A stretch of 64,000 nucleotides of DNA from Oscillatoria sp. FACHB-1407 (GTDB lineage Bacteria > Cyanobacteriota > Cyanobacteriia > Elainellales > Elainellaceae): assembly GCF_014697545.1 (NCBI RefSeq), contig NZ_JACJSA010000014.1:124001-188000 (forward strand), written 5' to 3'. The notes under the pieces are model-generated. The model was given only the letters and a program-made list of their open reading frames with translations, was not told where the DNA came from and did not search any database. The position numbers and the translations under genes were made by a program. Positions 1 through 64,000 of this stretch are shown in pieces. Every line of letters starts with the position of its first letter. Within the stretch, counting starts at the first letter, position 1.

Positions 1-684
1 AAAGTCTTCTTGCCGCCCGTAAGGAGTCATATCAAGCAGACTGTAGGAATCTGTGAGGGATTCAACGCCACGGGCATAGGTTGAGTAGGTGTGGAAAACA
101 TCGTCATCTAAGCGGAAGAAAACGCTGAGTCCGTGACTCTCGCCTTGCATCACATTGGGTCCGTTTAATCGCTCTAACTCCGCTTTGTCTCGATAGTTGT
201 ATTCGATGGGTGCAACGGTTTCGTCTAGCGTGACGTGGAAATCGTAGTTGAAATCGCTACCAAAGGAGGAATACCAGGGAAGCGTCCATCCCTTTAGTTG
301 CTTGTAGGCTTCTAATTTAGGGAACGGAGCACGGGAGATCAACACAAATGTCGTATCCCGTTCATTCAGCATGGATAGATCGCCCAGCGAATTAACAAAA
401 CCTGTACAGCCCCCACAGCCCTTCTCCCACTCCGGTGCAAACATGAAATGGTAGATGATTAGTTGGGTACGTCCTTCAAACAAATCAATCAGTCTGACAG
501 AACCATTTGAACCTTCAAAGGTGTATTCCTTTTCAAGTTGAACCATTGGTAGCCTACGTCGCTCAGAATTAACACGATCGCGCTGCTTGGTCAACTCTTT
601 TTCGTGTTCCAGTAATGTTTTACGAGCAGTCAGCCACTCATCTTTACCAACAATTTTTGGATGGGCAGTTACATTCTGAATCAT
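1..684 (-). CDS. DUF899 (thioredoxin-like) family protein, 3' end cut by window
   Basis: Reading leftward from ATG at 684, the frame is open to the window edge (about 228 residues seen). The protein begins [17 protein letters not shown] and later reads [14 protein letters not shown], followed by a segment [20 protein letters not shown] and then [17 protein letters not shown], the hallmarks of the DUF899 family, a thioredoxin-fold group with a conserved Cys pair and no settled function. It is the last visible gene of the leftward YciI/VOC operon, 10 bp after the preceding VOC gene, and so probably depends on the ECF-type promoters at 3.0-3.2 kb. The C-terminus lies outside the window. Family assignment is firm; biochemical role is unknown, possibly thiol redox chemistry. 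Confidence 0.85.
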
Positions 685-694
685 TATGAGTCTC

Positions 695-1099
695 CTATTG
701 GTTAACTGCGCTGGAATCCATGTACATTAGCTCCCAAATGTGACCATCTAAATCTTGAAATCCATGACCATACATGAATCCGTGGTCTTGCGGTTCTTTG
801 TAGGTTTTGCCACCAGCGGCGATTGCGTTGTGAACCATCTCGTCAATCTTTTCTCGACTTTCCATTGATAAACACGTCAATACCTCAGTACTTTTTGTGG
901 CATCGCAGATTTCGTTTGGTGTAAATGTTCTGAACTTCTCATGAGTCAGGAGCATCACAAAGATGTTCTCAGAGACAATCATGCAAGTAGCCGTCTCATC
1001 AGTAAATTGAGGATTGAACTGAAAGCCGAGTTTTGTAAAGAATTCGATTGATTGCTGGAGATTTTTGACAGGTAGATTGACGAAAATTTGAGTACTCAT
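695..1099 (-). CDS. VOC (glyoxalase/extradiol dioxygenase fold) protein
   Basis: This 134-residue protein is a single VOC module pair: it opens with [22 protein letters not shown], the classic beta-alpha start of glyoxalase-fold proteins, and ends [18 protein letters not shown], the second metal-ligand half. Potential metal ligands are the late His and Glu (GHIWEL); the first-half position is an Asn, so metal binding is uncertain. It lies in the ECF-linked operon between a PhnB-like gene and the DUF899 gene. Substrate cannot be told from sequence; relatives include glyoxalase I, fosfomycin-resistance enzymes and binding proteins. The start at 1099 is preceded by a purine-rich stretch (AGGAGAAAT) that fits a ribosome binding site. 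Confidence 0.85.
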
Positions 1100-1172
1100 G
1101 ATTTCTCCTGTGTGGTGTTTTATGAAGCAATTTGTGAAATATTGACAGTGAAGTTGAAGAGTGTTCAGAAGC

Positions 1173-1583
1173 TCAAACGACCTGCTCGCAATTGATCATC
1201 CAGGGTGTACCGAACTGATCGATCAACATACCAAAACGTGTAGACCAGAAGGTTGGAGCGATCGCCATTTTCACTTTGCCGTTCTCTGCCAGAGCGTGAA
1301 AAATATGTTCTGCCTCGTCTGGCTCGGATACGCTCACCTGTACGTAGAAGCCTTGAGGAGGTTCAAAATATCCCGGAGGGCAGTCAGATCCCATTAAGAG
1401 GCGATCACCTAAATCCAGGCAAGCGTGCATAATTTTGTCATGCCACTCCAGAGAGACATTCTCTGCGGAAGGTGCCTCCTTGTGGGTCATCATCATGGTG
1501 ATTTTGCCACCGAGACATTTCTCGTAGAACTGAAACGCAGCCTCACAGTTGCCATTGAACATCAGGTAGGAATTGAGTTGCAT
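1173..1583 (-). CDS. PhnB-like VOC family protein
   Basis: The 136-residue product begins MQLNSYLMFNGNCEAAFQFY and contains MMTHKEAP and HACLDLGDRLLMGSDCPP, all characteristic of the PhnB/3-demethylubiquinone methyltransferase-like branch of the VOC superfamily; it ends with FGTPWMINCE. Despite the old name these proteins are not shown to be methyltransferases. AGGAGAAAT lies just upstream of the ATG. It belongs to the leftward operon opposite the ECF sigma gene, where YciI/DGPF and VOC genes alternate. Such mixtures are common next to ECF41/ECF42-type sigma genes, but the substrate is unknown. Confidence 0.87.
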   Translation of the reverse strand: MQLNSYLMFNGNCEAAFQFYEKCLGGKITMMMTHKEAPSAENVSLEWHDKIMHACLDLGDRLLMGSDCPPGYFEPPQGFYVQVSVSEPDEAEHIFHALAENGKVKMAIAPTFWSTRFGMLIDQFGTPWMINCEQVV

Positions 1584-1642
1584 TGATTTCTCCTTTGGTC
1601 GTCGATTCTGTGTTTTGATGGACTGATCAGTTGCAGATGAAG

Positions 1643-2074
1643 CTACTCTTGCTGTCGCGTTTCAACCTGGGCACGAATGCGGTCTTCCTGCTCCCTTAAT
1701 TTGGGTGTCAGGGCTTCACCAAAATCCTCTGCCTCGAACACGGGACGGATCTCAATATCAGAGTCTCCTGGCATTGGGTTAGGGCAGCGTTTTACCCAGG
1801 CAATTGCCTCTTCCATTGAGTCCACCTGCCACAGCCAGTACCCTGCAACTAACTCCTGTGCTGGAGCGAAAGGTCCCTGGGTGACGGCGCGATCTGTTCC
1901 CGAAAAGCGAACTCGCACCCCTCTTGAGCTAGGATGAAGCCCCTCAGCAGCAAGCAGAATACCTGCCCTGGCTAATTCTTCGTTGAACTGTCCCATTTCA
2001 GTCAAAAGCTGTTCGCTTGGCATAATTCCAGCTTCGGAGTCGTGGGTTGCTTTGACGAAGACCATGACTTTCAT
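1643..2074 (-). CDS. YciI/DGPF-domain family protein (long form)
   Basis: A 143-residue YciI-related protein: MKVMVFVKATHDSEAG at the start, EGLHPSSRGVRVRFSG in the middle, then VTQGPFAPAQELVAGYWLW, a version of the DGPF signature region, and MEEAIAWVKRCPNP near the end. The fold is a ferredoxin-like dimer with a possible His/Asp active site in YciI. In the literature DGPF proteins are the most frequent neighbours of ECF42 sigma factors. The gene is the third in this operon, with about 60-bp gaps on each side. Function is unknown; the context suggests a stress or xenobiotic response. Confidence 0.87.
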   Translation of the reverse strand: MKVMVFVKATHDSEAGIMPSEQLLTEMGQFNEELARAGILLAAEGLHPSSRGVRVRFSGTDRAVTQGPFAPAQELVAGYWLWQVDSMEEAIAWVKRCPNPMPGDSDIEIRPVFEAEDFGEALTPKLREQEDRIRAQVETRQQE

Positions 2075-2134
2075 TGTGAAATCTCCTGTTGAGTAGTTTT
2101 GAGTTGGATTAGTAAGGATTGAGCGTACTTATCG

Positions 2135-2632
2135 TTAACTCGCAGCAGCACGCTTGAGTTCATCAATCTCGATCTTCTTCATTTGCAGCATGGCAGTTGT
2201 CACCCTTTGGGATGTTGCTGCATCGGGGTGATTGAGCAACTCAATCAAAACGTGAGGAATAATTTGCCAGGAAACACCGTATTTGTCCTTGAGCCAGCCA
2301 CATTGCTGCGCGGTTTCATCCCCACCCGCAGACAGTTTTTGCCAGTAATTGTCCACTTCTTCCTGGGTATCGCAAAAGACCTGGAAGGAAATTGCCTCAT
2401 TGAATTTGAAGGCTGGACCGCCGTTCAGTGCGGTGAATAGCTGACCATCCAGTGCAAAGCTGACGGTCATGACGGTTCCAGCGGGTTGTCCATGAATTTC
2501 CTGTCCAGCGTCTCCGTATCGGCTGATGTGGACGATCTTAGAATTGCGAAAAACTGACGTATAAAACTGAGCGGCGGCTTCGGCTTGATCATCAAACCAT
2601 AAACAGGGAGTAATTTTGGAATTAATTTGCAT
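2135..2632 (-). CDS. PhnB-like VOC family protein
   Basis: From the ATG at 2632 the product is about 165 residues and starts MQINSKITPCLWFDDQAEAA, a PhnB-like N-terminus. It continues with FYTSVFRNSKIVHISRYG, then VMTVSFALDGQLFTALNGGP, and CGWLKDKYGVSWQIIP. I prefer this start over an upstream TTG at 2653, because GAGGAAAA precedes the ATG by a normal distance and the TTG would make the gene overlap its upstream neighbour. The upstream gene stops at 2650, so the two are probably translationally close. Family assignment is clear; substrate is not. Confidence 0.88.
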   Translation of the reverse strand: MQINSKITPCLWFDDQAEAAAQFYTSVFRNSKIVHISRYGDAGQEIHGQPAGTVMTVSFALDGQLFTALNGGPAFKFNEAISFQVFCDTQEEVDNYWQKLSAGGDETAQQCGWLKDKYGVSWQIIPHVLIELLNHPDAATSQRVTTAMLQMKKIEIDELKRAAAS

Positions 2633-2649
2633 GAATGTTTTCCTCAACT

Positions 2650-3006
2650 TCAATGGGCTGGTAATCCCGCAATTTCAAGAACAGGGCGAATCTCGACCGT
2701 GCCCACTCGCGCCCCTGGAATGCGGTTAGCGATCGCGATCGCTTCATCTAAATCCTGAGCATTCACCAGATAGAACCCGCCCAATTGCTCACGGGTTTCA
2801 GCAAAGGGACCGTCAGTTACCAGCGATTTGCCCTCACGGATGCGAACACTGGTAGCCGTTGCAACAGGATGGAGGGGAGCAGATGCCACAAATTGTCCTT
2901 TGGTATGGAGTTCTTGGGCGAGTTGGGTAGATTCGACGTAGCAATGCTCCCGCTCGGTGTCACTCATGGCGTTTTCGTCCATATAGATCAGCAGCATGTA
3001 TTTCAT
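2650..3006 (-). CDS. YciI/DGPF-domain protein, first gene of ECF-controlled operon
   Basis: The 118-residue protein is a canonical DGPF protein: MKYMLLIYMDENAM at the start, HPVATATSVRIREGK, then SLVTDGPFAETREQLGGFYL with the DGPF motif intact, and IPGARVGTVEIRPV at the end. A strong AAGGAGG ribosome binding site lies 8 nt before ATG. Directly upstream (3021-3057) is the first of three ECF42-like promoters reading into this gene. DGPF genes are the standard partners and reported targets of ECF42 sigma factors, and such a sigma gene is divergent here. The biochemical role of DGPF proteins is not known. Confidence 0.93.
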   Translation of the reverse strand: MKYMLLIYMDENAMSDTEREHCYVESTQLAQELHTKGQFVASAPLHPVATATSVRIREGKSLVTDGPFAETREQLGGFYLVNAQDLDEAIAIANRIPGARVGTVEIRPVLEIAGLPAH

Positions 3007-3020
3007 TCGGTTGCCTCCTT

Positions 3021-3057
3021 TGTCATTCAGTCGAATGGGAATCGTTCAAATCGACAC
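3021..3057 (-). promoter_or_regulatory. ECF42-type promoter, copy 1 (proximal)
   Basis: Read on the minus strand, this 37-bp block has TGTCGA (3051-3056), a 17-bp spacer, and CGAC (3030-3033), followed within about 12 bp by the AAGGAGG site and ATG of the DGPF gene. The reported ECF42 consensus, as I recall it, is TGTCGA at -35 and CGA/TC at -10, so the match and the 17-bp spacing are both good. It predicts a very short leader. Confidence 0.78.
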
Positions 3058-3103
3058 TTCACTGAAAAACTTTTTATTGAATACGATCGAGTTTTGCCTC
3101 TGT

Positions 3104-3140
3104 TGTCATTCAGTCGAATGAGAATCGTTCAAATCGACAC
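3104..3140 (-). promoter_or_regulatory. ECF42-type promoter, copy 2 (middle)
   Basis: Near-identical to copy 1 (one difference in the 37-bp core), with the same TGTCGA-N17-CGAC arrangement on the minus strand. Similarity extends into the flanks on both sides, including a decayed version of the ribosome binding site area, so the copies look like the product of a local tandem duplication with an 83-bp step. Confidence 0.72.
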
Positions 3141-3199
3141 TTCACCAAAAAACTTAATTTTTGGTACAGACGTACTAAATTATCATCATTGTATTCTCT

Positions 3200-3236
3200 T
3201 GTCAGTCAGTCGAACGGGAATTCCTCAAATCGACAC
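3200..3236 (-). promoter_or_regulatory. ECF42-type promoter, copy 3 (distal)
   Basis: The most diverged copy, yet TGTCGA and CGAC are both intact and exactly 17 bp apart, while the spacer and flanks have changed. Preservation of just the two boxes argues for function. It lies only 28 bp before the sigma factor ATG, so polymerase bound here could also affect the sigma gene. Confidence 0.68.
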
Positions 3237-3263
3237 GTTGTCCAAAATTCTTTGTGTCTTTCT

Positions 3264-4553
3264 ATGACAGATATGGCTTCAACCTCACAATCAGATGTCA
3301 CCCAGGCGATTGCATCTGTCTATCGGGCTGAATGGGGACGCATTGTCGCTATCCTGATTCGGCTGGTAGGAGATTTTGATCTGGCAGAAGAAGCCGCACA
3401 GGAGGCGTTTGCAGCAGCGGTGAATCAGTGGGAAACCAGCGGTATTCCCGATTTGCCTCGTGCTTGGATTATCCGAACTGCCCGATATAAAGCGATCGAT
3501 CGCCTCCGACGACGAACCCGACTGACCGAAAAACTAGAATGGTATGCAGCATCGGGGTTGATTCCATCAAGCGAAGAACCAACTTACGAAAGTGATGAAA
3601 TTGAAGACGATCGCCTGCGATTAATCTTCACTTGTTGCCATCCCGCACTGGCGTTTAGCGCAAAGCGCAACTCCGAAGGCACCGAAACTCAAGTAGCATT
3701 GACTTTACGAATGTTGGGCGGACTGGAAACCGACGAAATTGCCCGCGCATTTCTGGTTCCGACCACGACAATGGCACAGCGGTTAGTTCGTGCCAAACGC
3801 AAAATTCGAGATGCAGGTATTCCTTATAAAGTGCCAGAAACAACCGATCTCGCTCCTCGGATAGAGGCAGTCCTGACGATAATCTATCTCATCTTCAATG
3901 AAGGTTATGCCGCCACCAAAGGAGATTCGATCGTGCGGGCTGACCTCTGCACTGAAGCGATTCGATTAGGACAACTGGTGCGGCAATTAATGTCACCCCA
4001 ACCTCCTTCAGAAGTCACAGCATTGGTAGCGTTGATGTTGCTGCACGACTCGCGACGAGATGCCCGTCTGGATGAAGCAGGTGATTTGATTTTGCTGGAA
4101 GACCAGGATCGGAGCCGTTGGAACCATTTACAAATTGCTGAGGCGTTGCCCCTGGTAGAAGAATCGTTGCGGGGCGGAACAGGGGTTTATGCGCTACAAG
4201 CGGCGATCGCTGCACTCCATTGTCAGGCAGCACGAGCCGAGGAAACCGACTGGGCACAGATTGTGCGACTTTATGAGGTGTTAGAACGCTTGCAGCCTTC
4301 ACCCGTTGTGACTTTGAATCGAGCGGTGGCGATCGCAATGGCAGAGAGTCCTCAAGCGGCATTTGGACTGATTAATCAACTTGCTCCAGAACTGGACAGC
4401 TATCATCTATTTCACGCTACCCGTGCAGATTTATTCCGACGTATCGGAGCATTCGAGGAAGCATCCCAAAGCTATAAACGGGCACTGGAACTAGTGACGA
4501 ATGACAGTGAGCGTCGCTTTCTGGAGCGTCGATTGCGCGAAGTTCAGCCCTAA
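3264..4553 (+). CDS. ECF42-type RNA polymerase sigma factor with C-terminal extension
   Basis: From ATG 3264 the product is about 430 residues, far longer than a classic ECF sigma. Region 2 is visible in the first 90 residues (GDFDLAEEAAQEAFAAAVNQ, then RAWIIRTARYKAIDRLRRR); region 4 follows around residues 140-185 (TLRMLGGLETDEIARAFLVP, then MAQRLVRAKRKIR). The remaining about 230 residues are an alpha-helical, TPR-like extension (DUF6596 type) with NEGYAATKG and a C-terminal GAFEEASQSYKRALELV repeat. This layout and the divergent DGPF operon mark the ECF42 group, which has no classical anti-sigma factor; the extension is thought to control activity. An upstream in-frame start at 3189 would run through promoter copy 3, so I reject it. 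Confidence 0.92.
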   Translation: MTDMASTSQSDVTQAIASVYRAEWGRIVAILIRLVGDFDLAEEAAQEAFAAAVNQWETSGIPDLPRAWIIRTARYKAIDRLRRRTRLTEKLEWYAASGLIPSSEEPTYESDEIEDDRLRLIFTCCHPALAFSAKRNSEGTETQVALTLRMLGGLETDEIARAFLVPTTTMAQRLVRAKRKIRDAGIPYKVPETTDLAPRIEAVLTIIYLIFNEGYAATKGDSIVRADLCTEAIRLGQLVRQLMSPQPPSEVTALVALMLLHDSRRDARLDEAGDLILLEDQDRSRWNHLQIAEALPLVEESLRGGTGVYALQAAIAALHCQAARAEETDWAQIVRLYEVLERLQPSPVVTLNRAVAIAMAESPQAAFGLINQLAPELDSYHLFHATRADLFRRIGAFEEASQSYKRALELVTNDSERRFLERRLREVQP

Positions 4554-4653
4554 CGTACTGGATTTCAGCTTATAGAGAGCTCCTGGCAAATAACAGGACT
4601 TCCTACATAAAGCGATCGCGCCTCATCAATTCACTGCTGCTGATACAAATACT

Positions 4654-5045
4654 TCAGTATCCGTTGAGTGGTTGAACGCATTGGTCTAAATCCATGTATC
4701 TTAGCCATGCGATCGCTTCGATCTCAGAGCTAGCAATGATATCACCCATGTAGTCTGCCCCAAAGCAGCGCATCGTCACCTGAGTTGGTTCTGCATAGCC
4801 ATGAGCGACTTCCTGGACAAACATCACTTCAGTTAAGGTTTCAGCAATCAGACTGACATTGAGATCTTCCTGAACCTCCCGGCGCAATGCTTCCCAGTCA
4901 GATTCACCCTTCTCCCGTTTTCTACCGAGCAAAGAAAACGCATCTCTGCCCGGACAACGGGCACATCAAACCTGTCTAACCTTGATGCAAATTCAAGCAA
5001 CGACATCAACAACAAACACCGTTCTCCGAGCTCTAATTCAAAGCG
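4654..5045 (-). pseudogene. NUDIX hydrolase remnant
   Basis: Only part of a NUDIX fold is open in one frame: residues GESDWEALRREVQEDLNV fit the core of the NUDIX box (E-x7-REVQED), and the C-terminal half continues to NGY at 4654. No good start exists; the frame begins at a TTG at 4932 in the middle of the domain and the first conserved Gly of the box is misplaced. Upstream, in another frame, a plausible N-terminal stretch can be read (LDRFDVPVVRAEM) just before the junction, which suggests a frameshift or small deletion near 4930. I call a decayed gene, but a short functional protein cannot be excluded. Confidence 0.45.
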
Positions 5046-5072
5046 GGTAAGTTTCTCTCATTCATACCCATC

Positions 5073-5765
5073 TCAAATGATTTCTATGAGTTGATGATTC
5101 AATGCTTCAAGATGGATTCCGTAACGCTGAAACAAATCAGTCTGAAAGGTCTTATTGGTATCAGTTAACCGCATCAAACCCCACAAAAGATGTTCTGTGC
5201 CAATCGACTTCTTGCCTTGAAGCCGAACCACCTGTAAAGCAAGCTCCAGGACAAACTTGCTTTGTGAACTCAATTTGAGATTCTCTCCTGGTTCAAAGCT
5301 ATGCTCATCCGTTGTGACTCTCAGTGTTGCACCATGCGCTTGCAGTAATTGAGCAGACGTTGTTGTTGGATCTGCCAATAGTCCAGCTAGCAAATGTTCT
5401 GGTTCAACCTGTGGCTCCTGTGGAGGTGTGCCTTGCGTTGATTGCTGCAATCGTAAGGCTTCATTACGAGCGAAGGTAATGGCATGAATTGCCTGTTCTG
5501 TGAACCGTTCAAACCCAAATTCAAAACCGAAGAAATTTTTGACTCGTTCAAGTAATGTTTGCATCGAATTCTTTGCCTCAAAAATGAAAACGTCTTCGAT
5601 CGCGACCTGAAACAGACTGGCAATTTTGAACGCCATATCTAAACTGGGGTCAAACTTACCCGATTCAAATCCGTTGACCGCTTGGCGACTGACTCCCAAT
5701 GCTCTGGCGAGGTCGGATTGTGACCATTGGCGCAATTGTCGAAGCTCTTTCAGCCGATTTTTCAT
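5073..5765 (-). CDS. XRE-family regulator fused to Clp N-terminal domain
   Basis: The 230-residue protein has a Cro/C1 helix-turn-helix at residues about 5-60 (WSQSDLARALGVSRQAVNGF with a typical recognition helix) and, after a short linker, both repeats of a ClpA/ClpC N-terminal domain: FTEQAIHAITFARNEALR with VEPEHLLAGLLAD, then SKFVLELALQVVRLQGK with IGTEHLLWGLMRL. There is no AAA+ part. In Clp ATPases this domain binds adaptors and substrates, so this repressor may sense protein-folding state or bind a Clp adaptor; that is inference. A perfect palindrome lies upstream and probably serves for self-control. It stands alone and divergent from a GNAT gene. Confidence 0.85.
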   Translation of the reverse strand: MKNRLKELRQLRQWSQSDLARALGVSRQAVNGFESGKFDPSLDMAFKIASLFQVAIEDVFIFEAKNSMQTLLERVKNFFGFEFGFERFTEQAIHAITFARNEALRLQQSTQGTPPQEPQVEPEHLLAGLLADPTTTSAQLLQAHGATLRVTTDEHSFEPGENLKLSSQSKFVLELALQVVRLQGKKSIGTEHLLWGLMRLTDTNKTFQTDLFQRYGIHLEALNHQLIEII

Positions 5766-5815
5766 CCGTTCGCCTATTTGCTGTCAAGTCCTACTTTACA
5801 TTGTCAGGAGATCGA

Positions 5816-5836
5816 TTGTCAAGTATCACTTGACAA
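5816..5836. promoter_or_regulatory. Palindromic operator of the XRE-ClpN regulator
   Basis: Perfect inverted repeat with 9-bp arms TTGTCAAGT / ACTTGACAA around a 3-bp centre, 51 bp upstream of the regulator start. Related half-sites (TGTCAAG near 5782, TTGTCAG near 5801) lie between it and the gene. On the minus strand the TTGACA inside the palindrome is followed 16-17 bp later by TGTAAA, a possible -35/-10 pair, so repressor binding would cover the promoter. Confidence 0.6.
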
Positions 5837-5947
5837 AACTAATTTACGATCTGACTTAACATTGTTGAAAACCCTGTTGCTCCTGACCCTCCTTGCTTAA
5901 GCGAGGTCTTAAAGAAGCCGTGTTAAATCGTGACTGATCTTTAGAAT

Positions 5948-6529
5948 GTGGCAATGACCAATCCTGCTGATCCAACCGTCCTACAGGTTAACGGTTTTAC
6001 GATGCGTCCACTTCAGTCTTTGCATTTGGAGAGGCTTGCATCTATTTGGGCTGATCCTGAAGTAACTCGCTTTCTACCAAGTCGAGGTGTTCCAATTTCC
6101 AGAGAGAGTACAGAAAAAGCACTACAATCGTTCATCCATCACTGGCAGCAGCGAGGATATGGGGTTTGGGCGATTAGTGTTTCGCACAACTCCGAAGGAA
6201 CCGCCGAAAACAGTTCATCTCAAATGGTGGGCTACTGCGGTCTGCGTTATTTAGATGAATTGGAGGAAGTTGAGGTGCTTTATGGACTCGCCAAAGCCTA
6301 CTGGGGGCGAGGAATTGCAACACAGGCAGCGAAGGTGGCTGTAGCCTACGGGTTTAATGTTGCTCATCTCGACAAACTCATTGGGCTAGCCCTACCTGAG
6401 AATCTCGCTTCTAGACGAGTTATGGAAAAAACTGGTTTGCAGTATGAAAAGCCAATTCACATTTTTGGCTTGGATGCACTCTACTACTCCGCAAAAGCGT
6501 CTCAGTCTGGTGCTCGCAACAATCAGTAG
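5948..6529 (+). CDS. GNAT-family N-acetyltransferase (RimJ/RimL-like)
   Basis: The 193-residue protein has the RimJ-type layout: an N-terminal FTMRPLQSLHLERLASIWADP, then the acetyl-CoA pyrophosphate loop region LAKAYWGRGIATQAAKVAV and a C-terminal LPENLASRRVMEKTGLQYE. It should transfer an acetyl group from acetyl-CoA to an amine on a small molecule or protein N-terminus; the acceptor is not known. Two starts are possible, GTG at 5948 or ATG at 5954; neither has a strong ribosome binding site. The gene is convergent with the MmyB-type regulator downstream. Confidence 0.88.
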   Translation: MAMTNPADPTVLQVNGFTMRPLQSLHLERLASIWADPEVTRFLPSRGVPISRESTEKALQSFIHHWQQRGYGVWAISVSHNSEGTAENSSSQMVGYCGLRYLDELEEVEVLYGLAKAYWGRGIATQAAKVAVAYGFNVAHLDKLIGLALPENLASRRVMEKTGLQYEKPIHIFGLDALYYSAKASQSGARNNQ

Positions 6530-6562
6530 AGAGCATTCCAGTTTGCTGATAAGCTCAGCCAA

Positions 6563-7411
6563 TTAAATTTGAGATTTAAGGAGTTGTTTCCAGTTATGTT
6601 CCGTACTGTCATTGGCTGGAAACAAACACTCAATTCTTAGTTCTTGCAGAGTAATGTCGTAGGGGGTGCCGAGGGTGGCGATCGTTGAGAAAAACTCTAA
6701 TTCGAGATCTCCTCGTTTGAGATGAACAGTTAGCAGCATAGTATTTTGAGTCGTTCGAGCGGAAGGATGCCAAACCTCTGCAATGCCCGGATAACCCATC
6801 AACTCATCTAGCAATGCTTTGGATTGTTCACTTTCACCCTCAGCGATCGCCTCTCGATGTAAACGCTGTAGCAAATGCACTGAAAAATCATCCCAGTTCA
6901 CAACAAAGGGACGGAACCCTTGGGGATGAAACATGGCTCGCATCAGGTTGACTTTTCCATCCCGGTAGAAGTGGGCTTGTAGTTCCTCTGGGGCGATGAA
7001 AGCGTTGAGCAGCTGATTGGCAGCAGGGTTGGTCAGCAATAGATTCCAGTAGCGATCGACCACGATCGCTGGGTAGGGTTCCTGTTGTCGTAGCATGAAG
7101 TCGAGTGCTTTACGGATAGAAGCCATTTCAGGAGCCGACAGATCGGTCTCGGCGTGGATGGGCGCAAATCCAGCAGCAGTCAGCATCAGGTTTTGCTGTC
7201 TCAACGGAATTTCTAGTACCTCTGCCAGTTGCAGCACCATTTCTCGGCTGGGTTTGGCTCGTCCCGATTCCAGAAAACTAATGTGGCGTTGAGACACCTG
7301 GCTGGTTACAGCAAGATCTAGCTGGCTAAATCCTCGCTGGCTGCGCCACTGCTTCAGGAGCAGTCCAAACGAGTCGAGAGATGGATTTGAGGCAATCGTG
7401 TGCTGCTGCAT
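6563..7411 (-). CDS. XRE regulator with MmyB-like ligand-binding domain
   Basis: About 282 residues. The N-terminal third is a Cro/C1 helix-turn-helix (RGFSQLDLAVTSQVSQRHIS, then FLESGRAKPSREMVLQLAEV). The rest is the MmyB ligand-binding domain, a PAS-like fold seen in many actinobacterial and other regulators: PYPAIVVDRYWNLLLTNPAA, then VHLKRGDLELEFFSTIATLG and TPYDITLQELRIECLFPAN. In experimentally studied relatives this domain binds a fatty acid-like molecule and the regulator controls an adjacent divergent gene. Here the divergent neighbour is a DUF2834 membrane protein and a clear palindrome lies between them. A GTG at 7414 would add one residue. Confidence 0.9.
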   Translation of the reverse strand: MQQHTIASNPSLDSFGLLLKQWRSQRGFSQLDLAVTSQVSQRHISFLESGRAKPSREMVLQLAEVLEIPLRQQNLMLTAAGFAPIHAETDLSAPEMASIRKALDFMLRQQEPYPAIVVDRYWNLLLTNPAANQLLNAFIAPEELQAHFYRDGKVNLMRAMFHPQGFRPFVVNWDDFSVHLLQRLHREAIAEGESEQSKALLDELMGYPGIAEVWHPSARTTQNTMLLTVHLKRGDLELEFFSTIATLGTPYDITLQELRIECLFPANDSTEHNWKQLLKSQI

Positions 7412-7437
7412 CACAAGGTTCGTAAAAGATGAGCTTG

Positions 7438-7454
7438 ATTACCTGGTAGGTAAT
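7438..7454. promoter_or_regulatory. Palindromic operator between MmyB-type regulator and DUF2834 gene
   Basis: Perfect inverted repeat with 7-bp arms ATTACCT / AGGTAAT around GGT, placed 27 bp before the regulator and 56 bp before the ATG of the DUF2834 gene. The position fits a shared operator for the divergent pair. Confidence 0.6.
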
Positions 7455-7509
7455 TGCTTTGATTATCTCCCTATTCCATCATGAAAGCACACTGATTGAG
7501 GATAAACTC

Positions 7510-7875
7510 ATGCTGAAAGCAACAAATCTCCCAACAGCTCACACATTCAGCGGCATCAAAGTTTTGTATCTGATTCTGACCATTGTTGGCTCAATTGAAC
7601 CCTGGTTTTGGCTCCTGCAAGATCCGTCGGCATTGCTTTCTCCCTCATTGTTCTTGCAACGAGCATTTGCCAATAATATTGCAGCAGGATTGACAGCCGA
7701 TTTGTTGATTTCTGCGATCGCCTTCTTCTGCTTTGCCTGGTTTGAATTGAAGCGGTTAAATCTCTCCCGCACCTGGATCATTCTATATATTGGATTGACC
7801 TTCGGTGTTGGGCTTTCCTGTTCTCTCCCCTTCTTCCTATACCGCCGAGAGCAACAGTTAAAGCGCACTGCTTGA
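7510..7875 (+). CDS. DUF2834 membrane protein
   Basis: From ATG 7510 the product is about 121 residues with three hydrophobic helices (VLYLILTIVGSIEPWFWLL; AAGLTADLLISAIAFFCFAW; TWIILYIGLTFGVGLSCSLP) and a basic tail YRREQQLKRTA, the usual shape of DUF2834 inner-membrane proteins. GAGG lies 8 nt upstream of this ATG, which is why I prefer it to the TTG at 7459. Family function is unknown. Divergent pairing with an MmyB-type regulator and the operator at 7438 suggests it is that regulator's target. Confidence 0.82.
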   Translation: MLKATNLPTAHTFSGIKVLYLILTIVGSIEPWFWLLQDPSALLSPSLFLQRAFANNIAAGLTADLLISAIAFFCFAWFELKRLNLSRTWIILYIGLTFGVGLSCSLPFFLYRREQQLKRTA

Positions 7876-7932
7876 GATTGACCAGAGAGGCAATGCCTGA
7901 AGTTCAAAGCAAGTAGCTGTTGAGGCAAATTT

Positions 7933-8706
7933 TTAGGATACTTTGGGTTGTACGGCTGAAACAATCGAGAGTCCCTCCAGACCCATATCAAACGGCAGTT
8001 CATCAATCACTCTGCGCTTAAGCTTGCGGGTAAACATGAGTCGAGTGTAGCGACGGGTATAGGGATCGAGGCGCAACAGTTGTTCGGCTAATTCATTGGC
8101 TCTTTCTAGTAATTCGTCACGGGGATGTACTTCATTCACCATGCCCAGTTGCAAAGCTTCTGTCGCTGATACCTTTTGCATGGTTAGCAGGAAATAGTGC
8201 CCTCGAATATCGCCCATTGCAGCCGGATAGAGAATCTGCACGCCATCTGCTGGAACGACTCCTCCACCCACGGATAAATGCTGGTTATCCTGGAAATACG
8301 CCTCTTCAGCCGCCAAAATAATGTCTCCCATTAAGGCATATTCACCATGAATCGGTGCAGGACCATTGACGGCGGAAATGACAGGAACACTAATATCGAG
8401 AAAGTTGTAAAGCAACTGACGTGCTTCTGTAAGGATGGCATACCAACCTGCGGGCTTTGTGATGTCATCTACAGTAGAAAAGTCGATGTGGCTAATCCAT
8501 TGTTCACCGGCCCCTGTGAAGATGACGACTTCATTTTGGCGATCGCGAGCAATCTCCCCAAAGGCTTCTGCAAACTCTCGATGGGCTTTCCCGGTATGAA
8601 TGTGTGAGCCGCCATTGGTGTGCATCGTCACCGTTAAAATACCAGAATCAGTCCGTTCTAGTTTTAGATTCTCGTACTTGTCTTTGTAGTCGTTAAAATG
8701 TGTCAT
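7933..8706 (-). CDS. Crotonase-fold enzyme, similar to 6-oxocamphor hydrolase branch
   Basis: The 257-residue protein is a crotonase: ILTVTMHTNGGSHIHTG near residue 25, the oxyanion-hole region ISHIDFSTVDD, the strand VPVISAVNGPAPIHGEYALM, then FQDNQHLSVGGGVVPADGVQ. Instead of the acidic residues of enoyl-CoA hydratase it has NGPAPIHGEYALMGD and a His/Asp-rich active site; this resembles the 6-oxocamphor hydrolase type, where crotonase-fold enzymes cleave beta-diketone C-C bonds rather than hydrate CoA esters. That link is from memory and moderate. It is the last gene of the leftward AraC-VOC operon, 22 bp behind a VOC gene. Confidence 0.8.
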   Translation of the reverse strand: MTHFNDYKDKYENLKLERTDSGILTVTMHTNGGSHIHTGKAHREFAEAFGEIARDRQNEVVIFTGAGEQWISHIDFSTVDDITKPAGWYAILTEARQLLYNFLDISVPVISAVNGPAPIHGEYALMGDIILAAEEAYFQDNQHLSVGGGVVPADGVQILYPAAMGDIRGHYFLLTMQKVSATEALQLGMVNEVHPRDELLERANELAEQLLRLDPYTRRYTRLMFTRKLKRRVIDELPFDMGLEGLSIVSAVQPKVS

Positions 8707-8728
8707 ATTTCTACTCTCGTTGCTTATC

Positions 8729-9253
8729 TTACAAAGTATTCAGTTCCTGGACTAATTCGATCAAATTGCCGCTATTGTCTTTAATGAAACAGACGGTGAA
8801 CCCAAGTTCTTCGTCTGCTACAGGTTCCAAAGCAATTTCAACATTGCGTTGCTTGAGTTCCGTGGCGATCGCATCAATGTCATTTACAGCAAAAGCAATG
8901 TGTTTATATCCTTGAGCCAACAAATCATCAGGAACATTCACAGGAGATGGATAGGTTCGTGCTGAGTTTTCACGCTCAAACACTTCAATCCGAAATCCAT
9001 TCAGTTCTAAAAAGGCTTGTCGAGTTGAGAATTGAGGTAACTCTCGTCTTAAGGTTGCTGTGAATCCTAACTTCTCTTGATACCACTGAATCGTTTCTTC
9101 CAAATTGGAAACAGACCGTGCGACGTGGTGAGGATTAAGCGAATTCAAAGATGCATAGCTAGTTTGTGATTGAGTAGGTGACAGTGAAAGGAGCATTAAG
9201 CCAAGGGCAATAACTGTTCCCATCACCAACTTAGTGATAATTCTTCGATTCAT
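8729..9253 (-). CDS. Exported VOC-family protein 1
   Basis: The 174-residue protein begins with a signal peptide (basic MNRRIITK, hydrophobic core VMGTVIALGLMLLSLS, small residues before TSYAS), then a single VOC module pair: NPHHVARSVSNLEETIQWYQ, later YKHIAFAVNDIDAIATEL and ending DNSGNLIELVQEL. The two His, and Glu residues at the end of each half, could form a metal site. Most VOC enzymes are cytoplasmic, so export to the periplasm is noteworthy. Only 3 bp separate it from the VOC gene upstream, and 22 bp from the crotonase downstream. Substrate unknown. Confidence 0.85.
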   Translation of the reverse strand: MNRRIITKLVMGTVIALGLMLLSLSPTQSQTSYASLNSLNPHHVARSVSNLEETIQWYQEKLGFTATLRRELPQFSTRQAFLELNGFRIEVFERENSARTYPSPVNVPDDLLAQGYKHIAFAVNDIDAIATELKQRNVEIALEPVADEELGFTVCFIKDNSGNLIELVQELNTL

Positions 9254-9256
9254 TGC

Positions 9257-9787
9257 TTAAAAATCGCTGTAGAGTTCTAAGATATTGCCATCGATATCTT
9301 TGAAATAGACAATGCGAATACCGGGTGGATCGTAGGTTGCAGGTGGACTGATAAATTCAACTCCCCGATCGCTTAGAGCTTCATAAGCGCGATCGACATC
9401 ATCCACAGCAAATGCTAAGTGTCGCCAACCTTGCGAGAGCATATGTTGAGGCGGTAAAGCATTCTGTTCTTCAGGTCGCCCTGACCCTTGCACTTGAGCC
9501 AGATCTATCCGAAAGCCTGGGATCTCCATCCAGGCAATTTGCACATTGCCGTTATCGAGTACAACCCGTTTCGTTTCAGTAAAACCGAGCTTCTCTGAAT
9601 ACCACTGTGATGCAGCCTCCACATCTGCAACGGATACGGTCATGTGATGGATTTCGAGTGAAACGGGCGATCGCGTCGAATCTTGAATGGATGGCTGTTG
9701 AGATTGTTGGGCAACACTATGAATTGCCAAAGAGCCGATCGCTAGAGCAGATAGGGCGATCGCTGACAATAATTTCTTGGTTAGCAT
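9257..9787 (-). CDS. Exported VOC-family protein 2
   Basis: 176 residues, with a clear signal peptide (MLTKKLLSAIALSALAIGSL ending near HSVAQQ) followed by LEIHHMTVSVADVEAASQWY, then GWRHLAFAVDDVDRAYEAL and FKDIDGNILELYSDF. The potential metal ligands His, His and the final Glu are conserved. It resembles protein 1 and probably arose with it by duplication. It lies 14 bp after the yellow-like propeller gene and 3 bp before VOC protein 1, so all are likely co-transcribed. Role in the cell envelope is unknown. Confidence 0.85.
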   Translation of the reverse strand: MLTKKLLSAIALSALAIGSLAIHSVAQQSQQPSIQDSTRSPVSLEIHHMTVSVADVEAASQWYSEKLGFTETKRVVLDNGNVQIAWMEIPGFRIDLAQVQGSGRPEEQNALPPQHMLSQGWRHLAFAVDDVDRAYEALSDRGVEFISPPATYDPPGIRIVYFKDIDGNILELYSDF

Positions 9788-9801
9788 CAGTTCCTCTAGT
9801 T

Positions 9802-10974
9802 CTAACGAGCAGGTGTCAATGGTCTGAAGCGCAGTAAATAATAAGGAGGAACTCCACCATCAACGGGTTGAAAGAAAATACTTTTGTGTGCCTGGTTTGT
9901 TGCTACATAAACGTAGCCATCTGCGGCAGGTTCAAAGCCTTCAGTGAAATTCAACAATTCATCATCTTTGCGGATCAAGCGATAGTTGCCTTGAGCATCC
10001 GTGACACCGATCGCGTTGTATTGCAAATCTGTGTTGTAGATGTTTCCGGCTGTGTCTACCATCAAGCCATCACCAATGTTTTTATCGCCATATCGTTCTA
10101 CGCGACGACCAAGTTCTTCTGCACTGAGACTGGTATCAGTTAGATCACGAGTCGAGATGCGATAAACGCTGGTGCTGCTCATCGGACTGTAATAAATCCA
10201 TTCGTAATTGGGGTCGATCGCAATGCCATTCACACCCCACCGCGAAGGTATCTGTTCACCTGTTTCCCGATTCGTGGTGATCATCAACGGTTGACCTTCG
10301 ATAATGGCATCGATCGCCTCCGCCTGTACGCTGGGATGCCCTGCCAGCAACCGACGCGATTCTCCCGTATTGAGGTCAACTACGACCAGTGCCGGGTTAA
10401 ATTGCCACGGTTCTGAACCCCCTGCTGTATCTGCGATGACTACCAGATTTCTCGATTCATCAATCACAAAATCCTGCATGGAAGAATTGGGTTCGTTCGC
10501 GGGAGCTAGAATTTCAATTTCTTTCACTAAGGTTTCTGTCGTCGTGTCCCAGCCAAGTAGCTTGGGAAGCCTACCATTTCCGCCCATATCCAGCATCCAC
10601 AGCACTCCCTGGCTATCAATTCGTAAAGCATGAGATTCATACTGCGCCCCAGCAGGATAATCTCGAAATGTGCCGTCCGGTAGCAATTCATGGACTCGGT
10701 TTGGATTGGGTGCGCCAAAGTGTTCTGTCCAAATCACTCTGCCATCGGGAGTTTTGACCACTGCCGAGGGGCGAATCGGTAACTCAGCGACTACTTCAAG
10801 TTCAACCTCATTGGTGACAGGTAGATTCGGTAATGCAGTCTGTGTTGTCTGGCTGACGAGCATTTCGCTAGTCTCAAGCGATTGTTGTGCAAGAGTTAAA
10901 ATTGCTCCACCTGTAGCGAGTCCAGTTGTGGCGATCGCCAATGAAACCAGGATCTTCAGAGTTTTGGCTTGCAT
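9802..10974 (-). CDS. Exported major-royal-jelly/yellow-like beta-propeller protein
   Basis: The 390-residue protein has a signal peptide (MQAKTLKILVSLAIATTGLA, then a hydrophobic stretch to LTLAQQS). The mature part matches the MRJP/yellow family, six-bladed propellers related to SMP-30: LPIRPSAVVKTPDGRVIWTE, then ALRIDSQGVLWMLDMG, MQDFVIDESRNLVVIADTAG, WGVNGIAIDPNYEWIYYSPM, IGDGLMVDTAGNIYNTD, and a closing PADGYVYVATNQAHK. Bacterial members are largely uncharacterised; some relatives act as lactonases or bind small aromatic amines. It sits in the AraC-led operon between exported VOC genes, suggesting a shared periplasmic metabolite. Confidence 0.85.
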   Translation of the reverse strand: MQAKTLKILVSLAIATTGLATGGAILTLAQQSLETSEMLVSQTTQTALPNLPVTNEVELEVVAELPIRPSAVVKTPDGRVIWTEHFGAPNPNRVHELLPDGTFRDYPAGAQYESHALRIDSQGVLWMLDMGGNGRLPKLLGWDTTTETLVKEIEILAPANEPNSSMQDFVIDESRNLVVIADTAGGSEPWQFNPALVVVDLNTGESRRLLAGHPSVQAEAIDAIIEGQPLMITTNRETGEQIPSRWGVNGIAIDPNYEWIYYSPMSSTSVYRISTRDLTDTSLSAEELGRRVERYGDKNIGDGLMVDTAGNIYNTDLQYNAIGVTDAQGNYRLIRKDDELLNFTEGFEPAADGYVYVATNQAHKSIFFQPVDGGVPPYYLLRFRPLTPAR

Positions 10975-11028
10975 GATTAGAATTCCTTCTATGATGAATG
11001 ATTTAGAGCCAGGAGTGAAATGGACTTA

Positions 11029-11150
11029 CTAGGGCACAGGTTTGCGAGAGTTAAAGAATCCTCCATTGGGTCCATCTGCCGGAAGTGTTGCCAGCCAAAC
11101 GGGTGTATCAGCCCCCTTTTCTACGGAAAGCTCACCTCTCTCAGAGCTGT
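11029..11150 (-). pseudogene. C-terminal remnant of a short-chain dehydrogenase (SDR)
   Basis: Immediately after the stop of the upstream VOC gene, one leftward frame reads [20 protein letters not shown], then [13 protein letters not shown] and TAG at 11029. This is the typical last 35-40 residues of carbonyl-reductase-type SDRs. No Rossmann glycine motif or catalytic Ser/Tyr/Lys region is present anywhere nearby, and no start codon suits it. Most of the gene has evidently been deleted, leaving its tail in line with the operon. Confidence 0.8.
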
Positions 11151-11705
11151 TTATCTTTCCCAGATGGCAATCAAGTTGCCGTTGTTATCTCGAAAATTAG
11201 TGACAGATGTTCCAACTTCAGGGATGTAGCGGCTTTCCCAAATTAGTTGAACACCGTTTGATTTTAGTTCTGCATCTGTTGCCTGCAAATCATCGACCCA
11301 AAATACAAGATTCCGTAAGCCCTGTACTTTCAAGTGGTCAGGTGGATCTTGCGGATTGCCTTCAACGTTTTCGCTACCCGCGATATAAATCAGATCGATG
11401 AAGAATCCATTCTTCTCAATTAGAGCAATTTCAATTCCCGTAGATACATTTCGTCTATTCTCAAGTTGAAATCCCAGCTTGTCTTCATACCACTCGATCG
11501 ATTCATCGAGATTCGCCACAGAGATCGCAACATTGTAAATTTGCAGTGTTTCTAACCCTTCTCCTGGAGTTTCTAGAGATTGGCTCATGTTAAGAGAGGA
11601 TGAGTTTGTTAATCGCTCAGTGGATGATGCCTGTGGCTGAAACTCAGGATATGGAACGAGAAACAAACTAAACGTTAAGGCTAGAGGTGCAAACAACGCC
11701 TTCAT
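11151..11705 (-). CDS. Exported VOC-family protein 3 (metal ligands lost)
   Basis: 184 residues. The N-terminus [20 protein letters not shown] is a signal peptide. The VOC part reads [20 protein letters not shown], then [18 protein letters not shown] and [15 protein letters not shown]. The positions that hold His, His and Glu in its two paralogues are here Tyr/Asn, Asn and Ala, so a metal-dependent reaction is unlikely; it may be a binding protein. It is the first structural gene after the AraC regulator (44-bp gap) and its stop abuts the SDR remnant. Confidence 0.83.
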
Positions 11706-11749
11706 AAGTGCCGTCCCTTTGCTGGAATCTACACTTACTGTAGAAGGAC

Positions 11750-12694
11750 TCAGGCAGTACGGTCTTGCACGTCTTTGCTAATCCAGAGGACGTTTTTGCT
11801 ATCCTGCTGCATGGCTTTAGGAGAGACTCCAACAATACGCTTGAAATGGCGGCTCAGGTGGCTCTGATCGTAGAAGCCAACAGCAGTCGCAATCTCAGAA
11901 ATCGCCATTTCTCCGGCTTGCAGCAATTCCTTTGCCCGTTCAACCCGGTAGTGAGTCTGAAATTGATGCGGTGCTAATCCAGTAGATTGCTTAAACAACC
12001 GCGCAAAATGGTAGGCACTTAAATTTACTTGTGCCGCAATTTCATCCAAACTCAAGTCCTGATCAAAATGAGCCTGGATGTGGGCGATCGCCTGCTGTAA
12101 CTTCGGCTTAGACAGTCCACCGGAATATTGCCGAACCGCTTTCTCAATATTGCTGTATTCTCTGAGCACATGCACAGCGAGAGCATTAACCAAAGATTCC
12201 GCATAGAGGCGGTTTGCAAATTTATCATTTTGCAATTCAGAGAGTAGCAACTGACCGATGTGTTGAATTTGTAGATCGGCTACCGCAAAGCGATTCAGAA
12301 CTTCAACCCGAACAGCATCAACTTCGATCGCTTCTACAGCGACTTTAGTTACAAGGGCAGGTTCAACACAGAGGTGCAATACATCGACCTCGGAATCCCA
12401 AATCCACTCGCTAGGTCGGTTAGCAGGCGTGAGAATGATATCGCCTTTCATGACCTGTCCTTCATAGATCTGCCCATCCAACTTCTGCACGAGTTGGTAG
12501 GACTTACCGCAGTTGAGGGTAATGAGATGTTGCGCCATTGGTGGCGATGCAATTTCGTCTGGGGAATGATGACGATACTCCGTCACAATGCCATTCCATC
12601 CTTTTGATTTACTGGAAAGAATCGGTTGATGTGGCAACTCATCCAGGAAGCGAACTGTTTTCTGTCGTGCGCGCTCAGCTTCGCTTCTAGGCAT
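11750..12694 (-). CDS. AraC-family transcriptional regulator
   Basis: About 314 residues from ATG 12694, which has GGGAG 8 nt upstream; a TTG 15 nt further up is less likely. The C-terminal 100 residues hold both AraC helix-turn-helix motifs (LSLDEIAAQVNLSAYHFARL, then MAISEIATAVGFYDQSHLSR and the closing FKRIVGVSPKA). The N-terminal half is a cupin-like sensor that starts after FLDELPHQPILSSKSKGWNG. It lies just upstream of, and on the same strand as, the exported VOC/propeller/crotonase genes, and is likely their activator. The inducer is unknown. Confidence 0.9.
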   Translation of the reverse strand: MPRSEAERARQKTVRFLDELPHQPILSSKSKGWNGIVTEYRHHSPDEIASPPMAQHLITLNCGKSYQLVQKLDGQIYEGQVMKGDIILTPANRPSEWIWDSEVDVLHLCVEPALVTKVAVEAIEVDAVRVEVLNRFAVADLQIQHIGQLLLSELQNDKFANRLYAESLVNALAVHVLREYSNIEKAVRQYSGGLSKPKLQQAIAHIQAHFDQDLSLDEIAAQVNLSAYHFARLFKQSTGLAPHQFQTHYRVERAKELLQAGEMAISEIATAVGFYDQSHLSRHFKRIVGVSPKAMQQDSKNVLWISKDVQDRTA

Positions 12695-12785
12695 AGAACG
12701 GGCTCCCAAAAGGCTTTACAAGGAGTATAACTTGATGAGCGTTTGGAGAGCGTAATTTTATTTCTCAAATAACATCCACTTTATC

Positions 12786-12878
12786 TATAGCAGTCCTAAA
12801 TCAGTTGTGAGATGAGTTGTGAGAGATGGCGCGGGCTTCTCCCGCGCCATCTCTCACAACCCATTTGGGATTGCTATA
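12786..12878. repeat. TATAGC-type hairpin repeat, copy A
   Basis: A 93-bp imperfect palindrome: it begins TATAGCAGTCCTAAATCAG and ends with the matching CATTTGGGATTGCTATA. The centre is a perfect GC-rich stem, GGCGCGGG / CCCGCGCC. Related elements lie at 19001, 30925 and 33386. It looks like a MITE or REP-like element without coding capacity. Confidence 0.75.
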
Positions 12879-12898
12879 TCCAAAGGTAGATGACTTGA

Positions 12899-13384
12899 TT
12901 ATTTCAATAGGAGCATCAGATTGTATTCCTGACGAATATCAAGGAGCGATCGCTCCATCAAGGGTTCAAAATCCAGAAACGGTAACAGCTTTTGGCGATT
13001 TCGAGTCTTAAACCAAATTGGAATTAACTCTAGAATGACTCCGGGAAGTACTTTCAGAATTGAGCCATACAGCCAAAGCGTTCCCTTTTCTCTGATCATA
13101 TCCTCGTACATCACATCAACAGCAGGGGAATTTTTCATCTTGAGATAGGTCTGAAACGTACATTCACTCGTCCACCAAAACAGAGGCAGAATTTTCAACT
13201 CATCAAACATTCCCGTATCGCAACCGTAGATGACATGACCCACATCATGGGCACGGAGAATTCTGGCAAAGTCTGAGGGTTGGGTTGCTGGATCGGTGAT
13301 GTGGGGGTTGAGGGAATAGTATTCTGCTAATCCTTCGCGCAGGGTTTGAGTACTGGCTTTGTCGGTGTAACGAGGACGCTGCAT
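12899..13384 (-). CDS. Coq4-family protein
   Basis: The 161-residue protein contains RAHDVGHVIYGCDTGMFDE, the HDxxH-x11-E metal motif of the Coq4 family, preceded by PATQPSDFARIL and followed by a helical body with many aromatic residues. Coq4 organises ubiquinone synthesis in mitochondria and was recently linked to C1 decarboxylation of ubiquinone precursors; cyanobacteria make plastoquinone, not ubiquinone, so another role is likely here. It is divergent from a TetR gene, with a perfect palindromic operator between them, and so is that regulator's probable target. Confidence 0.78.
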   Translation of the reverse strand: MQRPRYTDKASTQTLREGLAEYYSLNPHITDPATQPSDFARILRAHDVGHVIYGCDTGMFDELKILPLFWWTSECTFQTYLKMKNSPAVDVMYEDMIREKGTLWLYGSILKVLPGVILELIPIWFKTRNRQKLLPFLDFEPLMERSLLDIRQEYNLMLLLK

Positions 13385-13402
13385 AATTGCCTCTTATTTC
13401 GA

Positions 13403-13419
13403 TACGATATTGTATCGTA
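13403..13419. promoter_or_regulatory. TetR operator between Coq4-like and TetR genes
   Basis: Perfect 17-bp inverted repeat TACGATATTGTATCGTA, 19 bp before the Coq4-like start and only 4 bp before the first possible TetR start. Size and symmetry are typical of TetR-dimer sites; binding would block both divergent genes. Confidence 0.7.
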
Positions 13420-13423
13420 AATT

Positions 13424-14020
13424 ATGATAGCAGCCATGACGATTCCAAGTAAAAAGTCGCCAGGAAGACCCCGGAGTGCCCGATCTCATCAAGCAATGCT
13501 GCAAGCAACCTTAGAATTGCTGGCAGAGGTTGGTTTTGAGGCAATGAGCATTGAGGCGATCGCTGCCCGTGCAGGGGTTGGCAAAACCACCATTTATCGG
13601 CGTTATAGCAGTAAGGCTGAACTGGTGGCAGATGCGGTCGAGAGTATTCGGGAAGAGATTGTCATTCCTGATACTGGGAGCCTTTGGGGTGATATGGATA
13701 CTCTCATTCAAACTGCCGCTCAAATCTCGCTGAATCCGTTAGGACGACAAACGGTTGCCATGATTATCAGCAGTGCATCAAGTAATGCTGAATTTGCTCA
13801 AATCTACTGGACGAAGTACTTACAACCACGGCGAGAGGCATTTGCTGTTGTGTTGGAGCGAGCCAAAGCAAGACAGGAAGTGAAGCCTGACATAGATCCC
13901 GGTCTGGTTTTCGATACGATGAGTGGCATTATGCTACATGCCATGCTTTTCCAACCAACGACTGAATCATGGGAAACTTATGTACGCCGTTCATTGAAGT
14001 TAATTCTCACAACTCCTTAA
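13424..14020 (+). CDS. TetR/AcrR-family regulator
   Basis: 198 residues. Helix-turn-helix at about residues 25-65: MLQATLELLAEVGFEAMSIE, then AARAGVGKTTIYRRYSSKAE. The C-terminal ligand-binding half (SLWGDMDTLIQTAAQISLNP and later) is helical and unassigned. ATG at 13424 or 13436 may be used; the second leaves room for the operator. It is divergent from the Coq4-like gene and its 3' end overlaps, by 14 bp, the 3' end of the convergent TetR gene. Confidence 0.9.
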   Translation: MIAAMTIPSKKSPGRPRSARSHQAMLQATLELLAEVGFEAMSIEAIAARAGVGKTTIYRRYSSKAELVADAVESIREEIVIPDTGSLWGDMDTLIQTAAQISLNPLGRQTVAMIISSASSNAEFAQIYWTKYLQPRREAFAVVLERAKARQEVKPDIDPGLVFDTMSGIMLHAMLFQPTTESWETYVRRSLKLILTTP

Positions 14021-14612
14021 TTTTCGAGGAATGTTGAATATGCGCGATCGCCACCAATAACGCATCCAGCATCACTTCATAGCTTTCATCTGTAGAGCGA
14101 TCAATCGTCATTAATTCAGCTTGTTCTCGCATAATAAAGCCGTAAATCGCGGCATTCACCATTCGCATCACATCAATCAGAGCATCATGGTTCAAACCTT
14201 GCAGATGCAAAGACGTTTGAAAGAGTTTTAGTGCGTCTTGCATCACCTCAGCTTCTTCTGGGTCAGTCGGTCGCATTTGATAATGCATCATGACGCGATA
14301 ACGGGCAGGATGCGATCGCGCAAAATTTCGAGTTGCACGCGCACTCACACGAAACAATTCTTGTGAGTCTGTAATGCCATTAGTTTGCTGCTGACACTCG
14401 GTCAAATACTGTCGCCAAACAGTCAGAGCAACAGCCCGTTGGAGTCCGGCATTTCCCTCTAAATGCTTGTAGATAGCGGGAGGTTTGATGTTTAGCTCTC
14501 GCGCTACGCGATTCACTCCCAAGGCAGATTCTCCCTCCTGGTCAAGACAGGCGATCGCGGCGGCAATCACATCTTGCCGGGTGAGCGAATTTTCCTTCGT
14601 TGGACGACCCAT
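14007..14612 (-). CDS. TetR/AcrR-family regulator (WHG-type C-terminal domain)
   Basis: 201 residues: MGRPTKENSLTRQDVIAAAI, then VNRVARELNIKPPAIYKHLE, a TetR helix-turn-helix with the unusual PPAIYKHLEG recognition helix seen in the WHG-domain branch (FRVSARATRNFARSHPARYR, then a 3-helix core). It is divergent from the amidase gene, with a palindrome between them, so it likely represses both itself and the amidase. It is convergent with the other TetR and overlaps it by 14 bp. Confidence 0.9.
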   Translation of the reverse strand: MGRPTKENSLTRQDVIAAAIACLDQEGESALGVNRVARELNIKPPAIYKHLEGNAGLQRAVALTVWRQYLTECQQQTNGITDSQELFRVSARATRNFARSHPARYRVMMHYQMRPTDPEEAEVMQDALKLFQTSLHLQGLNHDALIDVMRMVNAAIYGFIMREQAELMTIDRSTDESYEVMLDALLVAIAHIQHSSKIKEL

Positions 14613-14643
14613 AGCTATTCAATCTGGATGAACACTGCGAATC

Positions 14644-14664
14644 TTAGTTAATTCTATTAACTAA
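14644..14664. promoter_or_regulatory. TetR operator upstream of amidase
   Basis: Perfect inverted repeat, arms TTAGTTAA / TTAACTAA with a 5-bp centre, 32 bp before the TetR start and 44 bp before the amidase ATG. Good candidate site for the TetR at 14007. Confidence 0.68.
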
Positions 14665-14707
14665 ATCAGGGTATGATCAACCTTAACAACCAATTTGAGG
14701 GAAGACT

Positions 14708-16186
14708 ATGAGCGATCTTGTGTTCAAGTCTGCGGTTGAACTGGCTCAGATGATTCGCGATCGCCATATTTCTGCGATCGAACTCTTAGACGCCCACCTG
14801 GAACAAATCGCTCAACACAACTCCAAACTCAACGCCATTTGCACCCTTGATGAGGAAAACGCTCGCATTCGCGCCAAACAAGCAGATGAAGCACTGGCAC
14901 GAGGTGAAAATTGGGGCGTATTGCATGGCGTTCCTGTGACCATCAAAGACATTTTTGAAACGGCTGGACTTCGCACTACAGCAGGCTACATTCCTCTCAA
15001 AGATTACATTCCCCAACAGGATGCAACCGCCGTTGTTAGGCTCAAAGCCGCAGGGGCGATCGTCCTGGGAAAAACCAACATGGCGGAACTGGCAGGGGAT
15101 TATCAAAGCACTAATTCGTTGTTTCCACGAGTGAATAATCCTTGGAATGTCGAATACACAGCGGGAGGGAGTTCAGGCGGTAGTGCCGCCGCAGTAGCAG
15201 CAGGATTATCTCCACTGGATATTGGCAATGATATTGCGGGTTCCGTGCGTCAACCTGCTCACTTTTGTGGTGTTTACGGATTGAAGCCAACCGATCGCCG
15301 CATTTCGACAGCAGGTATGATTCCCGAAGTCCCCGGAATGCCTCACTGCCTTCGACAAATGATGACCGTGGGATGTTTTGCGCGATCGCTTGACGATCTC
15401 CGTCTTTGCTTTTCCCTGCTTGCGGTCGCTGATCCCCGTCGTCCGGATGTTCCTCCTGTCCCCCTGGACACCCCTTCTGGTAAATCGTTACCAGATCTTA
15501 AAATTGCCTGGACTGAGCAGTGGGCAGAAGTTCCCGTTGCTTCTGATATCCGCACTGCAATGCAACAGGTAATTGAAACGCTGAGTCAGTCAGGTGTGCA
15601 AGCTCATCCCTTGTTGCCTGAAAACTTTGATGTGTCTGATATTTTCAATCTCTATTCCAGAGTCGCAGCCTACATCAACCGCTATGCCCAACCTGCCGAT
15701 CGCTACAATCTCCAGCGCAGTCTCAAGTTGATCTTTCGGACAGCGACTCAAGGAGATAGGAAACTTCGGGCATTGGGTGATTTTAGCCGCGTGTTACCTG
15801 AACTGCTGAATCCAAGCTTGAAGGGATATTTTGAGGCACTGACCGAGCGCGATCGCTTCATCGCTCAACTCGATACGGCGTTAGACTCCTGGGATGTTTG
15901 GATCACTCCCGTTGCAGCGACTCCTGCCTTTACCCATCGTCCTAACTGGAATGCAATCGAAGTGGATGGTCGAGCCTATCCGCATGGAGTTGCGAATGGA
16001 GCTTACACAATGCCATTCAATTTGAGTGGGCATCCAGTAGTCGTGATTCCAATCGGACAAACAACCAATGGATTACCGATCGGGATGCAGATTGTTGGTA
16101 AACGGTGGAAAGAAATGGAGTTATTGGCGATCGCCCAACAACTTGACGCTGTGATTGGTAAGTTTCAGTCTCCATCAGGCTATTGA
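14708..16186 (+). CDS. Amidase-signature family hydrolase
   Basis: 492 residues with an intact amidase-signature triad: Lys80 in GVPVTIKD, cis-Ser155 in TAGGSSGGSA, and nucleophile Ser179 in NDIAGSVRQPA. The remainder (DWVTPV-like segment VWITPVAATPAF near residue 400, then MPFNLSGHPVVVIPIG and LPIGMQIVG) fits the family. Such enzymes hydrolyse amides, and one member, GatA, transfers ammonia on tRNA; this one has no GatB/C neighbours, so it is a stand-alone amidase of unknown substrate. GAGGGAAG precedes the ATG. Divergent TetR and operator indicate induction by a small molecule. Confidence 0.92.
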   Translation: MSDLVFKSAVELAQMIRDRHISAIELLDAHLEQIAQHNSKLNAICTLDEENARIRAKQADEALARGENWGVLHGVPVTIKDIFETAGLRTTAGYIPLKDYIPQQDATAVVRLKAAGAIVLGKTNMAELAGDYQSTNSLFPRVNNPWNVEYTAGGSSGGSAAAVAAGLSPLDIGNDIAGSVRQPAHFCGVYGLKPTDRRISTAGMIPEVPGMPHCLRQMMTVGCFARSLDDLRLCFSLLAVADPRRPDVPPVPLDTPSGKSLPDLKIAWTEQWAEVPVASDIRTAMQQVIETLSQSGVQAHPLLPENFDVSDIFNLYSRVAAYINRYAQPADRYNLQRSLKLIFRTATQGDRKLRALGDFSRVLPELLNPSLKGYFEALTERDRFIAQLDTALDSWDVWITPVAATPAFTHRPNWNAIEVDGRAYPHGVANGAYTMPFNLSGHPVVVIPIGQTTNGLPIGMQIVGKRWKEMELLAIAQQLDAVIGKFQSPSGY

Positions 16187-16232
16187 GCCACACATAAAAA
16201 ATAAACCTCCTTAAAACTAAATCTACGCTCGC

Positions 16233-17105
16233 TCAGTGTGCTCGGTAGGCTTTGGGGGTTAGTCCAGTGATATGCCGAAATTGTCTGGTGAAGTGGCTAT
16301 GGCTGTCGAAGCCACAAGCCAGAGCGATTTCAACCAGGGATTGATTGGTGTTCTTCAATAACTGTTTTGCCCGCTCAACTCGTTGCTGAAGCAAATATTG
16401 GTGAGGAGACAGCCCCATGGATCGCTTGAATAAACGGCTGAAATGGGATTGACTCACTCCTGCTAACTGAGCCAGATCTGCAAGTTTAATGTCTTGATCT
16501 AACGCCTCGTTTATATAGTGTGTGACTTGAAGGAGTTTGCGATCGCCCAATCCCCCGTCGTACTGAGTGATATGGGGTTGTGTTGTAGAATAATCTCGAA
16601 GTAAATTCACTACCAAGGCATTGGTTAACGACTCAACATAAAGCCGTCCCATGCGTCCGTCTTGATGCAATTCGGCTTGCAATAACCGCAACAGTTGCTC
16701 CAATTGAGGATTGCGAGACTGAAAGGTTGGCACTACTTCCACGCGATCGAGATTGAGTTCGAGTGCCTCTTCGACCACCTGTTGGAGAAACCTTGAGGGA
16801 ATTTGTGCATACAAGTAGTGGTCATCCCCTTCAGCTTGGTAGCCACTGGGAATACCAGATGGGGTAATGCAAAGATCGCCCTGGTGATACAACCCGATAT
16901 GGTGGCGATCGCCAATCTGCTGGTAAATGCGATGGGGTTGAGTCGAGAGGCTTAATACAATCACGAGGTCGGCTTCTGCTGCCAACGTCGTGCCCCCAGA
17001 GGGTTGACGATATTCCTCCAGCAGAATCGTTTCCCAATCTAAATTTAGGCTGGAGAAGATTGGTGACTCTGAATTTTGGGCGTTTGAAGATTGCGAGACA
17101 GCCAT
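16233..17105 (-). CDS. AraC-family transcriptional regulator
   Basis: About 290 residues from ATG 17105 (AAGGAG lies 11 nt upstream; a TTG at 17126 is the alternative). Two AraC helix-turn-helices at the C-terminus: IKLADLAQLAGVSQSHFSRL, and QSLVEIALACGFDSHSHFTR, closing FRHITGLTPKAYRAH. N-terminal half is a cupin-like sensor. It is divergent from the MATE pump at 17246, with about 140 bp between, and is probably its regulator. A paralogue with similar body lies at 11750. Confidence 0.9.
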   Translation of the reverse strand: MAVSQSSNAQNSESPIFSSLNLDWETILLEEYRQPSGGTTLAAEADLVIVLSLSTQPHRIYQQIGDRHHIGLYHQGDLCITPSGIPSGYQAEGDDHYLYAQIPSRFLQQVVEEALELNLDRVEVVPTFQSRNPQLEQLLRLLQAELHQDGRMGRLYVESLTNALVVNLLRDYSTTQPHITQYDGGLGDRKLLQVTHYINEALDQDIKLADLAQLAGVSQSHFSRLFKRSMGLSPHQYLLQQRVERAKQLLKNTNQSLVEIALACGFDSHSHFTRQFRHITGLTPKAYRAH

Positions 17106-17245
17106 CGGCGCGATCGCTCCTTGCAAAACTGGAAGCAGGATTTTGAAACTCTAATAGGATTTTGATAGTTCAAATCTAATAGCTTCTTTAATCTGTGATT
17201 GTAACCGAATAAATTACAGATTGTAACGTCAGAGGTGTTTCAGGC

Positions 17246-18631
17246 ATGACGACCCTAAACGCTTACCAATTGAATATTCGCGCAGAATTCGAGGCATTTC
17301 TGCAACTGGCTATTCCTCTAGCCAGTGCTCAAGTTGCCCAGCTTGCAACGGGGTTTGTTGATACGGTGATGATGGGTCACTTAGGGCGAGAAACCTTAGC
17401 TGCCGGAGCATTAGCCTCTATCACCTTTTTTTCCATCGTGGTGACAACCAGTGGAGTGGTGATGGGCATCAGCCCACTGGTGGCAGAAGCATTTGGAGCA
17501 GGCAATAAAACTCGGATTGAGCAAGTCACCCGGCAAGGATTATGGCTATCGCTATTATTGGCAATTCCAATCATGATCGCGATCGCCCATTTAGACAGAG
17601 TGATGCTTCAACTGGGGCAATCACCCGCCATGGTGGAGTTGGCAAAAGAGTATCTCAACATCATGTTGTGGGGTTTATTTCCCGCGTTGGGCTTTGCCAT
17701 GTTGCGAGGGGTCGTCTCCGCATTGTCTCAAGCTCGCCCCATCTTCATGATTGTGATCGCCGGGACGGGTTTTAACGTCGTGGGCAATTATGTGTTTGGG
17801 TTTGGCAAATTTGGATTTCCCCGTTTAGAGTTGGCAGGGTTGGCTTTAGCGAGTGTTTTAACGTTATGGGGAATGTTTGGGGCACTCGTTGTCTACCTCT
17901 TTACCCATAAGCAATTCAAAACCTATCAATTCTCCTATCGTTTACATCAACTCAAGCCCCAAGTGTTGTGGGAATTAGTCAAATTAGGAACGCCAATCGG
18001 TGTATTCTCTGCCCTGGAAATCGGCGTGTATACGGCTGTTAGCTACTTGATGGGAGCGTGGGGAACAGATGGGTTAGCTGCGCATCAAATCGTATTTCAA
18101 ACCATGAATCTGATCTTTATGGTGCCTCTGGGAATGTCATTTGCGGCAACGGCTCGAATTGGTCAATGGTTTGGACAACAAAATCTAGCAGGAATACGAC
18201 AAGCTGGTTTTGTCAGTCTCGCTGTTGGAACAGCATGGACAATACTGGTGGCGATCGCCTTCCTGGTATTTCCTCAGCACATCATTGGGCTGTATATCGA
18301 TATTAATGCTCCAGAAAATGCCGCTATTGTAGCTCTAGCCACTGCGATGATGCGAGTTGGAGCGATCGCCCATTTATTTGATGGGATACAAAAGATTGCC
18401 TATGGTGCATTACAAGGGTTACAAGATACCCGTGTGCCAATGGTACTCAGTTTTGTATTCTACTGGTGTATTGGCTTAACCAGTGGCTATTGGTTGGGGT
18501 TTGGATGGAATTTGGGTGGCGTAGGTTTGTGGTTGGGTTTAACCCTTGCAGTGGCGATCGCCGCCTTAATTTTTGTTTGGCGTTTTCAAACGCTAACCTC
18601 AAACGAAGCTCGCATCAAACTATTTAGTTAG
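17246..18631 (+). CDS. MATE-family efflux transporter
   Basis: 461 residues with about 12 membrane helices. It opens with FEAFLQLAIPLASAQVAQLA and GFVDTVMMGHLG, the family's first helix region, and repeats the motif in the second half (GTPIGVFSALEIGVYTAVSY). Subgroup with NorM-like pumps: drug/Na+ or H+ antiport across the plasma membrane. It is 76% or so alike by eye to the second MATE at 49579, so the two are paralogues, each with a different regulator type. Likely inducible through the divergent AraC. Confidence 0.92.
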   Translation: MTTLNAYQLNIRAEFEAFLQLAIPLASAQVAQLATGFVDTVMMGHLGRETLAAGALASITFFSIVVTTSGVVMGISPLVAEAFGAGNKTRIEQVTRQGLWLSLLLAIPIMIAIAHLDRVMLQLGQSPAMVELAKEYLNIMLWGLFPALGFAMLRGVVSALSQARPIFMIVIAGTGFNVVGNYVFGFGKFGFPRLELAGLALASVLTLWGMFGALVVYLFTHKQFKTYQFSYRLHQLKPQVLWELVKLGTPIGVFSALEIGVYTAVSYLMGAWGTDGLAAHQIVFQTMNLIFMVPLGMSFAATARIGQWFGQQNLAGIRQAGFVSLAVGTAWTILVAIAFLVFPQHIIGLYIDINAPENAAIVALATAMMRVGAIAHLFDGIQKIAYGALQGLQDTRVPMVLSFVFYWCIGLTSGYWLGFGWNLGGVGLWLGLTLAVAIAALIFVWRFQTLTSNEARIKLFS

Positions 18632-18681
18632 CAGCACTCTTAACGGCATGAATCAATCTAACGCACAAGGAAGTTTCTGCA

Positions 18682-18918
18682 ATGCTACAGACCGTTAAGA
18701 AGCAACTCTCTCAAACCACCCCAGTAAAACAAAAGGAATCAAGCAATAATTTACCTGCGCTTGTCAGTTGGTTATTTCTGATTGGTTCATTGATCTTTCA
18801 AATGGATGCCATGCTTGAGCTTACTGAAGGAATTTCAATACACGCAATTCTACACATGTCAGCTAGTTCTTTATTCACTATTGGATCAATTCTCTTTGTC
18901 GTCCATGACACTCGATGA
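18682..18918 (+). CDS. Small two-helix membrane protein (YrhK-like)
   Basis: 78 residues, 50 bp after the MATE gene, with AAGGAAG 9 nt before ATG. A polar N-terminus (LSQTTPVKQKESSNN) precedes two hydrophobic helices, LVSWLFLIGSLIFQMDAMLE and a second ending SSLFTIGSILFVVHD. The paired GS-x-LF pattern recalls the YrhK domain. Likely co-transcribed with the pump; possible accessory subunit, but no function is established. Confidence 0.65.
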   Translation: MLQTVKKQLSQTTPVKQKESSNNLPALVSWLFLIGSLIFQMDAMLELTEGISIHAILHMSASSLFTIGSILFVVHDTR

Positions 18919-18942
18919 ATGAGATTGGCGACTAAAACATAG

Positions 18943-18979
18943 CTCACCTTGTTGCGATGAAAAGATCAATCAAGGTGAG
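18943..18979 (+). terminator. Hairpin after MATE/YrhK-like genes
   Basis: Stem CTCACCTTG / CAAGGTGAG with a 19-nt loop, 25 bp after the stop and followed by a T-rich but interrupted stretch (TTTGTAGTT). A plausible though imperfect intrinsic terminator. Confidence 0.45.
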
Positions 18980-19000
18980 TTTGTAGTTACTTTGAAGTGA

Positions 19001-19068
19001 TATAGCAATCCAAATGGGTTGAGAGAGGCGCACCCCGCTCATCTCACAACTGATTTAGGACGGTTATA
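19001..19068. repeat. TATAGC-type hairpin repeat, copy B
   Basis: Begins TATAGCAATCCAAATGGGTT and ends CAACTGATTTAGGACGGTTATA, the same terminal sequences as the element at 12786 in the opposite order, with a diverged centre. The rest of the 282-bp gap before the hydrolase holds nothing recognisable. Confidence 0.65.
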
Positions 19069-19200
19069 GAAGTAGCTGATTGGAGTATCAGCATCAAGAT
19101 GGGGACGTGCTACATAGCTGCTCTGTATTAAATATTACGTCGATAACTTCTTTCAACATTTTGATGAACTATAACTGAATTAGGAGAGGAGCGGACGACG

Positions 19201-20868
19201 TTGTTTGTCTGTAGGTATCTCATGGGCTACGCCAACTTCCCGCCCAATCCTCCCTATTCCAATTTTCGAGACGCTGCCTTGAGGCATCTGAGAACGGTGC
19301 TTGCAAGAATATTTCGGCGATCGCAAGGGTTTCTAAACTCGAAGAGACTGCCCTATACAGCCAATAAAGTGTGTCAGACCTATTTTGGTCAGGCTAATCC
19401 AACGCACCTGGCGGGTTGTCGCCGTGTTTTGCGATCGCGTCTAACTCTCAATCCCAACCAGTTGCAGCATTTTTTGCAGACGGGGGTAGGAACCTGTATG
19501 TTGCGATGGTTAGAGCCATTTTTTCAGGTGTCTGATGAAATTGCCCTTCAAGACCTGATTTTGCAAGTTGCAGCAGATCCAGAGGGTTTGTCATTACTTA
19601 GCTTTTTGCAGTGTAATCCTGATTTGTTTCGGGTTAATCTCGATCATTTGCTGTTGACAGCAAATCGGGTCAGTTCACTGTTGCAAGCGACGGATAAGGC
19701 GATCGCAGCGATTAAAAACTTGTCTACAGCGGAAACCCTCATGGCTGGAGAGACAGATTTTTCAGATTGGGCTGATTTTCAACAACCTGGACCTTTTGAG
19801 GTGAAGCAATTCCAATTGGTAGTAGAGCGTGGTCAGCAGGAAGATCTGTCTGTCTTTTGCTACTATCCCCAGGGTTGTCTCCATGGCAGCATTCCTGTTG
19901 TGATCCAATCTCACGGATTAGCTTCTAGCCCTGAAGATTTAGCAGAGTATGCTCTGCACCTGGCTTCCTATGGTTATTTTGTAGCAGCACCCCAACACAA
20001 GGGAAGTGATATTGACCATGCGCGAGAGATGTTGGCAGGGCGATCGCCCCATGTTTTTGCCCCATCGGACTTTGTTCATCGCCCCCAGGATGTGAGCATC
20101 CTGCTCGATGAGTTGGAGCGATGCAACCAAACCCAATTTGAGGGACGACTTAATCTTAAGGCAGTTGGGGTACTGGGCTACTCCTTTGGATCCTACACGG
20201 CGTTTGCGTTAGGGGGTGCGGAGATAGACTTTGAAAAGTTGGCAAGTGCTTGCGATCGAATCCAACATTTGAATACATCTCTACTGCTTCAATGTCAGGC
20301 ATTAGAGTTGCCGCGCTCGTCTTACAGTTTACGAGATCCACGAATTCAAGCCATTCTTGCTATGGAGCCATTGGGTAGTGAACTGTTTGGCTCACAAGGT
20401 ATTCGTCAAATTCAGGTTCCCGTTTTACTGATTGCTGGTAGCCATGATCTAGTAACACCACTGATTTGGGAGCAGGCACGTATTTTCCTATGGCTGACTT
20501 CACCACATCGTTATCTAGCAGTGATGCAGGGCAAATCGCACCTGCGAGATGCACAACGACTCGTTCAACAGTTGGACTTGCAGATTAGCCTATCGCCCCA
20601 ACAGCATCTATCATCGCCCTCCAACGAACCCCTGCCGTTTGACTCGTACATCAAAGCACTTAGCCTTACTTTCTTTAATCAGCATTTGCAACCGAGCATT
20701 GCGGATTTCCCGCTCAGTGCCGCTTATGCAGCGTCTCTAAACCGCTCCCCACATCATTTGTGGTTAATTAGCGATCGCTCCAGTCATCAACTTCACCAGG
20801 ATCTACAGCAGATTCATGATGAGTTGTTGGTGGAACGAGATTTTGGCATGACATCAAACCCTGTTTGA
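19201..20868 (+). CDS. Alpha/beta hydrolase with N-terminal DUF1400 domain
   Basis: 555 residues. Residues about 80-190 match the cyanobacterial DUF1400 domain (LTLNPNQLQHFLQTGVGTCM, then ALQDLILQVAADPEGLSLLS and FLQCNPDLFRVNL). Then an alpha/beta hydrolase: oxyanion segment VIQSHGLASSPEDLAEYALH, nucleophile elbow GVLGYSFGSYTAF (Ser in GxSxG), and an acidic/His end with LLIAGSHDLVTP and MQGKSHLRD. No signal peptide is evident in this start. AGGAGAGGAG 9 nt upstream supports the TTG start at 19201; ATG at 19222 is an alternative. Likely a lipase/esterase-like enzyme; substrate unknown. Confidence 0.88.
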   Translation: MFVCRYLMGYANFPPNPPYSNFRDAALRHLRTVLARIFRRSQGFLNSKRLPYTANKVCQTYFGQANPTHLAGCRRVLRSRLTLNPNQLQHFLQTGVGTCMLRWLEPFFQVSDEIALQDLILQVAADPEGLSLLSFLQCNPDLFRVNLDHLLLTANRVSSLLQATDKAIAAIKNLSTAETLMAGETDFSDWADFQQPGPFEVKQFQLVVERGQQEDLSVFCYYPQGCLHGSIPVVIQSHGLASSPEDLAEYALHLASYGYFVAAPQHKGSDIDHAREMLAGRSPHVFAPSDFVHRPQDVSILLDELERCNQTQFEGRLNLKAVGVLGYSFGSYTAFALGGAEIDFEKLASACDRIQHLNTSLLLQCQALELPRSSYSLRDPRIQAILAMEPLGSELFGSQGIRQIQVPVLLIAGSHDLVTPLIWEQARIFLWLTSPHRYLAVMQGKSHLRDAQRLVQQLDLQISLSPQQHLSSPSNEPLPFDSYIKALSLTFFNQHLQPSIADFPLSAAYAASLNRSPHHLWLISDRSSHQLHQDLQQIHDELLVERDFGMTSNPV

Positions 20869-20872
20869 CCGA

Positions 20873-20972
20873 TATAGCCGTAGCCACATGCGATGGGGCG
20901 AAGGCGAGTCAGAAAGCTCCCCCAGAATCAGGGTTTGAGCCATTAGCTTTGCCCTAAGCTTTCTGACCGAAG
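20873..20972. repeat. Structured dispersed repeat, copy 1
   Basis: A 100-bp element beginning TATAGCCGTAGCCAC with an 11-bp perfect stem GTCAGAAAGCT / AGCTTTCTGAC (20908-20967). A second copy lies at 47911 with the stem kept through paired changes. It starts right after the hydrolase stop, so it might also act as a transcript end. Confidence 0.65.
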
Positions 20973-21677
20973 TTATAATTCGCATTCCTAAGGAGGATCT
21001 CTTCTCAGGATGGGTAACATTCATTTCTGAGATGGGTGTTAGAAATTGTTTACAAATTTCTATTCAATTTGCTTCACCTTAAAAATGAGCTTTTTGTAAA
21101 GTTAAATAAACTATTCTAGAAGATCTAATGGTTTCTGAGAGTAGCATCTGCTTCTTAGGACAACATCTATTTCTTGTAGTATTTCTGACCCCAGTTTCTG
21201 AGAATTGTTTACAATCGGTATCAATTCACACAGTTTTTAAGTCATCGCGATATACTTACATTAGATACTGAATAGCGGTTTCTGCTGATTCAAAAAAGTC
21301 TTACTTTTTATCAGCAGAATACTTTCTTCTAAAGTCAATGTTTTAACTTTAGAAGTTAGTTAGTTGTAAAACTTTAGAATCTAATTTAGTTCTAAATGCT
21401 CCGCTAAAAACGTTTTAGTTTAAAGGTCTGAAGCAACAAAGTAGTGTGAATAGAGTGCTTGCAATATTTAGGCAGGCACTCTTTTAGATCAACTTACGAA
21501 TTGATTCCATCTTTGATTGTTACGAGAAAACCTGAATTAAATTAATCCCTCCTCTCTTTTGAATTGAATGGTTCTGACAGTTTTTCTGTCATTCGATTCT
21601 CGTGCCAATCAGGATCATAGTTTCTCAATTACTTGCTCTCCACAGTAGTGTGAAGCGCAATTTGCGTTTCTAAAAAC
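20973..21677. other. AT-rich leader region before the beta-oxidation genes, two strong hairpins
   Basis: About 700 bp without a gene. Hairpin 1 (21280-21319) has outer stem TTCTGCTGAT / ATCAGCAGAA and inner stem AAAAAGT / ACTTTTT. Hairpin 2 (21326-21355) has stem CTTCTAAAGT / ACTTTAGAAG. The word AATTGTTTACAA occurs twice (21044-21055, 21203-21214), once inside a larger palindrome. These could be operators, a long 5' leader or a small RNA; I cannot decide from sequence. Confidence 0.5.
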
Positions 21678-23756
21678 ATGACTGATCCATTCACTCTCTA
21701 TCATGCTCCACCGGATGCAGGTGGCTTAAGCTTAGGGCATACTCTGCCTTCATTGCTGGATCAAGCGTGCGATCGCTATCCCAATGATCACGCCTTGAAT
21801 CAATGGCAAAAACGACGTTGGCAACCGATGTCTAACGCAGAATTCCGCAGGATCTCTGAAGAGTTTGCGTTGGGGCTGTTGTCTTTCAACTTGCAGAAGG
21901 GCGATCGCGTTGCCTTTGTGATGCATAGCGACCTGTTGTTTTGTGTTGCAGATATGGGCTGTCTGCTTGCAGGATTGGTAGATGTGCCGATTGATCTGAC
22001 CCAAACCATCGAGAACATCCTGATCATCCTGCAACATTCTGATGCAAAGGTTCTGGTCATTTCAAATATGGATTTGTTTTACCAGATTGCGCCGCATTTA
22101 CAGGAAGCCTCAGCCCTGCAAACGGTTCTTGTAGCGGATGTGCCGGAGGATTGGGAGCAGGTTCGCAAGAATCTGAACAATCATGCAGACCAACCCGGAA
22201 AAACCGCCCATGGACCTCTGGATGACGACTGTTTGCATGAACCTCAGATTTTGAATGCTGCGCCATTGGAACCTGTCGGTTCAGTAGAAGGGTTGTTAAC
22301 CAGATCACAACTCTGGTCACTGGATGAGGTGCGCGAATGGGGACGCAAGCTCTGGTCTGAGGAGCAGTTGCAGGCATTGAGAGCCGCGATCGCCCCCACA
22401 GATTTGGCCACTATCCTCTACATTGCCAGTGAAACGAAGCGTCCACGCGGAGTGATGTTGAGCCATGAGAATATTTCAGCCGATATTTTGTCAGCCTTCA
22501 GTGCTTTTCCCCATCTGGAGTTTGGTGAGAAGGAAGTTGCTCTTTTGTTTCTGCCACTGACCCATATCTTCGCCAGAGCCTTTTTCTATGGACATTTGGC
22601 CTATGGGCACAGTATCTATTTTTCAGATCCAAACCATGTCGTCAAACATCTTAAAACAGTCAACCCAACGATTTTGATCACCGTGCCACGCTTAATCGAG
22701 AAAATTTACGAGCGCATCCTGGAGCAAGGGAAACGGCTACAAAAATTTGATCGAGCGGTTTTTGCCTGGGCACTGAAAGTCGCGCAACGGTATGAGCTAG
22801 GGGAACCCCATAAACGGCTCTATGGATTGCAATTGAAGGTAGCGGATCGGTTGGTGTTTGCAAAGTGGCGGGCTGTATTTGGCGATCGCATGAAAGCCCT
22901 GATCTGTGGTGGAGCGGCGTTACGTCCCGATCTCACCAACTTGTTTTCAGCCGCCGGGATTCCACTGTTGCAAGGGTATGGTTTGACCGAAACCAGTGCA
23001 GTGCTGTGTTACAACCGGGGCAACCATAACCGAGCGGGAACGGTCGGAGTCCCGATTCCAGGAGTGGAGTTGGCGATCGCTCCGGATCGCGAAATCCTGA
23101 TCCGGGGGCCATTTGTGATGCAGGGCTATTACCGGGATGCGGAAGCAACGCAACGGGCGATCGATGCCGAGGGATGGTTGCATACCGGAGATTTAGGAGA
23201 CATCACAGCTGATGGTTTTCTTCGCATTACTGGAGTAAAAAAATCGCTATTTAAGTTGTCCACAGGTAAATATGTTTCAGCTTTGCCGTTAGAGCAGGAA
23301 TTGAATCAGTCGCCTTTAGTCGATCATGCCGTTGTGGTTGGCGCAAATCACAAGTTTTGTGGTTTGCTGATCTTTCCAAATCTGGACTGGGTGGGTCAGG
23401 AATTGGAGCTGTTAGGCGTTGATTTCTCTCAGTTAACGAGCTTACAACATCCCTGTCTATTAGCCCGCTATCAAATGTTAATTGACACTGCCAATTGTCA
23501 TTTGCCGTACTGGTCAACTGTACGCAAATTTAAGTTAATTCCAGTAAAGCTAACGGTTGAAAATGAGTTTCTCAACGCTAACGGAACACTCAATCGAGTT
23601 CAAGTTTTGGACACCTTTGCGAGTGAGATTGCTGCATTCTACAGCAATGAATTAAACTTTCCATCGACTGTTGGAGAATCGGATCAAAGTGTGATTTGTC
23701 CACCAATCGGGGTAGCCTCCTGCCCCGCCTATGCCCAGTCTTTAACCCATTCCTAA
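21678..23756 (+). CDS. Long-chain acyl-CoA synthetase-like AMP-forming ligase
   Basis: 692 residues of the ANL superfamily: ATP activation of fatty acids to acyl-AMP then acyl-CoA. Motifs: FGDRMKALICGGAALRPDL, LLQGYGLTETSAVLCYN (A5), GWLHTGDLGDI (A7) and GVKKSLFKLSTGKYVSALPL (A8/hinge). The A3 phosphate loop, normally YTSGTTGxPKG, reads YIASETKRPRG: the glycines and Lys are lost, which may weaken ATP binding or indicate another role. It heads a rightward gene set for fatty-acid beta-oxidation, 38 bp before the FadN-type gene, so it probably feeds that pathway. Confidence 0.88.
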   Translation: MTDPFTLYHAPPDAGGLSLGHTLPSLLDQACDRYPNDHALNQWQKRRWQPMSNAEFRRISEEFALGLLSFNLQKGDRVAFVMHSDLLFCVADMGCLLAGLVDVPIDLTQTIENILIILQHSDAKVLVISNMDLFYQIAPHLQEASALQTVLVADVPEDWEQVRKNLNNHADQPGKTAHGPLDDDCLHEPQILNAAPLEPVGSVEGLLTRSQLWSLDEVREWGRKLWSEEQLQALRAAIAPTDLATILYIASETKRPRGVMLSHENISADILSAFSAFPHLEFGEKEVALLFLPLTHIFARAFFYGHLAYGHSIYFSDPNHVVKHLKTVNPTILITVPRLIEKIYERILEQGKRLQKFDRAVFAWALKVAQRYELGEPHKRLYGLQLKVADRLVFAKWRAVFGDRMKALICGGAALRPDLTNLFSAAGIPLLQGYGLTETSAVLCYNRGNHNRAGTVGVPIPGVELAIAPDREILIRGPFVMQGYYRDAEATQRAIDAEGWLHTGDLGDITADGFLRITGVKKSLFKLSTGKYVSALPLEQELNQSPLVDHAVVVGANHKFCGLLIFPNLDWVGQELELLGVDFSQLTSLQHPCLLARYQMLIDTANCHLPYWSTVRKFKLIPVKLTVENEFLNANGTLNRVQVLDTFASEIAAFYSNELNFPSTVGESDQSVICPPIGVASCPAYAQSLTHS

Positions 23757-23794
23757 CCGCATCATCAATCGCTGCATTAAGTTGAGAGGAAAAA

Positions 23795-26122
23795 ATGATG
23801 TTTAAACCATTTCAAACAGCTGCTGTATTGGGTGCGGGGGTGATGGGAACCCAGATCGCCGCACACCTGGCAAACGCAGGGTTGACCGTTCATTTGCTAG
23901 AGCTTCCAGCCCAATCGGGCGATCGCAACGCTCTCGTTGAAGGGGCTTTCAAAAAAGCATTGAAGCAATCTCCCCCGATTTTCTACACCGAACAAACGGC
24001 TCAGCGAGTGATTCTGGGCAATTACGAAGACCATTTCGATCGCCTGTCTAATGTGGATTGGGTGATTGAAGTTGTCGTGGAAAATTTAGCCGTTAAACAG
24101 CAGTTGATGGAGCGAGTCGAAAAGACCGTTCGCCCCGATACGATTATCTCCAGCAACACCAGTGGGTTGTCGATTGGGGCGATCGCCCAACATCGCTCTA
24201 AGTCCTTCCGCAAGCGATTTCTGGGGACTCACTTCTTCAACCCACCCCGCTATCTCAAGTTGTTAGAACTGATTCCCACCGCAGACACCGATCCACACGT
24301 GTTGGCACGACTGCAATGGTTCGGACGAATGCATTTGGGCAAGGGAATTGTCATCGCCAAGGATACGCCCAACTTTATTGCCAATCGCATCGGCATCTTT
24401 GTCACCATGTTGGGGTTAAAAGCCCTGACAGAACAGGGCTACACCATTGAAGAGATTGATACCTTAACGGGAACGCTGGTGGGTCGTCCGAAATCGGGCA
24501 CATTCCGTACCGCCGATCTGGTGGGGTTGGATACGCTCACCTATGTATCGGATAATCTCTATCCCGCGATTCCACAGGATGAGCAGCGAGAGATGTTTCG
24601 CGTGCCAGAGTTGATGCGGAAACTGATGGAGACTGGCTCATTGGGCGCAAAAGCCGGACAGGGATTTTACAAAAAAGTAAAGGGTGAAATTCATTCTGTC
24701 AATCTCAAAACCTTTGCCTATGAGCCTGCAAAACCCCAGAACTTGGGCAATCTGGACGCGATCGCCAAAACGTCTGACTTGGGCGATCGCCTGCGTAAGC
24801 TCTACCAGCAAAAAGACCGTGCCGGAGACTTTTTCCGACAAACGATGTTGGCAACGTTGGCTTACAGTGCCAATCGCATTCCTGAAATTGCCGACCATCC
24901 TGAAGATATTGATCAGGCGATGCGTTGGGGCTTTGGTTGGGAAATGGGTCCCTTTGAAATCTGGGATGCGTTGGGATTCAATACGGTTCTCGCGGATCTG
25001 CAAAAAGCTGGATTGACTGTCCCGGCATGGGTGGAATCGCTTCAGGGTAGTTTCTACACTCAGCAGAATACGGCAGTTACCAAAGCCACTGATGAGATTC
25101 ACTTGGCAGACATCAAGGCAAATCCCAAATCAATGCTCTGGCACAATGCTGAAGCTGTTCTATTAGATTTGGGCGATCGCGTTGCCCTGTTTGAGTTTCG
25201 TTCCAAAGCGAATACCCTCAGCCTGCAAGTGATTGACGGGCTCGGCGCAGCCCTCGACTGGTTGGAAACCCACGACTATCGCGGCATGGTGATTGGTAAC
25301 GAAGGCGAGAATTTCTGCGTGGGAATTAACCTGGCAGAAGTCGGCAAAATGGTGGAATGGGAAAAGCTGAATCCCTTTAACCGCAACCATCGTGCCCTCA
25401 ATGATCTGATTGTCAAATTTCAATCCTTGATGCAGCGGATTCACTATTTCCATAAGCCAATTGTGGCAGCAGTTCAAGGGCGCGTATTAGGCGGTGGCTG
25501 TGAATTGGTGATGGCGTGTCCTCATGTGGTCGCCAGTGCAGAAACCTACATTGGATTGGTGGAATTGGGCGTTGGGTTGATTCCGGCAGGGGGTGGCTTG
25601 ATGCGGATGACCCGGTGGGCAGCAAGTCGAGCCGCGACTGATACTCCCGGTGACATCTTGCCATTCCTCAAGCGAGTGTTTGAAACCATTGGCATGGCGA
25701 AAGTAGCGAATAGTGCTTATGAAGGGATGGCGTTGGGATTCTTGAACCCAATGACCAAAGTGGTGATCAATGGCGATCGCCGTCTCTACGCTGCCAAACA
25801 AGAAGTCCTGTGTTTGGATGAATTGGGTTACACTGCCCCAGCCCGGAATCCTATTCATGTGCTGGGACAACCTGCCCGTGCGGTGTTTGAACACATGGCA
25901 CACACCATGATGCAGGGGGGCTACATCAGTGAATACGATCGCACCCTGGCAAATCGGTTGGCGTATGTCCTGGCAGGAGGCGACCTGACATCTCCATCAC
26001 TAGTGGATGACGACTATCTACTGCGGTTAGAGCGAGAAAACTTTGTGCCGCTGGTGGATGAGCCAAAGACGAAAGAACGAATTTTGCACATGCTGACAAC
26101 CAAGAAGCCCTTGAGAAACTAA
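23795..26122 (+). CDS. fadN: Bifunctional 3-hydroxyacyl-CoA dehydrogenase / enoyl-CoA hydratase (FadN-type)
   Basis: 775 residues. N-terminal NAD-binding domain (TAAVLGAGVMGTQIAAHLAN; SNTSGLSIGAIAQ; FLGTHFFNPPRYLKLLELIP with the catalytic His), then C-terminal HAD domain (IANRIGIFVTMLGLKALTEQ). From about residue 450 a crotonase domain follows: GMVIGNEGENFCVGINLAEV, then KPIVAAVQGRVLGGGCELVM and VELGVGLIPAGGGLMRMT. This order, dehydrogenase first, is that of Bacillus FadN and not of E. coli FadB. It catalyses steps two and three of beta-oxidation. It lies between the ligase and the thiolase (15-bp gap), certainly in one operon with the latter. Uncommon in cyanobacteria. Confidence 0.93.
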   Translation: MMFKPFQTAAVLGAGVMGTQIAAHLANAGLTVHLLELPAQSGDRNALVEGAFKKALKQSPPIFYTEQTAQRVILGNYEDHFDRLSNVDWVIEVVVENLAVKQQLMERVEKTVRPDTIISSNTSGLSIGAIAQHRSKSFRKRFLGTHFFNPPRYLKLLELIPTADTDPHVLARLQWFGRMHLGKGIVIAKDTPNFIANRIGIFVTMLGLKALTEQGYTIEEIDTLTGTLVGRPKSGTFRTADLVGLDTLTYVSDNLYPAIPQDEQREMFRVPELMRKLMETGSLGAKAGQGFYKKVKGEIHSVNLKTFAYEPAKPQNLGNLDAIAKTSDLGDRLRKLYQQKDRAGDFFRQTMLATLAYSANRIPEIADHPEDIDQAMRWGFGWEMGPFEIWDALGFNTVLADLQKAGLTVPAWVESLQGSFYTQQNTAVTKATDEIHLADIKANPKSMLWHNAEAVLLDLGDRVALFEFRSKANTLSLQVIDGLGAALDWLETHDYRGMVIGNEGENFCVGINLAEVGKMVEWEKLNPFNRNHRALNDLIVKFQSLMQRIHYFHKPIVAAVQGRVLGGGCELVMACPHVVASAETYIGLVELGVGLIPAGGGLMRMTRWAASRAATDTPGDILPFLKRVFETIGMAKVANSAYEGMALGFLNPMTKVVINGDRRLYAAKQEVLCLDELGYTAPARNPIHVLGQPARAVFEHMAHTMMQGGYISEYDRTLANRLAYVLAGGDLTSPSLVDDDYLLRLERENFVPLVDEPKTKERILHMLTTKKPLRN

Positions 26123-26137
26123 ACAAGGAACTGAACC

Positions 26138-27319
26138 ATGAACAACACCTACATTGTGAGTAGCGTTCGTACAGCGGTAGGCAAAGCACCGAGAGGCACC
26201 CTCCGTCACACCCGTCCCGATGACTTGGGGGCAACAGCCGTCAAAGGCGCGATCGCTCAAGTCCCTGGCTTAGTCTCGAACCAGATTGATGATGTCATTC
26301 TGGGTTGCGCCATGCCCGAAGCAGAACAGGGCTTTAACATCGGGCGAATTGTGGCACTGCGAGCAGGCTTACCCGACTCTGTTGCGGGCTGCACCGTAAA
26401 TCGGCTGTGTGCATCAGGCTTACAGGCAATTGCTATGGCAAACCAGGCGATCGCTGTGGGTCAAGCCGATGTGATGGTGGCAGGCGGTGTGGAATCCATG
26501 AGCTTGATTCCCATGGGTGGACATCAGTTCTTACCCAACGCAGAACTGTTAACGGTTGCACCCGGTAGTTACATGACGATGGGACTGACTGCCGAGAATG
26601 TTGCAGAACGCTTTCACGTATCCCGTGCTGAGCAAGATGCGTTTGCGTTGCGATCGCACCAACGCGCCTTGAAGGCGATCGCCAACGGACAGTTTAAGGA
26701 TGAAATCGTTCCACTTACTGTCCGCGAAACGCTGTATCAGAATGGTCAAACCGAAACCCATGAAATCGTCTTTGACACCGACGAAGGACCCCGTTTGGAT
26801 ACGAGTCTGGAAGCCTTGTCTCACCTCAAACCTGCCTTTCGCATGAGTGGCAGCGTCACGGCAGGCAACGCTTCTCAAACGTCGGATGGAGCAGCTGCAA
26901 CCGTGTTGATGAGTGAACGGATGGTGACAGAACTGGGGGTTAAACCCCTGGGACGCTTGCTGGGATTTGCCGTCGTGGGAGTCGCGCCTGAAATTATGGG
27001 CATCGGCCCAGTGGTGGCGATTCCCAAGGTACTCCAGCAAGTGGGGTTGACGCTGGGTGACATTGGCTTAATTGAACTGAATGAAGCCTTTGCCGCCCAG
27101 TCGTTAGCCATCATTCGCGAATTGGGTTTGAATGACGAAATCGTGAATGTGAATGGAGGGGCGATCGCGCTTGGACATCCGCTTGGCTGCTCTGGGGCTA
27201 AGCTCACGGCTACTCTGCTGCACGAGATGAAACGGCGCGGCGTTCGTTATGGACTCGTCACCATGTGTGTGGGGGGTGGCATGGGTGCCGCAGGGGTTTT
27301 TGAAAATCTGATGTTGTAA
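26138..27319 (+). CDS. fadA: Acetyl-CoA acyltransferase (3-ketoacyl-CoA thiolase)
   Basis: 393 residues, full thiolase length. The acyl-accepting Cys lies in [19 protein letters not shown], the catalytic His in [18 protein letters not shown], and the second Cys in [16 protein letters not shown]. It would cleave 3-ketoacyl-CoA to acetyl-CoA and a shortened acyl-CoA. AAGGAACTGAACC precedes ATG. The order FadN-FadA-FadE is that of the Bacillus fad operon. It could in principle act in the synthetic direction (PhaA-like), but linkage to FadN and FadE favours degradation. Confidence 0.94.
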
Positions 27320-27325
27320 GCAACG

Positions 27326-27358
27326 AGATCTGCGACTTCTCAAAGAAGTCGCAGATCT
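27326..27358 (+). terminator. Perfect 15-bp hairpin after thiolase gene
   Basis: Inverted repeat with arms AGATCTGCGACTTCT / AGAAGTCGCAGATCT around CAA, 6 bp after the stop. There is no T-run, so it is an atypical terminator or a transcript-stabilising or mobile palindrome. Confidence 0.55.
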
Positions 27359-27448
27359 TAACTAAATCACCCCACCGCCTACGACACCTCCCCTGGCTAA
27401 GGCTACCGTGTGTACACAAGTCCCCTGAATCTCGCTAATGCTGAGTTT

Positions 27449-27526
27449 GATCCTCCCTAACCCTCCTTAAAAAGGAGGGAACTGGAGAGCCAAAGTCCCC
27501 CTTTTGAAGGGGGATTTAGGGGGATC
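27449..27526. repeat. Dispersed purine/pyrimidine hairpin repeat (CCCTCC family), copy 1
   Basis: Reads GATCCTCCCTAACCCTCCTT, then an AAGGAGGGA stem, then AAGTCCCCCTTTTGAAGGGGGATTT and GGGGGATC. Copies lie at 30425 (inverted orientation) and 55716, with a fragment at 30860. A common small intergenic element type in cyanobacteria; it separates fadA from fadE. Confidence 0.7.
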
Positions 27527-27611
27527 ATATGAAGCTCTAGCATCCCAACCCAGATCTGTGTAGACCGTAGCTTATAAGGGGCAACTCAAATCTTTAATAG
27601 GAGTAGTCAGA

Positions 27612-30047
27612 ATGATTTCCCTGCCGCTCATATGGACGCTTCCAGTGCTGCTGATTCTGTTCACAGTTCTGGGTTATTTGGGGGCATCCCTGTGGATGTG
27701 GACGGTCTATGCGATCGCCGTTCTTGCCCTCTTCAATCCACCGATCGCCATTTGGGGAGTGTTTGGCGCGATCGCCCTCATCCTCAATCTGCCTGTTTTG
27801 AGGCAACGACTGATCACGGCTCCCATCGTCAAACTGATTCACCAAATGAAACTGTTGCCAAAGATTTCGGAGACAGAACGAGCTGCGATCGAGGCAGGGA
27901 ATGTGTGGGTAGAAGGGGAATTCTTCACAGGAAAACCGAACTTCGATCGCATCCGCAATGAACCCTATCCAGAAGTATCACCAGAATTGCAGGCGTTTCT
28001 CGATGGACCCGTCGAGCGAGTTTGCCAGATGGCGACAGATTGGGAGATTTACCAGCGCAAAGATTTGCCCCCCGAAGTGTGGGATTACCTGAAGCAAGAG
28101 CGTTTTTTCGGCATGATGATTCCCCAGGAGTATGGGGGATTAGGGTTTACTAACCTGGCGTATAGCACCGTCATGGTGAAACTTGCCTCACGTTCCTTCA
28201 CCCATGTCGCCACTGTGGGTGTCACCAACTCTCTTGGTCCTGCCAAACTGCTCCTCCGCTACGGTACACCCGAACAAAAGCAACATTACCTACCCCGATT
28301 AGCCCGTGGTGAAGACATCCCCTGCTTTGCCCTGACGGAACCCACGGCTGGATCAGATGCCGCCAATCTTTCCTCACATGGGGAAGTGTTTCGGGGTGAA
28401 GATGGCAAGCTGTATCTGCGGCTAAACTGGCGCAAACGATACATCACATTGGGGGCGATCGCCACCCTGCTCGGACTCGCCTTCCGGTTGCGTGACCCCG
28501 ATAACTTGCTGGGCAAAGGGCAGGATGTCGGCATTACCTGCGTCTTAGTGCCGACCCATACGCCTGGTGTGCTGATCAACAAACGTCACGACCCGATGGG
28601 GGTTCCCTTCTATAACTCGCCTACGGAAGGGCATAACGTCATCCTCCCCATCGAACAGATCATCGGTGGCGTGGAACAGGCAGGACAAGGCTGGAAGATG
28701 CTGATGCAGGCTCTCGCAGCAGGACGAGGCATTAGTTTCCCGGCAACCTGTACGGGAGTGGCAAAATTGGTGTCGCGTGTCGCCAGTGCCCACAGCGTTG
28801 TGCGTCAGCAGTTTGGCTTGTCGATTGGACGGTTTGAAGGCGTTGAAGAACCGCTTGCTCGCATCGCAGGATTCACCTATGTCATGGATGCCGTGCGGTT
28901 GTATACCTGTGGCGCAGTAGACCGGGGAGAACAACCTGCCGTTGTATCCGCGATCGCCAAATACAACACCACTGAACTCTCCCGCACCATCATCAACGAT
29001 GGCATGGATATTTTGGGTGGCTCTGGCATTTGTCGCGGTCCCCGTAACTTGCTTGCCAATATCTACACCGCAACCCCCATTTCCATCACCGTCGAGGGAG
29101 CCAATATCCTCACCCGTACATTGATGATTTTTGGACAGGGCGTGATTCGTTGCCATCCTTACGTCTACGCCGAGACGCAAGCGTTGCACAGTGGAGATAT
29201 TGCAGCCTTTGACCAAGCCTTCTGGTCGCACATGGGGTTGATGGTTCGTAACTTATTCCGAACCACGTTGCTGAGCCTGACCCGAGGACGATTGGCGCGA
29301 TCGCCCCTCGCTGGACCCACCGCATCCTATTACCGCAAACTGGTTTGGGCTTCTTCTACCTTTGCTTTGCTGACTGATCTGTCTCTGATCGCCTTTGGTG
29401 GTTCGCTCAAACGCAAGGAAAAACTCACCGGACGATTTGCCGATGTGTTGTCCTGGTTGTATTTGGGAACTGCTACACTGAGACGATTTGAAGCAGAAGG
29501 ACAACAAGCCGAAGACCTACCCATCGTTCATTGGGTGATGCAACATGCCTTTGCCCAAATGCAGACAGCTTTTGAAGGAATCTTCAGCAATTTGGATATT
29601 CCGATTCTGGGGAGTCTCCTGCGAGGACCTATCCTCACCCTCTGGCGATTAAATTCAATTGGCACAGAACCTTCTGATCAGCTAGGCAGTCAGGTCGCAC
29701 AAAGTTTGCAGAAGCAGGGAATGGTGCGCGATCGCCTCACTACTGGTATTCACCTTCCCACTGACCCCGACCAAGCCCTGGGACGGTTAGAACATGCCTT
29801 TGATCTGGTTCATCAAGCCGATCCGATCTTCAAAAGAATCAAGGCGGCAAATCGTGCAGGACATTCAACCAGTTCTCTCGATGTAGTGGAAACTGCCTAT
29901 CAATCCGGCTTAATTAGCGAAGCTGAAAAACATCTGCTGCGGGAAGCCGATAAGGCACGCAATGATGCCATTCAAGTCGATGCATTCACAATGGAAGATT
30001 ATCAACGCGAACGGCTCATGCCCTTGAATGCCACTGTTGTCCAATAA
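27612..30047 (+). CDS. fadE: Acyl-CoA dehydrogenase, long membrane-type FadE
   Basis: 811 residues. Two or three N-terminal hydrophobic helices (LPVLLILFTVLGYLGASLWM; YAIAVLALFNPPIAIWGVFG), then ERAAIEAGNVWVEGEFFTGK, EVWDYLKQERFFGMMIPQEY, and IPCFALTEPTAGSDAANLSS, the FAD/substrate region. DUF1974-type C-terminal domain after about residue 500 (MIFGQGVIRCHPYVYAE). The layout and length match gamma-proteobacterial FadE (814 in E. coli), not the about 590-residue Bacillus form. It makes the first, oxidative step of beta-oxidation with electron transfer to a flavoprotein. A 290-bp gap with repeats separates it from fadA, so it may have its own promoter. Foreign origin is likely. Confidence 0.93.
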   Translation: MISLPLIWTLPVLLILFTVLGYLGASLWMWTVYAIAVLALFNPPIAIWGVFGAIALILNLPVLRQRLITAPIVKLIHQMKLLPKISETERAAIEAGNVWVEGEFFTGKPNFDRIRNEPYPEVSPELQAFLDGPVERVCQMATDWEIYQRKDLPPEVWDYLKQERFFGMMIPQEYGGLGFTNLAYSTVMVKLASRSFTHVATVGVTNSLGPAKLLLRYGTPEQKQHYLPRLARGEDIPCFALTEPTAGSDAANLSSHGEVFRGEDGKLYLRLNWRKRYITLGAIATLLGLAFRLRDPDNLLGKGQDVGITCVLVPTHTPGVLINKRHDPMGVPFYNSPTEGHNVILPIEQIIGGVEQAGQGWKMLMQALAAGRGISFPATCTGVAKLVSRVASAHSVVRQQFGLSIGRFEGVEEPLARIAGFTYVMDAVRLYTCGAVDRGEQPAVVSAIAKYNTTELSRTIINDGMDILGGSGICRGPRNLLANIYTATPISITVEGANILTRTLMIFGQGVIRCHPYVYAETQALHSGDIAAFDQAFWSHMGLMVRNLFRTTLLSLTRGRLARSPLAGPTASYYRKLVWASSTFALLTDLSLIAFGGSLKRKEKLTGRFADVLSWLYLGTATLRRFEAEGQQAEDLPIVHWVMQHAFAQMQTAFEGIFSNLDIPILGSLLRGPILTLWRLNSIGTEPSDQLGSQVAQSLQKQGMVRDRLTTGIHLPTDPDQALGRLEHAFDLVHQADPIFKRIKAANRAGHSTSSLDVVETAYQSGLISEAEKHLLREADKARNDAIQVDAFTMEDYQRERLMPLNATVVQ

Positions 30048-30630
30048 TTGCTACGCCTCCATTAGCTGACATTTTGCACCTCCTCTAGCAACTTGCCCTC
30101 GAATAAATTCGGGGGTTAATTGTTGCCAGGGACGCAAGAGCTAAACTATAGCTGTAGTCACCTCAGTTAAGACAAGGCACTCAACAGGACAGACGCGATT
30201 AATCGCGTCTCTCTCAGCAGAACTCAAATTCAATGTCCTAATGGTTTTGGCGATCGCTATAATTCAAATTTAAGGCTACGCATCTGACCCGTTCTAACCT
30301 CCCCATTAGTAGGGCTACAGTGTATTCACAAGCATCGATTCAGCTTAAGCAGGTTTAGAACCTATTCTCTCGTAAGGAAACTACCGCGTACACAGATCTC
30401 GGTTGAGATGCCAACTTTCTGCACGATCTCCCTCAAATCTCTCTTCAAAAGGGGGACTTTAGACTCCGGTTCCCTCCTTTTTAAGGAGGGTTAGGGAGGA
30501 TCAACCCCAGCATTGACTAGGCAGGAGCAGTGCTACAAGCGGTGGGTGCGGTCTGTAGCAGCAATTTCTAAATCTGATATGGGAACCTACGTCCACCTTT
30601 TTCAAAGGATTAAGAGGAAATCCCGTCTTG
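30048..30630. other. Gene-free repeat-rich stretch
   Basis: After fadE no credible gene is seen up to 31098. This first part holds a perfect 20-bp palindrome of arms AGACGCGATT / AATCGCGTCT (30191-30210), the inverted CCCTCC-family repeat at 30425, and little else. Confidence 0.6.
30425..30503. repeat. CCCTCC-family hairpin repeat, copy 2 (inverted)
   Basis: Reverse-oriented copy of the element at 27449, ending in TTAGGGAGGATC. With the first copy it flanks fadE on both sides in opposite orientation. Confidence 0.65.
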
Positions 30631-30830
30631 CAATGCCATTGCAGCTCCGACAATGCCATTGCAGCTCTTACAATACGATTGCAGCTCTTACAATGCGATT
30701 GCAGCTCTTACAATGCGATTGCAGCTCTTACAATGCGATTGCAGCTCCGACAATGCGATTGCAGCTCTTGCAATGCGATTGTAGCTCCGACAATGCGATT
30801 GCAGCCCTTACAATACGATTGCAGCCACTA
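30631..30830. repeat. Tandem array of ten 20-bp units
   Basis: Ten head-to-tail copies with a strict 20-bp period; consensus CAATGCGATTGCAGCTCTTA. Differences between units are single bases (CCGA for CTTA, TACG for TGCG). Each unit contains CAATGCGATTG, a small palindrome. Because 20 is not a multiple of three, apparent reading frames across it are spurious. No spacers, so not CRISPR. Confidence 0.9.
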
Positions 30831-30924
30831 TATTAAGAGCTGCTTTATAAGCAGAGCTTTTGATCCCCCTAAATCCCCCTTCAAAAGGGAGACTTCAGCT
30901 TCCATCAATCCAATAGAACATCTA

Positions 30925-31017
30925 TATAGCAACCCTAAATGATTTGTGAAAGTGCCCGCCCATCGGGCGGGCACTTTCACAAATCACCTTTTTCACAAAT
31001 CAGATAGGACTGCTATA
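30925..31017. repeat. TATAGC-type hairpin repeat, copy C
   Basis: 93-bp palindromic element starting TATAGCAACCCTAAATGATT and ending AGATAGGACTGCTATA, with a perfect central stem AAGTGCCCGCCC / GGGCGGGCACTT. Same length and ends as copy A, different centre. Confidence 0.72.
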
Positions 31018-31097
31018 TATCAACAAAGACTAACATTATCTGTTAGTCGATTTTTTCATTGGGCACATTAAAGAAGTAATTTTCTAAAGGTCAACAC

Positions 31098-31466
31098 ATG
31101 CCCTCCTTAGATGTTAGTAGACGACTAGCTCGTCAAATTATCGATCAGGATATTGATTCTTTGAATGGTCTTAATGCTGTAGGCGAATATACGATCGCTC
31201 GTCCTGAAGGCTCACCCGCCAACTTAAAAGCAACCTATGCTGCAATGTTAGAACAACGACAAAATGAAGTTGAAAAACTAGCTGTCTATCGGGCTGCTGT
31301 GGATGCGGCTCGACAAGCAGAATGGGAATTTCACAACGCAGTTTTAGCAATGAAAGGAATGGTGCTCGGGCAATTTGGTCCTGATAGTGACCAAGTGCAA
31401 GCCATTGGCTTAAAGAAGAAGTCAAACCGCAAACGCCCAACTCGTCAAAAAGCTCAATCTGCTTAG
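31098..31466 (+). CDS. Conserved small hydrophilic protein of unknown function
   Basis: 122 residues: SRRLARQIIDQDIDSLNGLN at the start, a helical heptad-rich middle (AMLEQRQNEVEKLAVYRAAV, then ARQAEWEFHNAVLAMKGMVL) and a conserved-looking GQFGPDSDQVQAIGLKKKS tail with a basic end RKRPTRQKAQ. A weak AAAGG precedes ATG. I do not recognise a named domain, though the tail pattern looks like a widespread cyanobacterial hypothetical. It stands alone between repeats. The basic end suggests nucleic acid or membrane contact; that is a guess. Confidence 0.75.
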   Translation: MPSLDVSRRLARQIIDQDIDSLNGLNAVGEYTIARPEGSPANLKATYAAMLEQRQNEVEKLAVYRAAVDAARQAEWEFHNAVLAMKGMVLGQFGPDSDQVQAIGLKKKSNRKRPTRQKAQSA

Positions 31467-31913
31467 CCCCCATTAGCTCAGTATGTTTTTAGCGATCGCG
31501 TTCGTTTTGCAGGCAAGCCTGAACGAGTGCGATTGTTTTATTTTGAGTTAATTTGGGCGATCGCTCTAGCTGCAACAACGCTAAGAACGTAATCAATTTT
31601 CTGAGTTTAGAACAGTCAAGCCGAATGTAGCATAACTTATACTTATAACTCCTATGGTAGAACGATTAGTGCGATCGCACTGGCTAGAACACAAGTTTGT
31701 CTAGCCGGAACACAGGTTTGTCTCGACAGGTGCTATATCAACCAGCACATAAAGAGGCTATTGAAAAACAAGCCAATAGTTTCATAACTCAATTGTTTTA
31801 TCAAGATGGAGTGGGGGCAATTTTTCTGTTAAGGAATGCTCTCAAAACAAGGACAACTCGGAAATCCTGGGTATTATCAGGGAAGCCTCACTTTGGTGTT
31901 CCATGCTTGTTGA
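31467..31913. other. Gene-free stretch, nothing recognised
   Basis: About 450 bp with HIP1 sites and short open frames without family resemblance. One frame entering the cNMP gene from 31697 (LYQPAHKEAIEKQANSFITQ) has protein-like composition and could be a remnant, but I cannot name it. Confidence 0.4.
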
Positions 31914-32696
31914 ATGCAGGGCGTAATGGACACAATGAATGCTGAAACCACTTTTGCCGTATCCTCTCAACCGCGACCTCTAGTGGTAGTGCGAGAGCAA
32001 CCCTTGCCATGGGGAATGAATGGTTGGCAGGATACTGTCGTTGATGAAGTAGCAGTTGCAGATTGCAGCCATTGGTTAAGTTCTCATCGAGCCTGGGGAC
32101 AACTTCCAACGCAAGCCTTGACCGCGATCGCCCAATCTTCTTTCTGTTTTCCAGTAAAAGCCCAAACCCTGATCTATCAAGAGGGACAAACTCCCATTGG
32201 GCTATATCTACTTAAAGAGGGCAACATTGAAATCTTTCGTCAATCTCCGATTGGGAAATCGTTGATTTGTTGCCGAAATGTGGGTGATTTATTTGGCTGT
32301 ACGTTGATTGCCAATGCAGTGGAAGGAGCCTATCAAACCAGTGCGATCGCCCGTTTTGTTGATCCAGAGCAGCCTGACTATCTCACAGTCGTTTACGCCT
32401 ATCTTCCCGTGACTCTGGCAGTCAATCTAGCACACTACGTTCCGGCTGCTATAACCGAAGCAGGGCAAATGTTGCCTGTCCTGGCACGCACTCTGGGCTA
32501 CAGTGGTTCTGGCTTACCAACGTTGGTTTGGAGTTTGGATGTGGCTCAATTCCTGCAAGGAGTCACGCTGCTCTCTGCGATGATGTTTAGCCCTTATCCT
32601 CTGTGGCGGATGACGCAGCGATCGCTATTCAAAAATATTCCTCACCTCCTACTCATGTTAGGTTTTACAGTATTCTTTTTTAAGTTGATGATTTGA
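31914..32696 (+). CDS. Cyclic-nucleotide-binding-domain protein with membrane tail (possible internal deletion)
   Basis: 260 residues. A cNMP-type beta roll covers about 65-150 (QSSFCFPVKAQTLIYQEGQT, then PIGLYLLKEGNIEIFRQSPI), but its last part is replaced after TSAIARFVD by a membrane-protein tail: LTVVYAYLPVTLAVNLAHYV, then FLQGVTLLSAMMFSPYP and HLLLMLGFTVFFFKLMI. That tail resembles the end of polytopic membrane proteins such as polyferredoxins. The abrupt change suggests an in-frame deletion of a larger gene, or a real fusion. Several ATGs (31914, 31926, 31935) can start it. Ligand and partner unknown; upstream 31.5-31.9 kb shows no linked gene. Confidence 0.6.
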   Translation: MQGVMDTMNAETTFAVSSQPRPLVVVREQPLPWGMNGWQDTVVDEVAVADCSHWLSSHRAWGQLPTQALTAIAQSSFCFPVKAQTLIYQEGQTPIGLYLLKEGNIEIFRQSPIGKSLICCRNVGDLFGCTLIANAVEGAYQTSAIARFVDPEQPDYLTVVYAYLPVTLAVNLAHYVPAAITEAGQMLPVLARTLGYSGSGLPTLVWSLDVAQFLQGVTLLSAMMFSPYPLWRMTQRSLFKNIPHLLLMLGFTVFFFKLMI

Positions 32697-32755
32697 AGCG
32701 TCTTAGCAACCAGAACTCGACAGATAAACGATAAATCACCAGGCTTAACGGATGG

Positions 32756-33337
32756 CTAAACATTGGTTTCATTCTCAAGGCGATCGCTTAAAGACTCTAC
32801 AACCATCCTGAGTGAGTCGTGAAATTTTGCGTTCTTCAAATTAACCTGTCTTAGGGTCGCGTTTTCTAGCACGATATCCGTCAGATCTGTATCACTCAAA
32901 TTACATTTCCAAAGAAATGCCTGGTTGAATTGGGCATTCGTTAGTTCTGCTCGTTCTAAATTTGTCCGGCTTAGATAGGCTCCTTGCAAGTTTGCTTTGT
33001 GTAAACAAGCTCTGAATAAATTAGCATCTGATAAATCTGCATTGCTCAGATTTGCCCCAGTCAGGTTTGCTTGAGTCAGGTTTGCTTCTCGCAGGTACGC
33101 TCCGGTTAAATTGGCGTGGCTGAGGTCGCTTCTACTCAGATCTGCGCCACTCAAATCTGCATATGACAAATCTGCTCCACGCAAATCGATCTGGCTCAAA
33201 TCGGCACGAACCAGAAGCGCACCTCTCAGCGATCGCCCATCCACAAACTTGAATTGGAACTGGATGCGATCGCACGATGGCTCGTGATTGGCGTACGACC
33301 AAACGGGCGTTTGTTCACGAAATGGATCAACTTTCAT
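32756..33337 (-). CDS. Pentapeptide-repeat protein
   Basis: 193 residues. From about residue 38 to 165 runs a nearly unbroken series of A(D/N)LxX pentapeptides (LRGADLSYADLSGADLSRSD; LREANLTQANLTGANLSNAD; later ELTNAQFNQAFLWKCNL), about 25 units, forming a right-handed beta-helix. The short N-terminus (WSYANHEPSCDRIQFQFKF) and C-terminus (VVESLSDRLENETNV) are unassigned. No signal peptide. Such proteins are numerous in cyanobacteria; a few mimic DNA and inhibit gyrase, but nothing here points to a target. Confidence 0.9.
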   Translation of the reverse strand: MKVDPFREQTPVWSYANHEPSCDRIQFQFKFVDGRSLRGALLVRADLSQIDLRGADLSYADLSGADLSRSDLSHANLTGAYLREANLTQANLTGANLSNADLSDANLFRACLHKANLQGAYLSRTNLERAELTNAQFNQAFLWKCNLSDTDLTDIVLENATLRQVNLKNAKFHDSLRMVVESLSDRLENETNV

Positions 33338-33385
33338 AACGATTGGTTTGCCTTGGGACTGGGTTACAGCCCCCTGATTAGATAG

Positions 33386-33480
33386 TTGCTATAGCAAGAC
33401 AGTTCATACAAGGGTGTGGGGCTGCGCCCCCAGCCAGGAGTTCCACTCCTGCACCCCATCCAACCCCTCGGTTGCTATAG
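33386..33480. repeat. TATAGC-related GC-rich hairpin repeat, copy D
   Basis: Starts TTGCTATAGCAAGACAGTTC and ends CTCGGTTGCTATAG. The middle has GGGGCTGCGCCCCC and GGAGTTCCACTCC stems. Similar GC-rich cores without the TATAGC ends occur at 47697 and 52755. Confidence 0.65.
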
Positions 33481-33486
33481 ATGTTG

Positions 33487-33828
33487 TTAATCGTCGAAGA
33501 CGTAGATGGCTTCTCCGATGGCTTCTCCACTGCCAGGCGTGAGACTCAGAGCTTCAAATGCATTGTCGTCAGTGTATTGACCTGCAACCGTAATACGATC
33601 GCCTGCTCGCAGGTTTACCTGACGGATCGAACGTGATTCGGCTTCAACTAAAATCTGACCTGTTCCATCATTGAGGATAAAGTCATCCCCCTGTACACGC
33701 ACTACTTCTCCTGAAATCGTGACACTGTTTTGCCGCTGTAAATCGCCAATAGTCGTCTGCGCGATCGCTGTTGCTGGTACGATCAATGCAGATGCTAAAG
33801 CCAGTGTGGTTGCGAATCCAAGCTTCAT
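33487..33828 (-). CDS. Exported OB-fold (YgiW/BOF-like) protein
   Basis: 113 residues from ATG 33828, with GGAG 7 nt upstream. Signal peptide: MKLGFATTLALASALIVPAT ending AIAQ. The mature part TTIGDLQRQNSVTISGEVVR, DDFILNDGTGQILVEAESRS, then LRAGDRITVAGQYTDD has the pattern of the bacterial OB-fold family (YgiW/NirD type), small periplasmic proteins linked to stress tolerance in enterobacteria. The acidic end VFDD is unusual. It is a single gene between a repeat and the MITE-like element, and no regulator is adjacent. Confidence 0.82.
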   Translation of the reverse strand: MKLGFATTLALASALIVPATAIAQTTIGDLQRQNSVTISGEVVRVQGDDFILNDGTGQILVEAESRSIRQVNLRAGDRITVAGQYTDDNAFEALSLTPGSGEAIGEAIYVFDD

Positions 33829-33936
33829 ATAAATCTCCAAAGTAGAGTGTGATTGTCTCTATCTCTAGCTTGCAAGGTAAAAGTAACAGGAAGGTTTCAA
33901 CGAGGTATAGCGACGGTCGAGACAGTTGAGACAAGG

Positions 33937-34046
33937 GGTGGTGTTCCAAACCTGTTGATAACCTCTGTAAGACCCCCTGTAGTCCCCCTTACCAAGGGGG
34001 ACGGCGACAGCCGGGGGTTAGTGGCAACAGATCTGAAACACTACCT
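33937..34046. mobile_element. 110-bp MITE-like element, copy 1
   Basis: Identical over 110 bp to 60960-61069. Its ends are imperfect inverted repeats: GGTGGTGTTCCAAACCTGTT at the left and the complement of GGTAGTGTTTCAGATCTGTTG at the right. The core has a CCCCCTTACCAAGGGGG stem. No coding capacity. It ends 7 bp before the histidine kinase stop. Confidence 0.75.
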
Positions 34047-34053
34047 CCTGCGT

Positions 34054-35325
34054 TTATAGAAGTGGTAATTTGATTTCAAAGGTAGAACCCTTGCCAGGTG
34101 TGCTTTGAACTGTAATGTCTCCACCATGTGCCTCGACGATCTGACGGGCGATCGCCAGCCCTAAGCCAAACCCTCCGGTATGGCGCGATCGCACCTGATC
34201 GGCTCGGTAAAAGCGATCGAAGATGTGAGGTAAATCCTTGGCATCAATCCCGATTCCGCTATCCTTCACTTGAAGGATTGCCCAACAGTGGGTTGGCATT
34301 ACCCGCAATTCAATCGTGCCCTGGTTGGGAGTGTAGCGGTGAGCGTTGCTGAGTAGGTTGGCGATCGCCTGTCGCAGCAAGTCGGCTTCTGCTCGCACGA
34401 GTAGCGGATGGTCTGGCAAATCGAATAAGAGGGTTTGCTGTTTCTGCTGAATTTGTGCTCTGTACTCTTCGAGTAACAGTTGAACGATTGGCACCAGATC
34501 AACGCTTTTCAACATATCAGGTGATAGGGTGCCCTCATGACGTGCCAGAAGCAGGAGTTGACTGACCAGCAAACTCATCGATTGCGCTACGTCAGAAATA
34601 ATGGTTAATCGCTGATGCTGTTCTTGCGGATCAATTGGCTCCATTAATCCCACTTGAGCATGGCTCATAATGCCAGCTAGCGGTGCACGCAACTCATGGG
34701 AGGCATCAGCAGTAAACTGTTGCAACTGGTTGTAGGCTTGACGAATGGGTTGCATTGCTTTGCCCCCCAAGACCCAACCCGTGAATGCGATCGCTCCCAG
34801 TGCCAGGGGTACCCCAAGTGCCAGAAATAATCGCAGCTGCTGCAACGGCTCTTCGACGGCTGCGAGAGATGCCGCAATCTGAAGATAGCCAATCAATCGT
34901 TCACCCTGATATACCGGCAGTGTTAACTGTCTTAATCGAATAGGGGTAGAGCTTTGTCCATCTTCTACCAGCCGCGTTTGAAACCCAGGTGGGGTATCTA
35001 ATTGCTCCGGTGGAACCTTGCCAGTAAATTGCAACAGTCGCTTGTCTGGCGTGTACCAATACGCAAACGCCAAATCTGTACTGAGGGGTAAGGTATCACT
35101 CCCTAAAACTGGAACATTCTCTAAATCGGTACGTTGTCGTCCTTCATAAACATAATTTTCTACCCCCGCTGCCATAATCCGGCTGGTGTTGTAGAGCGTT
35201 TGATCAAAGCTGTGTAGGCGATCGCGTGCCTCCCGCAGATACAATACCCCGGCAAACACCACCAGAATACTTCCCATGGAAAGGGTAAACCAGGTGGCTA
35301 AGTTGCTGCGACTGCGGTTAAACAT
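34054..35325 (-). CDS. Sensor histidine kinase (OmpR-type two-component system)
   Basis: 424 residues from ATG 35325, which overlaps the response-regulator stop by 8 bp; the longer upstream frame is discarded. TM1 (FTLSMGSILVVFAGVLYLRE), a periplasmic sensor of about 130 residues, TM2 (LRLFLALGVPLALGAIAFTG), then HisKA with FTADASHELRAPLAGIMSH (phospho-His), and HATPase: LLSNAHRYTPNQG (N box), KDSGIGIDAKDLPHIF (G1), GGFGLGLAIARQIV (G2). It should autophosphorylate in response to a periplasmic cue and pass phosphate to the RR. Signal unknown. The absence of HAMP is notable. Confidence 0.93.
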   Translation of the reverse strand: MFNRSRSNLATWFTLSMGSILVVFAGVLYLREARDRLHSFDQTLYNTSRIMAAGVENYVYEGRQRTDLENVPVLGSDTLPLSTDLAFAYWYTPDKRLLQFTGKVPPEQLDTPPGFQTRLVEDGQSSTPIRLRQLTLPVYQGERLIGYLQIAASLAAVEEPLQQLRLFLALGVPLALGAIAFTGWVLGGKAMQPIRQAYNQLQQFTADASHELRAPLAGIMSHAQVGLMEPIDPQEQHQRLTIISDVAQSMSLLVSQLLLLARHEGTLSPDMLKSVDLVPIVQLLLEEYRAQIQQKQQTLLFDLPDHPLLVRAEADLLRQAIANLLSNAHRYTPNQGTIELRVMPTHCWAILQVKDSGIGIDAKDLPHIFDRFYRADQVRSRHTGGFGLGLAIARQIVEAHGGDITVQSTPGKGSTFEIKLPLL

Positions 35326-36013
35326 GATGAGTGTTCGTAGGGTCTGGACTGGTGAGGCAATACCCCATGCCATACACGGTCTGGAGCCAATCCTCAGCAC
35401 CAATCGTCTGTAATCGCTGTCGTACCCGGTGGATCAAAATGGTCACTGCTTTACTTTCAGGCTCCATATCCCACTCCCACAGGGCTTGCTCAATTTGGCT
35501 ACGAGAGAGCACCTGTCGGGGATGGCGCATCAAATATTCCATTAGCTGAAACTCTCGCCCCGAAAGCTGAACGGCTTGCTCTTGCCGCTTGATTGTGAGG
35601 GTTGTCAGATGCAATTCTAAATCTCCTAACGTGAGGACATCTCCCTGCCAGAGAGGCGATCGCCGTCCTAATGCCCGGACTCGCGCCAGCAGCTCCATCA
35701 CATTAACGGGTTTGACTAGATAATCGTCTGCTCCCACATCTAATCCTGTAATTTTGTCGGTCACCGTGTCTTTGGCAGTTAAGAACAGTACAGGGGCACT
35801 TTTCCCTAACTGGCGATATCGCTGACACAACTGAATCCCACTGATATTCGGCAACATCCAATCAAGAATCAACAAATCGTAGTGGCGATCGCTGATTAGA
35901 CGTTGGGCAATTTCCCCGTCTTGCACAGCATCAACCCCATGCCCTGATTTGGTCAATGCGGTTTTGAGAGGTTCCAGTTGAATGGGGTCATCTTCCACCA
36001 ACAAAATTTTCAT
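35318..36013 (-). CDS. OmpR/PhoB-family response regulator
   Basis: About 231 residues from ATG 36013. Receiver: MKILLVEDDPIQLEPLKTAL, phospho-Asp in HYDLLILDWMLPNISGI, Thr/Lys in VLFLTAKDTV and LVKPVNVMEL. C-terminal winged helix: LSGREFQLMEYLMRHPRQVL, then SRSQIEQALWEWDMEPESKA and VTILIHRVRQRL. It is translationally coupled to the kinase downstream. A small exported protein (36077) is divergent, 63 bp away, and is a likely target, recalling two-component systems that control a PepSY-like small protein. Confidence 0.94.
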   Translation of the reverse strand: MKILLVEDDPIQLEPLKTALTKSGHGVDAVQDGEIAQRLISDRHYDLLILDWMLPNISGIQLCQRYRQLGKSAPVLFLTAKDTVTDKITGLDVGADDYLVKPVNVMELLARVRALGRRSPLWQGDVLTLGDLELHLTTLTIKRQEQAVQLSGREFQLMEYLMRHPRQVLSRSQIEQALWEWDMEPESKAVTILIHRVRQRLQTIGAEDWLQTVYGMGYCLTSPDPTNTHHV

Positions 36014-36076
36014 CTCAATGCCCAATTAATTCATCAGCCAGTACAATGATTTGAGTCCTCATTGTACTGGTTGTCT

Positions 36077-36475
36077 ATGCCGCTTCGCTGGAATTCCGGT
36101 TGGATCAGGATCAGGTCGGGCTGGAAGGCAATTGCCTTATTACCGCTCATCGGAATCCTTTTTTGGCTAACAACGGGTTGGATGAGTCAACAAGTTTTGA
36201 GCCAAACTCACGCTACCACCACGCAACTACAGGCTGAAGGTCAACACCAGGTTAATTTGTCACTTAGCTTAACGATTGTATCGATTGATGCCGAGATTAA
36301 TCGATCAACGCAGGTCAGTGAGGTCAGTATTCGTGCCATCGGTTCGCCACTCGAAGAGATGGAGTTTAAGTTTCCCGTGATCGAGTTTGACGCAATTGAA
36401 CAAGCGATCGCTCAAGAACTTAGTCTTGCAGTGACTGATATTCACAACCTGATTCGCTATCGAATCAACGAGTAG
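36077..36475 (+). CDS. Membrane-anchored small protein divergent to two-component system
   Basis: 132 residues from ATG 36077; the TTG at 36062 is less likely. One N-terminal hydrophobic helix (WKAIALLPLIGILFWLTTGW) with a basic flank (RWNSGWIRIRSG), then a periplasmic part of about 90 residues: TTTQLQAEGQHQVNLSLSLT, VSEVSIRAIGSPLEEMEFKF, and EQAIAQELSLAVTDIHNLIR. I do not recognise a named domain; length and placement beside an OmpR system suggest a regulated envelope protein, perhaps a feedback subunit. Confidence 0.7.
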   Translation: MPLRWNSGWIRIRSGWKAIALLPLIGILFWLTTGWMSQQVLSQTHATTTQLQAEGQHQVNLSLSLTIVSIDAEINRSTQVSEVSIRAIGSPLEEMEFKFPVIEFDAIEQAIAQELSLAVTDIHNLIRYRINE

Positions 36476-36923
36476 CAGCCTAACACCTGGTCTGTCCTAA
36501 ATAAAGTGGCGATAGCTATAGTTGAAGTTTTTGTAAAGTTATGCCTTTCGCAAGACATTGATGAAACTTTGATAAAGGATTGAGGGTATCTTTGAGTGAA
36601 ATCACTCATCTCAATTGCAATTCAACTTCAAAAAGTTATCTCTAAGTAGACTTTTTTTTAAGAGGAGTGTTGTGAGTTGTATGCAATGAGTAGATGGATT
36701 TGCGACTCGTTAAACGTCTTTGAAATTACTCTGAACCGTCAAATAATCAAGAATCAGGTTTTTGTAAGCTCAAAACTCAGATGATGTCATTGCTTCGTAC
36801 GACTTGATATCAGTTCTATACTACCGTTGAGGTAGTTTGTCGGTTTTTCAATCAATACTCAATGTTTTCCCAAGAGAGCAACTCAGTGTATCTACCAACT
36901 GATGTTACTCACGAGGATAAAGC
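36476..36923. other. Gene-free stretch upstream of the DUF4114 protein
   Basis: 448 bp, AT-rich. A small GAGTGAAATCACTC hairpin (around 36594) and a T8 run near 36652 could be a terminator for the gene at 36077. The remainder probably holds the promoter of the next gene. Confidence 0.4.
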
Positions 36924-39323
36924 ATGGTTACCACAAATACATCTCAACAATCGACTCAAGTCGGAACAAATCTGGACTCAGTAACCTACTATTCCACTCA
37001 GCTTCCATTCATCGACTTATTTAAGGCTTCTGCCCCGTGGGTTACGCAAACTAACACGACCTGGGACACGAAAGAATCGAGCAAGCTTGACCTGGATGCG
37101 AATGGTTGGGTTAGATCACTCCCTCAATCGGGTGCTAACTTTACCAAGGTCGGCACGCTAATGAATCGTGTTGGAGGAAATTATCCCGGTGGTCGATATG
37201 TTGTTCTTTACGAGGGTGAAGGCACCATTCAATATGGGTCTGACGCCAAACGTAATGTGGCGGCTTCTACTCCAGGACGGGATGTTATCGATGTCACTCC
37301 ATCCAATGCAGGCATTTACCTGGCAATCACTGCCACTGACCCCAATAGAACGGGAAATTACATCCGCAATATTCGCGTCGTCCCAGAAGCCTATGAACAG
37401 ACCTATCAAACTCAAATCTTTAATCCAGAACTGATTGAGAAGATTGATGACTTCTCCTCATTCCGGTTTATGGATTGGATGCGAACTAACAATTCTGACC
37501 AGGGAGATTGGAATAACCGCCCCCGTCTTGAGGATTCAACTTACGCAACGGGTAAGGGTGTTCCTATCGAGGTCATGATTGAACTGGCGAACAAAACGGG
37601 CAAAGACCCCTGGTTCACCATTCCTCACCAAGCGACAGATGAATACATTACTAATTTTGCCAAGCTGGTTAAGGAGAAACTTAACCCCAATCTCAAAGTT
37701 CATGTGGAGTATTCCAACGAAGTTTGGAACCCCATCTTTGAACAATATCAATGGGTAACGGAACAAGCGGCAAAAGAAGGAATGCAGTGGTATCAGTGGT
37801 ATGCTCGTCGCACTGAACAGATTGGCGATATCTGGGATAGTGTTTTGGGCAATGATAGGGTCGATACTGTCTTGAGTGGTCAGTCGGGTAACGCCTGGGT
37901 TGCTGGGCAAGCCTTAAACACGGTGAAGCAGTATGACCCTAATTACACAGTCGATTCATTGGCGATCGCTCCTTATGTAAGTCTCCGAGCAAGTCAAGCG
38001 AATGCAGCTGAAATCGAGGGTTGGACACAAGATCCGGATGGTGGGCTGAACAAAGTATTTCAGGAAATCAACCAGGGAGGAGTTCTCTCCAATGGGAAAC
38101 CGGGTGGTGCGTTAGCGGCTGCCCTTGACCACGTAACAAAACACGCTACTTTGTCAGACCAGTATGGACTTGATCTAGTTGCCTATGAGGGAGGACAGCA
38201 TTTAGATACTAACCAGGATGGAACTGAAAATAACCAGGCTATCACTGACCTATTTATTCAAGCCAACCGTGATCCCAGAATGGGAGAGGTTTACCGCAAA
38301 TATCTGGAGGGACTCCAGGAGCGAGGCTTAGATACGTTCATGAACTTTGTTGCAATTGGGCAACCGAGCCGATGGGGATCGTGGGGAGCCTTAGAACATG
38401 TGGGGCAAGATAGTTCGCCCAAATATGATGCCTTGATTGATTTCATCAATCAAAATGCTCCGGTTGTTTCCACTCCAGTAGACCCACCCCCTACGGATCC
38501 CACCACTCCGGTTGTTTCTACTCCAGTAAACCCAACCCTCACTGATCCAAACAATGGAGGCACACTGCCAACTGACTCTCCTCTGGTGGAGCCAACCATT
38601 ACCGGGGAAACACTGCCGACGGATCCGAATACTCTGGGTGCTACTCCTGTCATGCCAAGTCCTGCTGATCCTACATTTGTAAATAACCCGATTAACTCCT
38701 CAGGGAATAGCATTTCCATGACTCCAACAGCTATACCAACCCTGTCTGGAGGGAATCAACCGAATCCAATTGCAGCAGTAAGACCAAGAAATATCTTTAC
38801 CCGATCAGGTGTCATTAACTTGAGGAAACTCGATTTGAATCAGGATGGTCGAATTGATAGAACCGTTAAACTTTCCTTCAGTGACATTCATAGCAATGCA
38901 CTGTACAACAATTCTGTAGGCTTCTATAAAGTCGCCAATACTCGTGGAGATGTTTTAGATCCGGTTTCAGGAACTCTCATTCAACCCGGCAAAGCTGGGT
39001 ATGCACGAGCTGCCCTTCAGCAGCGACTCCGGGGAGTTAACCTGACTCGCGACACAGGGGATGTTACAGTTCGCACTTCAACCAATACTTTGTTGGCTCC
39101 TTTCTTGATTGCAAATAGTACGCCAGGAGAGTATTTGTCCAAAGATGCCAACGGCTCTGAAAAAATTCCCCATGCTTACTTTGCATTCCGGGGAGCTAAT
39201 GCTGATAGAGCAAGGCATGTTCGTGTCTTGAATGGAAATACGTTTGGCTTTGAGGATCTGTGGCGTGGCGGAGATAAAGATTTCGATGACTTTGCATTTA
39301 AAGTCACTGCACAGCCTGTCTAG
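36924..39323 (+). CDS. Putative clan-A-like glycoside hydrolase with DUF4114 C-terminal domain
   Basis: 799 residues, no N-terminal signal peptide. Residues about 20-510 resemble a TIM-barrel glycosidase: RFMDWMRTNNSDQGDWNNRP, an acid/base candidate Glu266 in HVEYSNEVWNP, and a nucleophile candidate Glu422 in LVAYEGGQHL. A Pro/Thr-rich linker with repeats of PVVSTPV follows (505-610). The C-terminus ends GFEDLWRGGDKDFDDFAFKV, the DUF4114 signature, which in cyanobacteria is common in exported surface proteins. GAGG lies 8 nt before ATG. It probably leaves the cell by a leaderless route such as type I secretion; that is inference. Substrate unknown, likely a cell-envelope or extracellular polysaccharide. 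Confidence 0.75.
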   Translation: MVTTNTSQQSTQVGTNLDSVTYYSTQLPFIDLFKASAPWVTQTNTTWDTKESSKLDLDANGWVRSLPQSGANFTKVGTLMNRVGGNYPGGRYVVLYEGEGTIQYGSDAKRNVAASTPGRDVIDVTPSNAGIYLAITATDPNRTGNYIRNIRVVPEAYEQTYQTQIFNPELIEKIDDFSSFRFMDWMRTNNSDQGDWNNRPRLEDSTYATGKGVPIEVMIELANKTGKDPWFTIPHQATDEYITNFAKLVKEKLNPNLKVHVEYSNEVWNPIFEQYQWVTEQAAKEGMQWYQWYARRTEQIGDIWDSVLGNDRVDTVLSGQSGNAWVAGQALNTVKQYDPNYTVDSLAIAPYVSLRASQANAAEIEGWTQDPDGGLNKVFQEINQGGVLSNGKPGGALAAALDHVTKHATLSDQYGLDLVAYEGGQHLDTNQDGTENNQAITDLFIQANRDPRMGEVYRKYLEGLQERGLDTFMNFVAIGQPSRWGSWGALEHVGQDSSPKYDALIDFINQNAPVVSTPVDPPPTDPTTPVVSTPVNPTLTDPNNGGTLPTDSPLVEPTITGETLPTDPNTLGATPVMPSPADPTFVNNPINSSGNSISMTPTAIPTLSGGNQPNPIAAVRPRNIFTRSGVINLRKLDLNQDGRIDRTVKLSFSDIHSNALYNNSVGFYKVANTRGDVLDPVSGTLIQPGKAGYARAALQQRLRGVNLTRDTGDVTVRTSTNTLLAPFLIANSTPGEYLSKDANGSEKIPHAYFAFRGANADRARHVRVLNGNTFGFEDLWRGGDKDFDDFAFKVTAQPV

Positions 39324-39766
39324 ATAATGTCAATTTGGGTTAAACACTCGTAGTTGACCATAAGCAGATTGTGGAGAGGTAGAGGAGTGGAGGAGCTAGC
39401 GAATTATCCTCCAGTCATCCTTCTACTTCCTTACCCCTCTACCCCTTCCCTGTCAAATTCACTGTGGTGCAGTACTGGCGCATCAACGTCAGCAAACCCC
39501 TCGATTGATTGTGAAAAGGTCGCTTGTATCAGGACAGTGTGCCCTGGAGGGAAGGATGTGAGCGAGTGTGAGAGTGCGAAATGCCCATGCTCACACCCTC
39601 TTACGCTCGCTCTCTTAGTCCCCATCCTGGCCTAAATAGGACTACTGTCAGGGCTACCTCCTTATTGATCACGGAGGGCGTGTAGCTTTGACCTTTGCGC
39701 CTTAAGACGGAGGAGCGATCGCTATATCAGGTGGTATATCTAACTAGAATTGTTGTTACTGTACCT
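39324..39766. other. Intergenic stretch with two imperfect palindromes
   Basis: Around 39371-39451 lies a GAGGAGTGGAGGAG / CTCCTCTACCCC-type palindrome related to the insertion inside the next kinase (43262-43345). Around 39556-39617 GTGAGCGAGTGTGAGAG pairs with CTCTTACGCTCGCTCTC. No gene is seen. Confidence 0.45.
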
Positions 39767-40000
39767 ATGCCTGCAATCGACCATCCTCAGTTAGCAGATC
39801 TCGTGCGGGAAACGCGGCAGCGTTTAGAACTTTCGCAAGTTAAATTTGCCGCAAAGTTAGGGGTTTCATTTCAAAGTATTAATCGTTGGGAGAATGGGCG
39901 GACGAAGCCCCTACCCATTGCATTGAAGCAGATTGAGTCCTTGCTGCATCAGATGGGCGAGGCGGGTCAAGATTTGCTGGCTAAATACTTTTCAGAGTGA
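39767..40000 (+). CDS. Small XRE-family DNA-binding protein paired with hybrid kinase A
   Basis: 77 residues from ATG 39767. Almost the whole protein is a Cro/C1 helix-turn-helix: LADLVRETRQRLELSQVKFA, then AKLGVSFQSINRWENGRTKP, ending LLHQMGEAGQDLLAKYFSE. It is 15 bp upstream of a 1334-residue hybrid kinase, surely in one operon. A close paralogue (47259) stands in the same relation to the second kinase. It may be the output or autoregulator of the kinase, although it has no receiver domain of its own. Confidence 0.85.
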   Translation: MPAIDHPQLADLVRETRQRLELSQVKFAAKLGVSFQSINRWENGRTKPLPIALKQIESLLHQMGEAGQDLLAKYFSE

Positions 40001-40015
40001 GGATGGAGAGATCCT

Positions 40016-43000
40016 ATGACCGATAATCTCCGCTGCTCTATCGATTCAGGCAATGACTCATCTCAAAACCTTTCTCAGGGTATTGCTGAAGCCCGTGATC
40101 AAACAACAGCAGAAGTAGCAGATTCCCCAGACCAACAGCCCGATTTAGCGTTGGAAATTCAGGCATTGCAAATTCTCAATAGCAGTGATGACTGCATTAA
40201 GGTATTGGATTTGGACGGGCGAATCCTGTTCATGAATCGGGGGGGACAAGCGTTACTGGACATCCAGGATATAACGCCTTTTCTGAATACCTCCTGGGTA
40301 AAATTTTGGCAAGGAACGGGTCGGCAAGCGGCAATAGATGCGATCGCTAAAGCAAGAACAGGTGAAGTTTGCACGTTTCAAGGCTATTGTCCAACCCCCC
40401 GTGGCAAACCGAAGTGGTGGGATGTCAAAATCAGCCCAATTCGAGGAACCGAGGGGCAAGTTGAACGGCTGTTGTCCATCTCGCGCGACATCACCGAGCG
40501 CAGGCAAATTGAAGACCAGCGCAGGCAAGCAGAGGAAAGGTTGCGGGAGTCAGAGGAGCGGTATCGAGCCATTGTTAATCAAGCTGTGACAGGTGTTGCC
40601 TGCACCGATCTTGATGGCAACCTGACGCTGGTCAATCAGAAGTATTGTGATATCACTGGCTACTCAGCCGAGGAACTGCGGCAGCGACGAATGCAGGACA
40701 TTACCCATCCTGAAGACCTACCCCGCAATGTCGAACTGTTCCATCGAATGCGGACTGAAGGCGCACCGTTTGAAATTGAGAAACGCTACATTCGCAAAGA
40801 TGGCTCGATTGTCTGGGTCAACAATAGCGTATCGGTGAACCGCGATCGCAATGGCAACCCGCAATCGGCAGTGGCGATTGTGTTAGATGTTACCGAGCGC
40901 AAACAGGCCATGTTGAGTGCTGAATTTTTTGCGACGGTTACTCAAAACCTGGCTGAGGCAACCTGTGCCGAAGAGATGATTCAAGCGACCGGTGAACAGT
41001 TAAACCAATATCTGCAAATATCCATTTGTGCCTTTGTCGAAATTAATGAAAGTGCAGGGGTCGCAGCAATTCATCACAGTTGGCATCAGCAGGAGGTACC
41101 CAGTTTAATTGGGGTTTATCATCTGACAGAATTTGTCACAGACGAATTTTTCCAAACGGCGAAAGCTGGACGAACCCTTATTGTCCGCGATGTCACAACT
41201 GACCCCCGAATTGCGGATTCAGAGCGATTTGCCCCCCTCAAAATTGGTTCGTTTATTAACGTTCCACTGATTCGGGACAATGAGTGGAAATTTTCCTTGA
41301 GTGTTTATCATCAAACCCCTTACAACTGGCGCAGCGATGAGATTGAGTTGATGCGCGAATTGGCAAATCGAATTTGGTCAAAACTGGAACGCACGCGGGT
41401 TGAGACTGCCCTGCGCGAAAGTGAGGAGCAGTTCCGCACGCTCACCGCTACCATTCCCCAATTAATTTGGACGGCAACGCCTGACGGTAGGGTGGACTAC
41501 TTGAGTGACCAGTGGGCAGACTACATCGGTCTTCCGCCAGAGCAACTGTATGATCAGAGTTGGCAGCAAATCACGCATCCGGAAGATCTGCCGAACACGT
41601 TGCGACAATGGGAGCATAGCCTTCAGTCGGGGGAGCCGTTAGAAATTCAACACCGATTTCGCGATCGCACTGGGGAATGGCGTTGGCAGTTGGTGCGGGG
41701 TATTCCCATCAAAGATGCAACGGGAACTATCAAAAAATGGGTCGGCACCTGCACCGACATTCAGAGTGAAGTCGATATCAAAGAAGCCTTGCGTGAGAGT
41801 GAAGAGCGGTTTCGGTTGATGGCAGATGCAGTGCCGCAAATTGTCTGGATTACGGACTCAGACGGTCGAGTTGAGTTTTTCAATAAGCAATGGAGCAACT
41901 ACACCGGAGTGCCTTGTGAACTGACAACAGTGGCAGAGGTTGTGGCTAACTTCGTTCATCCCGATGATGGTGCCCTGACGATGGGGGCGTTCAACCAGGC
42001 ACAACAGACGAGCAACACCTTGACGATCGAACACCGAATTCGAGCGGCGGATGGAACCTATCGCTGGTTCCTCGTCAAAGCCGAGCCGTATCGTCACCCA
42101 GAAACGGGGGAGATTATTCGCTGGTTTGGTGCATCGGTTGATATTCACGATCGCAGACAAGCTGAAGCTGCGATCGCCGCCGATCTAAGAGATACCCAAT
42201 TGTTGCGTGACCTGAGCGCACGACTGACCACTGAAACCGATATTCAGGTGCTTTATGACGAAATTTTAGCGGCAGCGATCGCGCTTACGCAGGCGGATGC
42301 TGGCTCGTTCCAATTCTTCAATCATGAAACCCAAGAACTGTTGTTGCTTGCCACTCAAGGCATCAGCCCAGCCCTGGTGAAGCAGTTCAATCGCTTGACC
42401 ACGAGTTGCAGTACATCCTGTGGCATTGCTCTGGCAACGGGTGAGCGAGCATTTGTGAATTTTGATGTGCCAGATAGCGAAGATCCTGACGGGTCGATGC
42501 GGCTGCATGTCGAGTCTGGGCTGCTCTCTGCCCAGTCCACGCCGCTCCTGTCTCGATCAGGCAAGCCCATCGGCATGGTTTCTACTCATTGGCGCACACA
42601 CCGCCGACCGAGGGATTCTTCGGAGCTTGGCGAAGCCAATCGCGAGTTACGATTTCTCGATTTGTTGGCGCGGCAAGCGGCTGACCTGATTGAGCAGCGA
42701 CAGGACGAAGCCCAACGGAAACAGCTTTTAGAACGCGAACAAGCTGCGCGGGAAGCAGCCGAACGAGCTAACCGCATCAAAGACGAATTTTTGGCAGTGT
42801 TATCGCATGAATTGCGATCGCCCCTCAATCCCATCCTCGGTTGGTCTAAACTGCTCCAGAACGGCAAGTTAGATCCAACGAAGACCGCCCAAGCTTTAGC
42901 CACGATCGAACGAAATGCCAAACTGCAATCGGAATTAATTGAAGATTTGCTGGATGTATCGCGGATTCTGCGCGGGAAACTGAGCCTCAATGTCGCTCCG

Positions 43001-44020
43001 GTTAACCTTGCTTCTACTATTCGAGCTGCAATGGAAACGGTACGTCTGGCAGCAGAAGCCAAAGCAATCGATTTGCAATTGATGATTTTAGATATTGGAT
43101 TGGAAGACGAGGACAATCCAACATCCAACATCCAACATCCAAAATTTCTAGTTTCGGGGGATGCTACTCGGTTACAGCAAGTCGTTTGGAATCTTCTCTC
43201 GAATGCGGTGAAGTTTACTCCAGAGGGAGGACAGGTAAAGGTTTACTTGGAACACGTTGAGCATGAGGAGGGGGAAGAGTGGAGGAGTGGAGTAGAGGAG
43301 CGAAGGAAATCCTCTCTACCCCGCTACTCCTCTGCCTCTTCACCCCTGCACGCTTATGTTCAAATTACCGTTAGCGATACAGGACAGGGAATTGCGCCTG
43401 ACTTCTTACCCTATGTGTTTGACTACTTCCGTCAAGCGGATGGGGCGACAACCCGCAAGTTTGGTGGATTAGGGTTAGGGTTGGCGATCGTGCGGCATTT
43501 GGTCGAACTACATGGAGGAACGATTCGAGCCGACAGCTTAGGCGAGGGTCAAGGTGCAACCTTTACCATTCGACTGCCCCTCATACCCACTCCATCACAG
43601 GTGAACCAGGATGAGCGATCGCCTCAGCAGTCCCTCAGTTTGAACGGCATCAAAATTCTGATCGTAGATGATGAACCTGATACACGAGAATTGGTGGTGT
43701 TTGTGTTGGAGCAACAAGGGGCACAGGTGGCAGCCGCTATGTCTGCTCCCGAAGCTCTGCTTATTCTGCCTCAAACCAGACCAGATATCTTACTCAGTGA
43801 CATCGGAATGCCCGATATGGACGGGTACATGTTGATTCGGCAGGTGAGGACGTTAGCTCCTGAACAAGGGGGAACAATTCCGGCGATCGCACTCACCGCT
43901 TACGCAGGTGACACCAATCAACAACAGGTGCTTGCCGCAGGCTTTCAAAAGCACATCTCGAAGCCCATTGAACCAGAGGCATTGGTACAGGCGATCGCTC
44001 ATTTAGTTCGCCCTACATAA
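40016..44020 (+). CDS. Hybrid sensor histidine kinase A (PAS/GAF-rich)
   Basis: 1334 residues, soluble. In order: PAS (about 45-165, ALEIQALQILNSSDDCIKVL), PAS (175-295), GAF (300-460), PAS (465-590), PAS (595-720), GAF (730-900), HisKA with EFLAVLSHELRSPLNPILGW, HATPase (DATRLQQVVWNLLSNAVKFT; SDTGQGIAPDFLPYVFDYF; GGLGLGLAIVRHLVELHGG), and a C-terminal receiver (KILIVDDEPDTRELVVFVL; phospho-Asp in LLSDIGMPDMDGYML). Between the N and G1 boxes an extra, low-complexity segment EEGEEWRSGVEERRKSSLPR is encoded by a repeat. No HPt or output domain; phosphate must go to another protein. Signal likely light, redox or a small ligand via PAS/GAF; the GAFs lack an obvious bilin-Cys motif. Confidence 0.93.
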   Translation: MTDNLRCSIDSGNDSSQNLSQGIAEARDQTTAEVADSPDQQPDLALEIQALQILNSSDDCIKVLDLDGRILFMNRGGQALLDIQDITPFLNTSWVKFWQGTGRQAAIDAIAKARTGEVCTFQGYCPTPRGKPKWWDVKISPIRGTEGQVERLLSISRDITERRQIEDQRRQAEERLRESEERYRAIVNQAVTGVACTDLDGNLTLVNQKYCDITGYSAEELRQRRMQDITHPEDLPRNVELFHRMRTEGAPFEIEKRYIRKDGSIVWVNNSVSVNRDRNGNPQSAVAIVLDVTERKQAMLSAEFFATVTQNLAEATCAEEMIQATGEQLNQYLQISICAFVEINESAGVAAIHHSWHQQEVPSLIGVYHLTEFVTDEFFQTAKAGRTLIVRDVTTDPRIADSERFAPLKIGSFINVPLIRDNEWKFSLSVYHQTPYNWRSDEIELMRELANRIWSKLERTRVETALRESEEQFRTLTATIPQLIWTATPDGRVDYLSDQWADYIGLPPEQLYDQSWQQITHPEDLPNTLRQWEHSLQSGEPLEIQHRFRDRTGEWRWQLVRGIPIKDATGTIKKWVGTCTDIQSEVDIKEALRESEERFRLMADAVPQIVWITDSDGRVEFFNKQWSNYTGVPCELTTVAEVVANFVHPDDGALTMGAFNQAQQTSNTLTIEHRIRAADGTYRWFLVKAEPYRHPETGEIIRWFGASVDIHDRRQAEAAIAADLRDTQLLRDLSARLTTETDIQVLYDEILAAAIALTQADAGSFQFFNHETQELLLLATQGISPALVKQFNRLTTSCSTSCGIALATGERAFVNFDVPDSEDPDGSMRLHVESGLLSAQSTPLLSRSGKPIGMVSTHWRTHRRPRDSSELGEANRELRFLDLLARQAADLIEQRQDEAQRKQLLEREQAAREAAERANRIKDEFLAVLSHELRSPLNPILGWSKLLQNGKLDPTKTAQALATIERNAKLQSELIEDLLDVSRILRGKLSLNVAPVNLASTIRAAMETVRLAAEAKAIDLQLMILDIGLEDEDNPTSNIQHPKFLVSGDATRLQQVVWNLLSNAVKFTPEGGQVKVYLEHVEHEEGEEWRSGVEERRKSSLPRYSSASSPLHAYVQITVSDTGQGIAPDFLPYVFDYFRQADGATTRKFGGLGLGLAIVRHLVELHGGTIRADSLGEGQGATFTIRLPLIPTPSQVNQDERSPQQSLSLNGIKILIVDDEPDTRELVVFVLEQQGAQVAAAMSAPEALLILPQTRPDILLSDIGMPDMDGYMLIRQVRTLAPEQGGTIPAIALTAYAGDTNQQQVLAAGFQKHISKPIEPEALVQAIAHLVRPT
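43116..43144. repeat. Heptamer repeat inside kinase A gene
   Basis: ATCCAAC repeated with a 7-bp step (four units) inside the coding sequence just before the N box; it encodes NPTSNIQHPK. A matching heptamer stretch occupies the same place in kinase B (44964-44994). Confidence 0.7.
43262..43345. repeat. Palindromic repeat inserted in frame in kinase A
   Basis: GTGGAGGAGTGGAGTAGAGG pairs imperfectly with CTACTCCTCTGCCTCTTCAC. It is related to the intergenic element near 39371. It expands the loop between the N and G1 boxes of the ATPase domain. Confidence 0.65.
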
Positions 44021-44107
44021 CTCCTACACACCATGCAAGCGATGGCTCAAATAATAGATTCTGGGGGAGCTTCCTGACTTTCCCTCCGGGGCACTACCAT
44101 GTTCCGG

Positions 44108-47100
44108 TCATTGACGTTGGTTTTGCTTGATTAAATCAGCGATCGCTTTGATTAACGCTCCTGGCTCAATTGGTTTGGCAAGATGTCGTTGAAACCCGGC
44201 TGATATTGCTTTTTGATAATTGATGTCTCCGGCATAAGCCGTCAGCGCGATCGCCGGAACGTGACCACCCTGCTCAGGAGGCAGCGATCGCACCTGTTGC
44301 ATCAACATATAGCCATCCATATCGGGCATGCCAATATCACTGAGCAACACATCGGGTTGCGATCGAGATAACAATGTCAACGCTTCATCTGCGGAAGCAG
44401 CGGGAATGACACTTGCTCCAGCTTGTTCTAGCACAAACGCAACAAACTCCAATGCATCCGACTCGTTATCGATCACTAAAATTTGAGTGCCCTTGAGATT
44501 AGAAACCGCTTCAGAGGGTGGGCTATCTGTCGTTGTCGTAGACTCAGCAGCAAGGAGCGGCAGCCTTACTGTAAACGTTGCCCCTTGCCCTTCTCCTGAG
44601 CTTTCTGCCCACACCGTTCCACCATGCGCCTCAACTAACTGACGCACGATCGCGAGCCCTAAGCCGAGTCCTCCAAATCGGCGTGTTGTTGCGCTATCCG
44701 ATTGTCGAAAATAATCAAACACGGAGGGTAAGAAGTTAGGAGAAATGCCAATACCTGTATCACTGACCCTAATTTGAGCGTAGTTTGTCATTAGTTTTTT
44801 GTCGTGGGTCACTCGTTCTTTGGTGGTTACCGATGACGAATGACGACTGACTGATGACAAATTAATTTCAACTCGTCCGCCTTCGGGTGTGAACTTCACG
44901 GCATTAGAAAGAAGATTCCAGATCACTTGCTGTAAACGGGTTGCATCTCCTAAAACTTCCAATTTTGGATGTTGCATGTTGGGTTTTGGATGTCGGCTAT
45001 CTTGTAATCCAAACTCGCAAATCGTAAATCGTAAATCGATTGATTTGGCTTGGGCTGCCAGATGAACCGTTTCAATTGCCGCTTGAATTGTTGCAGCCAG
45101 GTTGACCACACTCGAATTGAGGCTCAACTTACCCCGCAAAATCCGAGAGATATCTAGCAAATCTTCGACTAATTGGGCTTGCAGTTTGGCATTGCGCTCA
45201 ATTGTTGCCCAGGCATGTTCAATTTGGGCTTTAGTCAGCTTGCCTCTGCGGATCATCTGAAGCCAACCCAGAATGGGGTTGAGGGGCGATCGCAACTCAT
45301 GCGACAGCACTGCCATAAACTCATCTTTGAGTCGATTTGATTCCTGCGCCTGGTGATACAGTTGAGCATTATCCAAGGCTAACGCTGCCCGTCGTCCTAA
45401 TTCTTCTGCCAGTACCAGATCGGTCTGGGTGTAGCAACGACTAGAGGCTGCGGTCAAGCAAACCGTTAAAGCCCCAAGGGTGCGACCATGTGCAATCAAG
45501 GGGACGGTGATGAGCGATCGCACCTGGCTCTCCTGAATAAATTGCAGGTGGTCAGCATCGATCGCCGTGGCTTGTGTCCACTCCTCGGTCACCTGAGAAA
45601 CCAAATTAGCGTTACCTGTGTTCAAAACATGGGTAATGGGATGATTCCTGGAAGCAGTGGGTGGTGTATATCGCTGTAGCTTCTCAAACCAATCCTGCCT
45701 GGTTGGATCACTGTGATGCCATGCGACTCGTTCAACCTGATGATGGCTGTTGAGAATATCAAAGAAGCAAAAGTCCGCCAAAAAGGGTACGGCCAGTCGC
45801 GCAATGTTAAATAACGTGGTTTTGTAATCGAGGGTTCCCGCTAACACAGCACTGGACTCAGACAAAAACCGCTCCCGTTCCCTTGCTTGATGGGCTTCGG
45901 TCATATCCCGCAGGATCTTGACCAATCCCTGAAGATTGCCTGCCTCATCGTGCAGTTGCATGAGCAAGCCACTGGCAAAAAATCGGCTCCCGTCTTTGCG
46001 GAGATGCCAGCGATCGTCCTGTGCTCGCTCTTCATTCAGCGCAGTTCGGAGTTCTTGCTCGGCTTGTCCGGTCGCTCGATCTTCAGGGACAAAGATGGTG
46101 TGACTGGGTTGACCGACAATTTCTGCCTCTGTGTAACCGAGTAACCGTTCTGCTCCGGGGTTCCAACTGGTGATGATGCCATTCAGGTCGAGCGTAAAGA
46201 TAGCATAGTCTTTCGTGCTCTCGACAATTAAACGAAAGCGAGTCTCGCTCTCATATAAGGCAGATTCTGCTTGCTGACGTTTAGCTTTCTCTTGCTTACG
46301 CCTGGTAATGTCTTGAAAATAAATGCTAAAACCTGTCTTACAGGGATAGGCATGTACCTCTAGTGACATCTCTGAAGCTCTATCAAACGTCTCGAAGTGA
46401 ACCGCTCCTGCCTCGGCTGTCATCCGGCAATTCGTTTGTTCAATTACGCTTCCAATGACGCCAGACGGCATCTCTCGATGTGTCTTTCCGATGATTTCAT
46501 GGGGCTGTAGATTGGCTAGTCGGGTAGCTTCCTGATTAACATAGGTAATTTGCCAGTTGTGATCTATACAGACAACAGCATCGGTAATACTTTCTAGAAT
46601 TTCAATGGCTCGTTGTGCCGATTCATCGAGGGCTTGACGGGTCGCTTCAGCTTCTCGACGGGTCGCTTGCTCCTGCTGTAAGGCGACCTCTGCCGTTTGG
46701 CGCAGGTGAATACTTTGCAGTGCTGCCGCCGTGAAATCTGCGAGGCTAGTCAAAACCCGCACGTCTTCAGCGTCAAACTGTCGAGTGTCGTCATGAGACA
46801 CAACCCAAATCGTGCCTAACGGCTGAGTTGCCCCCATGAGTGGAACTACCAAACCCTCAACGATCGCTGGTTTGGCTTGCTGAAAGTCGTTAAAAAACCG
46901 CTCAGGATAGGAATACAGTTGGGGCGATCGCCGATCTAAACAAGTGCCACAGGGGCTAAAGCTTCTTGGCGTTGTTCCCCCCTCATAGCCTTCTAACGCT
47001 CCAGCTAAAGCATTCCAACGAAAGATTTCTTCCCCATCCGGCGTTACGTCTAGGAGGCTCACTCCGGCAGATCCTGCCTGACAGAGGTCTTTTGCGACGG

Positions 47101-47266
47101 TCACCAGCGTCTTGAGCATCGTTTGCGATTGCTCTGCCAGTTGCCGCGCCAGCAGGTGAAGTGCTTGAGTCTCAGCTTGTAAGTTAGGGGTTCGGGGTGC
47201 TCTCTGGACTAACGCATCCGTAATCAAAACATTATCTAAACTGACAGAGGGCATGGCTTCAGACAT
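44108..47266 (-). CDS. Hybrid sensor histidine kinase B (GAF/PAS-rich)
   Basis: 1052 residues, soluble. GAF (about 60-200, KTLVTVAKDLCQAGSAGVSL), PAS (225-340, ESITDAVVCIDHNWQITYVN), PAS (345-465, STKDYAIFTLDLNGIITSWN), GAF (480-650), HisKA (DEFMAVLSHELRSPLNPILG), HATPase (LLSNAVKFTPEGGRVEINL; SDTGIGISPNFLPSVFDYF; GGLGLGLAIVRQLVEAHGG), receiver (QILVIDNESDALEFVAFVLE; DVLLSDIGMPDMDGYMLMQ). It is a paralogue of kinase A, most alike from HisKA onward. Its ATG overlaps the stop of the small XRE gene by 8 bp. Kinases A and B converge with 87 bp between stops. Output unknown. Confidence 0.93.
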   Translation of the reverse strand: MSEAMPSVSLDNVLITDALVQRAPRTPNLQAETQALHLLARQLAEQSQTMLKTLVTVAKDLCQAGSAGVSLLDVTPDGEEIFRWNALAGALEGYEGGTTPRSFSPCGTCLDRRSPQLYSYPERFFNDFQQAKPAIVEGLVVPLMGATQPLGTIWVVSHDDTRQFDAEDVRVLTSLADFTAAALQSIHLRQTAEVALQQEQATRREAEATRQALDESAQRAIEILESITDAVVCIDHNWQITYVNQEATRLANLQPHEIIGKTHREMPSGVIGSVIEQTNCRMTAEAGAVHFETFDRASEMSLEVHAYPCKTGFSIYFQDITRRKQEKAKRQQAESALYESETRFRLIVESTKDYAIFTLDLNGIITSWNPGAERLLGYTEAEIVGQPSHTIFVPEDRATGQAEQELRTALNEERAQDDRWHLRKDGSRFFASGLLMQLHDEAGNLQGLVKILRDMTEAHQARERERFLSESSAVLAGTLDYKTTLFNIARLAVPFLADFCFFDILNSHHQVERVAWHHSDPTRQDWFEKLQRYTPPTASRNHPITHVLNTGNANLVSQVTEEWTQATAIDADHLQFIQESQVRSLITVPLIAHGRTLGALTVCLTAASSRCYTQTDLVLAEELGRRAALALDNAQLYHQAQESNRLKDEFMAVLSHELRSPLNPILGWLQMIRRGKLTKAQIEHAWATIERNAKLQAQLVEDLLDISRILRGKLSLNSSVVNLAATIQAAIETVHLAAQAKSIDLRFTICEFGLQDSRHPKPNMQHPKLEVLGDATRLQQVIWNLLSNAVKFTPEGGRVEINLSSVSRHSSSVTTKERVTHDKKLMTNYAQIRVSDTGIGISPNFLPSVFDYFRQSDSATTRRFGGLGLGLAIVRQLVEAHGGTVWAESSGEGQGATFTVRLPLLAAESTTTTDSPPSEAVSNLKGTQILVIDNESDALEFVAFVLEQAGASVIPAASADEALTLLSRSQPDVLLSDIGMPDMDGYMLMQQVRSLPPEQGGHVPAIALTAYAGDINYQKAISAGFQRHLAKPIEPGALIKAIADLIKQNQRQ
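44784..44861. repeat. Degenerate heptamer array inside kinase B gene
   Basis: About eleven 7-bp units of the TTTGTCA/ATGACGA type lie in frame in the coding sequence and encode SRHSSSVTTKERVTHDKKLM, between the N and G1 boxes. The same unit family forms the intergenic array at 49471. A further AAATCGT heptamer run is at 45019-45038. Confidence 0.68.
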
Positions 47267-47507
47267 CCAATTCTCCCTCTGGGCAATACTGTTTCAACAA
47301 GACTCTCCCAGAGTCGCCCATTTCGTACGATAAATCTTCAATCCGTTTCAGTGCCATTGGAGATGGTAAAGTATGTCCTCGCTCCCACCGATTCACCGTT
47401 TTAAAGGAAACGCCCAATTTTGCCGCAAATTTCTCCTGAGACAGATTGAGATCCTGTCGTAACTGGCGAACCAAGGTTGAGATGGGCAATGATTTAGTCG
47501 AGGACAT
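47259..47507 (-). CDS. Small XRE-family DNA-binding protein paired with hybrid kinase B
   Basis: 82 residues from ATG 47507. Cro/C1 helix-turn-helix: LVRQLRQDLNLSQEKFAAKL, GVSFKTVNRWERGHTLPSPM, then ALKRIEDLSYEMGDSGRVLL. It shares most positions with the protein at 39767 (KFAAKLGVSF identical). Overlaps the kinase start by 8 bp, indicating translational coupling. A wide inverted repeat directly upstream of its ATG may be its operator. Confidence 0.87.
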   Translation of the reverse strand: MSSTKSLPISTLVRQLRQDLNLSQEKFAAKLGVSFKTVNRWERGHTLPSPMALKRIEDLSYEMGDSGRVLLKQYCPEGELDV

Positions 47508-47509
47508 AA

Positions 47510-47536
47510 CTACTGTAATTGCTTGAATCACAGTAG
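47510..47536. promoter_or_regulatory. Candidate operator before XRE/kinase B operon
   Basis: Inverted repeat with perfect 7-bp arms CTACTGT / ACAGTAG and a 13-bp spacer, beginning 3 bp upstream of the ATG at 47507. The word TTACTGTAC also occurs just before the ATG of the paralogous XRE gene (39757-39765), consistent with a shared half-site. Confidence 0.5.
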
Positions 47537-47696
47537 GACAGATGGGATAACCTAATTCACTCCCTTAAGGAGGAGATTGGCAGCCATTGTGTGATGAGAA
47601 GCATTCGGGCGAGTCGAGGACACCTTTCTGGCAGAGTTAGCCTTCGACCAGGGATCATTTTGTGATCTCTGACTTAGTACAACTCGTCGTAAATAG

Positions 47697-47770
47697 GGGT
47701 GGGAATTCGGGTGCAGGGGTGGAACCCCTGACTGGGGGCGAAGCCCCCATACCCCCCTGGTTTTATTTCC
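47697..47770. repeat. GC-rich hairpin repeat (GGGGTGGAACCCC family), copy 1
   Basis: GGTGCAGGGGTGGAACCCCTG followed by GGGGGCGAAGCCCCC; the same two stems occur at 52755 and, altered, inside 33386-33480. Non-coding. Confidence 0.7.
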
Positions 47771-47910
47771 AAACCCTATCTGTGAATCACAGTACTTAGG
47801 ATAGTGGATTTAATAAATCCGCAAATTGTATGGGCGGGTTTAGCAGACTAATCTGCACCTTGAAATGGGTTTGATGGTAAAACCCACCCCTACCCAACAT
47901 CGAACTGATT

Positions 47911-48009
47911 TATAGCCGTAGCCACGTTCCATAGAGCAGAGGCGAGTCAGGAAACTTTCCCAGCATCAGGGTTTGAGTCATTAGCTTTGTCCTCAGTTTT
48001 CTGACCAAA
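47911..48009. repeat. Structured dispersed repeat, copy 2
   Basis: Second copy of the element at 20873 (TATAGCCGTAGCCAC start, CAGGGTTTGAG middle, TTTTCTGACC end). Stem arms are GTCAGGAAACT / AGTTTTCTGAC; relative to copy 1 one base pair changed on both sides (G-C to A-T). Confidence 0.65.
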
Positions 48010-48109
48010 GGAATATTTTGGGTTAGTGTTATAGCAATCTGAACTGATCGTGAAACCTACTCTTCCATTCGTCATTCGTTATTTGTAATTTGTGTATGAT
48101 CGGCAACTA

Positions 48110-48277
48110 TTGACCATTAACCATTAACCATTAACCACTGACCATTAACCATCAACCACTGACCATTAACTATTAACCATTGACAACTGACGATTGACCA
48201 CTAACGATTGACCATTAACCATTAACCATTAACCATTGACCACTGACCATTAACCATTGACGATTGACCATTGACCA
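48110..48277. repeat. 24-unit heptamer array (TTAACCA type)
   Basis: Exactly 24 contiguous 7-bp units, mostly TTAACCA, TTGACCA and CTGACCA. This is a short tandemly repeated repetitive (STRR) sequence, a class long known in filamentous cyanobacteria. It fills most of the gap between the XRE gene and the LysR 3' end. Confidence 0.93.
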
Positions 48278-48321
48278 TATCTCAGACTTCTTCATGGATC
48301 CAATAGAATGGCTATATTTAT

Positions 48322-49254
48322 TCATGCCATCTTCTTCAAATTTTTCTCCATCTTTCCTAAAAATTGTCTGCAATAACTGTTCAAAAACTCAAGAAAAACT
48401 CGCACTCGTGGTGATAAATTGCGCTGATGGGTAAACAGCGCATGAACTGGAAGACCAGGAGATATTTGATTGGGAAGTAGCAGGATAAGTTGCCCCTGCT
48501 CAACTTCTTGTTTGATTTGAAAACCGAGTACCTGGGTGATGCCTAATCCTGCGATCGCCGCATTTTTTAAGGCACCGCCATTGTCGGAATAAAACGAACC
48601 CTTCACTGGAACGGTTTGCCACTCCTGGTCAATCCAAAACAGCCAGGGTTCTGGTCGCCCCTGAAACATATATTGCAAACAGTTGTGCTGCATGAGGTCG
48701 TTGGGAGTCGTTGGAATGCCATGCGTTTCGAGGTAACTTGGTGCGGCACAGAGCACAAACTGAGTTTGTCCGAGCGGTCTAACCATTAAACGCGAATCTT
48801 CTAAATTACCCAGACGAATGGCGACATCAATGCCCTCGGTGACTAAATCCACGACGCGATCGCTCAACCGCAGGTCAATCTGAATCTCTGGATATTGCGC
48901 TAGAAATTCTGGAATCGATTGTACGAGCAACCACTGCCCAAAATCCAATGATGTACTAACTGTTAGCTTGCCACGTGGCTTACCTCTGGAAATAACCAAA
49001 TCATTGGCATCGTCGAGTTCCCTGAGTAAGCGAGAGACTCGTTCGTAATAAGCGGCTCCCTCTGCGGTTAAGCTGAGCGATCGCGTTGTACGTTGCAGCA
49101 ACCGTACCCCTAATCGGTCTTCTAATTTGGCAACTCGCTTGCTGATGGCGGAGGGAGTCGTGTCGAGCGATCGAGCAGCGGCACTGAAGCTATTGCACTC
49201 CACACTTTCGACAAAGGCGATCAGTTCAGGAAGTTGATTGAGAACATTCAGCAT
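48322..49254 (-). CDS. LysR-family transcriptional regulator
   Basis: 310 residues. N-terminal winged helix: FVESVECNSFSAAARSLDTT, then PSAISKRVAKLEDRLGVRLL. C-terminal periplasmic-binding-like effector domain: GKLTVSTSLDFGQWLLVQSI, IDVAIRLGNLEDSRLMVRPL, and so on; it is of the CrgA/DsdC-like branch. It is divergent from the MATE pump at 49579, the expected arrangement for a regulator and its target. The effector is unknown. The C-terminus is unusually Lys-rich (LGKMEKNLKKMA). Confidence 0.93.
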   Translation of the reverse strand: MLNVLNQLPELIAFVESVECNSFSAAARSLDTTPSAISKRVAKLEDRLGVRLLQRTTRSLSLTAEGAAYYERVSRLLRELDDANDLVISRGKPRGKLTVSTSLDFGQWLLVQSIPEFLAQYPEIQIDLRLSDRVVDLVTEGIDVAIRLGNLEDSRLMVRPLGQTQFVLCAAPSYLETHGIPTTPNDLMQHNCLQYMFQGRPEPWLFWIDQEWQTVPVKGSFYSDNGGALKNAAIAGLGITQVLGFQIKQEVEQGQLILLLPNQISPGLPVHALFTHQRNLSPRVRVFLEFLNSYCRQFLGKMEKNLKKMA

Positions 49255-49578
49255 TTATTCCAGCCTGGCACAGATGTTTTGCCAATATACTACTTTTTCT
49301 TCTAGTGAGGCAAAGGATACTGTATATAAATGCAACGAAAGGTAAAGCGATGAGTTCAAAGGTGGATGAGGTGCGATCGGTTGTAATTTAGCCACTGGTT
49401 ATTGGTCATTGGTTATTTATGCATAGCTCCAGTTGCCGAATGCTTATCTACTGCACAACAACAAACAAACGACGAATGACGAATGATGAATGATGAATGA
49501 TGAATGACGAATGATGAATGACGAATGATGAATGACAAGTGGCGAAGGACAAAGTACACAAAATGAGGCGATTTCACC
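49255..49578. other. LysR-MATE divergent intergenic region
   Basis: 324 bp. Its left half should hold the LysR/MATE promoters; I could not single out a convincing T-N11-A site. The right half is taken up by heptamers, including a short ATTGGTT run at 49396-49415 and the main array at 49471. Confidence 0.45.
49471..49554. repeat. Heptamer array (GATGAAT type)
   Basis: Twelve 7-bp units, nine near-perfect GA(C/T)GAAT followed by three decayed ones. Ends 25 bp before the MATE ATG, so it lies in the probable leader of that transcript. Confidence 0.9.
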
Positions 49579-50961
49579 ATGACAGTTATACAGATGCAGA
49601 AGAACAATTTTTTAGTTGAAGTACGGGAGTTTTTTAAGTTGGCGGTTCCCCTTGCCAGTGCCCAGGTTGCTCAATCTGCAACAGGTTTTGCTGATACGGT
49701 GATGATGGGAAGAATGGGAGCCGATGTGTTAGCGGCGGGAGGACTGGCAGCTATTACATTTCTCTGTATCATGATGACTGCGAGTGGCGTTGCCATGGGA
49801 GTCAGTCCACTGATTGCTGAAGCATTTGGGGCAGGGCAAAAGACGCGAGTTGAGCAGATTGCTCGTCAGGGATTGTGGTTGTCGGTATTGGTAGCGATTC
49901 CAACGATGCTGTTCACCGGACATTTAGATATCCTATTGAGCCGCATAGGACAAACTGAAACCACGGTTCAGCTTGCGAACACCTACCTGGATATTATGCT
50001 GTGGGGGCTGTTTCCAGTGGTTGGCTTTGCAGCACTGCGGGCAACCGTTTCGGCCCTATCTCAAGCGCGTCCAATCATGCTCATTGTCATCTCAGGAACC
50101 GCTTTCAATATTGTTTGGAATTACATTCTTGGCTTTGGTAAATTTGGCTTCCCTAAGATGGGAATTGCAGGATTAGCGTTAGCCAGCGTAATTACGCTAT
50201 GGGGAATGTTTCTAGCTTTAGCGGTGTATATTCTCACTAACAAGAACTTAAAACACTATCGCATTTTTCAGGAACTGCACCGGATCAGACCCGGCATTTT
50301 GAAGGAATTAATCTGGATCGGTGTGCCGATCGGATTGTTTTCTGGTCTTGAAGCTGGATTTTTTATGGTGATTACGTTCGGTATGGGACTGTTAGGCACT
50401 GAAGTGTTAGCTGCTCATCAGATTGTGCTGCAAACGATTACGGTTGTGTTCATGGTTCCTTTAGGGATCTCTTATGCCACAACCGTCCGAGTCGGGCAGT
50501 GGTTGGGACGACGCGATCGCACAGGTATTCAACAAGCCGCATTGGTCAGCATGAGCGTCACTACAATCTTTATGATCGGTGTGTCGAGTACATTTCTCTT
50601 CTTTCCCAAATTCATTATTAGTCTTTACATCGACACTACTAATCCGGTAAATGCAAATATTGTTGCAATCGCACTTCCGCTATTAATTATCGCGGCGATC
50701 GCTCAAGTTCTCGATGGCTTTCAAAAAGCAGTTTATGGATCTCTCCAGGGATTGCAAGATACTCAAATTCCAATGTTGCTGAATGTGTTGGGATATTGGG
50801 GAATTGGTCTGTCAGTAGGCTATGTGTTGGGCTTTCAGTTGCAGATGGGAGGTGTCGGCTTGTGGATTGGGCAATCGGTGGCGATCGCTGTTGTTGCAGG
50901 GCTGTTTATCTGGCGATTTTGGCGATTGATTAAACATCAAAAGCTTGCCCAGAAAACTTGA
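49579..50961 (+). CDS. MATE-family efflux transporter (paralogue)
   Basis: 460 residues, about 12 membrane helices. FFKLAVPLASAQVAQSATGF and ADTVMMGRMGADVLAAGGLA open the first bundle; IGVPIGLFSGLEAGFFMVIT opens the second. Very close to the pump at 17246 in every helix (for example RATVSALSQARPIMLIVISG against RGVVSALSQARPIFMIVIAG). Would export cationic or toxic compounds by ion antiport. Controlled probably by the divergent LysR, not an AraC, so the two pumps should answer different signals. Confidence 0.93.
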   Translation: MTVIQMQKNNFLVEVREFFKLAVPLASAQVAQSATGFADTVMMGRMGADVLAAGGLAAITFLCIMMTASGVAMGVSPLIAEAFGAGQKTRVEQIARQGLWLSVLVAIPTMLFTGHLDILLSRIGQTETTVQLANTYLDIMLWGLFPVVGFAALRATVSALSQARPIMLIVISGTAFNIVWNYILGFGKFGFPKMGIAGLALASVITLWGMFLALAVYILTNKNLKHYRIFQELHRIRPGILKELIWIGVPIGLFSGLEAGFFMVITFGMGLLGTEVLAAHQIVLQTITVVFMVPLGISYATTVRVGQWLGRRDRTGIQQAALVSMSVTTIFMIGVSSTFLFFPKFIISLYIDTTNPVNANIVAIALPLLIIAAIAQVLDGFQKAVYGSLQGLQDTQIPMLLNVLGYWGIGLSVGYVLGFQLQMGGVGLWIGQSVAIAVVAGLFIWRFWRLIKHQKLAQKT

Positions 50962-51032
50962 GATTCCTGGCAAGGCGTCATAGGACGTTTCTGACGAGAG
51001 GGTAAGCCTGTGCCCTGGTTTGGGGAGCTTGA

Positions 51033-51563
51033 TTAACCGACTCCTTCAGTATCCAGAAGATGATTCAAGTTTGCCAATACTCGAAGTGGATTTTTACCCC
51101 GCAAAGGAGCCGCAATAACAGCTTCATAAGGATTTCTGCCCGTCTGTCGAACTGCCTGAATCGCTGCCTGCTGAGACAAACCTCGTCCCAATACCAGCCA
51201 TGCAGCCAGAATCTGCCCCGTTCGTCCAATCCCGCCCGAACAGTGAACGACTGTTTTACGCTGACATTGATCTGATGTGAGGAGAAACGGCAAAATCGTG
51301 TGGTGAAGGGTTGTGCGATCGCAAATCTCAAAATCTGCGATCGCTGCCCAGCAGACATTCTCAACTCCAAAGGCTTGTTTGTAGTAGCCCAACAAATCTG
51401 GATAGCAACCAAGCTGATCTTTGTCCAATAGGCAGCAGACTCGCTGAATCCCTTGACCTTTCATAAAGGACATCCAGGACTGGATTTGTACATCTGTATA
51501 TCCTGGTCTAGATGCTCCAAAAATAATGGATTCAGTTGAGCAAGCCGCCGCAAACTTATACAC
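51033..51563 (-). CDS. Cysteine-based protein phosphatase (PTP/DSP-like)
   Basis: 176 residues with the phosphate loop VVHCSGGIGRTGQILAAWLV, which fits HC-x5-R exactly; a general acid Asp in AAIADFEICDRTT lies about 30 residues before. Start is GTG at 51563 with GAGGTG upstream. Predicted to hydrolyse phosphotyrosine or another phosphomonoester. It follows the TetR gene by 14 bp on the same strand, so both are likely one transcript controlled by that TetR. Confidence 0.88.
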   Translation of the reverse strand: MYKFAAACSTESIIFGASRPGYTDVQIQSWMSFMKGQGIQRVCCLLDKDQLGCYPDLLGYYKQAFGVENVCWAAIADFEICDRTTLHHTILPFLLTSDQCQRKTVVHCSGGIGRTGQILAAWLVLGRGLSQQAAIQAVRQTGRNPYEAVIAAPLRGKNPLRVLANLNHLLDTEGVG

Positions 51564-51577
51564 AGTTCTGCACCTCG

Positions 51578-52192
51578 CTACTGTTCATGACTGTGGACTG
51601 TGGCTTGTACGAGGGATGCAATTGCGGCTTCAACTCGTTGCCATCCGGATGCAGAACTGAAATCAAGTCCTAAAAACGTTGGATTCACTTTAGCTCGCAA
51701 AACTAAGTAAACAATTCCCGCAATCAATATCGCACTGATAGCAGGAATATCTCTATCGGGTGGAAAGGGATGCTTTTGACTCAGAAACTGCAAACTAGCG
51801 ATCGCCATCTGATCACGCACCTGAGCCAATTCTTGGGTTAACTCGTTTCCTTCTAACAGTTCCCACCGCAAAATCTCCTGGGTAATCGTTCGCTGTTGCA
51901 GATCTTGCATAAAGCGGACGAGCAGTATGTCCATCCATTCATCTAGCGACTCTGCTTGAATGCTGGATTCATCCCCAACCAGTTCTTCAACAGTCAGCCA
52001 GTAGTCACCTTCCTGTCCGAAGGTTTTCAACAGAGTGGGTAGGTTTTCAAAATATCGGTAAATCAAGACTTTATCTACGCCTGCTTCACGGGCGATCGCA
52101 TTCACCCCTAGCTGCCGAAATCCCGACTCTGCCAGCAGTTTGCCCACAGCTGTCAAAATTTTTGCTTTCGTTTCTTCCTTGTCTCGCGCCAT
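51578..52192 (-). CDS. TetR-family regulator
   Basis: 204 residues. HTH: AKILTAVGKLLAESGFRQLG, then VNAIAREAGVDKVLIYRYFE, a standard TetR N-terminus. C-terminal half is helical and unassigned (LRWELLEGNELTQELAQVRD). It is divergent from the thioesterase at 52271, and two palindromes with GTCAC arms lie between them, just upstream of its ATG. Confidence 0.92.
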   Translation of the reverse strand: MARDKEETKAKILTAVGKLLAESGFRQLGVNAIAREAGVDKVLIYRYFENLPTLLKTFGQEGDYWLTVEELVGDESSIQAESLDEWMDILLVRFMQDLQQRTITQEILRWELLEGNELTQELAQVRDQMAIASLQFLSQKHPFPPDRDIPAISAILIAGIVYLVLRAKVNPTFLGLDFSSASGWQRVEAAIASLVQATVHSHEQ

Positions 52193-52212
52193 GAATGTTG
52201 CCTGAGCTACTT

Positions 52213-52255
52213 GTCACCAGATGGTGACTATGATAGCTTGTCACTGGTCGGTGAC
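52213..52255. promoter_or_regulatory. Two TetR operators (GTCAC palindromes)
   Basis: GTCACCAGATGGTGAC (52213-52228, perfect apart from its 2-bp centre) and GTCACTGGTCGGTGAC (52240-52255, arms GTCAC/GTGAC) with starts 27 bp apart. Both sit between the TetR and thioesterase genes. Confidence 0.75.
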
Positions 52256-52270
52256 TTCGGGAGCAACAAG

Positions 52271-52714
52271 ATGCAGAAGGTTTGCTTTGAGACAGAAGTT
52301 TACTCGTTTCACATTGACTTTATTGGGCATGTGAACAACACTATCTATGTGCAATGGATGGAAATTGGACGAACCAAATTGCTAGAGGCGATCGGAATGC
52401 CGACGCACAAAATTTTTCACCAGGGCTTTGTCCCCGTGTTGGTACAAACCAATATTATGTATAAATCTCCGCTTTATTTGGGCGATCGCGTTCAAATCGA
52501 GTTGTGGCTTTCTGAATTACGAAATGCGTCTGCCACTATGCAATTCCGTTTCGTCAATGCTGAGGGAACCTTAGCCGCAGAAGGATGGCAAAAAGGGTTG
52601 TTTGCCGATCGAGAAACGATGCGCCCAAGACGGTTACGGGCTGAGGAACGAGCCTTGTTTTTACCCTATGTCCACTTAACAGATGCTGGTCAACCCGAAA
52701 ATGTTTTGAGATGA
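52271..52714 (+). CDS. Hot-dog-fold acyl-CoA thioesterase (YbgC/4HBT-like)
   Basis: 147 residues from ATG 52271; an upstream in-frame ATG at 52211 would place both TetR operators inside the coding region and is rejected. Active-site region: VYSFHIDFIGHVNNTIYVQW with the catalytic Asp and the GHVNN turn, then MEIGRTKLLEAIG. Cleaves acyl-CoA or acyl-ACP thioesters; in cyanobacteria a relative releases DHNA for phylloquinone. Regulated by TetR, so here an inducible function such as fatty-acyl or aromatic-acyl release is more likely. Confidence 0.88.
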   Translation: MQKVCFETEVYSFHIDFIGHVNNTIYVQWMEIGRTKLLEAIGMPTHKIFHQGFVPVLVQTNIMYKSPLYLGDRVQIELWLSELRNASATMQFRFVNAEGTLAAEGWQKGLFADRETMRPRRLRAEERALFLPYVHLTDAGQPENVLR

Positions 52715-52754
52715 GTTCCATTCAACGATTCAATCTAGTACAGCAAAAAATCAG

Positions 52755-52822
52755 TTTTGAAAGGGGTGAAGGGGTGGAACCCCTGCTTGGGGGCGAGCCC
52801 CCAAACCCCCTACATTGCAGAA
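52755..52822. repeat. GC-rich hairpin repeat, copy 2
   Basis: GAAGGGGTGGAACCCCTGC and GGGGGCGAGCCCCC stems, as at 47697. It separates the thioesterase and the membrane protein. Confidence 0.7.
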
Positions 52823-52854
52823 CTTCGTCTTCGCAACACTAGGGAGCTAAGTGC

Positions 52855-53265
52855 ATGAACGTTAAAGTAAATACTCAGTCTGTCCTGAAGCTAATTTTGA
52901 TTTTCAGTATTGTTTCTACTGCAATTCATTTCACTGATAATTACCGATTTATTGAAGATTATCCTCAACCTGCCTGGATTACGGCTCCATCCATTTATCA
53001 ATCCTGGATAATTCTAACTATCATTGGCATGATTGGTTATTGGCTCTACAGCTTGAGAAAGTTTTGGTTGGCCTACCTCTGTCTTGGCATTTATTCTCTA
53101 ACAGGTCTGATCAGCCCAGGTCATTATCTTTATGGTTCCTGGTCGCAGTTCTCGTTCAAAATGCACCTGTTTATCTGGACGGATGCCATTACAAGTTCAG
53201 CCGTATTGGGGTTTGTCATCTGGTCACTACTTTTTCTGAGGGAATGGAAACTGACTGAGCAGTAG
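52855..53265 (+). CDS. Four-helix membrane protein of unknown function
   Basis: 136 residues; GGGAG 9 nt before ATG. Four hydrophobic segments: VLKLILIFSIVSTAIHFTDN, SWIILTIIGMIGYWLYSLR, LAYLCLGIYSLTGLISPGHY, and ITSSAVLGFVIWSLLFLREW. I do not recognise the family with certainty. It lies alone between a repeat and a GNAT gene, with no regulator adjacent. Conserved Pro/Tyr between helices 1 and 2 (EDYPQPAWITAPSIYQ) may be worth searching. Confidence 0.72.
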   Translation: MNVKVNTQSVLKLILIFSIVSTAIHFTDNYRFIEDYPQPAWITAPSIYQSWIILTIIGMIGYWLYSLRKFWLAYLCLGIYSLTGLISPGHYLYGSWSQFSFKMHLFIWTDAITSSAVLGFVIWSLLFLREWKLTEQ

Positions 53266-53449
53266 ACGGAATCAATTTAAAGATTGCGCTTCAGCTATTG
53301 ATATCATTGTGATCGCTTCATAAGAAGTTTAAAGTTTGAGGATCAATGAGGGCGATCGCAGTTATTTTTAAACATTTAGAAGATGAAAAATTAGCTTGTA
53401 GTATTTGTACTGTATTTGAAGAAATTCACAAATTATGCTGTAGTTGCGG

Positions 53450-54001
53450 ATGAGTCAGCAAACCTTCCTAAAAGTACCTTTCGTGTGGGAAGAACCGAAA
53501 CCCCTGGTGGAAGTCCCATCGCGTTTGACGTTTGAGCCAGTCAAAGCAAAACATAGTGATCAATTAGTGTCAATTGTTGCGTGTATCATGGCGTTTTCGA
53601 TGGATGCGAGTGATCAAAGAAGAGCATCTGAGGATAATCCTCACACAGCGGTTGAAGCGTTTTTGAATTCAGCCAGGGATGACTTCTCGTATCAAGATGA
53701 CTGGTGGCAGTTTGGAATTAACGATAACGGAGATATTGTAGGGGTTGTCCTTCCTGTGACGTTCAATGGTTGTGCTAAAGGGGATTTAGAAGAAGGCACC
53801 CTCTATTACATGGGAGTCGTACCGGAGTATCGAGGATTTGGTTTTGCCAAAGATCTTTTGTTGCAAGGAACGCGGATATTGCAAGAGATCGGAGCTTGGC
53901 GAATATTTTGCGATACGGCCGTTGTGAATGTGCGAATGATTTCGGCATTCAAGCAGGTTGGCTATCGGCAGTATGGCGAACCCTGGGAACGCCCTGTTTA
54001 A
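53450..54001 (+). CDS. GNAT-family N-acetyltransferase
   Basis: 183 residues from ATG 53450 (a TTG at 53444 is also open). Acetyl-CoA motif A: LYYMGVVPEYRGFGFAKDLL, i.e. V-x-x-x-x-RGxGxA. The C-terminal MISAFKQVGYRQYGEPWERP fits the last strands. N-terminal QTFLKVPFVWEEPKPLVEVP is not typical and may bind the acceptor. Substrate unknown. Convergent with the LuxR gene 17 bp away. Confidence 0.85.
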   Translation: MSQQTFLKVPFVWEEPKPLVEVPSRLTFEPVKAKHSDQLVSIVACIMAFSMDASDQRRASEDNPHTAVEAFLNSARDDFSYQDDWWQFGINDNGDIVGVVLPVTFNGCAKGDLEEGTLYYMGVVPEYRGFGFAKDLLLQGTRILQEIGAWRIFCDTAVVNVRMISAFKQVGYRQYGEPWERPV

Positions 54002-54018
54002 TTGCTGCTTAGTTGTAC

Positions 54019-54735
54019 TTATTCTTGCAGGATATCCCTCAATTTTGCGACCATTTCTGTACGAGCGGAAACCCCTAGCTTGCGAAACATTCGCTTCAAC
54101 GCCTGTTTCACCGAATTCTGAGTAATCCAAAGCTCTGCCCCAATCTCAGCATTGGTTAGTCCTTCAGCAACCAACCTGGCAATCTGAATCTCGCGTGGCG
54201 TCAGACAATGGGAAAGTAGGTTTGGAGGGGGTGAGGCTGGTTTTCGTAGCCCCGCAAGACAGGCGGAGAGATGGGAGCAAACGGCTCCCAAACTTGCCAA
54301 CTCGTGAGGATTAAAGGCGGGTGTTTGTCCCACGCGAGCAAAGTGAATCGTACCAATTAACTGACCACTTCCCACAACGGGTCCTGTCATGATGTGTTCG
54401 TGGTCATATTCAGCGCAACACCGTTGATAGAGTTCACTCTGTTTCCACGTCCCCGTCGGTAACACTAACTCCTCATGGGCTGGAGCGTGATTCGCCAGAA
54501 CATACTGCAATACGGGGTCAACGGCTCTGCCAATTTGCTCATATCGCTCCACAAAAGCGTCAGAGACCCCAACCACATCAAAACTGGCTAGACGGTTCTC
54601 ATCCTCTAGCAGGTAAATTCCCCACCGTTGCACCCCAAAATAGTCACTAACGCCATCCATAAAGCGATCGCACAATGCCGCTTCGGTGGGAGCAGTAGCG
54701 ATCGCTTGAAACAAAGGGTGTAGAGAATGAGCCAT
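54019..54735 (-). CDS. LuxR-type regulator with GAF sensor
   Basis: 238 residues. GAF-like domain about 10-160 (FQAIATAPTEAALCDRFMDG, then FGVQRWGIYLLEDENRLASF and IMTGPVVGSGQLIGTIHFAR). C-terminal LuxR helix-turn-helix: LSHCLTPREIQIARLVAEGL, then TNAEIGAELWITQNSVKQAL. No receiver, so the GAF is the direct sensor of a ligand or redox state. It is divergent from the DJ-1-like gene, 97 bp apart, its probable target. Confidence 0.9.
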   Translation of the reverse strand: MAHSLHPLFQAIATAPTEAALCDRFMDGVSDYFGVQRWGIYLLEDENRLASFDVVGVSDAFVERYEQIGRAVDPVLQYVLANHAPAHEELVLPTGTWKQSELYQRCCAEYDHEHIMTGPVVGSGQLIGTIHFARVGQTPAFNPHELASLGAVCSHLSACLAGLRKPASPPPNLLSHCLTPREIQIARLVAEGLTNAEIGAELWITQNSVKQALKRMFRKLGVSARTEMVAKLRDILQE

Positions 54736-54832
54736 TGTTGGACTGAAAGTGTACCCACTTGAGGACTATCGAAGCTGAGAAGCTTTCCCTACAATCGTTC
54801 CACAATGAAGACACCTCAGGCAACTGTGAACC

Positions 54833-55534
54833 ATGAATCCGCTACAAATCGGCTTTTTGATCTATCCCGGAGTCATTCAACTGGACGTGATGGGTGCTTA
54901 CCAAGTTCTGGCATTTCCGCCCAATACCCAGGTTCACCTCATCTGGAAAACATTGTCTCCTGTAGTCAGCAATGAAGGCTTAATCCTGACTCCAACGACG
55001 ACTCTGGCAGAGTGCCCACCGTTAGATGTAATTTGTGTCCCCGGTGGTGGCATCGGACAAGTCGAAGTGGTGCAAGATGATGAAATTCTGCACTTTTTGA
55101 AACAACAAAGTATCACCGCTCAGTATGTGACGAGTGTCTGTACAGGTTCACTGATTTTAGCGGCGGCGGGTCTACTGCAAGGCTATCAAGCTACATGTCA
55201 CTGGGCATTTCGAGACCAACTGGCAATGCTTGGCGTTGAAGTTGTCCCGCACCGAGTGGTGATCGATCGCAATCGAGTTACAGGCGCAGGAGTCACTTCA
55301 GGAATTGATTTTGGGTTGACATTATTGGGGTTGCTGTGCGGAGAGCAGGTTGCAAAGATGACTCAACTGATGATGGAATATACGCCTGAACCGCCTTTTA
55401 ATGCAGGCACGCCAGAAACAGCGGGTGAGGAGGTTGTGCGATCGCTCATGCAGTTGGGTAAGCCTCTTCTGGATGCCTTTCAGACTCAGACCCAGAAGGT
55501 TGCTGCTCGGTTAAACGCACCTTCTCATGAGTAA
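54833..55534 (+). CDS. DJ-1/PfpI-family protein (isonitrile-hydratase-like)
   Basis: 233 residues. Begins QIGFLIYPGVIQLDVMGAYQ and has CVPGGGIGQVEVVQDDEILH, then the nucleophile elbow YVTSVCTGSLILAAAGLLQG with the reactive Cys, and TCHWAFRDQLAMLGVEVV. This pattern is that of isonitrile hydratase and related DJ-1/PfpI members without an AraC domain. Predicted hydration of isonitriles, or thiol/glyoxal chemistry; uncertain. Divergent GAF-LuxR regulator suggests inducible expression. Confidence 0.88.
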   Translation: MNPLQIGFLIYPGVIQLDVMGAYQVLAFPPNTQVHLIWKTLSPVVSNEGLILTPTTTLAECPPLDVICVPGGGIGQVEVVQDDEILHFLKQQSITAQYVTSVCTGSLILAAAGLLQGYQATCHWAFRDQLAMLGVEVVPHRVVIDRNRVTGAGVTSGIDFGLTLLGLLCGEQVAKMTQLMMEYTPEPPFNAGTPETAGEEVVRSLMQLGKPLLDAFQTQTQKVAARLNAPSHE

Positions 55535-55848
55535 CGCTTTACTGATCGGATGATTCATCCGTGCGTGGCACATTCAAAGCCTGTTCATCTAAAGAGCGGC
55601 AATCCTGGATGCAACCTTCAAGGAATTTTGGCACTCTGGAACCACAGGAACCGGATCGGTTTTTTCTGGTAGAAACCCCAGAGATTCTTAGAGCTGATTC
55701 ATAAACAAAGTTTTTGATCCCCCTGAAGTCTCCCTTTTTAAGGGGGACTTCAGTCTCTTGCCTGGGTTCCCTCCTTTTCAAGGGGGGTAGGGGGGGTCAA
55801 GCGATATCCAATGTTCTAGACCTTAAGATTTACTTTATAAATTAACTC
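55535..55848. other. Intergenic stretch with repeat
   Basis: 314 bp between DJ-1 and GFA genes. The right half is occupied by the CCCTCC-family repeat; no gene is evident. Confidence 0.45.
55716..55800. repeat. CCCTCC-family hairpin repeat, copy 3
   Basis: GATCCCCCTGAAGTCTCCC, a TTTTTAAGGGGGACTT stem, then CCCTCCTTTTCAAGGGGGG and GGGGGTC. Same organisation as 27449. Confidence 0.7.
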
Positions 55849-56259
55849 TTAATGGGCTGATGAAGCATCTCTCGGATCACAAATGCCCCACCATTTTGGA
55901 CGTTTTGAAACATAGGAATGGGACAACGGCGCAAGTTCCTGGCGGTTGGGTGAATCAAATGTTCCGACCGCGATCGCCAATGTTGGCTTATCGTCGATCG
56001 CTCCAATTGTGCTGCCGCAGACTGGGCAAAAGGCACGGCTTGACCACTCAGACGATCGCCACTTAGCAGGTGCTCCACCGGGTCCTGTCCATTCAACCTG
56101 ATTTTGCGAGAATTCGACCCACATTTGCGTCAGTGATCCCGAATGCTGTTGGCATTGCCGACAGGAGCAGGTGTGGGGCTTGAGCGCGGGTCCAGTTGCC
56201 ACAAAACGAATATTTCCACACAAACAACCACCCTCATAAATTTTGGGCTTTGCCATCAC
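55849..56259 (-). CDS. GFA-domain (glutathione-dependent formaldehyde-activating-like) protein
   Basis: 136 residues with the zinc-binding pattern of the GFA/CENP-V fold: GGCLCGNIRF, HTCSCRQCQQHSG and AFCPVCGSTIG. The family includes Gfa (S-hydroxymethylglutathione synthase), but most members are of unknown activity. AT 56256 a second ATG follows the first, either may be used. It stands between a repeat and a TetR gene on the same strand (33-bp gap), so it could be co-transcribed behind the TetR. Confidence 0.9.
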   Translation of the reverse strand: MMAKPKIYEGGCLCGNIRFVATGPALKPHTCSCRQCQQHSGSLTQMWVEFSQNQVEWTGPGGAPAKWRSSEWSSRAFCPVCGSTIGAIDDKPTLAIAVGTFDSPNRQELAPLSHSYVSKRPKWWGICDPRDASSAH

Positions 56260-56292
56260 ACATACTCCAGATCATTCTCGTGATACCTCATA

Positions 56293-56958
56293 TTATGTTT
56301 CTGGCAGAGGCTCCAGCACTTTGAACGCGATCGCATCTGCGTCATCGCTATCAACCCCCAATGATTTGAGAATTAACTTCGTTACTTGTTCTGGGTAGTG
56401 AAGTTCGCTATGTCCTTCCAGAATGGTGCGCATTGCCATCAGTGCTGTTCCTAAAACCAGATCGATCGCCGCTTGTGTACTCTCCACCTGAAATCGCTTC
56501 AGCCGTATTCCCGCTTCTAAATCCGACATCAAACCCCGTTCGATCGTTTCACTCAAAGGGGCTGCGACTAAGCCAATGCGAACAATCACCCATCCCCACG
56601 TCGCATCGCGCATGGCTTGGTGGAGAAACTGACGCAAACCGATCGCCATTCGTTCAGCGGGGTCTGCGATCGCTGCATATTGTGCCCAAATCTTTTGATT
56701 CATCACGTCACTTAAGGATGCGGCAACGGCTCTCAATACATCCTCACGGGTCTGGAAATAGTTGTAAAACGTTCCCCTGGAAACGCCTGCCTCGGCAATG
56801 ATGTCGTCAATGGTGACTGCATCCGTTTCTTTACGCGCAAAGACCCGATAGGCGGACTCGATGAGATGCGATCGCGTCCGTTCCCGTTTTTCCATGCCAA
56901 TGGAGGCTCGACGAGAGGGCTTCATGCAGCTTGCTTTGAATGATACCGACCCTAGCAT
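56293..56958 (-). CDS. TetR-family regulator of glycosyltransferase locus
   Basis: 221 residues from ATG 56958; ATG at 56925 (MKPSRRASIGMEKRERTRSH) is an alternative. HTH: LIESAYRVFARKETDAVTID, then IAEAGVSRGTFYNYFQTRED. C-terminal ligand domain unassigned. Two TGAC-N6-GTCA palindromes lie just upstream, between it and the divergent glycosyltransferase. Confidence 0.92.
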   Translation of the reverse strand: MLGSVSFKASCMKPSRRASIGMEKRERTRSHLIESAYRVFARKETDAVTIDDIIAEAGVSRGTFYNYFQTREDVLRAVAASLSDVMNQKIWAQYAAIADPAERMAIGLRQFLHQAMRDATWGWVIVRIGLVAAPLSETIERGLMSDLEAGIRLKRFQVESTQAAIDLVLGTALMAMRTILEGHSELHYPEQVTKLILKSLGVDSDDADAIAFKVLEPLPET

Positions 56959-56985
56959 ACCCTGCTGTTGACACCTTCATCAAAA

Positions 56986-57018
56986 TGACGCTATTGTCAA
57001 AATGACATAAACGTCATT
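56986..57018. promoter_or_regulatory. Paired TetR operators
   Basis: TGACGCTATTGTCA (56986-56999) and AATGACATAAACGTCATT (57001-57018): both are TGAC-N6-GTCA, one almost touching the other. They lie 28-60 bp from the TetR start and 45-77 bp before the glycosyltransferase ATG. Confidence 0.7.
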
Positions 57019-57062
57019 CTTGATCTGTAAGCTCCAGTCCATCAAAATAGGAGGCACCCGCG

Positions 57063-58334
57063 ATGCGTATTGCCATCATTGCTTTGGGGAGTCAGGGAGA
57101 TGTCCAACCTTACGTTGCCTTAGGGAAAGGGCTAAAAGCGGCAGGTTACGATGTCCGGTTGCTGACCCATGAGAACTTTGAGGGATTAGCCACGTCTCAC
57201 GGACTGACGTTTTATCCCATGCAGGGAAATGTACAAGAACTGATTGAAACGCCAGAAATGCGCGAACTTGCCGAGAAAGGGAATTTCATTACACTCACCT
57301 TACGGACGGCAAAAGAAAGCAAACAGGTCGCCATCGGATGGGCACAGGCAGGGCTAGAAGCTTGTCGAGGTATGGATTTACTGATCGCGGGTGTGGGAGG
57401 GCTTTATCTGGCACTGGCGATCGCAGAAAAGCTAGACATTCCGCTGCTGCAAGCCTTTGTGTTTCCCTTTACGCCAACCACAACCTTTCCAGGGATTTTG
57501 TTTCCGCCATCGATCGACCGCTTGGGCGGAATGGTGAACTGGCTCTCCCATCAAGCGTTACGTCAAATCATCTGGCAAGGCTCTCGTGCTGGCGATACCG
57601 CTGCCCGTCAGCAAGTTCTCAACTTACCCGCAGCTTCGTTTTTCGGTCCTCACCAGTCCCCCTATTTGCATCGTTTACCAACCCTCTATGGGTTCAGCCC
57701 TGCTGTGATTGCGAAGCCGTCAGATTGGCGAAATACCTTTGTCACAGGCTATTGGTTTTTGGATGCTGCACCTGATTGGACTCCCCCTCCTGACCTGGAG
57801 AACTTTTTGCAAGCGGGTTCGCCTCCGGTGTACATCGGCTTTGGCAGTATGGGCAATCGCAACCCTGAGGAAACTGCCGATCTGGTGTTGCAAGCCCTTG
57901 GGAAGACGGGACAACGGGCGATTCTATCGGCTGGGTGGAGTGGAATGCGAACCGAAAACCTGCCAGACACCGCTTTTCTCGTCAATTCGGTTCCCCATGC
58001 GTGGCTATTTCCACGAGTTGCGGCAGTGGTTCATCATGGAGGAGCCGGGACAACCGCCGCAGGACTTCGGGCAGGCGTTCCGACAGTGATTGTTCCATTT
58101 TTTGGCGATCAGGGCTTTTGGGGGCAACGGGTGGCAGACCTAGGCGTAGGAACAGCCCCCATTCCCCGCAAACGGCTTACGGTGGAACGGCTAGCAGAAG
58201 CGATTCAAACAGCGGTGGGCGATCGCTCAATGGGTCAGCGGGCAGCGAGTTTAGGAGAAAAAATGAGAGCCGAAAATGGAGTTGCGAATGCAGTAGCAAT
58301 CATTCAAACACTCGAAAATTTAAAGGTTGCGTAG
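57063..58334 (+). CDS. UDP-glucosyl/GT1-family glycosyltransferase
   Basis: 423 residues of the GT-B UGT fold. N-terminal acceptor domain: IAIIALGSQGDVQPYVALGK, HENFEGLATSHGLTFYPMQG. C-terminal donor domain: PPVYIGFGSMGNRNPEETAD, then AWLFPRVAAVVHHGGAGTTA and GVPTVIVPFFGDQGFWGQRV, the UGT signature with HGGAGT. Related to sterol/antibiotic glucosyltransferases; it transfers a sugar from a nucleotide sugar to a hydrophobic acceptor. TetR control suggests detoxification or modification of an exogenous compound. GGAGGC precedes the ATG. Confidence 0.92.
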   Translation: MRIAIIALGSQGDVQPYVALGKGLKAAGYDVRLLTHENFEGLATSHGLTFYPMQGNVQELIETPEMRELAEKGNFITLTLRTAKESKQVAIGWAQAGLEACRGMDLLIAGVGGLYLALAIAEKLDIPLLQAFVFPFTPTTTFPGILFPPSIDRLGGMVNWLSHQALRQIIWQGSRAGDTAARQQVLNLPAASFFGPHQSPYLHRLPTLYGFSPAVIAKPSDWRNTFVTGYWFLDAAPDWTPPPDLENFLQAGSPPVYIGFGSMGNRNPEETADLVLQALGKTGQRAILSAGWSGMRTENLPDTAFLVNSVPHAWLFPRVAAVVHHGGAGTTAAGLRAGVPTVIVPFFGDQGFWGQRVADLGVGTAPIPRKRLTVERLAEAIQTAVGDRSMGQRAASLGEKMRAENGVANAVAIIQTLENLKVA

Positions 58335-58368
58335 CTCAAACAACTGTGTAGTCTAAAACCTCCTGGGA

Positions 58369-60132
58369 TCACAAGCCCGCAATCCGCTGAAATTCTGTTT
58401 TGTAGTAGTGCAGTGTTTTTGGGTCAGAACAAACGAACCGAACAGTGCCGATCGCGGTATGACCAAGCAAGAATTGGCTCACCGTTTCAAAGGCGATTCG
58501 AGCAGCGCGATCGCCCGGAAAACCGAGCGCACCTGTCCCAATTGCTGGAAATGCGATTGAGTAAAGACCTTGGGATACTGCGAGTTCGAGGCAACTCCGA
58601 TAGCACTGTGCTAGCAGATCCTCCTCGCCGTGATTACCCCCCTGCCACGCCGGACAAACGGTATGGATAACATACAGTGCAGCCAATTTGAATCCAGGGG
58701 TGATTCTAGCTTCTCCTTCGTTACACCCATTCAATTGCCGACAGGCATCCAATAATTCAGATCCCGCTGCGCGATGAATGGCACTGGAAATTGCACCATT
58801 GTCAGACAGATAGCGATCGGTTGAATTGACGATCGCCTCTGTATCTTGTTGAGCGATATCACCGAGTTGGGGACCCCGATCAAAGGCATAAAATAAACTG
58901 GTGTGCCCACTACTCCGTCTACCGCTGCGGGTATAAGCCTGATGGGAAGCCATCTTGCGATAGCTAGAAAAGTTGCGTTTCTTTAATTCCTGATCCAAGT
59001 CCTGGAGGGCTGCCGCTTCTGGAGCAGACATGGGTGAGTTGACGCTCAACAGTTCCAGGCTCATCTCTTGAAGGACTCCGCTCGCTGCTCCATAGTCTCC
59101 TCGATCCACCAGGCGCACTGCCTCCTTCTTTGCCCGTGCAGCCATCATCAACGCGACCTGCTGCTGCACCTCCTGATTCAATGGAAATGCTTCAAGTTGA
59201 TGATTCGTAACCACTGGAAGCTGAAGAACGGCTTGGGTTTCCTGGGGGTGCTGCTCGTTATCTGTCCACATCAAACGGAAGCTGCATAGCTCCGTTTCCT
59301 GATTTAAGGCAGGAATTTTCAACCGAACCACGAGATCAATCGGACTATCAAAGATCAGGTTAGGGAGCTTAAAGTATCCTTTGCTATCCACATCCAGATC
59401 ATTGAGAACGTCAGCAACGACGACCTCTCCTTGCGGTTCAATAGCGATCGCAACACTCTTCCCAAACGTCGAAGCCAGTCCTTGAAGCTCCTGCTCAAAG
59501 ATACTGGGTAACTGCTCAGCAGAGGCAATGTAGTAGTAGTTGCCATCGCCACTCCGAGCCATCGCTTCTAACAAATCCTCGTTATAGTCATATCCCAACC
59601 CCATTGTGGAAGTACTGACTCCCCGCTGCGCTAATCCATGCACATCGGTTGCGATCGTGTCTGGATTGGTTTCGCCCACATTTGCCAAGCCATCCGACAG
59701 TAGAATCACCCGATTCAGTTCAGCGGTGAGAACCTGACTTACCTGAATACCCCCCTGAACCCAACCTGCGTGTAGAGCAGTACTGCCTCCGGGTTGTACC
59801 TGCTTCACCAAACGGGTCAAGCTCGCTTTGTTATTGGCTAGAGTGGTTGGAATTAAAGTCTGTACCTGATCATCAAAGATGGTGACACTGAGGCGATCGC
59901 TGGGGAGAAGTTGCTCAATTGCATAGCAAACTGCCTCTCTTGCGTAATCAATTTTTTTGTGACTGCCCATCGAGCCAGAACGGTCGATTACAAACCCAAT
60001 ATTGAGCGTGGGTCGCTGAGTCGTGGAAACAGGTGCTTGTGGGGGTGTAATTCGTATCACCAAATCGAGGGTAGTCGGTTGATTTAAGCCAACAGCAGCG
60101 CGCAAGGGAATGATGTTGATTTGAGGCATCAT
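58369..60132 (-). CDS. von Willebrand A - macrodomain fusion protein
   Basis: 587 residues. vWA domain about 43-215 with a complete metal-dependent adhesion site: D50-R-S-G-S54 in GFVIDRSGSMGSHKK, Thr118 in PGGSTALHAG, Asp147 in ILLSDGLANVG. A beta-rich and helical middle (215-415) follows, then an ADP-ribose-binding macrodomain at 421-587: QLGDIAQQDTEAIVNSTDRY, LSDNGAISSAIHRAAGSELL, and AFPAIGTGALGFPGDRAARI. Macrodomains bind or hydrolyse ADP-ribose marks. No signal or membrane segment, so it acts in the cytoplasm. It overlaps by 4 bp the MerR-like gene upstream, so both products are made together. The function of this pairing is not known to me. Confidence 0.88.
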   Translation of the reverse strand: MMPQINIIPLRAAVGLNQPTTLDLVIRITPPQAPVSTTQRPTLNIGFVIDRSGSMGSHKKIDYAREAVCYAIEQLLPSDRLSVTIFDDQVQTLIPTTLANNKASLTRLVKQVQPGGSTALHAGWVQGGIQVSQVLTAELNRVILLSDGLANVGETNPDTIATDVHGLAQRGVSTSTMGLGYDYNEDLLEAMARSGDGNYYYIASAEQLPSIFEQELQGLASTFGKSVAIAIEPQGEVVVADVLNDLDVDSKGYFKLPNLIFDSPIDLVVRLKIPALNQETELCSFRLMWTDNEQHPQETQAVLQLPVVTNHQLEAFPLNQEVQQQVALMMAARAKKEAVRLVDRGDYGAASGVLQEMSLELLSVNSPMSAPEAAALQDLDQELKKRNFSSYRKMASHQAYTRSGRRSSGHTSLFYAFDRGPQLGDIAQQDTEAIVNSTDRYLSDNGAISSAIHRAAGSELLDACRQLNGCNEGEARITPGFKLAALYVIHTVCPAWQGGNHGEEDLLAQCYRSCLELAVSQGLYSIAFPAIGTGALGFPGDRAARIAFETVSQFLLGHTAIGTVRFVCSDPKTLHYYKTEFQRIAGL

Positions 60133-60788
60133 GGCTTGGAGGACCTCCTCTTGAAAGTTGAAATTTTAGTGAGGGTTTGAAGTATTCGTTGCAGCAAATT
60201 TTGCTGCTCCTGAGAAGTCGAAGGCAAAACAAAGTCACTACGAACGTGAAGTTCTAATCCGGGCAAAATTTCCTGACGAATCCACTGGGTTGTTGAGGAT
60301 GGAGCGAGCGGTGATTGAGCGGAGGATAAGGAGGCGAGTTCTGAAGGTGACTGAAGTTTAGAGATTGACGGAGCGACATCGGATTGTCTTTTTTGGACTT
60401 GTTGCAGAAATGCCAGGGCTGGATTTGCCGGAGCAACGGTGAGCTGAACTCCTCCTTGTAGTAGTGCCTCCAATTCTGAATTACTTTTTGAACGAGCAAG
60501 CGTATCAATCACACTGGCTCCATAGCCTTCGGTGAGAAGTCGCCGTACCAACAACACTTGTAGCAAATGGCGGTAGATATATCGGGCTTCCCGTCCTTCT
60601 TTAAACGGCTCATCGAGCATTCCCTGGCTGGTGTAGTGCCTGACAAGCCTGGGAGTAACGTCCTCCCGCACCCTGGTATGCGCTTTTTCCTCTGGCAGAA
60701 ATTGGGGCAGTAGCTCGTTTGCGACCTGCACTAACTCCTCCAAAGACCAACTGGAATCCCGTTGGGCTAACTGTTGCAACGTTTTCAT
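60129..60788 (-). CDS. MerR-like DNA-binding protein coupled to vWA-macro protein
   Basis: 219 residues. Residues about 40-115 fit a MerR helix-turn-helix: TPRLVRHYTSQGMLDEPFKE, GREARYIYRHLLQVLLVRRL, then LTEGYGASVIDTLARSKSNS. The N-terminus (SWSLEELVQVANELLPQFLP) and the Ser/Gln-rich region (residues 130-170) are not typical of MerR. No conserved Cys set is seen, so metal sensing is unlikely. The stop codon overlaps the start of the vWA-macro gene (ATGA). Inverted repeats of TGACAAT type upstream suggest self-regulation. Confidence 0.8.
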   Translation of the reverse strand: MKTLQQLAQRDSSWSLEELVQVANELLPQFLPEEKAHTRVREDVTPRLVRHYTSQGMLDEPFKEGREARYIYRHLLQVLLVRRLLTEGYGASVIDTLARSKSNSELEALLQGGVQLTVAPANPALAFLQQVQKRQSDVAPSISKLQSPSELASLSSAQSPLAPSSTTQWIRQEILPGLELHVRSDFVLPSTSQEQQNLLQRILQTLTKISTFKRRSSKP

Positions 60789-60804
60789 ACATTCATGTTA
60801 ATCA

Positions 60805-60822
60805 TGACAATTTCTATTGTCA
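60805..60822. promoter_or_regulatory. Candidate operator of MerR-like gene
   Basis: Perfect 7-bp arms TGACAAT / ATTGTCA with a 4-bp centre, 17 bp before the ATG. A second palindrome, ACAATT-AA-AATTGT, lies at 60825-60838. The dense AT-rich symmetry is typical of a promoter-operator. Confidence 0.5.
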
Positions 60823-60959
60823 ATAACAATTAAAATTGTAAAAAAGCTAAGGTTGTAATTACACCAGATCGTTTGCTCATTCACTGCTCATCCACACTTG
60901 TCTTTTTCAGTTGCAGGTTGTTGTGTGTGGATTTAAGGGGGTAGATATTGGTACGTTTT

Positions 60960-61069
60960 GGTGGTGTTCCAAACCTGTTGATAACCTCTGTAAGACCCCC
61001 TGTAGTCCCCCTTACCAAGGGGGACGGCGACAGCCGGGGGTTAGTGGCAACAGATCTGAAACACTACCT
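60960..61069. mobile_element. 110-bp MITE-like element, copy 2
   Basis: Base-for-base identical to 33937-34046. Imperfect terminal inverted repeats of about 20 bp and a strong central stem. Identity over 27 kb suggests a recent move or gene conversion. No clear target duplication was found. Confidence 0.75.
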
Positions 61070-61120
61070 ATGGTATTTAATTCTGGAGAAGTATCTGTAA
61101 ATTTTTACCGTTTACGCATC

Positions 61121-61149
61121 AAAAAAATGCTCCCCAAAAGAGGAGCATT
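61121..61149 (-). terminator. Rho-independent terminator of psbA
   Basis: On the minus strand, stem AATGCTCC / GGAGCATT with an 8-nt loop is followed by T7. It lies 55 bp beyond the psbA stop. Confidence 0.85.
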
Positions 61150-61203
61150 GTCTTTTAAGCACTCATTAACTTACAACGACATCTACTGATCGCGATCGCC
61201 CTG

Positions 61204-62325
61204 TTAACTCACCAGTGAAGGTGCTTTCAGCGCAACCGGAATTGCTTCACCTGCCGCTAAGTCCAGGGGAAAATTATGAGCATTGCGCTCGTGCATCACT
61301 TCCATTCCCAGGTTGGCGCGATTCAGGATATCCGCCCAGGTGTTGATCACCCGTCCCTGGCTGTCTAACACTGACTGGTTAAAGTTAAACCCATTCAAGT
61401 TAAACGCCATTGTGCTAATGCCCAATGAAGTAAACCAGATACCAACAACAGGCCATGCACCCAGGAAGAAGTGTAAGGTGCGGCTATTAGCGTTCACCCC
61501 CAGAATAATTTCGTTGGTGCGTCCAACCAGGCGACCGAAGTAACCGTGAGCCGCCACAATGTTGTAGGTTTCCTCTTCTTGTCCAAACTTGTAACCGTTG
61601 TTCTGAGATTCAATTTCAGTTGTTTCCCGAACAAGGGAAGACGTGACCAGAGAACCATGCATTGCGCTAAATAAGGCTCCGCCAAACACCCCTGCGACAC
61701 CCAACATGTGAAACGGATGCATCAGGATATTGTGTTCAGCCTGGAACACGAACATAAAGTTGAACGTTCCACTGATGCCCAACGGCATTCCATCGGAGAA
61801 GGAACCTTGACCGATCGGGTAGATCAAAAAGACCGCAGTAGCCGCTGCAACAGGAGCCGAATACGCCACACAGATCCAGGGACGCATTCCCAGTCGGTAG
61901 CTCAACTCCCATTCGCGCCCCATGTACGCGAAGATCCCAATCAAAAAGTGCAGCACAACTAATTGATAGGGACCGCCATTGTAGAGCCACTCATCCAGAG
62001 AAGCGGCTTCCCAAATTGGGTAAAAGTGCAACCCGATCGCGTTAGAAGACGGAACAACTGCACCTGTAATGATGTTGTTGCCATACAGCAACGAACCAGC
62101 CACGGGTTCACGGATGCCGTCAATATCAACCGGAGGGGCGGCAATAAACGCGAGAACAAAACAAACAGTTGCAGAGAGCAGGGTAGGGATCATCAGCACG
62201 CCAAACCAGCCCACGTAGAGGCGATTTTCGGTGCTAGTAACCCAATTGCAAAACTGCTCCCATACATTGACGCGCACTGGTAAGTCAGCGCGTACGCTTT
62301 CGCGTCTCTGCGAGGTTGTAGTCAT
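61204..62325 (-). CDS. psbA: Photosystem II D1 protein, atypical isoform with altered QB loop
   Basis: 373 residues, against the usual 360. Numbering after the N-terminus is +8 (extra residues about 11-19). All core ligands remain: Tyr-Z Y169, D178, E197, H198, H345, E346, H350, D355 and A357 (Mn cluster and Tyr-Z partners), H206 (P680), H223 and H285 (non-heme iron), E138 (standard 130). The C-terminal processing site [10 protein letters not shown] is kept. The QB loop, in standard D1 IFQYASFN between FGRL and NSR, is [13 protein letters not shown], so Ser264 and Phe265, which contact plastoquinone, are lost and the loop is 5 residues longer. C125 is Ala. It is neither the microaerobic D1' (G80, F158, T286 are kept) nor a Mn-ligand-lacking rogue D1/ChlF. 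Divergent TetR at 62519 probably represses it. Confidence 0.95.
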
Positions 62326-62380
62326 GATGGTAGTAGGAAAAGAACGACAGTATCAGGCTAGCCAGCAACGCAAGAGCAAT

Positions 62381-62398
62381 TAACTAACCTGTTAGTTA
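62381..62398. promoter_or_regulatory. TetR operator 1 (psbA -10 / start region)
   Basis: Perfect 18-bp palindrome TAACTAACCTGTTAGTTA, overlapping the last base of the psbA -10 box and covering the likely start point. Same sequence as operator 2 except for the 2-bp centre. Confidence 0.85.
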
Positions 62399-62427
62399 GT
62401 ATAAGAAGAGGCGGCTTTTCCTGTCAA
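62398..62427 (-). promoter_or_regulatory. sigma70-type promoter of psbA
   Basis: On the minus strand TTGACA (62422-62427) and TATACT (62398-62403) are 18 bp apart (or TTATAC at 17 bp). A perfect -35 and 5/6 -10 make it strong by itself. The leader to ATG is about 65 nt. Confidence 0.8.
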
Positions 62428-62431
62428 TAAC

Positions 62432-62449
62432 TAACTAACAAGTTAGTTA
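62432..62449. promoter_or_regulatory. TetR operator 2 (upstream of psbA -35)
   Basis: Perfect 18-bp palindrome TAACTAACAAGTTAGTTA, 4 bp upstream of the psbA -35 and 69 bp before the TetR start. The two operators are 51 bp apart (five helical turns), so bound dimers lie on the same face. Confidence 0.85.
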
Positions 62450-62518
62450 ATCTAAATGTGAGTGGCAGGTCAAGATAGTCGGTAGCAAGGAAGGCACTGT
62501 ATCCTGAGTAAGGACAGT

Positions 62519-63175
62519 GTGGAGCAGGTAGTAAAGTTGGCGGCAAAAACAGGACGATCTCCGACGCGGCAAACTCGTGATGCAGAAGCAACGAAAGCCC
62601 AAATTCTCGATGCGGCAGAGGAGGAATTTGCCCGTTTTGGCTTAATGGCTGCACGAACCGAGGTCATTGCCTCTAAAACGGGCGTGACAAAAGCCATGAT
62701 CTACTACTACTTCGGTAGTAAAGAAGAACTTTATCAGGCAGTGCTAAAACGTCATGCCACAACATTTCTGAATACGGTTGCACAGTTGAACTTGCAGGAA
62801 CTTTCCCCCGAAGAGGCACTGAAGCAAGTCATCCGAGCGGCGATCGCCCATGAGGTGGCATACCCCAATCAGGGAAAAATCCTGCTCCATGAAGCCATGC
62901 AGAATGAAGGAAAGTATTTTAAGCTGACCGGGTGGGAGGCTCCAATCGGGCTGGGAATGCAGCTTTTACAAAAAGGCATTGATGAAGGATATTTCTGCCC
63001 CCACAATCCCTGGTTGATGATGATCCACATTATGGGAATCACAACTTTCTACTTTAATGCGGAGAATAATCTCAGAAACGTGAACCCCGATTGGCAATGG
63101 CGCACACCAGAAGCCCTTGAAGAACTCACGAAATCGGCGATCGCGTTGATTCTTGGAGGTTTGAAGAAGACTTAA
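62519..63175 (+). CDS. TetR-family regulator, probable repressor of psbA
   Basis: 218 residues from GTG 62519 with AAGGA just upstream. HTH about 25-70: AQILDAAEEEFARFGLMAAR, then VIASKTGVTKAMIYYYFGSK. The C-terminal ligand domain has AHEVAYPNQGKILLHEAMQN and WLMMIHIMGITTFYFNAENN, with aromatic residues that could line a hydrophobic pocket. Divergent from psbA with two operators between; it probably represses both itself and psbA, with release by a small molecule, perhaps a quinone-like or photosynthesis-inhibiting compound (inference). Followed by a convergent AraC gene. Confidence 0.92.
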   Translation: MEQVVKLAAKTGRSPTRQTRDAEATKAQILDAAEEEFARFGLMAARTEVIASKTGVTKAMIYYYFGSKEELYQAVLKRHATTFLNTVAQLNLQELSPEEALKQVIRAAIAHEVAYPNQGKILLHEAMQNEGKYFKLTGWEAPIGLGMQLLQKGIDEGYFCPHNPWLMMIHIMGITTFYFNAENNLRNVNPDWQWRTPEALEELTKSAIALILGGLKKT

Positions 63176-63186
63176 TGCTCATCGAT

Positions 63187-64000
63187 CTACACCGATTGAC
63201 GTTTCAAAAATTCTTTAGGCGTGACCCCCACTAAGCGTTTGAAGTGACGGCTAAGATGGCTTTGATGGCTAAATCCTAGATTCAAGGCAACCTCAGCTAC
63301 ACTCATTCCCTGCAAAAGCAATTGTTTTGCTCGATTGATTCTGCACTGAATCACATATTGATGCGGAGTGAGTCCTGTGGATTGTTTGAATAAAGCAGAA
63401 AAATAACTGGGACTGAGGTGAGCGATCGCCGCTAGAGACATTAACGTCAAGTTCTGATCCAAGTGGTGATCAATGTACGCCATGACTTGTTTCAACTGTT
63501 GTTGGGATAATCCCTGGAGTGGTAGATTAATTAACTTTTGTGTTGAATAGTGGCGTAATAAATGAGTGACAAGTGTTGTCGTGAGTGACTCAACATAAAG
63601 ATGATTTTCTGATTCATGATTCTCAAGCTCAGATTTGAGTGCCCACCCAATTCCATAAATGAGCGGATCAGCTCGGCTAAAACTGGGAATGAGTTCAGGA
63701 TTGCTGGTGGAGATCCTTTCAGGTGTGTATTGTTCAAAAAGGGTTGAATTGAATTTAAGCAGAATAAAGTGGCATTCCTTCTCCCATATCGCCCCGTTAT
63801 AGACATGAGCCGGAATGACTGTAATATCTCCCGGTTTTGTTTGCTCAAATTCAAAACGCTGTGGCGGCAAGTATTCAACGAGGGGAGACAATAATTGCTG
63901 TGTATGAATGATAATTTGAGACTCGTTTAAAGCATTCTCAGGAACTTGATGGGGAGGTTGCTGATGATATTCCAGATGAAGTCCACTCCACTGGGTGCGA
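63187..64000 (-). CDS. AraC-family regulator, 5' end cut by window
   Basis: The frame stays open to the window edge: just inside it reads WSGLHLEYHQQPPHQVPENA, a typical AraC cupin start, so a TTG at 63891 is not the true start. About 270 residues are seen. C-terminal helix-turn-helices: LTLMSLAAIAHLSPSYFSAL, then MSVAEVALNLGFSHQSHLSR, closing FKRLVGVTPKEFLKR. Like the AraC proteins at 11750 and 16233 it belongs to a cupin-type sensor group. Its target lies probably outside the window. Confidence 0.9.
   Translation of the reverse strand, partial: RTQWSGLHLEYHQQPPHQVPENALNESQIIIHTQQLLSPLVEYLPPQRFEFEQTKPGDITVIPAHVYNGAIWEKECHFILLKFNSTLFEQYTPERISTSNPELIPSFSRADPLIYGIGWALKSELENHESENHLYVESLTTTLVTHLLRHYSTQKLINLPLQGLSQQQLKQVMAYIDHHLDQNLTLMSLAAIAHLSPSYFSALFKQSTGLTPHQYVIQCRINRAKQLLLQGMSVAEVALNLGFSHQSHLSRHFKRLVGVTPKEFLKRQSV

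Follow-up and report, generated by a model that had tools for sequence, protein, structure and literature searches.

A psbA gene with a rebuilt QB loop facing a divergent TetR regulator in cyanobacteria: a candidate for inducible replacement of the target of photosystem II inhibitors

In tetR-tetA-type resistance genes, a divergent regulator acts on a single target through operators located in the shared intergenic region. The familiar psbA genes, which encode the D1 protein of photosystem II, are under the control of light and redox state. The D1 groups G0 to G4, together with the far-red and INT forms, were surveyed in 2025, and the region of S264 and F265 was called structurally well conserved; in rogue D1 (G2), in ChlF (G1) and in G0, the Mn ligands are lost (PMC12096807). 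D1INT has the signature Trp126 and Trp260, and D1FR the signature Tyr120 and Thr155 (PMC9740203). The QB niche is lined by F211, L218, F255, F265, L271, F274 and L275. Of the two classes of herbicides that act on photosystem II, one binds at Ser264, and changes of this residue lead to resistance to triazines, ureas and triazinones (PMC8398153). Both Ser264 and Phe265 hydrogen-bond QB (PMC4030317), and the Chlamydomonas S264K mutant is triazine-resistant with strongly slowed electron transfer (PMC6170454).

The window (the whole stretch of 64,000 nucleotides from Oscillatoria sp. FACHB-1407 that was analysed) contains on its minus strand, at 61204..62325, an open reading frame whose 373-residue translation is a D1 protein, as recognized by the Photo_RC domain and by the TIGR01151 psbA model (752 bits, above the equivalog cut-off of 596). 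Between FGRL and NSR, the eight standard residues 259-266 (IFQYASFN, including Ser264 and Phe265) are replaced by 13 residues, the codons of which were located at 61489..61527 of the minus strand from the DNA and the alignment. In the absence of the conserved QB loop with Ser264 and Phe265, this D1 was filed as a variant and not as a standard member. Two further full-length D1s are encoded in this genome (L002, L003), both with the standard FGRL-IFQYASFN-NSR, and the D1 loop is also standard in 80/80 viral-contig loci. The sequence-only reading, which had described a loop five residues longer than the standard one and free of any frameshift, was thus confirmed by the open reading frame, the DNA and the alignment with L002 and L003. 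A likeness of the LVGRT stretch to the QB segment of the purple-bacterial L subunit was considered and set aside, as the spacing to the iron histidine seemed not to fit. Two AlphaFold models, the first based on 35 rows of D1 and the second on 50 rows of D1+D2, had mean pLDDT values of 38.9 and 46.2, which makes them unusable; both of them draw a single helix through the loop (around 250-275), to which no weight was given. Even for Synechocystis D1, the DE loop of the AlphaFold model is reported to deviate from that of the solved structure (PMC12096807).

Directly 3′ of psbA, a terminator-like hairpin (61126..61149, minus strand), which is a pattern match only with 5 such sites in the region versus 2.5 expected by chance, suggests that the transcript would carry a single gene. 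Elsewhere in the genome, psbA pieces are cut at contig ends (start of C21, end of C30), possibly as a result of collapsed near-identical psbA copies.

A loop of this type was found in 6 of 60 related genomes, the one under study being counted, in 6/36 genomes of the order (E 1e-13) and, in a sample of the phylum, in at least 2 of 386 genomes (E 1e-9, up to 20 candidates per genome being scored). When genome contigs were scanned with the loop only, 17 loci were obtained, 16 of which are cyanobacterial D1s (Leptolyngbya, Nodosilinea, Adonisia, Halomicronema and others). The remaining one (L146, from Saccharibacteria, 63% over a short query) was dropped as not being a D1 of interest. Together with the window and with L147 from the phylum sample, the 16 D1s form a set of 18 loci, with the consensus [VI]GRTNE-x-[IL]LG-x2-ANSR. 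Since these loci were selected by a motif search, the presence of the motif is not independent evidence, whereas synonymous variation is. It was observed that the fixed loop residues are written with differing synonymous codons across the 18 loci, which argues for selection on the protein. Conservation of the loop in other cyanobacteria, which the earlier reading had proposed to check, is therefore borne out by the same motif in 17 other loci. Two TetR-linked D1s recovered later are off the motif, with LIGRMNEVVLGTQANSR in L336 and a shorter loop, LLGRTNEIIGAKANSR, in L350.

One locus whose psbA is cut by a contig end (L145/L122) was left out of the TetR, residue and tree counts, which therefore refer to 17 loci. 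D59, E65, Y161, D170, E189, H190, H198, H215, H252, H272, H332, E333, H337, D342 and A344 are identical in 17/17 loop-D1s and in 25/25 standard D1s. In particular, the Mn4CaO5 ligands D170, E189, H332, E333, H337, D342 and A344 are kept in all 17 loop-D1s, and so are L218, F255, H215, H252 and the C-terminal processing site. Hence, the claim that the Mn ligands, Tyr161/His190, His198, the His215/His272 pair and processing are preserved stands, and it extends to all 17 loop-D1s. The separation then made from ChlF and rogue D1, which lose Mn ligands, stands on the same residues. Two other traits to which attention had been drawn turn out to be of little consequence. Ala at position 125 occurs in 11/17 loop-D1s but also in 4/25 standard D1s. 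The N-terminal lengthening does exist, as an eight-residue insertion placed approximately at 62255-62283, but it is confined to the window copy among the D1s compared and is thus incidental. Positions shared by at least 90% of loop-D1s and by at most 10% of the 25 standard D1s are found only within the loop.

Trees were calculated after removal of three viral rows (D2), and the seven divergent D1s of the sample were also removed from the tree built without the loop columns. With the loop columns, the loop-D1s form one group (support 100/99) among ordinary D1s, and the seven divergent D1s group apart from them. Without these columns, the loop-D1s fall into two groups, a single clade not being rejected (p-AU 0.33). 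The loop-D1s may have undergone gene conversion with resident psbA copies, or may have arisen twice. As for D1′ (G3), the loop-D1s group with ordinary D1s in trees that lack a named G3 reference. The view that this protein evolves oxygen and has a changed QB site is compatible with its sequence and with its position in the trees, among ordinary D1s and away from the divergent ones of the sample; as a whole, that view may be regarded as partly supported.

The strongest clue is a neighbour that the sequence-only reading had overlooked. On the plus strand, at 62519..63175, lies a gene for a TetR-family regulator (PF00440 TetR_N, PF17938 TetR_C_29), of 218 residues as read from GTG, the true start being perhaps a few codons further in. 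It is divergent from psbA, with 193 bases between the two genes. A homologue occupies the same place at 15 of the 17 loci that are readable upstream, L145 being left out because its contig ends inside psbA. Over the 18 loci, the recurring gene families are psbA (18), TetR (15) and then families present at most four times. A wider operon or biosynthetic cluster was therefore discarded, as no third gene is present in more than 4/18 loci. No inhibitor-making gene recurs beside the cassette in these 18 loci. Identification of the regulator as RutR was also rejected, the best NCBIfam score, that of TIGR03613 (RutR), being 74 bits for a cut-off of 368. Distances between TetRs and between D1s correlate weakly, with a coefficient of 0.02 for 15 loci and of 0.29 for 14 loci (as high in 29 of 2000 permutations).

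The intergenic region contains a predicted psbA promoter on the minus strand, with a -35 box TTGACA at 62422..62427 and a -10 box TATACT at 62398..62403 (11/12 consensus matches, 18-nt spacer); the promoter scan gave 2 sites in the region versus 1.9 expected by chance, and the TTGACA box is kept in the same place in 15/15 TetR-bearing loci. This promoter sits between two copies of the palindrome TAACTAAC-NN-GTTAGTTA, for which pattern searches of the window and of the genome were made. Operator 1 (TAACTAACNNGTTAGTTA, 62432..62449) is immediately upstream of the -35 box, and operator 2 (TAACTAACNNGTTAGTTA, 62381..62398) overlaps the last base of the -10 box, no strand being assigned to either. 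The window contains 2 copies versus 0.01 expected. When up to two mismatches are allowed, 15/15 TetR-bearing loci have a site at the end of the -10 box, beginning 28-29 nt from the first base of TTGACA, and 9/15 of the TetR-bearing intergenic stretches as cut have another copy on the upstream side of TTGACA. In L130 and L135, where the loop-D1 is without TetR, no site within four mismatches is found in the 350 nt upstream. In CCP2 (L143), where an additional stretch of about 1.1 kb lies between TetR and the promoter, the operators stay with psbA.

Over the 8.13 Mb of the genome, there are only two exact copies of the operator, both at this promoter. Among seven genomes searched with at most one mismatch, sites are found only at the loop-D1 promoter in G000, G010, G021 and G063, and no site at this threshold is present in G003, G016 and G017, the promoter of G016 lying beyond a contig end. 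The idea of a wider regulon was abandoned, since sites with two mismatches elsewhere in the genome are no commoner than those of a reversed control pattern. Thus, as far as sequence can tell, a TetR_N helix-turn-helix domain is paired with palindromic operators at the promoter of its presumed target. The fixed register of the operators at the promoter and the single genomic site lead to the prediction that psbA would be repressed and that psbA, perhaps with tetR itself, would be the main target.

The association was also examined from the TetR side, in 388 genomes, with 26 newly fetched loci being read, several of which look like the same organisms as those of the loop scan. The 14 most similar TetR relatives (59-88% identity) all adjoin a D1 gene, a loop-D1 in 13 cases and a D1 piece at a contig end in the last one. 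The L350 TetR (52% identity) adjoins a D1 with a niche changed throughout. No standard-loop D1 is found beside TetR relatives in the 26 loci. The remaining 11 relatives (43-55% identity) have no D1 within about 3.6 kb; their neighbours are a Rieske protein (6), a glycosyltransferase-like protein (1), a STAND protein (1), and another or no recognizable divergent gene (3), the six Rieske neighbours being named by domain, two with Pfam confirmation and the rest by motif. In addition, TetR paralogues in G016 and in G063 adjoin a Rieske protein, one each, and another one in G063 adjoins an FAD-dependent oxidoreductase (Pfam domains); two more in G017 are cut by contig ends. The wider TetR family thus seems to be tied to enzymes that might act on aromatic or foreign compounds, which is a lead and not a proof.

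Several observations on gene neighbourhoods may be mentioned here. A conserved Rieske protein is divergent from TetR paralogues in L172, L176, L351, L353, L356, L358, L359 and L360, and in PCC 6406 a Rieske gene resembling it in sequence is found near the loop-D1 cassette (L134:6319-7353). A few kb from the cassette of the window, there is a UDP-glycosyltransferase-like gene with an EryCIII-like C-terminus (57063-58334); another glycosyltransferase-like gene adjoins the TetR relative of L354. The product of 58369-60132 of the window combines a von Willebrand A domain with a Macro domain, and its gene is adjacent to a MerR-like one (60129-60788).

Another kind of regulator is found at some of these genes. 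In L130 and L135, a divergent NACHT or NB-ARC protein with WD40 repeats takes the place of TetR. Furthermore, three Gloeobacter-type genomes, which belong to another family, have a second kind of altered D1, each with a divergent NB-ARC/WD40 protein beside it (L178:5894-6982, L210:6259-7347 and L211:6096-7184). Their QB loop, of the FAFWGANSR form, is GYISRLVFQYFAFWGANSR, or GYISRLVFQTFAFWGANSR in L211. It is two residues longer than the standard loop and is accompanied by S264A, F255I and G256S. L178 probably comes from Gloeobacter violaceus PCC 7421, in which the gene would be glr2656. As a control, 37 standard-psbA loci of about 8 kb were collected from genomes with and without loop-D1, one of which (L239) was dropped for having no upstream DNA. 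In the 36 others, no ORF matches the models of this TetR or of the STAND protein, either at E 1e-5 or at E 10. The same models recover the known cases, including the TetRs of L336 and L350 that were not used in building them. Altered-length QB loops that are readable upstream have a regulator in 20/20 cases (15 TetR, 2 + 3 STAND), versus 0/36 for standard loci (Fisher 1e-15, a value which is not a true probability since the loci are related).

It may be asked whether the QB niche has changed outside the loop. The niche list is our own and comprises the literature residues plus M214, H215, A251 and H252; the base set consists of the 245 columns that show no variation among the 25 standard D1s, of which 10 belong to the niche and 235 lie elsewhere. 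Columns changed in at least five of the 17 loop-D1s are 3/10 in the niche versus 2/235 elsewhere (p=0.0005), a looser count, for which any change in one of the 17 suffices, gives 3/10 versus 17/235 (p=0.04), and the Gloeobacter-type form has 4/10 versus 15/235 (p=0.004), all these p values being optimistic since the sequences are related. Six related loop-D1s carry both F211I and L275M, which may represent one event; these two changes are also present in the Gloeobacter-type form. F274L occurs in five other loop-D1s. The window copy is standard at every niche position outside its loop and is changed in the loop only, so that the argument drawn from F211, F274 and L275 rests on the relatives. 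The D1 of L350 (G490:C5; L362:8349-9443), which has TetR and operators, carries F211L, M214L, F255L, G256S, L271N, F274I and L275F, and keeps H215, H252 and H272 despite this changed lining. One case counts against a strict rule associating altered D1s with regulators, because its QB site is altered without a regulator. The D1 of G040 (L179:6306-7463, GYLGRVFWQAISF) has F255L and Trp260, keeps Ser264 and differs by substitutions only, with no length change. It groups with the D1 of contig C31 of the genome under study, and its neighbours are ordinary, with no TetR or STAND-type regulator beside the gene.

Considering the loop and the catalytic residues that are kept, the recurring gene pair, the operators placed in fixed register with the promoter prediction and limited to one site of the genome, and the parallels elsewhere, we favour, at somewhat better than even chances, an inducible oxygen-evolving D1 that would replace the target of QB-site inhibitors. 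From these sequences, we infer the following scheme. A water-splitting D1 close to ordinary D1, in which the 13 residues standing for 259-266 would rebuild the QB and herbicide niche, would normally be shut off by its dedicated divergent TetR, bound to the palindromic operators that flank or overlap the promoter. The repressor would be released by a small compound acting as an inhibitor at the QB site of ordinary D1, or by a product of its action. This inducer would probably be a natural aromatic or quinone-like allelochemical, and perhaps a herbicide as well. Once induced, the altered D1 would be inserted during normal D1 turnover. As D1 is replaced continually, the new protein would rescue photosystem II, sustaining oxygen evolution and plastoquinone reduction in the presence of the poison, probably less efficiently. 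This lower efficiency, or cost, may explain why the gene would be kept off otherwise. A D1 that pays for resistance with its performance would best be produced on demand, and control of one gene by a TetR sensing the poison, or something that the poison causes, would suit this. The sequence-only reading had considered tolerance to inhibitors as a guess. The dedicated TetR and its operators, the STAND proteins at differently altered D1s and the changes of the QB niche in relatives strengthen it. More generally, we regard it as an evenly balanced proposition that cyanobacteria would practise inducible target replacement in photosynthesis, by means of a two-gene cassette used when photosystem II is poisoned, and that the same logic would have arisen separately in Gloeobacter-type cyanobacteria with a STAND-type regulator.

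Other explanations may be envisaged. The most serious of them, which we nevertheless hold to be rather unlikely, is that of a physiological isoform. TetR would sense an internal metabolite or a stress product and the loop would retune the redox potential of QB or quinone exchange, tolerance being at most a side effect. Known D1 isoforms indeed serve low oxygen, high light or heat, and D1INT transcripts increase with temperature (PMC9740203). Moreover, H252, H215 and F255 are kept in 17/17 loop-D1s, so that protonation of QB could work, and the pattern expected from a metabolic signal combined with a redox-tuned site would be very similar to that of inducible target replacement. However, the changes in relatives are concentrated on inhibitor-contact residues, with S264A and F255I in the Gloeobacter-type form. 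Furthermore, a local TetR with one genomic operator cluster is unlike the familiar psbA genes controlled by light or redox state.

The remaining explanations are given less credit. That the loop blocks plastoquinone exchange on purpose, giving an acceptor-limited water-splitting centre devoted to protection, signalling or electron delivery elsewhere, is quite improbable in our opinion. It would account for the loss in loop-D1s of the QB-hydrogen-bonding Ser264 and Phe265 (PMC4030317) and would be in line with the strong slowing caused by S264K in Chlamydomonas (PMC6170454). On the other side, H215, H252, L218 and F255 are retained in 17/17 loop-D1s, and the strict conservation of the loop suggests a specific function, even if the latter point is compatible with a blocked site too. 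Adaptation of the loop to a different endogenous quinone, or to a lipid, which the cell would produce in particular conditions and TetR would sense, appears very improbable. The L350 D1, with much of its niche lining changed and H215, H252 and H272 kept, would suit such a view; it is opposed by the absence of any quinone-modifying gene recurring beside the cassette in the 18 loci and by the window copy, altered in its loop only. Finally, practically no credence can be given to an artefact or a decaying pseudogene. The sequence-only reading would have been undone by a sequencing or assembly error, which is not what was found. The frame is open and lies well within a contig of 199,796 bp, and 17 further loci show the motif with synonymous differences, which rules out a frameshift, an assembly error or a pseudogene; the psbA pieces at the ends of C21 and C30 are other genes.

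If inducible target replacement is true, it would represent a natural inducible resistance to photosystem II inhibitors and would testify to chemical warfare with the QB site as its target. It would reveal natural selection by photosystem II poisons, and provide a ready-made sensor for them. It would also mean that photosystem II is able to work with a very different QB loop, and the parts of the QB site needed for quinone reduction, as opposed to those needed only for inhibitor binding, would become directly testable. A whole clade has swapped the Ser264/Phe265 region yet kept the water-oxidation ligands, under what appears to be a dedicated chemical switch.

As for precedents, no description of a TetR-controlled psbA with a rebuilt QB loop was found in the literature searched: among the matches listed, neither this loop nor a TetR-controlled psbA was recognizable, an earlier mention being possible. 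With standard D1 (PsbA), the loop-D1s share the body, the Mn and cofactor ligands, E130 and C-terminal processing. Outside the loop, the identity of the window D1 to the nearest standard one is 93%, and the values for five loop-D1s checked are 90-94%. They lie among ordinary D1s in the trees, the label G4 being our own since these trees contain no named references. They differ by the replacement of 259-266 by 13 residues and by TetR and its operators, versus 0/36 control loci. D1INT and D1FR are likewise extra isoforms, related to G4. The window D1 has Tyr126 and Gly260 in place of the two Trp of D1INT, which excludes membership in this group. Membership in D1FR was rejected as well, in view of Leu120 in 17/17 loop-D1s instead of Tyr120; Thr155 is present, but it is also found in the standard reference used. 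Regarding FaRLiP cluster genes, no photosystem or phycobilisome gene was recognized by eye among the ORFs at 54000-64000. Independently, a short PF00421 (CP43/IsiA-type) match with an internal stop was noticed at G000:C14:99446-99625. Rogue D1, ChlF and G0 are paralogous psbA genes too. The loop-D1s keep the Mn ligands (17/17) and hence do not belong with them.

Herbicide-resistant psbA mutants (PMC8398153, PMC6170454) offer another parallel, with the loss of Ser264 and, in relatives of the window D1, changes of F211, F255, F274 or L275. Such mutants are point changes in a working gene, whereas here a loop is replaced clade-wide in an extra gene with its own regulator, and resistance would follow from this arrangement. 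The Gloeobacter psbA (L178) shares with the cassette a QB-loop insertion, the loss of Ser264 and a divergent regulator-like neighbour. It differs by its FAFWGANSR loop, two residues over the standard, and by an NB-ARC/WD40 neighbour in place of TetR. The closest regulatory analogue is tetR-tetA, with its divergent regulator, shared intergenic operators and single target. However, the target there is an efflux pump, whereas here it is a photosystem subunit, which the TetR is predicted to repress.
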